Shown here piece after piece: positions 1 to 37,003 of a stretch of 37,003 nt of DNA. The translations under genes were made by a program, and so were the position numbers. Numbering within the stretch: position 1 is the stretch's first letter; each line of letters opens with the position of its first letter. This DNA is from an uncultured Neglectibacter sp. (GTDB taxonomy: Bacteria; Bacillota; Clostridia; Oscillospirales; Acutalibacteraceae), in contig CAJFEW010000044.1 in the NCBI GenBank assembly GCA_904374805.1, forward strand, positions 1 through 37,003, in the 5' to 3' direction. The notes under the pieces are model-generated. The model saw only the letters and a program-made list of their open reading frames with translations. It did no database searches and was not told where the DNA came from.

Positions 1-835
1 TCGCCGTAACCCTGCGTTTACATGAAAAAGGGAACAGCCATCTTTCCTGGGTGGCTGTTCCCTTTTGTCTACTGCGTTGCTGGAGTTGACGCTTACCTTC
101 GATCACGCCGTTTTGCAGATTTTCTGCATAGGCGGCCAGCTGTTCCCGCTCCAGCCACTCCAGGTCCAAGGGCAGGGCGGCGTTTGCCTCCTCCATCTCT
201 TGGCGGAAGTCCTGCAGCTCCAAGACCCAATCCTCGGAAAGCTGAGACCGGTAGGCCGGGGCCTCCTCGGGGCTGTCCTCCGTGCGGGAAAAGGCTCCGC
301 CTATTCTTCCCAGCACCCAGTAGTATTCCCCTTCTGTGTTAAAGCCGCCTCCGGTGTGCGGCTGGTACAAAAACAGCAGATATTCCTCTCCCACAGAAAG
401 CGGGGCGTCCACATCCGAAATAACCCGGTAGGGGCCTGCGGCGCCCCCTTCCACCCGGACAGTCACCTCATCCTCCGGGGCGCCCTCGCCCCGCAGCACC
501 TCTTGCAGCTTAAAGGTGTAGTCCGTAAAGTTGCTGGTCATGCCGTTGACCGCCACAATTCGGAACGGCTCCCCCACCTCTGTCACGGTTCCCACGGCCA
601 CCAAATGGGACCGGGCCTGGAGTTTTTCCAAGGGGTACGATTCCAGGGCCCCCGACACGTGAACCTCCTCCAACTGGGAGAACACCGGGCTCTCCTGGGA
701 GGCGGGCGTCTCCTCCGGGGACGGGGCAGCAGCGGGCTGCAGCCAGCTGCTGCCCACCACAAAGCCTGCCGCCGCCACACCTAAAACTACCAGACAGCCC
801 ACCGCGGCTTTCCAATTTTTCCACGTTTTCTGCAC
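1..835 (-). CDS. Membrane-anchored protein of unknown function (3' end open or frameshifted)
   Basis: Read from a GTG at 835 preceded by AAGGAGGG (seen). The product starts MQKTWKNWKAAVGCLVVLGV, a basic start plus one hydrophobic segment (about residues 10-30) fitting a signal anchor; no lipobox follows. A Pro/Ser/Glu linker (about 35-55) precedes a roughly 200-residue extracytoplasmic part rich in beta-type residues (segments such as LVAVGTVTEVGE and EEYLLFLYQPHTGGG) and a Glu-rich helical tail. I do not recognise the family. No in-frame stop occurs before the window edge and the frame passes through the terminator hairpin at 26-66. One base inserted near 95-100 would bring TAA at 95-93 into frame, so a lost base in a GG run is plausible. 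A promoter lies at 875-903. The GTG start is inferred from the ribosome binding site. Confidence 0.6.
   Translation of the reverse strand, partial: MQKTWKNWKAAVGCLVVLGVAAAGFVVGSSWLQPAAAPSPEETPASQESPVFSQLEEVHVSGALESYPLEKLQARSHLVAVGTVTEVGEPFRIVAVNGMTSNFTDYTFKLQEVLRGEGAPEDEVTVRVEGGAAGPYRVISDVDAPLSVGEEYLLFLYQPHTGGGFNTEGEYYWVLGRIGGAFSRTEDSPEEAPAYRSQLSEDWVLELQDFRQEMEEANAALPLDLEWLEREQLAAYAENLQNGVIEGKRQLQQRSRQKGTATQERWLFPFSCKRRVTA
26..66. terminator. Bidirectional rho-independent terminator
   Basis: Perfect 15-bp inverted repeat (AAAAGGGAACAGCCA at 26-40 with its complement at 52-66) around an 11-nt loop. The minus-strand copy ends in a run of five T (25-29) and the plus-strand copy in four. It lies where the left-edge minus-strand gene should end, so it probably terminates that gene, although the visible reading frame runs through it. 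Confidence 0.75.
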
Positions 836-874
836 AGACGCTCCCTCCTTACAGCCTTTTTATTCTTCACTTTT

Positions 875-903
875 AGTGTACTATTTTTCCACATTCTTGT
901 AAA
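875..903 (-). promoter_or_regulatory. Sigma-A promoter for the left-edge gene
   Basis: On the minus strand TTTACA (903-898) and TACACT (880-875) are separated by exactly 17 bp. The position is about 40 bp upstream of the GTG at 835, in an AT-rich stretch. Confidence 0.55.
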
Positions 904-959
904 GAAGAATTCTGTACAAAAAAGATTTTTGTCTGTTTTCTCCAGAGAGCAGAGGGGGA

Positions 960-1037
960 TTACAGCGCCTTCACCAGCACCAGGCAGGGGTTGCCCGCGT
1001 CCCACAAAGTGGGGAAGCACTCCAGATCCAACCAGAA
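960..1037 (-). pseudogene. Stray 3' end of a GNAT acetyltransferase (duplicated fragment)
   Basis: On the minus strand this stretch reads in frame to TAA at 962-960 with the terminal peptide DLECFPTLWDAGNPCLVLVK followed by AL. That is identical to the last residues of the intact acetyltransferase at 1889-2356. The DNA match covers about 69 bp (962-1030 against 1890-1958) with only a few mismatches and stops close to the stop codon, with no similarity beyond it. Upstream of the matching part there is no further acetyltransferase sequence, only a short unrelated stretch and then a terminator. It is therefore a fragment left by a duplication or recombination event, not a gene. It has no start codon or ribosome binding site of its own. 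Confidence 0.8.
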
Positions 1038-1071
1038 CCAAACGGTCTTTGGCTGATAGGCACAGGTAGAG

Positions 1072-1100
1072 AAAGGGAGGAGCCCTTGCTCCTCCCTTTT
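1072..1100 (-). terminator. Terminator of the winged-helix regulator gene
   Basis: A 12-bp perfect stem (AAAGGGAGGAGC / GCTCCTCCCTTT) with a 4-nt loop lies 8 bp past the regulator's TAA at 1110-1108. T runs follow on both strands. It separates the regulator from the stray acetyltransferase tail. Confidence 0.75.
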
Positions 1101-1107
1101 CCCGTTT

Positions 1108-1759
1108 TTATTCCACCTGGGGGCCATCCCAAGCGCCCTGAGTATAGGTTTCGTCCACCATGTCGCTGATGCCCGCCAGCAGCATGATGATGCCCTGGAC
1201 CTTGTGGGGGCAGCACACGTACACCCCGCGGCCTTCCTCTTGAATCAGGTCGGCGGCCAGCAGGGGCTTCATGTGGTGGTACGCCTGGCCGGTGGAGCCA
1301 AACCCGCACGTATCCACCAGCTGGGCCACCGTCCACCGTCTTGGGCCCCCGCAGGATTTCCAGCAGCAGCGCAAGGCGGTTGGCGTTGCCGATGCAGGCC
1401 AGCACCTTTTCCGCCACGCCGCTTTCGATTTGGGCCAGCAGCCCGTCGGTGGAAACGGCGTTCCGAATCCAGTTGGACTGCCGCCCCCCGGCGTTGTACA
1501 CCCCCAGGTAGGTCACATAGCCGCTGGCGCCCTGGGCTTCCGTGCGGCGGCACAGCTCCTCCATCTGTTGGCTGAGGCGGCTGTCCGGGTGCATTCCCCG
1601 GGGCACCTCCACCCGGCCCAGCCGCTCCATGGTGGGTTGGTTGGGAAGGGCGGCCTGGGCCTCCTCCCGCAAACGCTCCACCTGGGAGGCCATCTCCTGC
1701 CTAAGGGCCTCCATCTGCTGTTTCAGCTGGTCCAGTTCCTGCCCATAGTCCCGCTCCAT
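1108..1759 (-). pseudogene. Winged-helix transcriptional regulator, frameshifted by a 7-bp tandem duplication
   Basis: ATG at 1759 follows AAGGAGA. Residues 1-40 form a charged coiled coil (QLKQQMEALRQEMASQVERL). After a linker containing GYVTYLGVYNAGG comes an ArsR-like winged helix beginning IGNANRLALLLEILRGPKTV. There the frame breaks: the heptamer CCACCGT is present twice in tandem (1326-1332 and 1333-1339, plus strand). Removing one copy restores a continuous reading to TAA at 1110-1108, with AQLVDTCGFGSTGQAYHHMK as recognition helix region and a C-terminal dimerisation-like helix. As sequenced the frame reads into unrelated Gly/Arg/Pro-rich sequence down to 971. The restored protein would be about 214 residues. 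The ligand is unknown and there are no metal-binding Cys pairs. The lesion could be real slippage, an on/off switch or a sequencing error. Confidence 0.8.
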
Positions 1760-1787
1760 AGCGCTTCTCCTTCCTATTCTGCAATTT

Positions 1788-1833
1788 CGGAATTCCGTAT
1801 TTATAGAATATCGCGTAGCAAGCGAAAAAGCAA
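1788..1833 (-). promoter_or_regulatory. Promoter and palindrome upstream of the winged-helix regulator
   Basis: On the minus strand TTGCTT (1833-1828) and TATTCT (1810-1805) are spaced 17 bp apart. A perfect 10-bp palindrome CGGAATTCCG (1788-1797) lies between the -10 and the ribosome binding site. A related ATTCCGGAA stretch occurs about 65 bp upstream. The palindrome position would suit an autoregulatory operator; that is inference. Confidence 0.45.
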
Positions 1834-1888
1834 GGCCTGGGGCACAGAAATTTTTAAATTCCGGAAGTTCAGAATTTCCTCCACGGGC

Positions 1889-2356
1889 TCACAACGCCTT
1901 CACCAGCACCAAACAGGGGTTGCCCGCGTCCCACAAAGTGGGGAAGCACTCCAGATCCACAAAGCCCATGGCGTGGTAAAAGGCCCGGGTGCGGGCGTAC
2001 TCCGGGCTGGGGTGGGTGGCGTCCAGGGTCTTCACCTGGAGCAGCTTCCACCCGGCGGCCCGGGCGTACTGCTCCGCCCAGGCCAGCAGCGCCCGGCCCA
2101 CGCCCTTGCGGTGATAGGCGGGCAGCGTGCCCATCACGTCCACCTCCCCTGCCTGGGGCGCGGTCTGCCGCAGGGCCAAAAAGCCCACCGGCGTTTTCCC
2201 GTGGCAGGCGGCCACAAAGGGCAGGGTTTTGCAGTCCTCCACATACTGGGCGGTGGATTCCGGAATGCCAAACCACGCTGGCAAAGCGGCCAAAATGCGG
2301 GCGGCAACAGCGGCCCGCTCCTGGGGGGAGAAATCCTCCCGCAAGGTGTATTCCAT
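1889..2356 (-). CDS. GNAT family N-acetyltransferase
   Basis: A complete 155-residue protein of usual GNAT length with ATG at 2356 behind AGGAGG. The acetyl-CoA pyrophosphate-binding motif is visible as YHRKGVGRALLAWAEQYA (about residues 80-97; R/Q-x-x-G-x-G/A pattern), preceded by the beta-strand GEVDVMGTLP. The C-terminal part has the Tyr-containing helix TRAFYHAMGF typical of the fold. Such enzymes transfer acetyl from acetyl-CoA to an amine; the substrate cannot be told from sequence. Its final 22 codons are duplicated at 960-1030. The gene is separated from the upstream lactaldehyde reductase by a hairpin only about 20 bp before its start and by a family A repeat. Confidence 0.85.
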   Translation of the reverse strand: MEYTLREDFSPQERAAVAARILAALPAWFGIPESTAQYVEDCKTLPFVAACHGKTPVGFLALRQTAPQAGEVDVMGTLPAYHRKGVGRALLAWAEQYARAAGWKLLQVKTLDATHPSPEYARTRAFYHAMGFVDLECFPTLWDAGNPCLVLVKAL

Positions 2357-2375
2357 AGAAGTTCCTCCTGACAGA

Positions 2376-2411
2376 AAAGAAGCCCAGGGCGCTCCTGGGC
2401 TTCTTATTTTT
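2376..2411. terminator. Strong hairpin with T tracts, just upstream of the GNAT gene
   Basis: A 12-bp stem AAGAAGCCCAGG / CCTGGGCTTCTT is followed on the plus strand by ATTTTTT and on the minus strand by TTTTCTGTC. Nothing coding precedes it on the plus strand, so it most likely stops minus-strand transcription from the lactaldehyde reductase gene. Because it ends about 20 bp before the GNAT start, an attenuator role cannot be excluded. Confidence 0.6.
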
Positions 2412-2499
2412 TATGGGTTTTAGGGCGGCCTTACTTGGCTTTTTTCGGAAGGAGAAAAGCCTCTGCTGGCAACCAGTCCCAAAGAAGCGTTTGCTTAGC

Positions 2500-2812
2500 T
2501 CATCCTTTGGGAGAGCCGGAAAGGCGTTACGTTCACAGCCTCACCGGCCGGGAAAGGCGGAGCTGTTTCTCGGCTGCCGCCTCGGTCGGTCCTGAACGGT
2601 CCCCACTGGGGACCAGGACCTCCTGTTTCCCTAGTTTTCTCTCTGCGCTGCGCGCCGGTAAGACCTTGGGGCTTCACCCCAATCCCCACAAACTTTTTGA
2701 AAAAAGTTTGATCAAAAACTTTTACGCGCCTACGGCGTCACATCTCCGCCCTTGCCCCAGCTTGTCCTGCCCGGCCACGGGCAAACTTTTATGCCGCTTC
2801 GCGGTTGCGCTT
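2500..2812. repeat. Intergenic repeat family A, copy 1
   Basis: Noncoding stretch directly after the lactaldehyde reductase stop. It shares with the copies near 13.7 and 29.85 kb the blocks AAGACCTTGGGGC, then CCCC-AAT-CCCC, then GCAAACTTTTTGAAAAA-type sequence. This copy holds the self-complementary AAACTTTTTGAAAAAAGTTT (about 2690-2710), followed by TTTGATCAAA. It also contains a GGTCCCCACTGGGGACC hairpin (about 2598-2614). The end nearest the gene (ACTTTTATGCCGCTTCGCGGTT) matches the end of the copy after lepA. No plausible gene is present. Confidence 0.6.
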
Positions 2813-2813
2813 T

Positions 2814-3962
2814 TTACAAAAGGCTTCTGTACAACTCCGTGATCTCTTCCTCACTCGTATCCCTCGGATTGCCGGGGCAGCAGGCGTCGGCGTAGGCGGA
2901 CTTGGCCAGGAAAGCAATGTCCTCTTCCTTCAGGATGCCCTGCAGGTTTGCGGGAATGCCCACATCGGCGGACAGCTGCTTCACCGCGGCGATGGTGGCG
3001 TCGGCGGCCTCTTCGTCGGTCATGTTGTCAATGCCAGGCACCTGCATGGCCTTGCCGATGGCCCGGTAGCGCTTGCCAGCCACAGGCTTGTTGAACTCCA
3101 GGCCCGTGGGCAGGATGATGGCGCAGGCCACCCCGTGGGGAGTGTCATACAGGGCGGACAGGCCGTGTGCCATGGAGTGCACCACGCCCAGGCCCACGTT
3201 GGAGAAGCCCATGCCGGCGATGTACTGGCCCAGGGCCATGCCCTCCCGGCCTTCGGGGGTGTTTTCCACCGCGCCCCGCAGGGACTTGGCGATGATCTCA
3301 ATGGCCTTCAGGTGGAACATGTCGGACAGCTCCCAAGCGCCCTTGGTGATGTAGCCCTCAATGGCGTGGGTCAAAGCGTCCATGCCGGTGGCGGCGGTCA
3401 GGCCCTTGGGCATGGAGGCCATCATGTCGGGATCCACAATGGCCACCACGGGGATGTCGTGGGGATCCACGCAGACGAACTTCCGGTTTTTCTCCACATC
3501 GGTGATGACGTAGTTGATGGTGACCTCAGCGGCGGTGCCGGCGGTGGTGGGCACAGCGATGATGGGCAGGCAGGGGTTCTTGGTGGGGGCCACGCCTTCC
3601 AGGGAGCGGACGTCGGCGAACTCGGGGTTGGTGGCGATGATGCCGATGGCCTTGGAGGTGTCCATAGCGGAGCCGCCCCCAATGGCGATCAGGCAATCCG
3701 CCTGGGCCTTCTTGCAGGCCTCCACGCCTTCCTGCACGTTCTGGATGGTGGGGTTGGGCTTGATCTGGTCGTAGATCTCGTAGGCGATGCCGGCGGCGTC
3801 CAGCACGTCGGTGACCTTTTTGGTGACGCCGAACTTCAGCAGGTCGGGGTCAGAGCAGACCAGGGCCTTTTTCAGGCCGCGGCTGGTGACTTCCCCGGCG
3901 ATCTCCTGGATAGCGCCCTTGCCGTGGTAGGATCTCTCATTCAAAACAAAACGGTTGGCCAT
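2814..3962 (-). CDS. fucO: Lactaldehyde reductase / 1,2-propanediol oxidoreductase (iron-dependent, group III ADH)
   Basis: A 382-residue protein, the same length as E. coli FucO, which I recognise by close similarity throughout (for example NPEFADVRSLEG, AVPTTAGTAAEVTINYVITD and VCVDPHDIP). It reduces L-lactaldehyde from fucose or rhamnose breakdown to 1,2-propanediol with NADH. The nucleotide-binding loop is AIGGGSAMDTSKA (93-105). Iron ligands are predicted at Asp195, His199, His262 and His276, one off the E. coli numbering, and all are present. ATG 3962 is chosen over an in-frame upstream start at 4100 because AAGGAAG precedes it and FucO starts MANR. It is a single-gene unit with its own promoter (4028-4056). 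No fucose kinase or aldolase gene is nearby, so the physiological aldehyde is inferred; 1,3-propanediol or other short alcohols remain possible. Confidence 0.9.
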   Translation of the reverse strand: MANRFVLNERSYHGKGAIQEIAGEVTSRGLKKALVCSDPDLLKFGVTKKVTDVLDAAGIAYEIYDQIKPNPTIQNVQEGVEACKKAQADCLIAIGGGSAMDTSKAIGIIATNPEFADVRSLEGVAPTKNPCLPIIAVPTTAGTAAEVTINYVITDVEKNRKFVCVDPHDIPVVAIVDPDMMASMPKGLTAATGMDALTHAIEGYITKGAWELSDMFHLKAIEIIAKSLRGAVENTPEGREGMALGQYIAGMGFSNVGLGVVHSMAHGLSALYDTPHGVACAIILPTGLEFNKPVAGKRYRAIGKAMQVPGIDNMTDEEAADATIAAVKQLSADVGIPANLQGILKEEDIAFLAKSAYADACCPGNPRDTSEEEITELYRSLL

Positions 3963-4027
3963 GTGTAAAACTTCCTTTCTATTTCTTCCCGGAGGAAGCC
4001 GCTTTCCTTGGGGAAAGCCCTGATAAA

Positions 4028-4056
4028 AGTGTAGCAACTCCCGGGACAAATTACAA
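4028..4056 (-). promoter_or_regulatory. Sigma-A promoter of the lactaldehyde reductase gene
   Basis: On the minus strand TTGTAA (4056-4051), a 17-bp spacer, and TACACT (4033-4028) with an extended TGC in front. It lies about 70 bp upstream of the ATG at 3962, right after the terminator of the preceding gene. Confidence 0.65.
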
Positions 4057-4096
4057 GGGGCATTTCCGTAAAATTCCCCCGCCTGCCGGAAATTCT

Positions 4097-4134
4097 CCAA
4101 AAAGGGGGCTGCCCTTGTCTGCGGCAGCCCCCTT
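4097..4134 (-). terminator. Terminator of the EF-G-like gene
   Basis: Perfect 12-bp stem AAGGGGGCTGCC (4102-4113) / GGCAGCCCCCTT (4123-4134) with a 9-nt loop. On the minus strand it continues into a T run (plus-strand A run at about 4099-4104). It sits 33 bp past the stop codon of the GTPase gene. Confidence 0.85.
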
Positions 4135-4166
4135 GCATTCGGTTTTTGTCCGCCTAAAACGGGAAC

Positions 4167-6236
4167 TTACTCCCCGGCCTCGGCTTTGGCCTCTTCAATC
4201 ACCTTCTGAGCCACATTCTGGGGGGCCTCTTCATAGCGGGCAAACTCAAAGGTAAAGCTGCCCCGGCCCTGGGTGCACTGGCGAATGAAGGTGGTGAAGT
4301 CGTGCATCTCCGCCATGGGCACGTCGGCTTCCACGGTCTGCCGGCCCTCTCCGGCAGGCTCCATGCCCAGCACACGGCCCCGGCGCTTGTTCACCTCGCC
4401 CAGCACGTCGCCCATGTTGGCGTCCGGCACCGTGGCCTTCAGGTGGCCAATGGGCTCTAAGAGCACCGGGCTGGCCTGGGGCATGCCCGCCTTATAGGCC
4501 AAGGCCGCCGCCATCTTAAAGGACATTTCCGAAGAGTCCACCGGGTGATAGCTGCCGTCGTACAGCACAGCGGAAAGGCCTACCACCGGGTACCCGGCCA
4601 GGGGGCCCTTTTGGATGCACTCCCGCAGGCCCTTTTCCACCGCCGGGAAGAAGCCCTTGGGTACAGCGCCGCCGACCACCCGCTCGCCAAATTCCAGGCC
4701 GTCGCTGTCGCAGGGGGAGAACTCAATCCACACATCGCCGAACTGGCCGTGGCCGCCGGTCTGCTTCTTGTGCCGGCCCTGGACCTGCACGGTCTTGCGG
4801 ATGGTCTCCCGATAGGGAACCTTGGGCTTTTTCAAGGTGACGTCCACCCCGAACTTGGCCTTCAGCTTGGAAACGGCCACATCCAGGTGCTGCTCGCCCA
4901 AGCCGCTGATCAGCATCTCATGGGTCTCGTTGTCGGTGCTAAACTGCAGCGTGGGATCCTCCTCGGAAAGCCGCAGCATGCCCTGGGCAATTTTGTCCTC
5001 CTCGCCCTTTTTGGCGGGGACCAACGCCATGCGCAGGGTGGGGGTGGGGTAGTCCACGCCCTCCAAAGCCACCTTCCGGGTGGGGGAGCACAGGGTGTCC
5101 CCGGTGTTGGTGGCGGTCAGCTTGGGAATGGCGCCAATATCCCCGGCGCCTATGTATTTTACATCCACCTGCTTCTTGCCCACCATCATCACGGTCTTGC
5201 CCACCCGCTCCGGATTGCCGGTGCGCATGTTCACCAGCTGGGAGTCGGTGGCGATTTTGCCGGAGATCACCTTCACATAGGACAGCTTGCCAATGAAGGG
5301 GTCCGCCACGGTTTTGAACACCAGCGCCGCCGCAGCCCCGTCCTCGTTGACGGAGAGCTCCACCGGGTTGCCGTCCACATCCAGGCCCATCTCGCCGGCC
5401 TTCTCCTCGGCGGAGGGGGCCAGCCAGCACAGGCCGTCCAAAAACTGCTCCATGCCCCGCATGAGCAGGGCGTCCCCGCAGAACACCGGGGTGATGGCGC
5501 CGGACTTGACGCCTTTGCTCACGCCCACAATGACCTCTTCCGGGGTGAAGGGCTCCCCGGCGAAGTATTTTTCAAACAGCTCGTCGTCGGTCTCGGCCAC
5601 AGCCTCGTAAATGGCCGTGCGCAGCCCTTCCAGCCGGTCGCCCATGTCGGGCATGGGCACTGCCACCGGCTTGCCGCCGGAATAGTCGTAGGCCTTGTAC
5701 TCCAGCAAGTTGATGTAAATGTTGGCCTGGCCGTCCTGAATAAAGGGCACCACCACCGGGCACACCGAGGGGCCAAAGCTGGCTTTCAGGTCTTCAAATA
5801 CCCGGTAGAACCGGGCGCTCTCGTCGCACAGGCCGTTGACGAAAAAGATTTTCGCCAGGCCGTTTTTCTCCGCGGCGGCAAAGGCCTTTTCCGTGCCCAC
5901 AGCCACCCCGTCTTTGCCGGAGACCACAATCAGCGCCGTATCCGCAGCCCGCATGGCCTCCATCATGCCGCCCTCAAAGTCAAACAGGCCCGGGGCGTCC
6001 AACAGATTGATCTTTTTATTCTTCCACTCCAAGGGGGCCACCGCCGCGGAAATGGAGGCTTTGCGGCGGATCTCCTCCGGGTCGTAGTCGCACACGGTGT
6101 TGCCGTCGCCCACCTTGCCCCGCCGGTCGGAGACTCCGGCCAGATAGAGCATGGCTTCCGCCAGGGAGGTCTTTCCGGCGCCTCCATGGCCGGCCACTGC
6201 CAAATTGATGATGTTTTTCGCCTGATATTGGTTCAT
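4167..6236 (-). CDS. EF-G-like translational GTPase with altered G motifs
   Basis: A 689-residue protein with the full EF-G domain order: GTPase domain (about 8-270), beta-barrel domain II (about 300-380), domain III (LRMALVPAKKGEEDKIAQGM onward), domain IV (about 470-590) and domain V to the end. G1 is intact (GHGGAGKT, 16-23). G3 reads DAPGLFDF (80-87) where canonical EF-G has DTPGHVDF, so the GTPase-activating His is Leu. G4 reads NGLCDE (134-139) where NKMD is expected, losing the Lys of the guanine-specificity motif. These mark it as a member of the EF-G-like paralogue group (often named FusA2 or EF-G2) and not the housekeeping factor, which is normally encoded with rpsL and rpsG. Function of the group in translocation or stress is uncertain. 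ATG 6236 follows AAGGAG. It is monocistronic, with a promoter at 6335-6363 and a terminator at 4097-4134. Confidence 0.85.
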   Translation of the reverse strand: MNQYQAKNIINLAVAGHGGAGKTSLAEAMLYLAGVSDRRGKVGDGNTVCDYDPEEIRRKASISAAVAPLEWKNKKINLLDAPGLFDFEGGMMEAMRAADTALIVVSGKDGVAVGTEKAFAAAEKNGLAKIFFVNGLCDESARFYRVFEDLKASFGPSVCPVVVPFIQDGQANIYINLLEYKAYDYSGGKPVAVPMPDMGDRLEGLRTAIYEAVAETDDELFEKYFAGEPFTPEEVIVGVSKGVKSGAITPVFCGDALLMRGMEQFLDGLCWLAPSAEEKAGEMGLDVDGNPVELSVNEDGAAAALVFKTVADPFIGKLSYVKVISGKIATDSQLVNMRTGNPERVGKTVMMVGKKQVDVKYIGAGDIGAIPKLTATNTGDTLCSPTRKVALEGVDYPTPTLRMALVPAKKGEEDKIAQGMLRLSEEDPTLQFSTDNETHEMLISGLGEQHLDVAVSKLKAKFGVDVTLKKPKVPYRETIRKTVQVQGRHKKQTGGHGQFGDVWIEFSPCDSDGLEFGERVVGGAVPKGFFPAVEKGLRECIQKGPLAGYPVVGLSAVLYDGSYHPVDSSEMSFKMAAALAYKAGMPQASPVLLEPIGHLKATVPDANMGDVLGEVNKRRGRVLGMEPAGEGRQTVEADVPMAEMHDFTTFIRQCTQGRGSFTFEFARYEEAPQNVAQKVIEEAKAEAGE

Positions 6237-6334
6237 ACTGGGTGAACTCCTTCCACTGCCAAACTAGCGGCCCCAAGCCGCCCTGCCATGCTTTTTCCTG
6301 TTTTGCACAAGTTTTTCTGTACAAGACACGTTTC

Positions 6335-6363
6335 ATTATATAGCATTCTCCTAAAGATTACAA
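6335..6363 (-). promoter_or_regulatory. Sigma-A promoter of the EF-G-like gene
   Basis: Minus strand TTGTAA (6363-6358), 17-bp spacer, perfect TATAAT (6340-6335). It is followed by a leader of about 90 nt before ATG 6236. The remaining 6364-6493 is AT-rich with no other feature seen. Confidence 0.75.
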
Positions 6364-6493
6364 GGCAAAAAATCAAAAATACTTAAATTTTCCCCCAGTA
6401 TTTTTTGCTTTTTAGGCTTTTCCTCCAAAAATTTGAGGCCTTTCTCCCCCCTGGCGAACCCAGCTTTCTCCAGGGTTTCGGGCCTGTTTGGGC

Positions 6494-6525
6494 AGCAAAA
6501 AGGCCGCCGCTTTCGCGGCAGCCTT
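6494..6525 (-). terminator. Terminator of the rlmB - P-type-like operon
   Basis: Stem AAGGCCGCCGC (6500-6510) / GCGGCAGCCTT (6515-6525) with one mismatch and a 4-nt loop. On the minus strand it is followed by TTTTTG. It lies about 25 bp past the stop of the gene ending at 6549. Confidence 0.75.
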
Positions 6526-6548
6526 ACAAGTCGCTCATGGTTCCTGCT

Positions 6549-9500
6549 TTATTTGCGCAGCCGGGGCAGCAACAGCACCACCGCCACCCAGAACAGCTGG
6601 AACAGGAAGAGAATCAGGGAGGAAAGCTGACCCATGGCCCCAAAGCAAGCCAGGAAAGCCACCAGCACAAAGCCCAGCACCACAGCGGCGGTCTGCACCG
6701 CCACCACCATGTGCACCGTGCGCTTCTCCTCCACGCAGGCGGAGAGCACGCTCAGCAGGGACTCCATGCGGCCCTTGGTGGCCACGGCGGCGTCGGCCCG
6801 CGGAATGGGCTTCTCCACCAGCTTTTTGTACTCGTCTCCCAAACGGGCGTCCAAAATGCCCACAGAGGCAGTGTCCACCCCGAACAGCCGGGACACCAGC
6901 TGGGCGGTTACGTTGGGATCCGTGGTGCGGACAATCACGCTGACGCCGCTGTCCTCCAGGCGCTGGAGCTCATTCTTCCGGCGGCGGTCTGCCCCATAGG
7001 TGAGCACCAGCAGGGCAGCCACCTGGCCGTCCACGCCAATGTACACCACCTGCTGGCCGCCGGAGGCGTACTGAGACTCCTCCTCCCGGGCGGGCACCTG
7101 CATGCGCCGGTTGATCAGCAGAGACCGGTTGCCAATGCAGATGGTCTTGCCGTCCACCCGGCCCACAATGCCCTGGCGGTCCTCATAGGTCCAATCCCGC
7201 ACCTGGGGCAGGAACTCTTCGTTTTCACTGATCACCTGGTCGAACACGCCGGACAGGGGGCCGCCCACCTCTCTCATCAGGGCGGAGGCGGACATAATGG
7301 CCTCTTCGGCAGCGTCCCGGCTGCCAAAGGTCTTGATCCCATTGAGCACCACAGTGCCCCGGGGGAACAGCTCTCCCGCATCTACCAGCACGGCGTTCAC
7401 GGCGCCCAGGCGCTCCACGCCCTCATAGCCCACCACCATGGCGCCGGCCCGGCGGGCGGTGCGGCACAGGCGGCTGATGGGCAGGTTCACAGACAGCAGG
7501 TTGGAAACCGCCACACAGGCACAGCTGGCCGCCGCAAAGGCGCTGATGGCCGTGGGCACGCTGCGGGTGAGCAGCAGGCAGGCAATGCACAGCACCAAGG
7601 AGGCGATCAGCCCCAAAGGCGCCAGCAGCTGGGAGGTGGACTCCGAGGGATCCGGCCGGTAGGAAAGCTCCAAGAAACGCTTCAAAAATCCCGTCTTGCA
7701 CTGGTAGGCGATCACGGGCCGCTCGGCCACGCAATCCTTGGCCATCTTCAAGGCGGTGTTGTAGTCGTCGTAAGTGCGCACGCTGTACTTCTCCTCCCGG
7801 GAGGTGACAAACCGGAAGTTGGAATGGATGCGCCGGAGCATGGTCAGCTTGCCGGCGGCGTTGGCAAACAGAATGGCCGAGAGCACCACTGCGTACAGGT
7901 GCAGGTTCCCGTCCACCAGGTCGTCCTGGAAGAAGGCGGAAGCCACTGCCTGCACCGCCACAGCCACGGCAGCCACCGCTGCGGCGCTGTCCGAGTTGGC
8001 GTTAAAGGCCAGCAGGGCTTTCAGACCGTTGCCCACGGTCCGGTAACACACGCCCACGGACACCGCCAGGAAGACCAGCGTCAGCACCACATACACCACC
8101 GGCAAAGAGCCGGGTTCCACCGCGCCGGCAAACTGGCCGCTGAAAATCAAGTTGACCAAGGCCAGCAGCACCGTGCACACGCCGGTGATCAGCAGGCGCA
8201 GGGTAAGCTCCCGCATTTCGCCCCGCAGCTCGTGGGAGATAGACTGGGCGTCCTCGGGGCCGGTGTAGTCGTCGATAGACTCGCCCGGGTCCCCGGTGGG
8301 CACAGGAGCCTGCTGGGCCTGGGGATCCTCCAGCTTTTTGTTGCGCACCCGGCGCTTGGGAGTTCGTTTGCGCTCCCGGGCCTGTTGGGCCTGGCGCAGT
8401 TCCTCGCTCTCAGAGAGCAGCGCCCCCTGGAGCACCTCCGCATGCAGCACATGGGTGGGCACGTTCCGGGAACGGTACTCGTAAATGCTGGAGATGGTGG
8501 GCGGCTCTGGCTGCTGGCGCTGGGGCCGCACAGGCTGGGCCACCACCGTGGGTTCGTCCACCGGGGCAGCGGCCTGGGACCGGGTCCCCTGCTGGGGAGC
8601 GGCGTGCCGGCCGGCCGGCTGTCCCGCCGGGGCTTGGGCAGCCCGAGTGTGCTGGAGAGGCGTTTGGGGCACAGCGGCCCGCTCCGAGGCGGCCGCAGGC
8701 CGGGAACTCCCGCTCCGGGCGGCAGGCGCTGTCTCCCCAACGGGGGAGGGCAGCGGCGCTGCCGCCGGCTCTGCCGTCTCCTCCAAAGCCTCGGGGCTCG
8801 CCGCCCTCTGAACAGGCTCCGGTCGGGCCGGGGACTGGAGCACGCGCTCCACCGCCTCTTCGCTGACAGGCTGGTCCTCCTGCACCCGCTGCAGCTCTAC
8901 CGTGTCGTTGAGCACATTGAGCTTGATCTCCATGGTCTGGTCCGTGGAGGTCTCCAGCATGGCTTTTTGAATCTCCGGCATGTCCTCCTGCAGGCGTTTG
9001 CCCCCTTCCACACCGATGCCGTGCTGGCGGGCGTAGGGATCCGCCGCAAAAGAGGTGACCGGCATGGGAGCCACCACCCCGAACTCGTCGGCGATCTCCT
9101 GCTCGTCCACCCCGGCGGTCTGCACCGCCTCCGCCACCCGGCGGCGGCGTTCCCGCTGCAGCCGCTGGAAGTTCTGCTCCACCTCTTCGTCGATGGCTTT
9201 TTTGGAATCGTCAAACAGGGTCTTGTAGGTCTCTGCCTCGCTGGTCAGCTCCCCGGCAGAGTCGTATCCCATCCGGTATTCGTCAATGGGTTTGAGCTGA
9301 ATGCCATAGTACAGGTCGTCCTCGTTCTCGTCGTACTCCGGCACCTTTTTCTTCCGGCCAAACAGACCCCTTTTCTTTTTCTTCTTCCGGCCGGCAGGTT
9401 CCTCCGCCGGAGGGGCAGGCTCTTCCACCCTCTCCTGCGCCACGGGCAGCTCCACGCTGCCGGTGGCAAAGGCGTTCAGGTCCTCTTGGGCCCCGTCCGG

Positions 9501-9743
9501 CTGGGCTGGGGCGGCCTCCTGCCGGGGGGCGGGCGCCGAACCCTGCCTTTGGATAGGCTGCCCCTCCTGGGGGCGGGCGGGCCGCACCGGAGCAGCCCCT
9601 TCCCGGGGGGATGGCGCCGGATTCTGCCCCTGGGCAGGCTGTGTCCCTTGGGCAGACCGGGCAGCACGCTGGGCCGCCTGGGCCTCTCGCTGGGCCCGTT
9701 GTTCTGCCAAAATATCTTCCACTGTGAATTCCTTGTTGTCCAT
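6549..9743 (-). CDS. P-type-ATPase-like membrane protein without catalytic motifs (putative pseudoenzyme)
   Basis: 1064 residues, ATG 9743 behind AAGGAGG. Residues 1-115 are Ala/Gln/Pro-rich and disordered. A lysine cluster GRKKKKKRGLFGRKKK (118-133) follows, then a charged helical part (about 150-305), a second disordered stretch (305-500) and, from about 513, a membrane region. Hydrophobic segments: about 515-540, 547-567, 585-605, 615-632, 706-726, 732-752, and two after 1008. The stretch LPISRL-(about 20)-GYEGVERLGAVNAVLVDAGELFP (754-794) aligns with P-type ATPase M4 and phosphorylation site, but DKTGTLT is replaced by DAGELFP (Asp788). GKTICIGNRSLLINRR (865-880) matches the N-domain G-x-GN-x-LM pattern. 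VRTTDPNVTAQLVSRLFGV (938-956) sits where TGDN-x-x-TA belongs, and the GDGxNDxPAL hinge is absent. It is therefore unlikely to be phosphorylated or to pump ions; a sensing or scaffold role is inference. It follows rlmB after 16 bp. Confidence 0.75.
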   Translation of the reverse strand: MDNKEFTVEDILAEQRAQREAQAAQRAARSAQGTQPAQGQNPAPSPREGAAPVRPARPQEGQPIQRQGSAPAPRQEAAPAQPDGAQEDLNAFATGSVELPVAQERVEEPAPPAEEPAGRKKKKKRGLFGRKKKVPEYDENEDDLYYGIQLKPIDEYRMGYDSAGELTSEAETYKTLFDDSKKAIDEEVEQNFQRLQRERRRRVAEAVQTAGVDEQEIADEFGVVAPMPVTSFAADPYARQHGIGVEGGKRLQEDMPEIQKAMLETSTDQTMEIKLNVLNDTVELQRVQEDQPVSEEAVERVLQSPARPEPVQRAASPEALEETAEPAAAPLPSPVGETAPAARSGSSRPAAASERAAVPQTPLQHTRAAQAPAGQPAGRHAAPQQGTRSQAAAPVDEPTVVAQPVRPQRQQPEPPTISSIYEYRSRNVPTHVLHAEVLQGALLSESEELRQAQQARERKRTPKRRVRNKKLEDPQAQQAPVPTGDPGESIDDYTGPEDAQSISHELRGEMRELTLRLLITGVCTVLLALVNLIFSGQFAGAVEPGSLPVVYVVLTLVFLAVSVGVCYRTVGNGLKALLAFNANSDSAAAVAAVAVAVQAVASAFFQDDLVDGNLHLYAVVLSAILFANAAGKLTMLRRIHSNFRFVTSREEKYSVRTYDDYNTALKMAKDCVAERPVIAYQCKTGFLKRFLELSYRPDPSESTSQLLAPLGLIASLVLCIACLLLTRSVPTAISAFAAASCACVAVSNLLSVNLPISRLCRTARRAGAMVVGYEGVERLGAVNAVLVDAGELFPRGTVVLNGIKTFGSRDAAEEAIMSASALMREVGGPLSGVFDQVISENEEFLPQVRDWTYEDRQGIVGRVDGKTICIGNRSLLINRRMQVPAREEESQYASGGQQVVYIGVDGQVAALLVLTYGADRRRKNELQRLEDSGVSVIVRTTDPNVTAQLVSRLFGVDTASVGILDARLGDEYKKLVEKPIPRADAAVATKGRMESLLSVLSACVEEKRTVHMVVAVQTAAVVLGFVLVAFLACFGAMGQLSSLILFLFQLFWVAVVLLLPRLRK

Positions 9744-9759
9744 AGGCGGAATCCTCCTT

Positions 9760-10578
9760 TTACGGATTGATCGCTTCCAAACCGCTTCGCTGGCGGGCCA
9801 CTTCCGTGCAGAGGATGCCCGCCGCCACCGAGGCGTTCAGGGAATTGATGCGCCCCCGCAAAGGCAGGGACACCACAAAGTCGGCCTTTTCCTTCACCAG
9901 GCGGCTGACCCCACTGCCCTCCGAACCAATCACCAGGGCCACCGGCCCGGTAAAGTCCGTCTGGCACCAGGGGCTGCCGTCCATGTCCGCCGCGTAAATC
10001 CAAAGGCCGCGCGCTTTCAGGTCTTCCAGCAAGGTGGGCAGGTTTTTCACCCGGGCCACGGGCAGGTGTTCCACCGCCCCAGCCGAGGCCTTGCCCACCG
10101 CCCAGGTCAGCCCCACGCTGCGCCGTTGGGGCACAATCACCCCATGGGCCCCGGCACACTCCGCCGAGCGGAGCACCGCCCCCAGGTTGTGGGGATCCTC
10201 CAGGCCGTCGCAGATCACAAAGAAGGGGGGCTCCTGCCGGTCTTGGGCCCGCTGGAACAGTTCCTCCAAAGAGGCGTATGCCTTCACCGCCCCCACGGCC
10301 ACCACCCCCTGGTGGTGGGTTCCGCCGCACAGGTGCTGCAGCTTCACAGGGTCCGCCTCTTTGACGGGCACCCCTTTCTCACGGGCCAGGGCCAGCACCC
10401 CTTGCAGGGCGCCTCGCCCCTCTCCCCGCTGCACATACAGGCTGTCCAGGGGCCTGCCGGCCCGCAGAGCCTCCAGCACGGCGTTGCGCCCGGCTACAAT
10501 GTCTGCGCCCCGGGGCTGCTCCCCCTGGGGGGCTCCCCGGCGCTTCTCCCTGTTTTTTTCCACAATCGGCCACCTCAT
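9760..10578 (-). CDS. rlmB: 23S rRNA (guanosine-2251-2'-O)-methyltransferase, TrmH/SpoU family
   Basis: About 272 residues. After a basic N-terminus comes the substrate-binding domain starting DIVAGRNAVLEALRAGRPLD. The SPOUT catalytic domain then shows motif 1 GLEDPHNLGAVLRSAECAGA (Asn-Leu-Gly with the essential Arg), motif 2 ALVIGSEGSGVSRLV, and motif 3 SLPLRGRINSLNASVAAGI. All three trefoil-knot motifs are intact. The enzyme uses S-adenosylmethionine to methylate the ribose of a peptidyl-transferase-loop G in 23S rRNA. The start is uncertain: ATG 10578 has a weak ribosome binding site, while GTG 10563 has GAGGTGG seven bases upstream; an in-frame start at 10656 is unlikely. A promoter is visible at 10675-10703. 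The downstream P-type-like gene begins 16 bp after its stop, so the two are probably co-transcribed. Confidence 0.88.
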   Translation of the reverse strand: MRWPIVEKNREKRRGAPQGEQPRGADIVAGRNAVLEALRAGRPLDSLYVQRGEGRGALQGVLALAREKGVPVKEADPVKLQHLCGGTHHQGVVAVGAVKAYASLEELFQRAQDRQEPPFFVICDGLEDPHNLGAVLRSAECAGAHGVIVPQRRSVGLTWAVGKASAGAVEHLPVARVKNLPTLLEDLKARGLWIYAADMDGSPWCQTDFTGPVALVIGSEGSGVSRLVKEKADFVVSLPLRGRINSLNASVAAGILCTEVARQRSGLEAINP

Positions 10579-10674
10579 TTTAGGTCTCGCCGGCAAGGCG
10601 CTTCCCGCCGGCGGAACTGGGCAATTTTCCCGGCTCCCAGGCCCAAAAGGGCGCAAGGAGCCATAGTTTTTCTG

Positions 10675-10703
10675 ATTATAGCATAGTTCTCAAAAAATCT
10701 CAA
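10675..10703 (-). promoter_or_regulatory. Sigma-A promoter of the rlmB operon
   Basis: Minus strand TTGAGA (10703-10698), 17-bp spacer, TATAAT (10680-10675) with extended TGC. The leader is about 90 nt and contains GC-rich inverted repeats (GGCAAGGCGCTTCCCGCC region). Confidence 0.75.
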
Positions 10704-11250
10704 ATAAAAATGCAGACCAAAACCGCCCCCTTTCCCCTGCTTTCTCCCAGCAGCCATCGGATGTCCTTTTCCTCTCCAAAACTTGACAGCGGATGCAAAA
10801 AAATTCTTTTTTCCCAGCGGACGCCTCCTGTTTTTCCACACGTTTACATAATGCGGAATTCGTTTTCCCCGGGAGATGTGGAAAACTCTGTGGAATTTGT
10901 GAAAAACCCCTTGTCCCAGGCGGTTTTGCACATTCCACCGTTTTTTCCGCCTCGGTGGATTATGGCAACACCCAGGCTCTTTTTTCTAAAAAAGAATGAA
11001 ATTTCTCTTGGGGCAACTTCCCAAATCCCTACAAAATCCTGGGCAAAGCAGTGGTTTTGCCCCCGCATCTTGTGTCAAGTACCTAGGGGCAAATTTCTTT
11101 CCCACATTTTGTCCACAGGCATTTAACATACATTTCACCTGGGGAAAACGCGCCGCCCCTTTTCCGGGAATTTTGCGAAAAACCCGGGTTTTTCCCCGTT
11201 TTTGTGGTATACTTTGAGCAAATTCCCTGCAGATTCCGGCTTGTTTCCAC
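10704..11250. other. AT-richer noncoding stretch with several TTTTCCACA-type 9-mers
   Basis: About 550 bp with no convincing gene: the open frames here lack ribosome binding sites and have atypical composition. It contains DnaA-box-like 9-mers: TTTTCCACA (10832-10840), its complement TGTGGAAAA (10877-10885), TTGTCCACA (11109-11117, one mismatch from TTATCCACA) and GTTTCCACA (11243-11251). A plus-strand extended -10 box TGGTATACT near 11207-11215 lacks a good -35 and a downstream gene. No replication genes are nearby. Confidence 0.35.
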
Positions 11251-11278
11251 AAAAAAAGCGGACCCTCCGGTCCGCTTT
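11251..11278 (-). terminator. Rho-independent terminator, minus strand
   Basis: Perfect 10-bp stem AAAGCGGACC (11255-11264) / GGTCCGCTTT (11269-11278) with a 4-nt loop. On the minus strand it ends in seven T. The nearest upstream minus gene is hemW, 600 bp away across the family B repeat, so the repeat may have separated hemW from its terminator. Alternatively it may end a short RNA. Confidence 0.7.
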
Positions 11279-11334
11279 CCCTGCACAGCCATTTTGCATA
11301 TTTATTCATTCCCAGTAGTGAACATACATTTCTC

Positions 11335-11872
11335 CCCCCCGCTTTCTTTCGAAGAAAGCTTGGCAAAGAACTTTATTTCGCGCCAGGGGCCGCTCGCTAA
11401 CGCTCGGGCAGTGTGGATCCTCAGCGCGCGTTCGCGTGTTTCCGCCTAGCTGCAGGAACGGAATTTCCGTCCTTGCCGCAGGCAAGAAGGCGGCTCGTCC
11501 AGCCCGGTCACGGGCCGGCTTGTCCCGCCGGGGCCACCCGGCCCGTAAGAGGGGGGTAGGGGGGATACCTCCCCCCGTTCGGGGGGCCAGGGGGCAGAGC
11601 CCCCCTCAGGAGGGTTGGAAGGGGGAGGCCTCCCCCGCAACGAGTTTCAAGAATAGGCAACTCTTCCCCGCCGCTAGGCGCGCAGAAGATGTGGGTTTAC
11701 CATGCACGTTGGCATATTTCCGTCCAAGTGAAGAAACAGAACTTCCGCTCTTGCCGTAGGCAAGAAAGCGGCTCGCCTGGGGTGCAACCCCCCGCCCTTG
11801 CCGTAGGCAAGAAGGCGGCTCGTCCCGCCCGGCCACGGGCCGGCTCGTCCAGCCCGGTCACGGGCCGGGCCG
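11335..11872 (-). repeat. Composite intergenic repeat family B, copy 1
   Basis: Read on the minus strand from 11872 the element has, in order: GC-rich mini-hairpin units (GCCCGTGGCCGGGC; CTTGCCTACGGCAAG; GGGGTTGCACCCC); a segment with GGACGGAAATATGCC; a TGCGCGCCTAGCGGCGGGG segment; a GGGGGAGGCCTCCCCC palindrome; a CCCCCCGAACGGGGGG palindrome and a run of CCCCCCTACCCCCCTCTTA; a second hairpin block; a segment with GCGGAAACACGCGAACGCGC; GCCCGAGCGTTAGCGAGCGG; and finally AAAGTTCTTTGCCAAGC followed by the palindrome GCTTTCTTCGAAAGAAAGC. The same order is found at 36360-36910, and a shorter form at 17543-18097. The element abuts the hemW stop codon (11876-11874). No plausible protein is encoded. 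Confidence 0.8.
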
Positions 11873-11873
11873 G

Positions 11874-12983
11874 TTATAGGTCCTCTTCCAATAGCTGTAC
11901 CAACAGGGCGTTGGATACCAAAAACCCCTCCGGCGTGAAGGAAACGGATGCCTCGCCCGCCTGCAGCAACTGGGGCGGACAACCCTTGGCTTGGCGGAGC
12001 ACCTGGTCAAACCCAGCGGCGCCCTCTTCCCCAAAGCGAGCCAGGCAGTCCGCCCGGCGCAGGCCCCGGGTCAGGCGCAAATTCAGCAGGGCAAACTCGC
12101 CAAAGTCCCCGCCGGGACCGTCGTCCACCGTCCCGCCCCCCTGGAGAAAGGCCCCTAAGTCCCGGGGATAGAAAAACCGCCGTCCCCCATAGAAGGAGTG
12201 AGCCCCCGGCCCAAAGCCCAGATACTCCTCCCCTCGCCAGTACAACAGGTTGTGGCGGCTCTCCCGGCCCGGGCGGGCAAAGTTGCTGATCTCGTACTGG
12301 GCATAGCCCCGGCGGGCCAGTTCCTCCACGGCGAACAGGTATTGGTCCGCTGTGTCGTCGTCACTGGGAAGCTGTACCCCCCGGGCGGCGAAGGGGGTGC
12401 CCGGCTCCACCTTCAATATATAAGAGGAGATGTGCTCCACCTCCAGGGATGCGGCAAAGGCGATGGACTTCTTCAGTTTCTCCTGGCTGCCGCCCGGCAG
12501 GCCCAGCATCAAGTCCAGGGAGATGTTTGCAAAGCCCGCAGCGCGGGCGTTTTCCACCGCCTGAACCACCTCCTGGGGAGAGTGGGCTCTGCCCAGAAAG
12601 CGCAGCTCGTCCTCGTTGGCCGATTGCAAGCCCATGGAAAGCCGGGTAAACCCCGCCTGGCGCACTGCTTCAAAAAAGGCCCGGTCTACAAAAGTGGGGT
12701 TGGCTTCCAAGGTGATCTCCGCCCCGGGGGCCAGGGAAAAGCCCTGCTTCACCGCTTGGAGAACAGCCCCCAAACGCTCCGCCCCCAGCAGGCTGGGGGT
12801 GCCCCCGCCGAAGTACACCGTGGAGAGCTCCCGGCCCCGGAGCTTTTCCCGACAGGGGACCAAAGCGGCCTCCACAGCGGAGACGTACTGGTCCATGGAC
12901 GAGGGGGAATCGGGCAGGGAGTAAAAATCACAGTAGGGGCACTTGCCGTGGCAAAAGGGAACATGGAAGTAAAAACCCAGCAA
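11874..12983 (-). CDS. hemW: Radical SAM haem chaperone HemW (HemN-like)
   Basis: About 369 residues if started at TTG 12983, which follows GGGAGGTG at 7 bp; the family starts just before GxYxHxPFC. The in-frame upstream start at 13091 would add about 36 residues unlike the family. The iron-sulfur motif is CHGKCPYC (Cys 11, 15 and 18). The next residue is Asp where true HemN has GxC, which assigns it to HemW, a haem-binding chaperone, and not to coproporphyrinogen dehydrogenase. Further signs are FGGGTPSLL (SAM region), LEANPTF, RLSMGLQS, DLMLGLPG, the EISNFARPG segment and GFGPGAHSFYGG, plus a C-terminal HemN_C-like domain ending LVQLLEEDL. No other haem gene is nearby. The stop codon abuts a family B repeat, and the gene lies 148 bp downstream of the GNAT gene. 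Confidence 0.85.
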   Translation of the reverse strand: MLGFYFHVPFCHGKCPYCDFYSLPDSPSSMDQYVSAVEAALVPCREKLRGRELSTVYFGGGTPSLLGAERLGAVLQAVKQGFSLAPGAEITLEANPTFVDRAFFEAVRQAGFTRLSMGLQSANEDELRFLGRAHSPQEVVQAVENARAAGFANISLDLMLGLPGGSQEKLKKSIAFAASLEVEHISSYILKVEPGTPFAARGVQLPSDDDTADQYLFAVEELARRGYAQYEISNFARPGRESRHNLLYWRGEEYLGFGPGAHSFYGGRRFFYPRDLGAFLQGGGTVDDGPGGDFGEFALLNLRLTRGLRRADCLARFGEEGAAGFDQVLRQAKGCPPQLLQAGEASVSFTPEGFLVSNALLVQLLEEDL

Positions 12984-13131
12984 AAAATCACCTCCCAGGG
13001 AAAAATCACAGGACACACTGCACCGGCCGAACCGGCAGGAGAACGCCCGGGACCATAGGCTTATGCTCCCCCTCTCTTCCGGAACAACCAAGAGGGCATT
13101 CCCTCCAAAACTTTCGCGTGCTTCTTTCTTT

Positions 13132-13557
13132 TTAGATCCAATTTTTAGTGAGTTTCAAGTGCGTGGAAGAAAAACCCTCCCGCTGGTAAAATCGGTGGGC
13201 ATCCTCCCGAGAGCGTGCGCTGGCCACTTCCAAAAGAACACATCCCTGCTTCCGGGCAAATTTCTCCCCTTCTTCCACCAGGGCCTTGCCAACGCCCTGT
13301 CCACGGCAGGCCGGGTCTACCACCAACTCTACGATCTCCGCTACCAGGCCACCGTGATGAAGCTGGCCTTCCAGCCGCAGATTTATAAAACCCAAAACAC
13401 CGCTTCCATTCTCCCACACCAGGGGAATGTACCGGGAATCCTTTTGCTGGGAAGTATAGATCTCCCCAAAATGCTGGCGCGGGAGCTCCTCCCCTTCCAA
13501 GACGCACACCAGCTGATAGACAACTTCCTCATCGGCGGCGGTGGCTCTTCGCACCAT
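13132..13557 (-). CDS. GNAT family N-acetyltransferase (PhnO/AAC(6')-like subgroup)
   Basis: 141 residues from ATG 13557, which follows AAGGAGG; an in-frame ATG at 13656 lacks a ribosome binding site. The sequence opens MVRRATAADEEVVYQLVCVL and carries the acetyl-CoA motif VVDPACRGQGVGKALVEEGE (about 83-102) followed by GCVLLEVASA and the C-terminal helix AHRFYQREGF, all intact. The combination of the LPRQHFGEIY segment, QQKDSRY and HRFYQREGFSSTHLKLTK resembles GNAT proteins annotated as aminoalkylphosphonate or aminoglycoside acetyltransferase-like, but sequence alone does not fix the substrate. It lies between lepA and hemW on the same strand. No strong promoter was seen, and a family A repeat separates it from lepA. 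Confidence 0.82.
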   Translation of the reverse strand: MVRRATAADEEVVYQLVCVLEGEELPRQHFGEIYTSQQKDSRYIPLVWENGSGVLGFINLRLEGQLHHGGLVAEIVELVVDPACRGQGVGKALVEEGEKFARKQGCVLLEVASARSREDAHRFYQREGFSSTHLKLTKNWI

Positions 13558-13599
13558 AAAAGCACCCTCCTTCTCTCCGTCATTTTTCCTTGGGTGTTC

Positions 13600-13903
13600 C
13601 TCGTTCCAGAGAAACCGGCCGAAGCCCAAGCCTATCGCCCTTACGGACGCATGCACCTTTCTCTTCTGACTTTTTGTACGGCTGCGCCAGTTTCAGACCT
13701 TGGGGCTTTGGTCTCGCCTGCCGGCTCAGTCAGCGCTTGGCGGTGCCCAGTGGGCACCATCGCCCCAATTCCCCGCAAACTTTTGAAAAAGTCGCTGCGC
13801 CCCGGCGGGGCGCGTTCAGGACCGACCGGAGCAGCAGCGTAGACCGGCCGCTGGGCAACGACCCTTTGCAAAGGTGGATGAAACTTTTACGCCGCTTCGC
13901 GGT
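13600..13903. repeat. Intergenic repeat family A, copy 2
   Basis: Noncoding stretch between lepA and the GNAT gene. It contains CTGACTTTTTGT, AGACCTTGGGGC, a GGTCTCGCCTGCCGGCTC segment, the hairpin GGTGCCCAGTGGGCACC, then CCCCAATTCCCCGCAAAC and TTTTGAAAAAG. The last part (GAAACTTTTACGCCGCTTCG) abuts the restored lepA stop codon and matches the corresponding end of copy 1. The longest shared segment with copy 3 is about 160 bp. No gene is seen. Confidence 0.65.
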
Positions 13904-15618
13904 TTATTCGTCCAGCTTCAGCACAGCCATGAAGGCCTCTTGGGGCACCTCTACGCTGCCCAGCTGGCGCATGCGCTTTTTGCCCTCCTTCTGCTTCTCC
14001 AGCAGCTTCTTCTTCCGGGTGATGTCGCCGCCGTAGCACTTGGCCAGCACGTCTTCTCCTTGAGCTTTTCCGCCATCTTCCGGGCCCGGGGATAGGCCTT
14101 GTCCGCGTGGATGATAAAGCTCAGGGCGTCCACCACTTCCCCGTTGAGCATAATGTCCAGCTTCACCAGCTTGCTGGGCTGGTAGCCCAGCAGCTCGTAG
14201 TCAAAGCTGGCGTAGCCCCGGGTGCGGGACTTTAAGGCGTCGAAAAAGTCGTAGACAATCTCGTTTAAGGGCAGTTCGTAGTGAATGTCCACCCGGTCCG
14301 TGTCCAGGTACTTCATGTCCTTAAACACGCCCCGGCGCTCCTGGCACAGCTCCATGATGTTGCCCACGTACTCCGAGGGCGAGTAGATGTGGGCGTTGCA
14401 GATGGGCTCTTCGGCGCTCTGGATCAAGGTGGGGTCCGGGTAGTTGGTGGGGTTGTCGATGGTGATGGTGCTGCCGTCGGTCAGATTCAGCTTGTACACC
14501 ACGCTGGGGGCGGTGGTGATCAAATCCAGGTCGTACTCCCGCTCCAACCGCTCCTGGATGATCTCCATGTGCAGCAGCCCTAAGAAGCCGCACCGGAAGC
14601 CAAAGCCCAAGGCCACGGAGGTCTCCGGCTCGAAGGTGAGGGAGGCGTCGTTTAATTGCAGCTTTTCCAAAGCGTCCCGCAGGTCGGTGTAGTGGGCCCC
14701 GTCGGCGGGGTAGATGCCGCAGAACACCATGGGCTGCACCGCCCGGTAACCCTCCAAAGGCTCTGCGGCGGGACGGTCCTTCAAGGTGACCGTATCGCCC
14801 ACCCGGGCCTGGCGCACGTCCTTGATGGAGGCGGCGATGTAGCCCACCTCCCCGGCGCAGAGGGCGTCGGCAGGCTCCAAGGTGGTGGCCCGCAAAAAGC
14901 CGCACTCCACCACGGTGAATTCCCCGCCGGTGGCCATCATGCGGATGGTGTCCCCGGGGCGCACCTGGCCGTCCTTAATCCGCACGTACACAATGACCCC
15001 CCGGTAGCTGTCGTAATAGGAGTCAAAAATCAACGCCCGGAGGGGGTCGTTCTCATCCCCCTGGGGAGCGGGAATGTCGGTGACAATCCGTTCCAGCACC
15101 TCCCCCACGTTTTCTCCGGTCTTGGCGGAGATCCGGGGGGCGTCCATGGCGGGGATGCCGATCACGTCTTCAATCTCGTGGCACACCCGTTCCGGGTCGG
15201 CGCTGGGCAGGTCGATCTTGTTCACCACCGGCAGGATCTCCAGGCCTGCGTCCACCGCCAGGTAGGTGTTGGCCAGGGTCTGGGCCTCAATGCCCTGGGA
15301 GGCGTCCACCACCAGCACGGCCCCTTCACAGGCGGCCAAAGACCGGGACACCTCGTAGTTGAAGTCCACGTGTCCGGGGGTGTCGATGAGGTTGAACACA
15401 TAGTCCTGGCCGTCCTTGGCGGTGTACACCAAGGTGACCGCGTGGGCCTTGATGGTGATGCCCCGTTCCCGTTCCAGGTCCATGTTGTCCAGCAGCTGGT
15501 TTTCCATCTCCCGCAGAGGCACAGACTGGGTCAGCTCCAAAATCCGGTCGGCCAAGGTGGACTTGCCGTGGTCAATGTGGGCCACAATGCTGAAATTGCG
15601 AATTTTGCTTCTATCCAT
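13904..15618 (-). pseudogene. lepA: Elongation factor 4 (LepA), C-terminal deletion plus frameshift
   Basis: ATG 15618 follows AGGAG and begins [20 protein letters not shown]. GTPase motifs are intact: AHIDHGKST, the ITIKAH switch, DTPGHVDF and NKID. EF-G-like domains II, III and V follow ([14 protein letters not shown] is diagnostic). LepA is a ribosome-associated GTPase (back-translocation or assembly). Near 14051-14060 the frame fails. Up to AEKLKE the reading matches LepA; the next sequence, in a different frame, resumes at [20 protein letters not shown] and runs to LKLDE and TAA at 13906-13904. About 30 residues normally lying between, including the conserved IPRQ and AAIG region, are missing. 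The unrestored frame instead ends at 13951 after an Arg/Ser-rich tail. The CTD tail, needed for normal LepA action, is therefore lost unless the deletion is a sequence error. Restored length is about 569 against roughly 600 in the family. Confidence 0.85.
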
Positions 15619-15667
15619 GAAAACACTCCTAGCAAAAGGATTCCTCATCGTAAGGCAATACCCTATT

Positions 15668-15696
15668 ATTATAGCAGAAAGCGGGAAAAAAGGAAA
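15668..15696 (-). promoter_or_regulatory. Extended -10 promoter of lepA
   Basis: On the minus strand TATAAT (15673-15668) is preceded by TGC. The -35 at 17 bp (TTTCCT) is weak. The -10 ends 50 bp upstream of the ATG at 15618. Confidence 0.55.
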
Positions 15697-15819
15697 GCGG
15701 CATCTGGGGAGAGGCGGCGGCCAAGTTGCCAAGCTTCCTACGGGAATACAGGGAAGGGCTGCGTTGCCCAAAGCCGCCTGTTCCCTCTCGCAGACCGCCA
15801 AATTTCCAGCCCGGGGGTA

Positions 15820-16090
15820 GCCCCTTTCTCGCCGGCTCCAAAAAGAGCCGCCCCTGGCCTTGCCGCAGGCAAGAAGCCAGCCTGTCCCGCGGGGTCACCC
15901 GCCTGCGTTCTGGCCCCTGCCATGCTACAAGGCGCTGCTCTCCCCCTCCTCGCCGGTTTCACAAAAGAGCCGCCCCTAGCCTTGCCCCAGGCAAGAAGCC
16001 AGCCTGTCTCGCGGGGCCACCCGCCTTGTCTCGCGGGGTCACCCGCAGGGGCCACCCGCTTGCATTCTGGCCCCTGCCATGCTACAATAA
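15820..16090 (+). repeat. Tandem duplication of a GC-rich block carrying the glyQS promoter
   Basis: Two imperfect copies (about 15828-15933 and 15948-16089). Each has CTCGCCGG, then AAAAGAGCCGCCCCT, then a CTTGCC-x-CAGGCAAG hairpin followed by AAGCCAGCCTGT, a CGCGGGG-CACCCGC hairpin, and CTGGCCCCTGCCATGCTACAA. The second copy has an extra insertion of the CTCGCGGGG-CACCCGC unit. Its last part is the working promoter at 16060-16088; the first copy carries a degraded version (CTGCGT-17-TACAAG). The hairpin units resemble those of family B. Confidence 0.7.
16060..16088 (+). promoter_or_regulatory. Sigma-A promoter of glycyl-tRNA synthetase
   Basis: TTGCAT (16060-16065), 17-bp spacer, TACAAT (16083-16088) with extended TGC. 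Predicted transcription starts near 16095, leaving a leader of about 38 nt. No T-box leader is possible in so short a space. Confidence 0.75.
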
Positions 16091-16132
16091 GCCCCAGTAC
16101 GCGACGTGAAAGCGAGAAAGGCGGTTCCCCTT

Positions 16133-17542
16133 ATGAAAGCATCTGAAAAAACCATGGAAACCATTGTCAACCTGTGCAAAGCCCGCGGCTTTATTTTCCC
16201 CGGCAGCGAAATCTACGGAGGCCTGTCCAACTCCTGGGACTACGGCCCCCTGGGCGTAGAGTTTAAAAACAACGTGAAAAAGGCCTGGTGGAAAAAGTTT
16301 GTCCAGGAGTCCCCCTATAACGTGGGCGTGGACGCCGCCATTTTGATGAACCCCCAGGTGTGGGTGGCCACGGGCCACGTGGGGGGCTTCTCCGACCCTC
16401 TCATGGACTGCAAAGACTGCAAAACCCGCCACCGGGCGGACAAGCTCATTGAGGACTTCACCGGGGAGAGCGCCGACGGCTGGTCCAACGAGAAAATGAT
16501 GGACTTTATCAAAGAACACCACATTCAGTGCCCCAACTGCGGCAGCGAAAACTTCACGGAAATCCGCCAGTTCAACCTGATGTTCAAAACCTTCCAGGGC
16601 GTCACGGAGGACGCCAAAAACGAGATCTACCTGCGGCCGGAGACTGCCCAGGGCATTTTTGTCAACTTCCCCAGCGTACAGCGCACCACCCGGAAGAAGC
16701 TGCCCTTCGGCATTGCCCAAATCGGCAAAAGCTTCCGCAACGAGATCACCCCCGGCAACTTCACCTTCCGCACCCGGGAGTTTGAACAGATGGAGCTGGA
16801 GTTCTTCTGCAAGCCCGACACGGATTTGGAGTGGTTTGCCTATTGGAAGGAGTTCTGCAAGCAGTGGCTGTTCTCCCTGGGCATGACCGAAGAAAACGTG
16901 CGCTTCCGGGATCACCGGCCCGAGGAGCTGTCCTTCTACTCCAAGGCAACCACCGACGTGGAGTACCTGTTCCCCTTTGGCTGGGGCGAACTGTGGGGCA
17001 TTGCCGACCGGACCGATTACGACTTGAAACGCCACCAGGAGCACTCCGGCAAGGACCTGACCTACTTCGACCAGGAGGAAAACCGCCGGTATGTCCCCTA
17101 CGTGATCGAGCCCAGCCTGGGCGCCGACCGGATGGCGTTGGCGTTCCTGTGCGACGCCTACGACGAGGAAGTGGTGGGCCAGGACAAAAATGGCAAGGAC
17201 GACGTGCGTGTGGTGCTGCGGCTGCACCCTGCCCTGGCGCCCTTTAAGGCGGCTGTGCTGCCCCTTTCCAAGAAACTGGGACCCAAGGCCCAGGAGATCC
17301 ACGACCTGCTCTCCAAGGACTTTATGGTGGATTACGACGAGGCCGGCTCCATCGGCAAGCGCTACCGCCGCCAGGACGAGATCGGCACGCCCTTGTGCAT
17401 CACCGTGGACTTCCAGACCGTTGGGGACGAAAACACCCCTGCGGACAACTGTGTCACCGTTCGGGATCGGGACACCATGGAACAGGTGCGCCTGCCCATT
17501 GACCAGCTGAAAACCTACCTCCAAGAGAAAATCTCCTTCTAA
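16133..17542 (+). CDS. glyQS: Glycyl-tRNA synthetase, homodimeric class II type
   Basis: 469 residues. ATG 16133 is preferred over GTG 16106, which would lie almost at the predicted transcript start; AGAAAGGCGG precedes the ATG. The protein is the single-chain form found in many Firmicutes, actinobacteria, archaea and eukaryotes, not the alpha2beta2 GlyQ/GlyS form. It starts [20 protein letters not shown] with the glycine-enzyme signature [14 protein letters not shown]. Two Cys pairs, CKDC and CPNC, flank a helical insert (about 92-143) and probably bind zinc. Class II motif 2 is visible as [20 protein letters not shown] and motif 3 as [13 protein letters not shown]. The anticodon-binding domain ([20 protein letters not shown] to the end) follows. 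The enzyme charges tRNA-Gly with glycine using ATP. It is monocistronic; no terminator is obvious before the family B repeat. Confidence 0.95.
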
Positions 17543-18097
17543 GGCCCGTGGCCGGGCGGGGGGTTGCACCCCGGGCAAGCCGCCTTCTTGCGTGCCGCAA
17601 GGGCGGGGGGTTGCACCCCGGGCGAGCCACTTTCTTGCCTACGGCAAGGGCGGGTGCGTGGCCGCACGGGACAGACCGGCCCGTGGCCGGGCGGGACGAG
17701 CCGCCTTCTTGCGTGCCGCAAGGGCGGGGGATTGCACCCCGGGCGAGCCGCCTTCTTGCCTACGGCAAGGGCGGGGTTCGGGTACTTTCGCTTAGTGGAA
17801 ATACGCGGGCGTGAGGGAAAGGCACATCATCTGCGCGCCTGGCGGCGAGGGAAAGTTGTTTATTCTTGAAGCTCGTTGCTGCCCCCTTCCATTCCCCCTG
17901 GCCCCCCGAACGGGGGGAAGTGTCCCCCCTACCCCCCTCTTAGAGAGCGAGACTCTGCCAAGAGTAAAGGCCAAAACAAGGCAACAACGCGGGCAGAAAA
18001 ATCATCGACCCACACCAGGGGCCGCCGCCCTAAAGCGGCGTGCGCGACACAAAGTTCTTTGCCAAGCTTTCTTCGAAAGAAAGCGGGGAAAGCGGGA
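17543..18097 (+). repeat. Composite intergenic repeat family B, copy 2
   Basis: Four mini-hairpin units at 17543-17775, each built from GGGCGGGGGGTTGCACCCC and a CTTGC-x-GCAAG stem. Then follow a TACTTTCGCTTAGTGGAAATA segment, CTGCGCGCCTGGCGGCG, CCCCCCGAACGGGGGG and CCCCCCTACCCCCCTCTTA. A unique stretch (about 17941-18000) replaces the second hairpin block of the other copies. It ends with AAAGTTCTTTGCCAAGC and the palindrome GCTTTCTTCGAAAGAAAGC, as copies 1 and 3 do. It stops about 10 bp before the next gene's promoter. Confidence 0.8.
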
Positions 18098-18105
18098 GAG
18101 GATGG

Positions 18106-18134
18106 TTGCGGAGGAAAGGGTTCTGTGGTAGAAT
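18106..18134 (+). promoter_or_regulatory. Sigma-A promoter of the Ser/Pro-rich membrane protein
   Basis: TTGCGG (18106-18111), 17-bp spacer, TAGAAT (18129-18134) with extended TGG. It lies right at the end of the family B element; ATG 18184 follows after AGGAGG. Confidence 0.65.
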
Positions 18135-18183
18135 AGAGGGATAGAGACGCATTGGACATTCCAACGGCAGGAGGAACTGCTTT

Positions 18184-19383
18184 ATGAAATACCCACGCCG
18201 CTTGGCCGCCCTGGTGGGCGCCCTGGCCCTGTCCGCTGTGCTGGCTGCCACCCCGGCTCTGGCCACGGACGTTCCCAATGAAACCACCGATGTACCCGGA
18301 ACCGGAGACACCAGCTCCCAAGTCCCCGTAGAGACGCCTCCTCCCACTCCCACGCCGCCTACGCCGGAGCCGCCCTCTTCCTCCTCTTCGGAGGAACCCA
18401 GCAGCTCGGTGCCGGAACCTCCCTCCTCTTCCTCGGAAGATCCCAGCAGCTCCTCGGAGCCGCCCAGCTCTTCCGAAGGAGGCGAATCCAGCTTCTCCAG
18501 CGGGGAAGAGGTGCCCAGCTCCTCGGACCCCTCTTCGGAAGATCCCTGGGTAGAACCGGAACCGGAGCCCACCGAGGACCCCTGGGCCGGCGCCATTGTG
18601 GACGAGCCGGATCCCACCCCCTCGGCCACGCTGCCCTCCATCGGCGACGGAGGGGCCTCTATCGCCACCCCACGGCCTTCCGCCTCCACACCCCGGCCTG
18701 CTTTGGAGCGGCCCCGGCCCTCTCTGAATGACGGCTCCTCCGCAGAGGAAGAGGAGGCCACCCAGCCCAACTATGTGACGTTTGCCCAGCTGAATGTGCG
18801 GGGCAACTCCCTGGCTGCCACAGTGTTTTACGGGGGCGTGGCCTGCATCGCCTTGGGCGTGGCGGGCTTGGCGCTGATTTTGGCCCTGTACCTGCGGGGC
18901 CGGCGGCACGCCCGGGGCGACGGCCTGCGGGACGGCATTCTGGAGGAAATTCACGAGGCGGAAACCCGCCAAATGCCACCCCCGGCGGCGCCCGCTCCGG
19001 AAGAGCCGGTGGGCGACCTGCCTCAGGCGGCTTCCCTGTACACAGAAGAGCTGCCTCTGCCCCAAGATCCCTACGGAGGCCAAGAGGCGGTGTATCCAGA
19101 TCCGGACTATCCGGAGGAGGACGCCTATGATCCCCAAGGGCCGGCCTATGAGGCGCAAGGGGAAGCAGACCCGTATTCGGAGGACTTCTACGCCCAGGGC
19201 GCCTACGCTCCCCAGGAATACCTGGACGACCACGAAACAGACATTCCCGAGGAAAGCTACCAAGAACCGGTTCCCTGCGAGGAGGAGCCCCTGGACGCCA
19301 CCAAAACCTTCGACACGGAGGAGATTCTCCGGGAGGCTTTGGGTTTTGGTAAAGAGGAGCAAGATCCCTCCCAGCCCCGTTAA
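18184..19383 (+). CDS. Single-pass membrane protein with Ser/Pro-rich extracellular and acidic cytoplasmic segments
   Basis: 399 residues, ATG behind GGAGGA. A clear signal peptide (MKYPRRLAALVGALALSAVL, cleavage probably after ATPALA at 27) is followed by a disordered wall-spanning type segment of SSSSEEPSSS and PTPTPPTPEPP repeats (about 40-130) and a Pro/Glu/Asp stretch to about 190. One membrane helix (GGVACIALGVAGLALILALY, about 218-237) is followed by basic residues GRRHAR, so the long N-terminal part is outside. The cytoplasmic tail (about 240-399) is acidic with repeated Tyr/Pro/Asp stretches (DPYGGQ, PDPDYPEED, AYDPQG) and ends DATKTFDTEEILREALGFGK. I do not recognise a family. The layout recalls wall-anchoring or division-site adaptor proteins, but that is only resemblance. 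It stands alone between its promoter and the terminator at 19397. Confidence 0.8.
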   Translation: MKYPRRLAALVGALALSAVLAATPALATDVPNETTDVPGTGDTSSQVPVETPPPTPTPPTPEPPSSSSSEEPSSSVPEPPSSSSEDPSSSSEPPSSSEGGESSFSSGEEVPSSSDPSSEDPWVEPEPEPTEDPWAGAIVDEPDPTPSATLPSIGDGGASIATPRPSASTPRPALERPRPSLNDGSSAEEEEATQPNYVTFAQLNVRGNSLAATVFYGGVACIALGVAGLALILALYLRGRRHARGDGLRDGILEEIHEAETRQMPPPAAPAPEEPVGDLPQAASLYTEELPLPQDPYGGQEAVYPDPDYPEEDAYDPQGPAYEAQGEADPYSEDFYAQGAYAPQEYLDDHETDIPEESYQEPVPCEEEPLDATKTFDTEEILREALGFGKEEQDPSQPR

Positions 19384-19396
19384 CCAATATGCATAG

Positions 19397-19432
19397 AAAA
19401 GACCGCTGCCTGAACAGGCAGCGGTCTTTTTT
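19397..19432. terminator. Bidirectional terminator between convergent genes
   Basis: 16-bp perfect stem (AAAAGACCGCTGCCTG / CAGGCAGCGGTCTTTT) with a 2-nt loop, followed by TTTTTTC on the plus strand and TTTTCT on the minus strand. It serves the membrane protein (plus) and the htrA-ybaK operon (minus). Confidence 0.9.
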
Positions 19433-19462
19433 CACGTTTTTGCAGCGGCCCTTTTTCCCCGG

Positions 19463-19951
19463 TTACAGGGAGGTGACCACGTGCCCCCAGGCAGCTCCTG
19501 CAGCCCGGACCAGGTCTTGGGGAGAGAGGCTCAGCTGCAGGCCCCGCCGGCCGCCGCTGACATAGATCACCGGCTGCTCCCGCAGGGATTGCTCCACCAC
19601 CGTGGGGAACTGCTTTTTCATGCCCAACGCCGTGCAGCCGCCCCGTACGTATCCGGTGACGGCCAGCAGATCCTTTACCGGCAGCAGCTCCAGGGACTTC
19701 TCCCCCACCAGGGAGGCCGCCTTCTTCCGGTCCAGCTCCTGGTTGACCGGCAGCACAAACACATAGTGCCCGCCGCTTTTCCCCACGGTGACCAAGGTTT
19801 TGCACACCAGGCTGGGGTCCAGCCCCAGCTGCTGGGCCACTTCCAACCCATCGGTGAAGGTCTCGCAGGGGTAGGTGTGGGCCTCATAGGGGATGCGCAT
19901 CCGGTCCAGCAGCCGCAGAGCGTTTGTCTTTTCCCGTTTCTCTTTGGCCAT
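19463..19951 (-). CDS. ybaK: Cys-tRNA(Pro)/Cys-tRNA(Cys) deacylase, YbaK/EbsC family
   Basis: 162 residues, a normal length for the family. It has the family start NALRLLDRMRIPYEAHTYP, the active-site Lys in SLVCKTLVTVG (about residue 51), LPVNQELDRKKAA, and the signature GYVRGGCTALGMKKQFPTVV. These proteins hydrolyse cysteine mischarged on tRNA-Pro by ProRS, acting in trans. ATG 19951 overlaps the htrA stop (TAATG), so translation is probably coupled. It is the last gene of the RR-HK-htrA operon and ends at the bidirectional terminator. Its presence in an envelope-stress operon is unusual and may only reflect convenient co-transcription. Confidence 0.92.
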   Translation of the reverse strand: MAKEKREKTNALRLLDRMRIPYEAHTYPCETFTDGLEVAQQLGLDPSLVCKTLVTVGKSGGHYVFVLPVNQELDRKKAASLVGEKSLELLPVKDLLAVTGYVRGGCTALGMKKQFPTVVEQSLREQPVIYVSGGRRGLQLSLSPQDLVRAAGAAWGHVVTSL

Positions 19952-21741
19952 TACTGCTGTGTTTCCCCCTTATCTTCCAACAGGGTGATCTCCACTTCCA
20001 GCTCTTCTCCCAGGCCGGCCTCATTGATGCGGAACAGGGTGACCGTCACCTGGTCCCCGGGGCTGTACCGCAGCAGCAGGTTGGAGATCTCCGTCAAATC
20101 CTGCACCGACTCCCCGTCCAAGGCGGTGATAATGTCCCCCTCTTGGGCCTGGGTGTCTGCAAAGGCGCTGTCCTCGTCGATGGAGGCAATTAGAAAGCCC
20201 CGGGGCGTGCCGTTGAGCATGGCCTCCATCTCCGACACGTCATAGCCGGAAATACCCAGCCGCACCCGGCCCTGCACATAGCCTCCCGCCAAAAGCTGGT
20301 CCAAAATCTCCTTGGCCCGGCTCACAGGGATGGCAAACCCCATGCCCTCATAGCCCTCGGTGATGATCTTCGAGGAGTTGATGCCCACCACCTGGCCGTA
20401 CATGTTCACCAGGGGGCCGCCGGAGTTGCCCGGATTGATGGCCGCATCCGTCTGGATATAGGTCATGCCGTTTTCGCTGTAGCGCTCCACGGCCCGGTCC
20501 AGGCCGGAGACAATGCCCCGGGTCACGGACCCGGCAAAGCGGGAGCCTCCCGGGTTGCCAATGGCCAGCACCCACTCCCCAATGGAGAGCTCCGCCGCGT
20601 CTCCAAACTCCGCGGGGGTAAAGCCATAGTCGTTGGTTTTGATCACCGCCAGGTCCGTGGACCGGTCCACCCCCACCACCACGGCGTCATAGGTCTGGCC
20701 GTCGTAGGTGGTCACGGTCACCAGCACGTTTTTAGAGTTGAGCACCACGTGGGCGTTGGTGATCATATACCCGTCGGAGGTGGCGATGATGCCCGTGCCG
20801 GTGCTGGCCGTGGTCTCCCCGTCCTGAGAGACCTCCAGGGACACGGTGGACTGCACCACCTTGTCATAGGCCTGCTGGGCGTCCAGAGGGTCGCCGGCCG
20901 GCTTCTCCTGAATGGCGATGCCGTCTGTATTGGGAGTCATTTCCACATCCGGCAGCTCCAACTCCGGCTGGGCCTGCTCCTCCTCGCTGTCCGAGGGAAG
21001 CTGCTCTTGGGGCAGCTGCTCCTCCAGGGAGGGGGTCTCCGGCAAAGTGGCCTGGGTCCCGCCTGCGACCCCCGCGTACACGGCAAAGCAGGCAAAGCCC
21101 AAAATGGCTCCCGCTGCCAAGGCGGAGGCGATCCACAAAAATACCTTCAGCCCGCGGGACAGAGGCTTTCGCGCCCGGGGCGCCGGGCCGTAGGGGCTCC
21201 ACCCGGGCGCAGGCGCCGGCACTCCATAGGGGCCCGGGGCAGGGACCGTCCAGCCCGCCGGGTTCTGGGGCGGGGCGCCCCAAGAGGCCGCAGGCGGCTG
21301 CTGGGGAGGCGGCGCCCCCCAGGCTGGATTCCAAGCCGAAGGCGTCCCCGGCTGGGGTCCCCAGGGCTGGGGAGGCTGGCCGTTCCAGGCGGGCGTCCCC
21401 CAACTGCCGCCGGGCCAGCCCCCAGGGGCCTCCCCGCCCGGACCGGGCTGGGGTCCCTGGGCCGGAGGGGCCGAGGGAATCTCCTGGGCGGGAGAAGGCG
21501 CTGCAGCCTGCTGGACCGGGGGCGCTTCCTCCGGAGCTGCCGGGACGGGAGCCTCCGGCGTTTCCGGCTCTCCTTCCGTGGGAACCGGGTCCTGGCTGTC
21601 GGGCACCGGCGCTTCTACCGGCTGGGCGTGCTCCTCTCCCGGCTGGGTGAACCCATCCCCGCCTGGCGGGGGCGTCTGGGCCTCCGGACCGGGGGCCGCC
21701 GCCTCCTGGGGGACGGTTTGCTCATTCCGTTCTTCCTGCAT
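19951..21741 (-). CDS. htrA: HtrA/DegP-type membrane-anchored serine protease with PDZ domain
   Basis: 596 residues. The N-terminal 190 are a Pro/Ala/Gln-rich disordered cytoplasmic region with Trp-Gly-Pro motifs (GGWPGGSWGTPAW). A basic RKPLSRGLK precedes the membrane helix (about 200-222) that anchors the protease outside. After an acidic linker comes a trypsin-like domain with the triad His331 (ITNAHVVL), Asp363 (STDLAVIK) and Ser440 (NPGNSGGPL). One PDZ domain follows (GRVRLGISGYDVSEMEAML to the end; GDIITALDGESV). It degrades misfolded envelope proteins. The long N-terminal tail is far bigger than in Bacillus HtrA (about 60 residues). ATG 21741 overlaps the kinase gene end by 20 bp, suggesting coupling. 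By analogy with the Bacillus CssRS-HtrA arrangement, the adjoining two-component system may control it; this is inference. Confidence 0.92.
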   Translation of the reverse strand: MQEERNEQTVPQEAAAPGPEAQTPPPGGDGFTQPGEEHAQPVEAPVPDSQDPVPTEGEPETPEAPVPAAPEEAPPVQQAAAPSPAQEIPSAPPAQGPQPGPGGEAPGGWPGGSWGTPAWNGQPPQPWGPQPGTPSAWNPAWGAPPPQQPPAASWGAPPQNPAGWTVPAPGPYGVPAPAPGWSPYGPAPRARKPLSRGLKVFLWIASALAAGAILGFACFAVYAGVAGGTQATLPETPSLEEQLPQEQLPSDSEEEQAQPELELPDVEMTPNTDGIAIQEKPAGDPLDAQQAYDKVVQSTVSLEVSQDGETTASTGTGIIATSDGYMITNAHVVLNSKNVLVTVTTYDGQTYDAVVVGVDRSTDLAVIKTNDYGFTPAEFGDAAELSIGEWVLAIGNPGGSRFAGSVTRGIVSGLDRAVERYSENGMTYIQTDAAINPGNSGGPLVNMYGQVVGINSSKIITEGYEGMGFAIPVSRAKEILDQLLAGGYVQGRVRLGISGYDVSEMEAMLNGTPRGFLIASIDEDSAFADTQAQEGDIITALDGESVQDLTEISNLLLRYSPGDQVTVTLFRINEAGLGEELEVEITLLEDKGETQQ

Positions 21742-23275
21742 CGTCCTTACTCCTTTCCTGTTCCTGCCGGGGTTCCCTCTCTTTTTTCTCCTTGGACCGG
21801 CTCAGCTTGAAGGACCCGGTGTCCTTCAGCTTGGGAGCCGCCGGAGGCTTGGGAATGGTAAACTCAAACCGGCAGTACTGGCCCACTGCCGAGGAGACGG
21901 TGATGTCCCCTCCGTGGAGCTTCAAAATGGTGCGCACAATGTAGAGTCCCAGTCCCATGCCGTTTTTATCCCGGCTGCGGGACTTGTCCGTCTTGTAAAA
22001 CCGCTCGAAGATCATGGGCAGGTCCTCGGAGGCAATGCCCGGGCCGCTGTTTTCAATGACCACCGTGGTGCGGTCGATGCCCTCTGTGATCAGCACGGAG
22101 ATGTACCCGCCCTGGTTGGTGAACTTCACAGCGTTTTCAAACAAGTTGTACACCACCTGGTGCAGCAGGTCCGGGTCGCCCCAGACCATTTGGGGGTGGG
22201 CGTCCTCCAAGCCCCGGATCTCAATCTCTTTTTCGTCAATCTTCTGCTCAAAGGTGAGCAAGGTGGTGACCACCGTCTGGGTGATGTCAAACTGAGAGGG
22301 GTTCAGCTTCATCTCGCCGCTGTCAATGCGGGACAGGTCCAGCATGGATTTCACCAGCCGGGACAGGCGCTTCACCTCGTCGGAGACCACGTGCAGGTAT
22401 TTGTCCTGCTGCTCCCGGGGAATAGTGCCGTCCAAAATGCCGTCGATAAACCCGGCGATGGTGGTCATGGGGGTTTTCAGCTCGTGGGACACGTTGGCGA
22501 TAAAACTGCGGCGGGTGCCCTCGGAGTTGGACAGGGAGTTGGCCATGTTGTTAAAGGACAGGGCCAGCTGGCCCAGCTCGTCGGCGCTGGTCACCGGCAC
22601 CCGCACAGAGAAGTCCCCGCCTCCAAAACTGCGGGCCGCGGCGCTCATCTGCCGCAGGGGCTTCACCAGCCGGTAGGCAAAGGCTCCCACCACGCAGAAG
22701 GTCACCGCCAAGGCGGCGGCCGCCGCCACCAGGAACATTTGAAAGACTTCTCCCTGAAAGGCGTGCACCGTGGCGGCGCTGGTGGTGGCGAACACCGCCC
22801 CCACGCAGGTGTCCCCCTCCTGGGTATACATGGGCACCCCGATGATGTAAAAAGAGCTTTGGTACAGCCCCCCAAAGGTACCCCGGCCCTCATACATGCC
22901 CTGGGCCGCCTGGGCCACGGTCTTTTGGGGCACCGCCCCGGGAGAGGTCAGCTTGCTGCTGGGATAGTTTCCCAGCAAGATGGTGCCCTCCATATCCGTG
23001 ATAAAGATGTCTGCGTCAATGCTGGTGGAAAAGGTGCTGATAAAGCCCTGGAGCACCGGGGCTTGCAGCTGGTAGGTCTCCTCCCCGGTCCGGGTCAGGA
23101 ACAGGCTGGACATGTCCGCAATGGATTTGGCGTTTTTCAGCAGCAGGTCTTTTTTCTCCCCCTGCCAGTAGCGGGAGAAGAAAATCATCATCACGCTGCC
23201 CAACATCACAAAGCTGAGCACCACAATGCCCATGGTAATGGCCAAATACCGGCGGAAAATGCTCTTTTGCATCAT
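21722..23275 (-). CDS. Sensor histidine kinase (HAMP-HisKA-HATPase)
   Basis: About 517 residues from ATG 23275, which follows GGAAAGG; a GTG overlapping the regulator's stop codon at 23317 would add 14 residues. Two membrane helices (about 10-34 and 177-201) bracket an extracytoplasmic sensor of about 140 residues (MEGTILLGNYPSS and QSSFYIIGVPMYTQ resemble a PAS/Cache-like fold). Then come a HAMP domain (about 202-255), HisKA with the phospho-acceptor in NVSHELKTPMTTIAGF (His264), and an ATPase domain with N-box LFENAVKF, G1 SGPGIASEDLPMIFERFYK and G2 GMGLGLYIV. A basic tail (SRSKEKKEREPRQEQERSKD) ends the protein. All catalytic boxes are intact. It is the partner of the response regulator immediately upstream; the stimulus is unknown, but the downstream htrA suggests envelope or secretion stress. 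Confidence 0.93.
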   Translation of the reverse strand: MMQKSIFRRYLAITMGIVVLSFVMLGSVMMIFFSRYWQGEKKDLLLKNAKSIADMSSLFLTRTGEETYQLQAPVLQGFISTFSTSIDADIFITDMEGTILLGNYPSSKLTSPGAVPQKTVAQAAQGMYEGRGTFGGLYQSSFYIIGVPMYTQEGDTCVGAVFATTSAATVHAFQGEVFQMFLVAAAAALAVTFCVVGAFAYRLVKPLRQMSAAARSFGGGDFSVRVPVTSADELGQLALSFNNMANSLSNSEGTRRSFIANVSHELKTPMTTIAGFIDGILDGTIPREQQDKYLHVVSDEVKRLSRLVKSMLDLSRIDSGEMKLNPSQFDITQTVVTTLLTFEQKIDEKEIEIRGLEDAHPQMVWGDPDLLHQVVYNLFENAVKFTNQGGYISVLITEGIDRTTVVIENSGPGIASEDLPMIFERFYKTDKSRSRDKNGMGLGLYIVRTILKLHGGDITVSSAVGQYCRFEFTIPKPPAAPKLKDTGSFKLSRSKEKKEREPRQEQERSKDDAGRTE

Positions 23276-23313
23276 GCGGCCTTTCCACACCCGGGCAGGC
23301 GCGGACCGGGCCC

Positions 23314-24009
23314 TCACTCCTTCACCTCAAATTTGTAGCCCACGCCCCACACGGTCTTCAGGGCCCACTTGTCCGAGGCCCCCTCCAACTTTTCCCGCAG
23401 GCGCTTCACGTGGACGTCCACCGTGCGGCTGTCCCCGTAATAGTCAAAGCCCCACACCTCGTCCAGCAGCTGGTCCCGGGTGAACACCCGGTTGGGGTTG
23501 GACGCCAGGTGATAGATCAGCTCCATCTCCTTGGGGGGCGTGTCCACCTGCACGCCGTTGACCTTCAGCTCGTAATTGGTCAGGTTGATGGACAGGTTTT
23601 CGTAGTGGACTTCCTTGCTTTCGTTTTTGTCCTCGCCCTGCTTGCCGCTGCGCCGCAGCACCGCCCCAATGCGGGCGATCACCTCTTTGGTTTCAAAGGG
23701 CTTCACCACATAGTCGTCCGCCCCCAGCTCCAGGCCCAGCACCTTGTCGAACACCTCGCCCTTGGCGGTGAGCATGATGATGGGGCAGGAGGATTTCTTC
23801 CGAATCTCCCGGCACACCTGCCAGCCGTCCAGGCCGGGCAGCATAATGTCCAGCAGGATCAAGTCCGGATGAAAGGTGTCAAACACCTGCAAAGCGGTCT
23901 CTCCGTCGTTGGCAATGGAGGCCTCATAGCCCTCTTTTTCAATGTACAGCCGCAGCAGCTCGCAGATGTTGGTATCGTCGTCTACAATCAGAATTTTTCC
24001 CGTTGCCAT
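23314..24009 (-). CDS. Response regulator, OmpR/PhoB family
   Basis: 231 residues. Receiver domain (1-120) with acidic pair DDD (10-12), phospho-acceptor Asp54 (LILLDIMLPGLDGW), Thr in IIMLTAKGE and Lys in DYVVKPFE. A linker rich in Lys/Glu (SGKQGEDKNESK) leads to the winged-helix DNA-binding domain (about 135-229; PPKEMELIYHLASNPNRVFT and SRTVDVHVKRLREKL). It is complete in length and motifs. First gene of the RR-HK-htrA-ybaK operon, with the promoter at 24078-24106. The TGA stop lies about 40 bp before the kinase ATG, or overlaps the alternative kinase GTG. Confidence 0.95.
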   Translation of the reverse strand: MATGKILIVDDDTNICELLRLYIEKEGYEASIANDGETALQVFDTFHPDLILLDIMLPGLDGWQVCREIRKKSSCPIIMLTAKGEVFDKVLGLELGADDYVVKPFETKEVIARIGAVLRRSGKQGEDKNESKEVHYENLSINLTNYELKVNGVQVDTPPKEMELIYHLASNPNRVFTRDQLLDEVWGFDYYGDSRTVDVHVKRLREKLEGASDKWALKTVWGVGYKFEVKE

Positions 24010-24067
24010 AAAAGCGTCTCTCCCTTTCCTGCAATCCTTGGGATTCCGTTTTTGCTACACTCTCCCT

Positions 24068-24106
24068 ATTGTATTGTATTGTACCCGCTAACTGTGGCAA
24101 AAGCAA
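24068..24106 (-). promoter_or_regulatory. Promoter of the two-component/htrA operon with a 5-bp tandem repeat in its -10 region
   Basis: Minus strand TTGCTT (24106-24101), 17-bp spacer, TACAAT (24083-24078). TACAA is repeated three times in tandem (TACAATACAATACAAT, 24083-24068), giving three overlapping -10 hexamers 5 bp apart. A second -35-like TTGCCA lies 16 bp from the middle one. Leader to ATG 24009 is about 60 nt. Confidence 0.65.
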
Positions 24107-24124
24107 GAAAAACCGGTGAACATT

Positions 24125-24790
24125 CTATGAAGCGCCCGCACAACAAGGACCTGCTCCCTGAGGGAGCAGGTCCTTGGCCCGGTCACTTTGTGAGAACTTT
24201 CTTGTGATAGCCCGTTTCCCGCAATGGGGGCACCGCATATTCCGGCTGCGGCCCCAGTGAGGGGCCATCACCACCGCTCGCAGGGTGGGCACGTACCGGG
24301 CATGGCAGTGGGGGCATTCGTAGTAGCCCGCGTCCCGCTCGATTTTCACTGCGGCGCCAATCCCTACGACCATAGTCACCCACGCCGCCGCCAGCAGCCC
24401 CACGCGCCACCCCACGGCCTCCGCCCCAAAGGAGGCGGCGAACACCATCACCAGGGCGGCAACTGTGGACAGACTCCCCAGCACCACCTCCAGGGAGAGC
24501 ATTCGGCGGTTGTTCCGCTCCTCTGCCTCCCGCAGTTCCAACAGGGTTTTCTCCGCTTGCTCTTTATAGTGTTCCATGGCAATCCGTTCCCCGGTGAGAA
24601 GTTCGTTGACCGTGATCCCCAGCAGCCCGCACAGGGGAAGCATCAAAGAGACGTCCGGTAAACTTCTGCCGGTCTCCCACTTGGAAACCGCCCGGTCCGT
24701 GACCCCCAGTTTTTCCCCCAGGGCCGCCTGGGTGTATCCCCGCTCCCTCCGGCAAACCGCTATAAATTTCCCGATCTTTTCCTGATCCAC
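24125..24790 (-). CDS. XRE-family regulator with two membrane helices and a zinc-ribbon tail (3' frameshift likely)
   Basis: GTG 24790 follows AAAGGAGGG; an upstream in-frame start has no ribosome binding site. Residues 3-60 form an HTH_3 domain (GYTQAALGEKLGVTDRAVSK, SLPDVSLMLPLCGLLGITVN). A linker with coiled-coil character (about 65-93) follows, then two hydrophobic helices (about 95-145) and two Cys pairs, CPHC (about 156) and CPHC (about 187), forming a likely zinc ribbon. Members of this family in Clostridia usually end shortly after the second CPxCG with a KKVL-K tail; that tail (GYHKKVLTK then TGA at 24185-24183) is present here but in another frame. One extra G in the GGG run just after CGKR would restore it. 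As sequenced the frame instead runs 20 residues into the terminator hairpin. Extended -10 TGGTATCCT (-10 at 24819-24814) lies upstream. Target genes are unknown. Confidence 0.8.
   Translation of the reverse strand: MDQEKIGKFIAVCRRERGYTQAALGEKLGVTDRAVSKWETGRSLPDVSLMLPLCGLLGITVNELLTGERIAMEHYKEQAEKTLLELREAEERNNRRMLSLEVVLGSLSTVAALVMVFAASFGAEAVGWRVGLLAAAWVTMVVGIGAAVKIERDAGYYECPHCHARYVPTLRAVVMAPHWGRSRNMRCPHCGKRAITRKFSQSDRAKDLLPQGAGPCCAGAS
24148..24178. terminator. Hairpin at the 3' end of the XRE regulator
   Basis: Perfect stem AAGGACCTGCTCCCT / AGGGAGCAGGTCCTT with almost no loop. T tracts are poor on both strands (TTGTTG on minus). It probably ends the XRE transcript before the next minus-strand promoter. 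The current reading frame runs through it, consistent with a frameshift upstream. Confidence 0.55.
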
Positions 24791-24998
24791 GAGGAACCCT
24801 CCTTTCTGGCTGCAGGATACCACAGCCGCCGCCCACAGGCCACACACCGCCGGTGGAATCCCCCACTAAAGCGCGCCTTTTTCCACTCTACCCGCGGTTG
24901 AGTCCCACAAAATCCCCTGTTTTCCCGCTCTCGCCCCCTCTGGGAAAAGCCCCTGCCGGCAGCCCAAGAGCTCTGTTCCCAAGATTGGAAAAAAGCTC

Positions 24999-25027
24999 TT
25001 GCCTTTTTCCCGGTTGTGTGCTACAAT
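24999..25027 (+). promoter_or_regulatory. Sigma-A promoter of the symporter gene
   Basis: TTGCCT (24999-25004), 17-bp spacer, TACAAT (25022-25027) with extended TGC. The 24850-24998 stretch before it shows no other feature. Confidence 0.75.
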
Positions 25028-25040
25028 CATTTCACTTTAG

Positions 25041-25073
25041 CGCGTGTGTGCTTTAAAGCATGTGTGTTTTAAA
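25041..25073 (+). promoter_or_regulatory. Palindromic operator-like site in the symporter leader
   Basis: TGTGTGCTTTAAAGCATGTG contains the perfect 12-bp palindrome TGCTTTAAAGCA (25049-25060), flanked by TGTG on both sides and followed by TTTTAAAC. It lies 22 bp downstream of the -10 box, where a bound repressor would block transcription. It does not match the LacI-type palindromes at 27473-27504, so another regulator (perhaps the divergent XRE protein) is more likely. The assignment is inference. Confidence 0.45.
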
Positions 25074-25103
25074 CTAGAAAAGCAACCGAGGATGTGGGCT
25101 GGT

Positions 25104-26597
25104 ATGAGCAAAGAAGGGACCATTTGGATTGTCATCGGGGTGTACGCCCTCTTTATGCTGGGCATTGGGGTGTGGTACTCCCGCAAGGGCACGGACATGG
25201 AAGGCTTCACCGTGGGGGGCCGCAACGCCGGGGCGTGGATTTCCGCCCTGAGCTACGGCACCGCCTACTTCTCCGCAGTGATGTTCATCGGCTATTCCGG
25301 CGGCTCCGGGTGGAGCTACGGCCTGTGGAGCGTGCTGGTGGGGGTGGGCAACGCGGTGTTCGGCACCTTGCTGGCCTGGCTGGTGCTGGCCAATCGCACC
25401 CGGGACCTGACCCGCCGCCATCACATCCAATCCATGCCCCAGCTCTTTGAGAAGCGCTTTCAAAGCAAGGGCATGCGGCTGTTCGCCTGCGTGGTGATCT
25501 TTGTGTTTCTCATCCCCTACTCCGCCTCGGTGTACAAGGGACTCACCAGCGTGTGCTCGGTGATTTTGGGCATTGACGAGACGGTGTGCATGCTCATCAT
25601 CGCCATTGCCTCGGCGGTGGTGCTGGTGCTGGGGGGCTACATGGCCACCTTAAAGGCGGACTTCGTCCAGGGCATCATCATGATGGTGGGGGTGGCCGCC
25701 CTGATTGTACTGGTGGTCCAGTCTCCCCAGGTAGGCGGGCTTTCCCAGGGCTTCTCCCGGATGCTGGACTACATGGAGTCCCACCAGATGGCGCCCCTCT
25801 CCGGCTCCTCGACTTTGGCCTTGGTGTCCACGGTGCTCATGACCAGCTTCGGCACCTGGGGCCTGCCTCAAATGGTCCACAAGTACTACGGCATCCGAGA
25901 CCGGCGGGAGGTCCGCCGGGGGGTGATCATCTCCACCTTCTTCTCCCTGCTGGTGGCCGGGGGCGGCTACTTCATCGGCAGCTTCTCCCACCTGTTCTTC
26001 GGGGACACCCTGCCGGAAGGGGGCACCGACTACCTGGTCCCCCTGATGCTCAACTCCGCCGGACTGCCCAATCTGCTCATTGGGGTGATCTTGGTGCTGC
26101 TGATCTCCGCTTCGGTGTCCACCTTGTCCAGCATCACCTTGACCGCCTGCTCCACGGTCTCCCTGGACCTGATCAAGGCCAGCTGGCTCAAGGGCCTGGG
26201 GGAAAGGACCCTGGCCACGGTCACCCGGCTTCTGTGCCTGGCCTTTGTGGTCCTGAGCTATCTCATCGCCAACTACCCCACCCCCATTTTGGAGATGATG
26301 TCCTACTCCTGGGGCATCCTCTCCGGGGCATTTCTGGCCCCTTACGTGCTCACCCTGTACTGGAAGGGGATCAACCGGGCAGGGGCCTGGGCCGGGATGA
26401 TCGGAGGCTTCCTCACCGCCTTTGTACCGGCGGCAGCCTCTGGCTTCACCACCCCCAACGGGCCTGTGTACGCCTGCCTGGCCATGGCCCTCTCCTTCCT
26501 GCTGTGCCTGGTGGTCAGCCCCTTGGCCCGCAAGCGGGGCTGGAAAGGCAGCCAGCCTAACCAGGCGTTTTATGAGAAAGAGGGGGAGACTGCCTAG
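25104..26597 (+). CDS. Sodium:solute symporter (SSS family)
   Basis: 497 residues from ATG 25104, the start that gives the usual short N-terminus before the first helix (IWIVIGVYALFMLGIGVWYS); an upstream ATG at 25092 has its GAGG directly abutting. About 13 hydrophobic segments are visible. SSS signatures: MEGFTVGGRNAGAWISALSYGTAYFSAVMFIGYSG near residues 30-65, the first loop typical of PutP/PanF-like carriers, and ISASVSTLSSITLTACSTVS (about 333-352), which carries the sodium-site Ser/Thr residues. It imports a solute with sodium. Substrate is unknown; neighbours (LacI regulator, Gfo/Idh/MocA oxidoreductase) favour a sugar, polyol or sugar acid, though proline or pantothenate type is not excluded. 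The last 41 bp overlap the convergent methyltransferase gene. Confidence 0.88.
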   Translation: MSKEGTIWIVIGVYALFMLGIGVWYSRKGTDMEGFTVGGRNAGAWISALSYGTAYFSAVMFIGYSGGSGWSYGLWSVLVGVGNAVFGTLLAWLVLANRTRDLTRRHHIQSMPQLFEKRFQSKGMRLFACVVIFVFLIPYSASVYKGLTSVCSVILGIDETVCMLIIAIASAVVLVLGGYMATLKADFVQGIIMMVGVAALIVLVVQSPQVGGLSQGFSRMLDYMESHQMAPLSGSSTLALVSTVLMTSFGTWGLPQMVHKYYGIRDRREVRRGVIISTFFSLLVAGGGYFIGSFSHLFFGDTLPEGGTDYLVPLMLNSAGLPNLLIGVILVLLISASVSTLSSITLTACSTVSLDLIKASWLKGLGERTLATVTRLLCLAFVVLSYLIANYPTPILEMMSYSWGILSGAFLAPYVLTLYWKGINRAGAWAGMIGGFLTAFVPAAASGFTTPNGPVYACLAMALSFLLCLVVSPLARKRGWKGSQPNQAFYEKEGETA

Positions 26598-27306
26598 GCC
26601 TCAAGAGCACATGGTGGAAGAAGGCCATCTGCCGGTAGGGCTCCCGGCCGGCAGCCGCAGCCTCCAGCCGGAGCATGGCCTGCTGCCAGGCGGGGTCCTC
26701 CTTGGCGGCGTTGTCCTGGGGCAGGCCAAAAAAGATCCGCACCCCCAGCACCTGCCGCACCTCCAAGCCTGGGGCCCAGCGGACCAGGTCCTCTGTCTGG
26801 TAGTAGTGCACCTGGCCGAAATTCCGCACCTGCAGGCTGCCTCCCTCCAGCAGGGCGGCGGCCTCCTCCGGGCGGTTTTCAAACACCGCTTTCTGCAGCA
26901 CCCGTCCGGGCAGGTTGTGCTTGACCACAGATAAGGTCCCCTCCGGCCCCAGCAGCCGGGCAAACTCCCGGAGGATCTCCTGCCGCTGGGGGGCGTATTC
27001 CAGCACATTGTGGCACACAATGCCGTCAAAGCTGCCCTCCTCCAGGGCGGCCAGCTGCTCCACACCGCCCACCAGCTGCCGGTAAGTCCCTTCCCCCACC
27101 CTCAAAGCCAGCAGCTCCCGGTTGGGTTCCACGGCAGTCACCTGGTTGTGTTCCCCCAGGTGGGCGGCGGTGATGCCAAAGCCGCTGCCAAAATCCAGCA
27201 GGCGCTTCCCCTGCCAGGGGGGCAGCTGCTCCCACACCCCTTGGTAAAACAGCTTGCCCCAGGGTTTTTGGGTGTTTTCCCAATAGGTGCGCACTTCGGT
27301 CTCCAC
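26557..27306 (-). CDS. Class I SAM-dependent methyltransferase
   Basis: 249 residues. Start GTG 27306 is preceded by GGGAG. The Rossmann motif I is LLDFGSGFGITAAHLGE (about 36-52), followed by the acidic residue in TAVEPN (motif II, ribose binding) and the post-II segment FDGIVCHNVLEYAPQRQEIL, all typical of the Methyltransf_11/25 type found in small-molecule methyltransferases. C-terminal VHYYQTEDLVRWAPGLEVRQ resembles the lid region of UbiE/Smt-like proteins. The substrate is unknown. The last 13 codons lie antisense to the end of the symporter gene. No promoter was found beyond doubt; the region 27307-27330 is short. Confidence 0.85.
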   Translation of the reverse strand: METEVRTYWENTQKPWGKLFYQGVWEQLPPWQGKRLLDFGSGFGITAAHLGEHNQVTAVEPNRELLALRVGEGTYRQLVGGVEQLAALEEGSFDGIVCHNVLEYAPQRQEILREFARLLGPEGTLSVVKHNLPGRVLQKAVFENRPEEAAALLEGGSLQVRNFGQVHYYQTEDLVRWAPGLEVRQVLGVRIFFGLPQDNAAKEDPAWQQAMLRLEAAAAGREPYRQMAFFHHVLLRPRQSPPLSHKTPG

Positions 27307-27330
27307 AGCGCATTGCTCCCTTTCCCCAGG

Positions 27331-27358
27331 GACCGCCTCTCCAGGCGGTCTCTTTTTT
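27331..27358 (+). terminator. Plus-strand terminator beyond the methyltransferase gene
   Basis: Stem GACCGCCT / AGGCGGTC with a 4-nt loop, followed by TCTTTTTTC. On the minus strand there is no T run, so it works on plus-strand transcripts. The nearest plus gene upstream is the symporter, 730 bp back across the convergent gene. Confidence 0.75.
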
Positions 27359-27445
27359 CTTTCAGCCTAGCACACTCCCCGGAAAAAGGCAACCGGCCTT
27401 CCACCGGTTTTTCCGCCGGAGTGGAAAAAATTTGCCTCCCCCCCA

Positions 27446-27474
27446 TTGACAACCGGAGGGGGAGGTGGTAGTAT
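27446..27474 (+). promoter_or_regulatory. Sigma-A promoter of the lacI-type operon
   Basis: Perfect -35 TTGACA (27446-27451), 17-bp spacer, TAGTAT (27469-27474). The -10 overlaps the first of two palindromes. Confidence 0.8.
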
Positions 27475-27504
27475 GGTAACGTAACCATATGGTAACGTTA
27501 CCAT
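27473..27504 (+). promoter_or_regulatory. Two abutting LacI-type palindromic operators
   Basis: ATGGTAACGTAACCAT (27473-27488, one mismatched pair) is followed directly by the perfect palindrome ATGGTAACGTTACCAT (27489-27504). Both are centred on CG, as LacI-family operators usually are; their centres are 16 bp apart. They cover the -10 box and start site of the gene for a LacI-family protein, indicating autorepression. Confidence 0.8.
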
Positions 27505-27523
27505 AAGGGAAAGGAGGGGTTTC

Positions 27524-28546
27524 ATGGCCAACGCCACCATGCACGACGTGGCCAAGCTGGCGGGGGTCTCCCTGGCCACCGTGGGGCGGGTGCTCCACCA
27601 AAACGGCTACGTCTCCCGGGAGAACCGGGAAAAGGTGGAGGCCGCCGTCCGCCAGCTGGGGTACATTCCCAACAGCGCGGCGCAATCTCTGAAAAACAGC
27701 AGCAGCCACATGCTGGGGCACATTCTCCGCTTCTCCCCCAACCTGCTCTTCGAACAGATCAGCCAGGAGGTGGACCGGGCCGCCGCCCAGCGGGGCTACA
27801 GCGTGCTCAGCTTCACCAAGTACGAGTCCCCCGGGGAAGACCAGCGCATTGTCACCGAGTTCATCAGCCGCCGGGTGGAAGGGGTGATAATCACCTCCAT
27901 TCTGAACTTTGACCCGGCCCTGGTGCAGAAGCTGCTGGACGCGGGCATCCCCACGGTGCGCATTGAGCGGGCCCCGGAGCACGCGGACCGGGTGCTGGTG
28001 GACGACTTGCAGGGCGCCCGGGAGGGGGCAGCCGCTTTGGTGCGGGCCGGCCACCGGGACATTGCCTACATGGGCCTGGGCGGGAACGCCCAGGTGGAGC
28101 GCTTGCGGCTGGAAGGCTACCGGCAAGCCCTGGAGGAAGGAGGCCTGCCCCTGTGCCCCCACCTGGAACAGCTGGTGGAGGACTACTCCCCCCAGGCCGG
28201 GTACCAGGCCATGGCGGCCTTGTGGGCGGGACCCCGGCCCACCGCCGTGTTTGCCGCGGCGGATTCCCTGGCCAGCGGAGCCCTGCAGTTCCTCTACCAG
28301 GCAGGGGCCCGGGTGCCCCAGGACGTGTCCTTTATGGGCTACGACAACACCTTGGCCACCTTGCTGGCGCCCCCCTTGGACTCCGTGGGCATTCAGGCAG
28401 GCCCTATGGGCGAGGCGGCGGTGGACCTGCTCCTGCGGCGCCGGCAGCACCCTCTGGAGCCCGGCCAGCCCGGGAAGGAGATTTTGGTGCCCACCCGGCT
28501 TGTGTCCCGGGGGACGGTGGCTCCGTCCTCCCGGCTATCCCTATAA
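27524..28546 (+). CDS. LacI-family transcriptional regulator
   Basis: 340 residues of standard LacI length; ATG 27524 follows AAGGAGGGG. The HTH is at 6-25 (MHDVAKLAGVSLATVGRVLH) with the hinge helix NSAAQSLKNSSS (about 50-62). The periplasmic-binding-protein-like ligand domain follows (GHILRFSPNLLFEQISQEVD through VPTRLVSRGTV), with family marks VEGVIITS, HRDIAYMGL, FAAADSLASGALQFL and VSFMGYDN. It should bind a sugar or sugar derivative and release the operators at 27473-27504 on induction. The hinge carries SLKNSS where classical members have ARSL, so minor-groove contacts may differ. The downstream oxidoreductase starts 79 bp later without a strong terminator between, so they probably form one operon controlled by this protein; the symporter's leader has a different palindrome. 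Confidence 0.93.
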   Translation: MANATMHDVAKLAGVSLATVGRVLHQNGYVSRENREKVEAAVRQLGYIPNSAAQSLKNSSSHMLGHILRFSPNLLFEQISQEVDRAAAQRGYSVLSFTKYESPGEDQRIVTEFISRRVEGVIITSILNFDPALVQKLLDAGIPTVRIERAPEHADRVLVDDLQGAREGAAALVRAGHRDIAYMGLGGNAQVERLRLEGYRQALEEGGLPLCPHLEQLVEDYSPQAGYQAMAALWAGPRPTAVFAAADSLASGALQFLYQAGARVPQDVSFMGYDNTLATLLAPPLDSVGIQAGPMGEAAVDLLLRRRQHPLEPGQPGKEILVPTRLVSRGTVAPSSRLSL

Positions 28547-28625
28547 AAAAGAAAACACCCCGCTCCTGAGAGAGAACGGGGCCTACGGCACATACTAGGT
28601 TCAAGAAAGAAAGGTAGGATTGCAT

Positions 28626-29669
28626 ATGGATCAGGTAAAAGTGGGCATTGTGGGCTGCGGCATGATCACCGCCCGGCGCCACGCCCCCGAGTACACAGAC
28701 AACCCCCACGCCCAGATTGTGGGCTTTTACGACTTTGACCAGCAGCGGGCAGGGGAGCTGGCTGCCGGGTACGGCGGCCAGGTCTACGCCACCCCGGAAG
28801 AGCTCTTCGCAGACCCGGAGATTGACGCGGTGAGCATCTGCTCCCCCAACTACACCCACGCCTCCTACTCCATTCAGGCACTGGAGGCGGGCAAACACGT
28901 GCTGTGCGAAAAGCCCATGGCCCTCTCTCTGGAGGACACCCGCAGCATGATGGACGCCGCCAAACGGGCCGGGAAAATTCTCATGATCGGCCACAACCAG
29001 CGGCTGCTGCCCACCCACCGAAAGGCCCGGGAACTGCTGCAATCCGGCATGATTGGCAACATTCTTTCGGTGCAGAGCAACTTCCGCCACAGCGGCCCGG
29101 AAAACTGGAGCGTCAACCGGTCCAACTCCACCTGGTTCTTCGACAAGAACAAGGCCCACTTCGGGGCCCTGGGGGACCTGGGCGCCCACAAGCTGGACAT
29201 CATCCGCTTCCTCACCGGGGACGAGGTGGACACCATCTGCTGCGACACGGTCACCCGGGACAAACGCTACCCCAACGGGGAGCTCATCGACCTGGAGGAC
29301 AACGCCTCCGCCATTTTCCGCATGCGCTCGGGAATTTTCGGCACCATGAACGTGTCCTGGACCAACTACGGCGAGGAGGACAACAGCACCATTCTCTACG
29401 GGGACAAGGGCGTCATGAAGATTTTCGGAGACTTCGCCGACGACATTGTGGTGGAGCTGCGGGACGACACCCGGGTAAAATACCAGGTGGGGGCCATCTC
29501 CACCAACGAAAAGCAGCTGAAAAGCGGCATCATCGACGACTTTGTGGACGCCATCCGCACCGGCCGGGAACCCACCGTCACCGGCGTGGACGGCCACAAC
29601 ACCCTGGCGGTGATCGTCACCGCCAACCGGTCCGCCCAAGAGCGCCGCTGGCTGAAAGTGGAATATTGA
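28626..29669 (+). CDS. Gfo/Idh/MocA-family NAD(P)-dependent oxidoreductase
   Basis: 347 residues. ATG 28626 is chosen over TTG 28620 because AGGTAGGA is correctly spaced. N-terminal Rossmann fold with GIVGCGMITARRHAPEY (GxGxxG), the acidic FYDFD at the end of beta-2, then CEKPMAL (the EKP motif; Lys is catalytic or NAD-binding). C-terminal alpha/beta domain with HFGALGDLGAHKLDIIRFLT, which holds the conserved GxxxDxxxH motif (Asp-Leu-Gly-Ala-His-x-x-Asp). These enzymes oxidise or reduce hydroxyls of sugars, inositols or sugar acids. The substrate is undetermined; the adjacent LacI regulator and the sodium symporter suggest that all act on one imported sugar-like compound. It is followed by two similar hairpins. 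Confidence 0.9.
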   Translation: MDQVKVGIVGCGMITARRHAPEYTDNPHAQIVGFYDFDQQRAGELAAGYGGQVYATPEELFADPEIDAVSICSPNYTHASYSIQALEAGKHVLCEKPMALSLEDTRSMMDAAKRAGKILMIGHNQRLLPTHRKARELLQSGMIGNILSVQSNFRHSGPENWSVNRSNSTWFFDKNKAHFGALGDLGAHKLDIIRFLTGDEVDTICCDTVTRDKRYPNGELIDLEDNASAIFRMRSGIFGTMNVSWTNYGEEDNSTILYGDKGVMKIFGDFADDIVVELRDDTRVKYQVGAISTNEKQLKSGIIDDFVDAIRTGREPTVTGVDGHNTLAVIVTANRSAQERRWLKVEY

Positions 29670-29712
29670 CACACCGCCCCTTGGCCGGGGTGGGTCACAA
29701 CTTCTTTTGGGG

Positions 29713-29746
29713 AAAGAGGTCTGCTGCCACAGGCAGCAGACCTTTC
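29713..29746 (+). terminator. First hairpin after the oxidoreductase gene
   Basis: Perfect 12-bp stem AGGTCTGCTGCC (29717-29728) / GGCAGCAGACCT (29732-29743), loop ACA, followed only by TTTC. The same stem and loop recurs at 30001-30027, where the T tract is strong. Confidence 0.6.
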
Positions 29747-29750
29747 AGCT

Positions 29751-29993
29751 TGTCGAAAAAGTCTCATAGGAGGGCAGCCGGCCGCAGAAGCGGGGCCTTC
29801 GGCCCCTGTCTGCTGACTTTTTGTCGCTGAGTGTCCCTTAAGACCGTGGGGCGCCGGTCTCGCCTACCGGCTCGGTCAGCGCTTGACGGTGCCCACTGGG
29901 CACCAGCGCCCCACACCCTGCAAACTTTTTGAAAAAAGGCTGTTACGTCCCGGTGGGACGTTGCCATGTTTGCTTTCTTTCTCTTTTTCGACA
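29751..29993. repeat. Intergenic repeat family A, copy 3, with 11-bp terminal inverted repeats
   Basis: Bounded by TGTCGAAAAAG (29751-29761) and its exact complement CTTTTTCGACA (29983-29993), giving a 243-bp unit. Inside are CTGACTTTTTGT, AAGACCGTGGGGC, GGTCTCGCCTACCGGCTCGG, the hairpin GGTGCCCACTGGGCACC, then GCGCCCCAC and GCAAACTTTTTGAAAAAAG. The order is shared with copy 2. It lies between two near-identical terminator hairpins. No gene is seen in it. Confidence 0.65.
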
Positions 29994-29998
29994 GTCCC

Positions 29999-30035
29999 AG
30001 AGGTCTGCTGCCACAGGCAGCAGACCTCTTTTTTT
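29999..30035 (+). terminator. Rho-independent terminator of the lacI-oxidoreductase operon
   Basis: 14-bp stem AGAGGTCTGCTGCC / GGCAGCAGACCTCT with loop ACA and a following TTTTTTT. It abuts the stop codon of the convergent lipid-kinase gene and copies the hairpin at 29713-29746. Confidence 0.85.
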
Positions 30036-30916
30036 CAGTATACCAGCTGCAAGCTTCGGGGCTGCACCTGCAAGGTGAGCGTCTCCCCGCCGGGAAAATA
30101 CTCCCCATCTAAGGACCAGGGAAAGGCCTGGCCGCAGGAGAACATCGCCTGACGCACCTGCCGGTGCAGCACCAGCTCTCCCTCCAGTTTGCCCCGGCGG
30201 AGCATGGCGGCAATCTTTCCCAGATCCCGCGGCCCCTGGGGCATCTGCACCAAGGTCAGCTCCAGCAGGCCGTCGTCCAGGCACACCTGGGACGGGTCCA
30301 GCTTTACCACCCCACCCAGAGAGGTGGAATTGGTCACCGCGCCGAAGATAAACTCCCCCTTCCAGGAGAATCCCTCTCCCTCCACCTCCAGGGAGCAGGG
30401 GCGAATGCCCGGCAGCTCCCGCAGGCTCTCCAGCACATAGGCCAAATGTCCCAGAGCGGACTTCCACCCTTGGCCCGTCTTGTAGGAGGACTGGGTGAAG
30501 GCCCCAAAGGAGGCCACGTACAAAAACCGCCTCCCTTGCAGCCGCCCCAAATCCAGGGGGTGGACCTTGCCCCGGAGAATCTGCCCTGCGGCCTGCTCCG
30601 GATTCCGGGAAAGCCCCAGAGAGCTGGCAAAATCGTTAGTGGTGCCCAGGGGAATGTACCCCAAAGGCAAAGAGGCGCCCTGCTCTTCCAGCCGATTGAC
30701 CGCCTGGCTCAGAGTGCCGTCCCCGCCGCAGCACACCAGCAGGTCCGGGCGCCGGCGGGCGGCCTCCTCCAACAGGGCGGAGGCCTGCTCCAAGGTCTCC
30801 GTGTAGCACAGGCGGGGAACCGCCCCTTCCCGGGCCAGGGCCTCTCGGATTTGCTCTCCATACTCCCGGGCCCGCTGTTTTCCCGCCCGGGTGTTCACCA
30901 TCACCCACAGGTCCAT
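30035..30916 (-). CDS. Diacylglycerol kinase-family lipid kinase (YegS/BmrU-like)
   Basis: 293 residues. ATG 30916 lies one base past the previous gene's TGA and follows GGGAGG, so an in-frame start at 31162 is rejected as antisense noise. The catalytic domain opens MDLWVMVNTRAGKQRAREYG and shows the ATP-binding GGDGTLSQAVN (64-74) and the PLGYIPLGTTNDFASSLGL motif (PLGTxNDFA), both intact. The C-terminal beta-sandwich carries the DDGLLELTLV motif (metal-binding Asp) and SLDGEYFPGGETLTLQV (DGE motif). These enzymes phosphorylate diacylglycerol, undecaprenol-like or related lipids with ATP at the membrane. Bacillus BmrU has the same link to multidrug ABC transporter genes. It is the last gene of the five-gene operon. 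Confidence 0.9.
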   Translation of the reverse strand: MDLWVMVNTRAGKQRAREYGEQIREALAREGAVPRLCYTETLEQASALLEEAARRRPDLLVCCGGDGTLSQAVNRLEEQGASLPLGYIPLGTTNDFASSLGLSRNPEQAAGQILRGKVHPLDLGRLQGRRFLYVASFGAFTQSSYKTGQGWKSALGHLAYVLESLRELPGIRPCSLEVEGEGFSWKGEFIFGAVTNSTSLGGVVKLDPSQVCLDDGLLELTLVQMPQGPRDLGKIAAMLRRGKLEGELVLHRQVRQAMFSCGQAFPWSLDGEYFPGGETLTLQVQPRSLQLVY

Positions 30917-30917
30917 A

Positions 30918-31535
30918 TCAGGCCTCCCGGCTGGCCTGCACGGCCCCTTCCACAATGCGGGCGCACAGTTCCACCCCCAGCAGGCCGCTGTCCAGCACCA
31001 GATGGTAGCCCTCCCGGCGGCTCCAGGAGCGGCCGGTGTTGGCGTGGTAGAAGTTGGACCGCCGGTGGTCGTACCGGTGGAGCACGGCAGGGGCCTTGTC
31101 CGGGGAGACCCCGTACTCCTCCTGGGCCCGGCGCAGCCGCGTCTCCCGGTCCGCGTGGACAAACACCTGCAGCACGTCTTGCCGCTCCCGCAGCACCCAC
31201 CCGGCGCAGCGGCCCACCAGCACGCAGGGGCCCTCCTGGGCCAGCCGCTGGATGATCTGGCTTTCCAGCAGATTGAGCTGGTCCGTCTGGGAGATTTGCG
31301 GCAGCTGGCCCTGGGTGGTTTTGGCCATGGCCACCAAGGAGTAGAGCAGAGAGTTGGTGTCCGTCTCCTCCAAGTGCTCCATATACTCCGGGGTGGTGCC
31401 CCCCTCCTGGGCGGCCATCTCTAAGATTTCCCGGCCGTACACGGGCACCCCCAGAGCCTGGCCCACCAGCTGCCCCACCTGGGCCCCGCCGCTGGCGTAC
31501 TCCCGCTCTATGGTCACATAGCGATATCCCTTCAT
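30918..31535 (-). CDS. Cytidylate kinase-like protein
   Basis: 205 residues, ATG 31535 after AAAGGAGA; longer in-frame starts lie inside the ABC gene and are rejected. The start MKGYRYVTIEREYASGGAQV corresponds to the cytidylate-kinase-2 family (P-loop-type fold with a modified Walker A: REYASGGAQVGQLV, where the Cmk group has SREFGSGG-x-x-IG). Further marks are GVPVYGREILEMAAQE (YDREII type) and VLVGRCAGWVLRERQDVLQVFVHAD (GRCA-x-x-LL), then YDHRRSNFYHANTGRSW (YYN-Y-T-x-x-W type segment), all characteristic of the family in Firmicutes. The true substrate of this family is uncertain. It sits 16 bp after the second ABC gene and directly before the lipid kinase, in one operon. Confidence 0.85.
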   Translation of the reverse strand: MKGYRYVTIEREYASGGAQVGQLVGQALGVPVYGREILEMAAQEGGTTPEYMEHLEETDTNSLLYSLVAMAKTTQGQLPQISQTDQLNLLESQIIQRLAQEGPCVLVGRCAGWVLRERQDVLQVFVHADRETRLRRAQEEYGVSPDKAPAVLHRYDHRRSNFYHANTGRSWSRREGYHLVLDSGLLGVELCARIVEGAVQASREA

Positions 31536-31551
31536 GGTTTGGTTTCTCCTT

Positions 31552-33414
31552 TCAGCCCTCCGCGGCGTCCCCGCCGGCCTGTTCAAACTGGCTGTTGTAC
31601 AGCTCGGCGTAGAAGCCACCCTTTTCCAACAGCTCCTGGTGGGTGCCCTGCTCCACAATGTCCCCGTCCTTCAGGCACAGGATCCAGTCCGCCTCGCGGA
31701 TGGTGGACAGCCGGTGGGCGATGATAAAGCTGGTGCGGCCTCGCAGCAGGTTGTCCATGGCCTTTTGGATGAGCACTTCCGTGCGGGTGTCCACCGAGCT
31801 GGTGGCCTCGTCCAGAATCATCACCTTGGGATCCGCCAAAATCGCCCGGGCAATGGTCAGCAGCTGCTTCTGCCCCTGGGAGAGGTTGCCGGCCTCCTCG
31901 TTGACCTCCATGTGATAGCCTCCCGGCAGCGTGCGGATAAAGTGATCCGCCTGGGCCAGCTTGGCCGCTTCCATCACCTGCTCGTCCGTGGCGGAAAGGT
32001 TTCCGTAGCGGATGTTTTCCAAAATGGTGCCGCTGTACAGCCAGGCGTCCTGAAGCACCATGCCGAACTGGCTACGCAGGTCCTGGCGGGAAAAGTCGGT
32101 GAGGGGATGGCCGTCCAAGGTGATCTGCCCGCCCCGCAGGTCGTGGAACCGGAGCAAGAGCTTGACCAGCGTGGTCTTGCCCGCCCCTGTGGGGCCTACA
32201 ATGGCCACTTTTTGGCCCGCCTTTACCGTGGCGGAGAAGTCCCGAATCACCAGCTCCGGGCTGCCCTCGTAGCCAAACTGCACGTGGTCAAAGGCCACGT
32301 CGCCCCGGATGTCCAGGTCCTGGGTGGAGAGCTTGGGCGGCTCTTCCTCTTCCTCCGGCTCCTCCAAGAACCGGAAGATCCGCTCCGCCGCAGCCACGGT
32401 CATCTGGAACTGGTTGGAGATGTTGGCCAGCTGGGTGATGGGCTGGGTAAAGCTGCGCACATACTGGATGAAGGCCTGAATGCCGCCGATGGTCATGGTG
32501 CCCCCGGCGGCCATGGAGGCGCCCACCACGCAGATGACCACATAGCCCAGGTTGCCCACCAAGGTCATAATGGGCATCATCAACCCGGACAAAAATTGGG
32601 ATTTCCACCCGGCCTGGTAGAGCTTTTGGTTCTCCTGGTCGAATTCCTCCAGGGCCTTCTCCTCCCGGCCGAAAGCCTTGATCACCATGTGCCCGCCGTA
32701 CATCTCTTCCACCTGGCCGTTGACCGTGCCCAAATACCGCTGCTGGTCCTTAAAGTGCCGCTGGGAGAGCTTGACCAAAATGGTCACAAACACCAGAGAC
32801 ACGGGAATCACGCACAGGGCCACCAGCGTCAGCTGCCAGCTGATGGAGAGCATCATCACCAGCACGCCGAGCAGCGTGCACCCGGAGGTGATCAGCTGGG
32901 TGACGCTCTGGTTTAACGAGCTGGTCAAGGTGTCCACATCGTTGGTGATGCGGGAGAGCACGTCTCCCTGGCTCACCCGGTGGAAATAGGAGAGGGGCAG
33001 CCGGTTGAGTTTTTTCTCCAAAGCGTCCCGCAGGCCCCAGGAGAGGTCCGTGGAAACCCCCGCCATCAAAAACCCCTGCAGGTAGGAAAAAACCGCGCTC
33101 AGCAGATAGATGCCGCCCAACAGCAGCAGCACCTGCCCGATATAGCCGAAATCGATGCCCCCCGGAGCGCCGGTCACCAGGCGCATCAGCCCGGCGGCCA
33201 GCTCGTCGGTGGCTTGGGCCAGCACCTTGGGCCCGGCAATGGAGAACACGGTGGACGCCCCTGCGAACACCATCACCAGCACCAAAGGAAGCCAGAAGGG
33301 CCGCAGATACTGGAGCAGCTTGCGGGCGCTGCCCTTAAAGTTTTTCGCCTTGGGGCCCGCCAGGGCAGGGCCGCGGCCGTGGCCGCCTGGGGCGGCGTGT
33401 CTGGGCTGACTCAT
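31552..33414 (-). CDS. ABC exporter half-transporter (permease-ATPase), canonical ATP site partner
   Basis: 620 residues. Six membrane helices between about 38 and 330 form an ABC_membrane domain. The nucleotide-binding domain follows with Walker A VGPTGAGKTTLVKLLLRF, Q-loop FGMVLQDAWLYSG, signature NLSQGQKQLLTIARAI, Walker B KVMILDEATSSVDTRTE with the catalytic Glu, and the H-loop FIIAHRLSTI. The signature reads LSQGQ (Ser-Gln) where LSGGQ is canonical, a common feature of heterodimeric exporters in which one composite site is degenerate. ATG overlaps the stop of the upstream half-transporter gene (ATGA), so the two are translationally coupled and should assemble as a heterodimer. It probably exports a lipid, peptide or drug; MarR control points to a stress or drug response. 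Confidence 0.95.
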   Translation of the reverse strand: MSQPRHAAPGGHGRGPALAGPKAKNFKGSARKLLQYLRPFWLPLVLVMVFAGASTVFSIAGPKVLAQATDELAAGLMRLVTGAPGGIDFGYIGQVLLLLGGIYLLSAVFSYLQGFLMAGVSTDLSWGLRDALEKKLNRLPLSYFHRVSQGDVLSRITNDVDTLTSSLNQSVTQLITSGCTLLGVLVMMLSISWQLTLVALCVIPVSLVFVTILVKLSQRHFKDQQRYLGTVNGQVEEMYGGHMVIKAFGREEKALEEFDQENQKLYQAGWKSQFLSGLMMPIMTLVGNLGYVVICVVGASMAAGGTMTIGGIQAFIQYVRSFTQPITQLANISNQFQMTVAAAERIFRFLEEPEEEEEPPKLSTQDLDIRGDVAFDHVQFGYEGSPELVIRDFSATVKAGQKVAIVGPTGAGKTTLVKLLLRFHDLRGGQITLDGHPLTDFSRQDLRSQFGMVLQDAWLYSGTILENIRYGNLSATDEQVMEAAKLAQADHFIRTLPGGYHMEVNEEAGNLSQGQKQLLTIARAILADPKVMILDEATSSVDTRTEVLIQKAMDNLLRGRTSFIIAHRLSTIREADWILCLKDGDIVEQGTHQELLEKGGFYAELYNSQFEQAGGDAAEG

Positions 33415-35759
33415 TCCAATTCCTCCTTTCGCAGCTGGCTTTCCGCAATCTCCCGGTAGGCGGGACAGGTGCGCAGCAGCTCTTTATGGGTGCCTTTTCC
33501 CACCAGGCGCCCCTCATCCAGCACCAAAATCTGCTGGGCGTGCATGATGGTGCTCACCCGCTGGGCCACCAACAGCACCGTAGCCCCCGCCGTATCCCGG
33601 GCCAGGGCCTTTCGCAAGGCCGCGTCGGTTTTGAAGTCCAAGGCGGAGAAGCTGTCGTCGAAAATGTAGATGGGCGCTTTGCGCACCAGGGCCCGGGCAA
33701 TGGAAAGCCGCTGCCGCTGGCCGCCGGACACATTGGTGCCCCCTTGGGAAATGGGGGATTCCGTCCCCTCCTCCATCTCCGCCACAAAGTCCGCCGCCTG
33801 GGCGGTGGTCAGAGCTTCCTGCAGCTCCTGCCCCCCGGCGTCCTCTTTGCCGTAACGCAGGTTGGACGCCACCGTGCCGGAGAAGAGCATGCCCTTTTGC
33901 GGCACATAGCCGATCATGGCACGCAGGTCTTTTTGGGCCAGCTGGCGCACGTCCACCCCGTCCACCGTGATGGAGCCCTCGGTAACCTCGTAAAACCGGG
34001 GAATCAAGTTCACCAGGGTGGACTTCCCCGCTCCCGTGGCCCCGATGATGGCCGTGGTCTCCCCAGGCTTGGCTGTAAAGGAGATGTGCTCCAGCACATG
34101 GCTCTCCGCGTCGTGATACTGGAAGGACACGTCGTGAAACTCCACCAGCCCCTGGGGATGTTCCAACACTTGAGGCTGGGCTGGGTCGGCAATGGCCAGG
34201 GGCGCGTCCAGCACCTCCTGGATCCGCCCGGCGGAGACGCTGGCCCGGGGCACCAGAATAAACAGCACCGCAATCATCAAAAAGGCCATGATTATCTGCA
34301 TGGCATACTGGATGAAGGCCATCATATCTCCAATCTGCAGGGTGCTCTCCGCAATGGCGTGGCCCCCCACCCAGACGATCAGTACGGTCAGCAGGTTCAT
34401 CACCAAGGTCATGGCGGGCATCAGGGTGCTCATCACCCGCTGGACAAACCGGTTGGTCTCCGCCAGGTCCCGGTTGGCCTTGTCAAAGCGGCGCTCCTCA
34501 TAGGCCTCGTTGCCAAAGGCCCGCACCACCAGCATGCCGGAAAGGTGTTCCCGGCTCACCAGATTCAGCCGGTCAATGAGCTTTTGCAGGGACTTGAACT
34601 TGGGCAAAGCCACGGCCAGGGCCACCACAATCAGCCCCAGCAGCACCACCACGGCCACCGCAATCAGCCAGCTGAGGGAGACGCTCTTTCCCACGGCGAA
34701 CACAATGCCCCCAATGCCCATAATAGGCGCATAGCACAGCATGCGCACGCCCATGGTGATGAGCATCTGCACCTGCTGCACGTCGTTGGTGGTGCGGGTG
34801 ATCAGCGAGGCGGTGGAAAATTTGTCAAACTCCCCGCTGCCGAAGCTCTCCACCTTTTGGAACAGGTCGTGGCGCAGCTGCCGTCCCACAGAGGCCGCCA
34901 TGCGGGCGGAGAAAAAGCCCACCAGCACGGTGGCAATGGCTCCCAGCAGGGCAATACCCAGCATCTGCAGGCCTCGGTTGACAATGTATTGGGACTGGAT
35001 GGCCTCCATGTCCCACCCCAGCTCTTGGTAGAACAGCCGGGTCAGAGTGACGCCCACCTGCTCCCCCAGCATGGAGTCGCTGGCTGCGGCAGATTCCCGG
35101 GCCGCCTCCAAACTCTCCTGAGGCACCAAAGAGAGCAAAGGCGTCAGCTGGTAGAGGGTTTCCATGTCCACGTCCTCCAGGCCTTGGCTGAAGTCCAGGC
35201 TGGAGAGATCCTGTCCCTGGCCAAAGGCAGGCTGTTCCGTCTCATAGAGGGCGCCTGCCTCCTGCGAGGTCCCGTCTATCCCGGGGATTCCCTGGGCCTG
35301 GGCCAAGCTTTGGGCAGCCTGGGCCAGCTCCGCCTGGGTGTTCTCCCCCTGGAGATAGAGGAGCATGGAGTACCCGGCCCGGCTGTAGATCTGGTCCAGA
35401 GCCGGCCGGTCCTCCTGGGTCACGTCCTCCCGGAGCACCGCCACCGCCTGCTCCCGCAGCAGGGGGATCTCCTGAGAGAGGCGCTGGGCCTCGCTGCTGC
35501 CCGGCTCAATCCGGTTGTAGCTGGCCTCCAGCTGGGCGCTGTCCTCCGGGCTCAAAAACGCTTCCAGCAGGGAAAGGCCCTCGGCCCGCAGGGCATCCGG
35601 CGCCCCGGCCTCGATGCCTCCCTGTTGAATACCCACGTTGACCATATCGCTCATTTTGTTGGGCAGGCTTAAATCGCAGGCGGCCTGACCGAACAACAGC
35701 AGCAGGCACAGAACCACCACGCCCCCAAAGGGCTTTAGATACCGTAAAATCACCTTCAT
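33411..35759 (-). CDS. ABC exporter half-transporter with a ~220-residue extracytoplasmic insertion, degenerate ATP site
   Basis: 782 residues, about 180-200 longer than a usual half-transporter. TM1 (GGVVVLCLLLLFGQAACDL, about 13-31) is followed by a long hydrophilic Glu/Gln/Ala/Leu-rich segment (about 35-255) before TM2 (GLQMLGIALLGAIATVLVGF). Five further helices and an ATPase domain follow: Walker A GATGAGKST, Q-loop YVPQKGMLFSG, signature VSGGQRQRLSIARAL, Walker B IYIFDDSFSALD. The catalytic Glu after Walker B is Asp (FDD in place of LDE), and the switch His is Gln (LLVAQRVSTI). This half therefore supplies the degenerate site, and its partner at 31552-33414 the active one, as in LmrCD/BmrCD/TM287-288. 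The insertion between TM1 and TM2 would be outside the cell. ATG 35759 is 7 bp after the MarR stop, with GAAGGG as ribosome binding site. Confidence 0.95.
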   Translation of the reverse strand: MKVILRYLKPFGGVVVLCLLLLFGQAACDLSLPNKMSDMVNVGIQQGGIEAGAPDALRAEGLSLLEAFLSPEDSAQLEASYNRIEPGSSEAQRLSQEIPLLREQAVAVLREDVTQEDRPALDQIYSRAGYSMLLYLQGENTQAELAQAAQSLAQAQGIPGIDGTSQEAGALYETEQPAFGQGQDLSSLDFSQGLEDVDMETLYQLTPLLSLVPQESLEAARESAAASDSMLGEQVGVTLTRLFYQELGWDMEAIQSQYIVNRGLQMLGIALLGAIATVLVGFFSARMAASVGRQLRHDLFQKVESFGSGEFDKFSTASLITRTTNDVQQVQMLITMGVRMLCYAPIMGIGGIVFAVGKSVSLSWLIAVAVVVLLGLIVVALAVALPKFKSLQKLIDRLNLVSREHLSGMLVVRAFGNEAYEERRFDKANRDLAETNRFVQRVMSTLMPAMTLVMNLLTVLIVWVGGHAIAESTLQIGDMMAFIQYAMQIIMAFLMIAVLFILVPRASVSAGRIQEVLDAPLAIADPAQPQVLEHPQGLVEFHDVSFQYHDAESHVLEHISFTAKPGETTAIIGATGAGKSTLVNLIPRFYEVTEGSITVDGVDVRQLAQKDLRAMIGYVPQKGMLFSGTVASNLRYGKEDAGGQELQEALTTAQAADFVAEMEEGTESPISQGGTNVSGGQRQRLSIARALVRKAPIYIFDDSFSALDFKTDAALRKALARDTAGATVLLVAQRVSTIMHAQQILVLDEGRLVGKGTHKELLRTCPAYREIAESQLRKEELE

Positions 35760-35766
35760 GTTTTCT

Positions 35767-36237
35767 TCACCCTTCCGGCTCCCCCTCTGGGAGAAGCCCG
35801 TCCAAATTTTGCATCATCTTGTCCACCAGGGAGCGGAACGCCGCCGCTTCCTCCGGCGTGATTCCCTGACAGAGCCGGGAGAAAAACACTCCCTTGGCCT
35901 GGTTTAAACGCTCCACCGCCGCCTGGGCCGGAGGCAGCAGCCGCAGCCGCGCCACCCGCCGGTCTTGGGGGTCCTGCCGGGTCTCGATGTATCCCCGCTT
36001 CAGCAGCTGGTCCACCGATTTGCTCACCAGGGACCGGGGCAGCCCGCGGGCCCGGCTGATATCCCGGGCTGTGTCCCACCTTCCCACATACAGGAGAAGC
36101 AGCACCTCTATTTCGTTTTGGGAGAGGCCCTCCTGGGCCCCCGCCTGCCGCAGCGCCAGCCGCACGCTGCGCCGCACCCGCATCATCACTTGGGCCAGGC
36201 TTTCCTCCATATCCGGCAGCCGTTGGCTACTGGTCAT
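35767..36237 (-). CDS. MarR-family transcriptional regulator
   Basis: 156 residues, ATG 36237 after AGGAGGGGAG. The winged helix is seen as GLSQNEIEVLLLLYVGRWDTARDISRARGLPRSLVSKSVDQLLKRGYI (about 37-84), followed by the wing ETRQDPQDRRVARLRLLPPAQ with the conserved DxRDR-like motif (DPQDRR). N- and C-terminal helices (MEESLAQVMMRVRRSVRLAL; VERLNQAKGVFFSRLCQGIT) form the usual dimerisation bundle. It is the first gene of the exporter operon and likely represses it from the site near 36264-36282 until a ligand binds. No Cys residue that could serve redox sensing is evident except one in the C-terminal helix (RLCQG). Confidence 0.92.
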   Translation of the reverse strand: MTSSQRLPDMEESLAQVMMRVRRSVRLALRQAGAQEGLSQNEIEVLLLLYVGRWDTARDISRARGLPRSLVSKSVDQLLKRGYIETRQDPQDRRVARLRLLPPAQAAVERLNQAKGVFFSRLCQGITPEEAAAFRSLVDKMMQNLDGLLPEGEPEG

Positions 36238-36263
36238 GCCCGCTCCCCTCCTACCCGAGAAAA

Positions 36264-36322
36264 ATTGTTTCTTTTTGAACTAATTCCTTCCGTATTATAA
36301 GCACCCATCGGGCTGCCGTCAA
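36264..36322 (-). promoter_or_regulatory. Sigma-A promoter and MarR-type half-site pair of the exporter operon
   Basis: Minus strand TTGACG (36322-36317), 17-bp spacer, perfect TATAAT (36299-36294). Just downstream, TTAGTTCAAAAAGAAACAA (36283-36265) forms an imperfect inverted repeat TTAGTTC-5-GAAACAA at the likely start region, suited to MarR autorepression. Confidence 0.7.
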
Positions 36323-36359
36323 GCAAAGCATCCCAAAATTCACGAAGTTTTCATAATTT

Positions 36360-36910
36360 CCGGCCCGTGGCCCAGGACAAGCCGCCCTCTTGCCTGCGGC
36401 AAGGGCGGGGGGTTGCACCCCGGGCAAGCCGCCTTCTTGCGTGCCGCAAGGGCGGGAGGTTGAATACTTTCGCTCGGCCGAAATACGCGGGCATGAGGGA
36501 AAGACATACATGTCCACTCGCCTGGCGGCGGGGAGGAGTTGTCCGTTCTTGAGACTCGTTACGGGGGAGGCCTCCCCCGCACCCCCCGGGAGGGGGCTCT
36601 GCCCCCTAGACCCCCGAACGGGGGGAAGTGTCCCCCCTACCCCCCTCTTAAGGGCCGGGTGCGTGACCGCACAGGACAAGCCGGCCCGTGGCCGGGCAGG
36701 ACAGGCCGCCTTCTTGCCTGCGGCAAGGGCGGGGGGTTGCACCCCGGACAAGCCGCCTTCTTGCGTGCCGCAAGGGCGGGAGGTTGAATACTTTCGCTCG
36801 GCGGAAACACGCGAACGCGCGTCCATGACCCACACCGCCCGAGCGTCAGCGAGCGGCCCTAAGCGCGAAAGTAAGTTCTTTGCCAAACTTTCTTTCAAGA
36901 AAGCGGGGGG
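36360..36910 (+). repeat. Composite intergenic repeat family B, copy 3
   Basis: Full architecture as copy 1 but on the opposite strand: hairpin block (36360-36460), GTTGAATACTTTCGCTCGGC, CGCCTGGCGGCGGGGAGGAG, GGGGGAGGCCTCCCCC palindrome, CCCCCCGGGAGGGGG and CCCCCGAACGGGGG palindromes, CCCCCCTACCCCCCTCTTA, second hairpin block (36661-36780), second GTTGAATACTTTCGCTCGGC, CGGAAACACGCGAACGCGCG, CCCGAGCGTCAGCGAGCGG, AAGTTCTTTGCCAAAC and TTTCTTTCAAGAAAGCGGGG. The internal parts GTTGAATACTTTCGC and the hairpin units occur twice within it. It lies upstream of the marR promoter and downstream of the next minus-strand gene. No gene is seen. Confidence 0.8.
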
Positions 36911-36934
36911 GCGTGGCCGTACGAAGAGCGCCAA

Positions 36935-36970
36935 AGAAGGCCGCCCTTGCGGGCGGCCTTCTGTTTTTTC
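36935..36970. terminator. Terminator at the right end of the window
   Basis: Perfect 12-bp stem AGAAGGCCGCCC (36935-36946) / GGGCGGCCTTCT (36951-36962) with a 4-nt loop. It is followed on the plus strand by GTTTTTTC and on the minus strand by TTTGG. Probably belongs to the minus-strand gene ending at 36981. Confidence 0.75.
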
Positions 36971-36980
36971 TTATTTTCTT

Positions 36981-37003
36981 TTATTTCTGGGGCTGCACCA
37001 GAT
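36981..37003 (-). CDS. Probable 3' end of a gene entering from the right
   Basis: The minus strand reads LVQPQK then TAA (36983-36981), 19 bp before a terminator stem. The peptide is too short to identify. The assignment rests on the stop-plus-terminator arrangement and could be chance. Confidence 0.35.

Follow-up and report, generated by a model that had tools for sequence, protein, structure and literature searches.

Few pumps have been studied as closely as the P-type ATPases, in which roles are assigned to the conserved motifs, including those of the nucleotide site in the N-domain (SEHP, GxG and GN). For the human protein TMEM94/ERMA, the available part of one report describes a protein in which TGES is absent and a phosphorylation cycle is unsupported in six structures (PMC12134183), while the available part of another calls it the ER Mg2+ ATPase (PMC13322241). 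Among the open-licence papers listed in searches, judged by title and abstract opening, no earlier description of a bacterial family that is inactive in this way was found.

The locus considered here comes from an uncultured member of Neglectibacter, a genus placed by NCBI in the Oscillospiraceae; the order considered here is named Oscillospirales in GTDB. It was analysed within a stretch of 37,003 nucleotides, to which we refer as the window (Table 1). A first-pass annotation had proposed a large open reading frame directly behind rlmB without giving its strand; the frame is real, open and encoded on the minus strand, and rlmB, on the same strand, ends 16 nt ahead of it. The assignment of rlmB follows from a TIGR00186 match over 9763-10575 (226.7 bits against a cut-off of 160.15), and its start codon may lie near 10575 rather than 10656. 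Upstream of rlmB lies a promoter-like site with 11 of 12 consensus matches, of a kind found three times in the region against 1.0 expected, and a terminator-like hairpin starts 26 nt past the stop codon of the pseudo-pump gene, such sites numbering 14 in the region against 8.3 expected; both signals are matches to a consensus only. Because the two genes are preceded by the one and followed by the other, the window looks as if it carries a two-gene transcript of rlmB and the pseudo-pump. The next downstream gene on the same strand, 312 nt away, encodes an EF-G-like GTPase. On the plus strand, an open frame of 1121 aa (6405-9770) runs antisense over the whole pseudo-pump gene; it was rejected as a true gene because the order-wide homology is carried by the minus-strand frame, and it is probably an antisense shadow of G+C-rich codon use. 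No Rfam family reached its gathering score in the window.

Table 1. Features of the window and of related loci; positions refer to the window unless a locus label precedes them.
Feature	Position	Strand	Basis or remark
Pseudo-P1B-ATPase gene	6549..9743	minus	ATG start, 1064 aa, internal stops absent
N-terminal tail, residues 1-489, mostly disordered	8277..9743	minus	pLDDT, composition
Helix motif FTVEDILAE, residues 6-14	9702..9728	minus	motif count, predicted helix 8-31
P1B-ATPase-like core, residues 490-1064	6552..8276	minus	helices MA, MB, M1-M6 (our own assignment); reduced A and P domains, plus N domain
Shrunken actuator-domain loop, residues 646-699	7647..7808	minus	length comparison
DAGELFP replacing DKTGTLT, residues 788-794	7362..7382	minus	alignment
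N-domain, full size	6993..7358	minus	about residues 796-917
TTDPN replacing TGDxx, residues 940-944	6912..6926	minus	alignment
rlmB, 23S rRNA (G2251-2'-O)-methyltransferase	9760..10656	minus	TIGR00186
Sigma-70-like promoter before rlmB	10675..10703	minus	TTGAGA-17-TATAAT, TG ahead of -10; consensus scan
Terminator-like hairpins and T run	6503..6522	minus	consensus scan only
EF-G-like GTPase (PRK12740.1-5 subfamily)	4167..6236	minus	863 bits against cut-off 583
Degenerate P2-type ORFs	L048:8551-10761, L111:5368-7578, L122:3144-5354, L135:5595-8051, L144:2618-5068, L044:1970-4411		
Intact P2-type relative	L178:2202-4820		

The kinship of the core to P1B pumps is well beyond chance. Since Pfam-A returned no family for the full window protein even at E<=10, NCBIfam models, PDB sequences and structure were used; among 33 core members, too, none matched Pfam-A at E<=0.001. 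The window protein matches the NCBIfam CopA model at 2.3e-15 and, by phmmer, the LpCopA sequence at 4.1e-15, while the curated cut-offs of the NCBIfam P1B models are missed (55.8 bits against 1316 and 46.2 against 346.25); neither Pfam nor NCBIfam has a dedicated model for the protein, which the first-pass annotation had not recognised as a named family. The P-type layout that had been proposed for the C-terminal half holds both in the P1B match, which spans M3, M4, P and N, and in the predicted structure, which has a P-type fold with the membrane plan of P1B pumps. The P-domain fold is retained, and the N-domain superimposes on that of a P1B pump structure with an rmsd of 2.1 over 115 residues and has a length of 123 residues against 120-129 in P1B pumps. 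Other parts are reduced: the median length of the actuator loop is 54 residues (36-71, n=152, counted in those of the 156 aligned rows that passed a length filter) against 111 in all eight P1B pumps compared, and the P and N regions together have a family median of 211 residues against 244-252 in the same number of P1B pumps, a shortening of 33-41 residues.

The tail that precedes this core had been described as disordered over about the first 500 residues, which is mostly so, since 367 residues fall below a pLDDT of 50 and all of them lie within 1-489; the description does not extend to a helix at residues 8-31, whose blocks 11-30 reach a pLDDT of 82-89 in the full-length model, nor to several weaker ones, of which those at 181-209 and 435-459 are the longest. 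The hydrophobic fraction is 0.18 in the tail against 0.40 in the core, and the KKKKK cluster noted earlier is present at about 9369-9389 (minus strand). The first helix carries a motif, [FY]S[LIV][DE][DE]ILxE, which was sought in the first 140 residues of 117 non-genus loci. Its loose form turned up in 39 of them, where shuffles predict 0.1, and its strict form in 25, where they predict 0.0; it is missed in the other 78. These 117 are the loci, out of 129 non-genus ones, whose tail reaches 60 residues or more, start codons being uncurated. At the DNA level, the strict pattern has a single match in its own genome, the pseudo-pump gene itself, and among 12 further genomes it matches once each in five, again at the pseudo-pump gene, and nowhere in the other seven. 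An adaptor shared by many proteins is therefore unsupported, the strict DNA pattern matching the pseudo-pump gene only in these genomes, although relaxed copies may occur elsewhere, and the motif appears to be a docking helix peculiar to the pseudo-pump.

The catalytic motifs were followed through a MAFFT alignment of 156 rows, comprising the window, 26 loci of the same genus and 129 others, onto which the pump motifs were placed by way of the phmmer alignment with LpCopA; 14 of the 114 remaining family genomes had been skipped when loci were fetched. The replacements read from the window by the first-pass annotation, DAGELFP for DKTGTLT and TTDPN for the TGD region, were found at the residues listed in Table 1, and the search for a canonical DKTGT in close homologues returned none: DKTG occurs in 0/156 rows, as do its Lys and its Gly, and position 788, that of the nucleophile, holds Asp in 57. 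The aligned Gly of TGD is likewise absent from all 156 rows; the string TGD appears anywhere in 14, and near the site only in L119, where it follows DPN and is not aligned. GDGxND, already reported missing from the window, is found in 0/156 rows by pattern, and no row has GDG within 960-1005. TGE is absent from the actuator loop of the window and appears there in nine rows, in scattered contexts. In M4, CPC is found in none of the 156 rows over 734-764 and a single CPx or xPC in six; phmmer aligns P755 with the Pro of ATP in CPCALGLATP, and an alternative ungapped reading from the following Gly makes position 745 the CPC proline, which is Pro in 102 rows and Ala in the window. As a control, intact pumps of the order, chosen by their DKTGT, show TGE, TGD and GDGxND in 8/8 P1B and 6/6 P2 rows.

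Other positions of the pocket are kept or newly fixed. Asp is found at 789 in 91 of the 156 rows (Ala in the window), Asp or Glu at 791 in 143, Phe or Tyr at 793 in 149 and Pro at 794 in 125, followed by Asp942 in 150 and Asn944 in 128. In the nucleotide site of the N-domain, the SEHP His is found in no row, the first Gly of GxG in 45 and the second in 153, and at the GN positions Gly871 stands in 155 and Asn872 in 56; Gly858 is present in 153 rows and Tyr916 in 143, where the aligned Asp of the pumps occurs in none. These kept or newly fixed residues give the pocket its own consensus, x-D-x-[DE]-[LIV]-[FY]-P and DPN.

The simplest reading is that the catalytic motifs were lost once, at the base of the family, as none of the 156 rows is intact. 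A tree of 52 rows, 31 of them from the family, unites these 31 in one clade (100/100), apart from the eight P1B rows and the P2 rows. Within the genus, the core is under purifying selection, with a dN/dS against the window of 0.135-0.33 in nine comparisons and of 0.11-0.13 in three further same-genus pairs. A local lesion or pseudogene is rejected by the lack of any intact row, by these ratios (0.11-0.33) and by the open frame in the window, and the evidence as a whole speaks strongly against both a local lesion and an ordinary pump. One locus, L030 (G058), has an in-frame TGA near 2497-2499 that splits the family protein into two frames, as an assembly error, a pseudogene or recoding.

The family is a feature of the order. 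Across an even sample of 147 of its genomes, 137 have a strong match (best piece at least 248 bits) and the remaining ten have weaker, pump-like matches only, one of them, G063, also matching the beginning of the tail immediately after rlmB. Among 196 genomes of the class, the pseudo-pump is present in all seven that belong to the order, and the other 189 each reach at most 141 bits; among the matches listed, those outside the order are confined to about positions 202-511 of 574. Of 149 genomes of the phylum, two pass 1e-45, both inside the order. A single-protein scan gave Neglectibacter, 'Neglecta' and Acutalibacter as the named close relatives. The proposal that a pseudo-ATPase has turned into a sensor or scaffold is supported by the family-wide absence of the cycle motifs, the retained fold and the purifying selection, and we consider it reasonably probable that a non-catalytic P1B-type pump skeleton was repurposed before the radiation of the order as a membrane-embedded receptor or scaffold.

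The suggested check of the rlmB linkage, made here across the order, gave a near-constant arrangement. RlmB is above its cut-off in 137 of the 147 genomes, and both genes are found in 135, the pseudo-pump only in two, rlmB only in two and neither in eight (Fisher, 4.4e-10, uncorrected for relatedness or for whole-locus assembly gaps). In 128 of the 135, spanning about two dozen families, the pseudo-pump immediately follows rlmB, both being on one contig and strand; the other seven, in which breaks and true separations are pooled, have the genes on different contigs, and in four of them (G037, G091, G102 and G175) the contig ends within 1 kb downstream of rlmB. Among the fetched loci, 149 of 156 hold both genes, always on the same strand; in 127 of them -62 to 60 nt separate the two (median 17), and in three the distance exceeds 200 nt, the split L030 among them. 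The seven loci without rlmB are five of the 27 from the genus, which have short flanks or reach a contig end, L034 (contig start) and L055, from G037, where the pseudo-pump lies behind obg and rlmB is on another contig. Of the two rlmB-only genomes, one is G063, with its match to the tail, and in the other, G040, rlmB lies 232 bases from the contig end on the side expected for the pseudo-pump. Neither an RlmB over the cut-off nor the pseudo-pump was found in G061, G069, G099, G104, G126, G140, G164 and G169; four of these eight are less than 80% complete, and the joint absence may partly reflect assembly gaps, while real joint loss is favoured in G099 and G169 because they are two species of one genus.

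The downstream side is far more variable, with 40 clusters, named from single members, in the 98 non-genus loci with a gene on the same strand no more than 300 nt away. The commonest neighbour is an EF-G-like gene of the same cluster as that in the window (28 loci), followed by YebC (8), Era (7) and a B12 radical SAM protein (4), and the other 51 loci fall into 36 clusters. The Era-cluster gene lies directly downstream of the pseudo-pump in L053, L099, L113, L115, L116, L131 and L145; Obg and Era are ribosome-assembly GTPases. This neighbourhood hints at translation and proves nothing. The pseudo-pump could also be an envelope or division scaffold functionally unlinked to rlmB, the linkage being operon hitch-hiking, as the variation of all neighbours apart from rlmB and the dispensability of rlmB in E. 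coli would allow; as the linkage persists across about two dozen families (128 of 135 genomes), with a joint absence in eight, where hitch-hiking by itself should break up more often, we regard this as unlikely.

A second pump enters at some of these loci: in family f19, as well as in G047 (f12), rlmB is preceded upstream by a P2-type P-ATPase-like ORF. Eight such loci form one cluster, to which L044 and L178 (about 0.8 kb upstream) are added; a P2-profile search of the 156 loci, many with short flanks, matched only ten further ORFs, of which L049 is a locus-edge fragment. The upstream pump of G165 (L178) has intact TGES, DKTGT, TGD and GDGVNDAP. Eight of nine aligned upstream ORFs, L148 and L136 being partial, are degenerate in those of the motifs TGES, DKTGT, TGD and GDGVND that they cover, and the phosphorylation site of the ORF in L111, FDAGELVE, is close to VDAGELFP in the window. 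Six degenerate P2 rows cluster together in the tree (94/85, not starred) next to intact P2 pumps, so that catalysis appears to have been lost in two pump classes at the same locus, the P2 loss being second and separate. That the pseudo-pump is a regulatory subunit, the inactive partner in a heteromer with an active P-type ATPase, would fit the upstream ORFs and the intact motifs in G165, but is quite improbable given the few further P2 matches in loci whose flanks are often short, the degeneration of the upstream pump itself and the intact P1B pumps encoded elsewhere without a tie to the pseudo-pump gene.

Very improbable is a protein that is still an enzyme, with the DxD-like box at 789/791 and Asp942 as a remodelled HAD site (a phosphatase or an unusual phosphotransferase): the conserved acids at these positions, with Asn944 and the retained P-domain fold, leave room for a remodelled active site, but the window has Ala at 789, no row has GDGxND, the P and N regions are shortened and the actuator is halved.

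If the skeleton was repurposed as a receptor or scaffold, the pseudo-pump would neither pump nor hydrolyse ATP, and would be anchored in the membrane by its helix body. A cytosolic partner would be captured by the N-terminal helix, behind which the genus has a basic patch, and the rebuilt pocket, x-D-x-[DE]-[LIV]-[FY]-P with DPN, may together with the N-domain bind a ligand or partner that sets the conformation. Less surely, the captured partner might come from ribosome maturation or translation, which gene order suggests: co-expression of the gene with rlmB is probable, and genes of the EF-G-like, YebC or Era kind are frequent neighbours. A more far-reaching version, which we hold to be quite improbable and offer as speculation, makes the pseudo-pump an order-defining hub that joins the membrane to ribosome maturation: the helix would tether a translation factor or RlmB-bearing ribosomal particles, the former pocket (DxD and DPN) would read Mg2+ or nucleotide to switch the tether, and in f19 and f12 the pseudo-pump would form a heteromer with the second, separately deactivated P2-type pump.

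A lineage-wide inactive bacterial P-type family with conserved residues of its own, still without a model in Pfam or NCBIfam, offers a natural case in which to see what becomes of a pump fold after the loss of the phosphorylation cycle. As the gene is near-universal in a large order of gut bacteria, its knock-out would be informative on a possible core membrane function of the order and could tell whether rRNA modification has a membrane partner.

Among known systems, RlmB (TIGR00186) is the near-constant upstream neighbour, but it is an unrelated methyltransferase, associated by gene order only. With the P1B-type heavy-metal ATPases (CopA, LpCopA 3rfu/4bbj and ZntA), the pseudo-pump shares the membrane plan, the order of M4, P and N, the N-domain fold and sequence kinship; it differs from them in lacking DKTGT, an aligned TGD, GDGxND, the SEHP His and the CPC of M4, in an actuator loop of 54 rather than 111 residues, without TGE in the window, and in a disordered tail of about 490 residues. 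With TMEM94/ERMA it shares the P-type fold, and the available parts of the two reports on that protein offer a precedent, itself disputed, for such a fold without the cycle (PMC12134183, PMC13322241). TMEM94/ERMA is, however, a eukaryotic protein with ten membrane helices and disputed activity, whereas no examined row of the pseudo-pump family has DKTG, and the nearest kin of the family are the P1B pumps.
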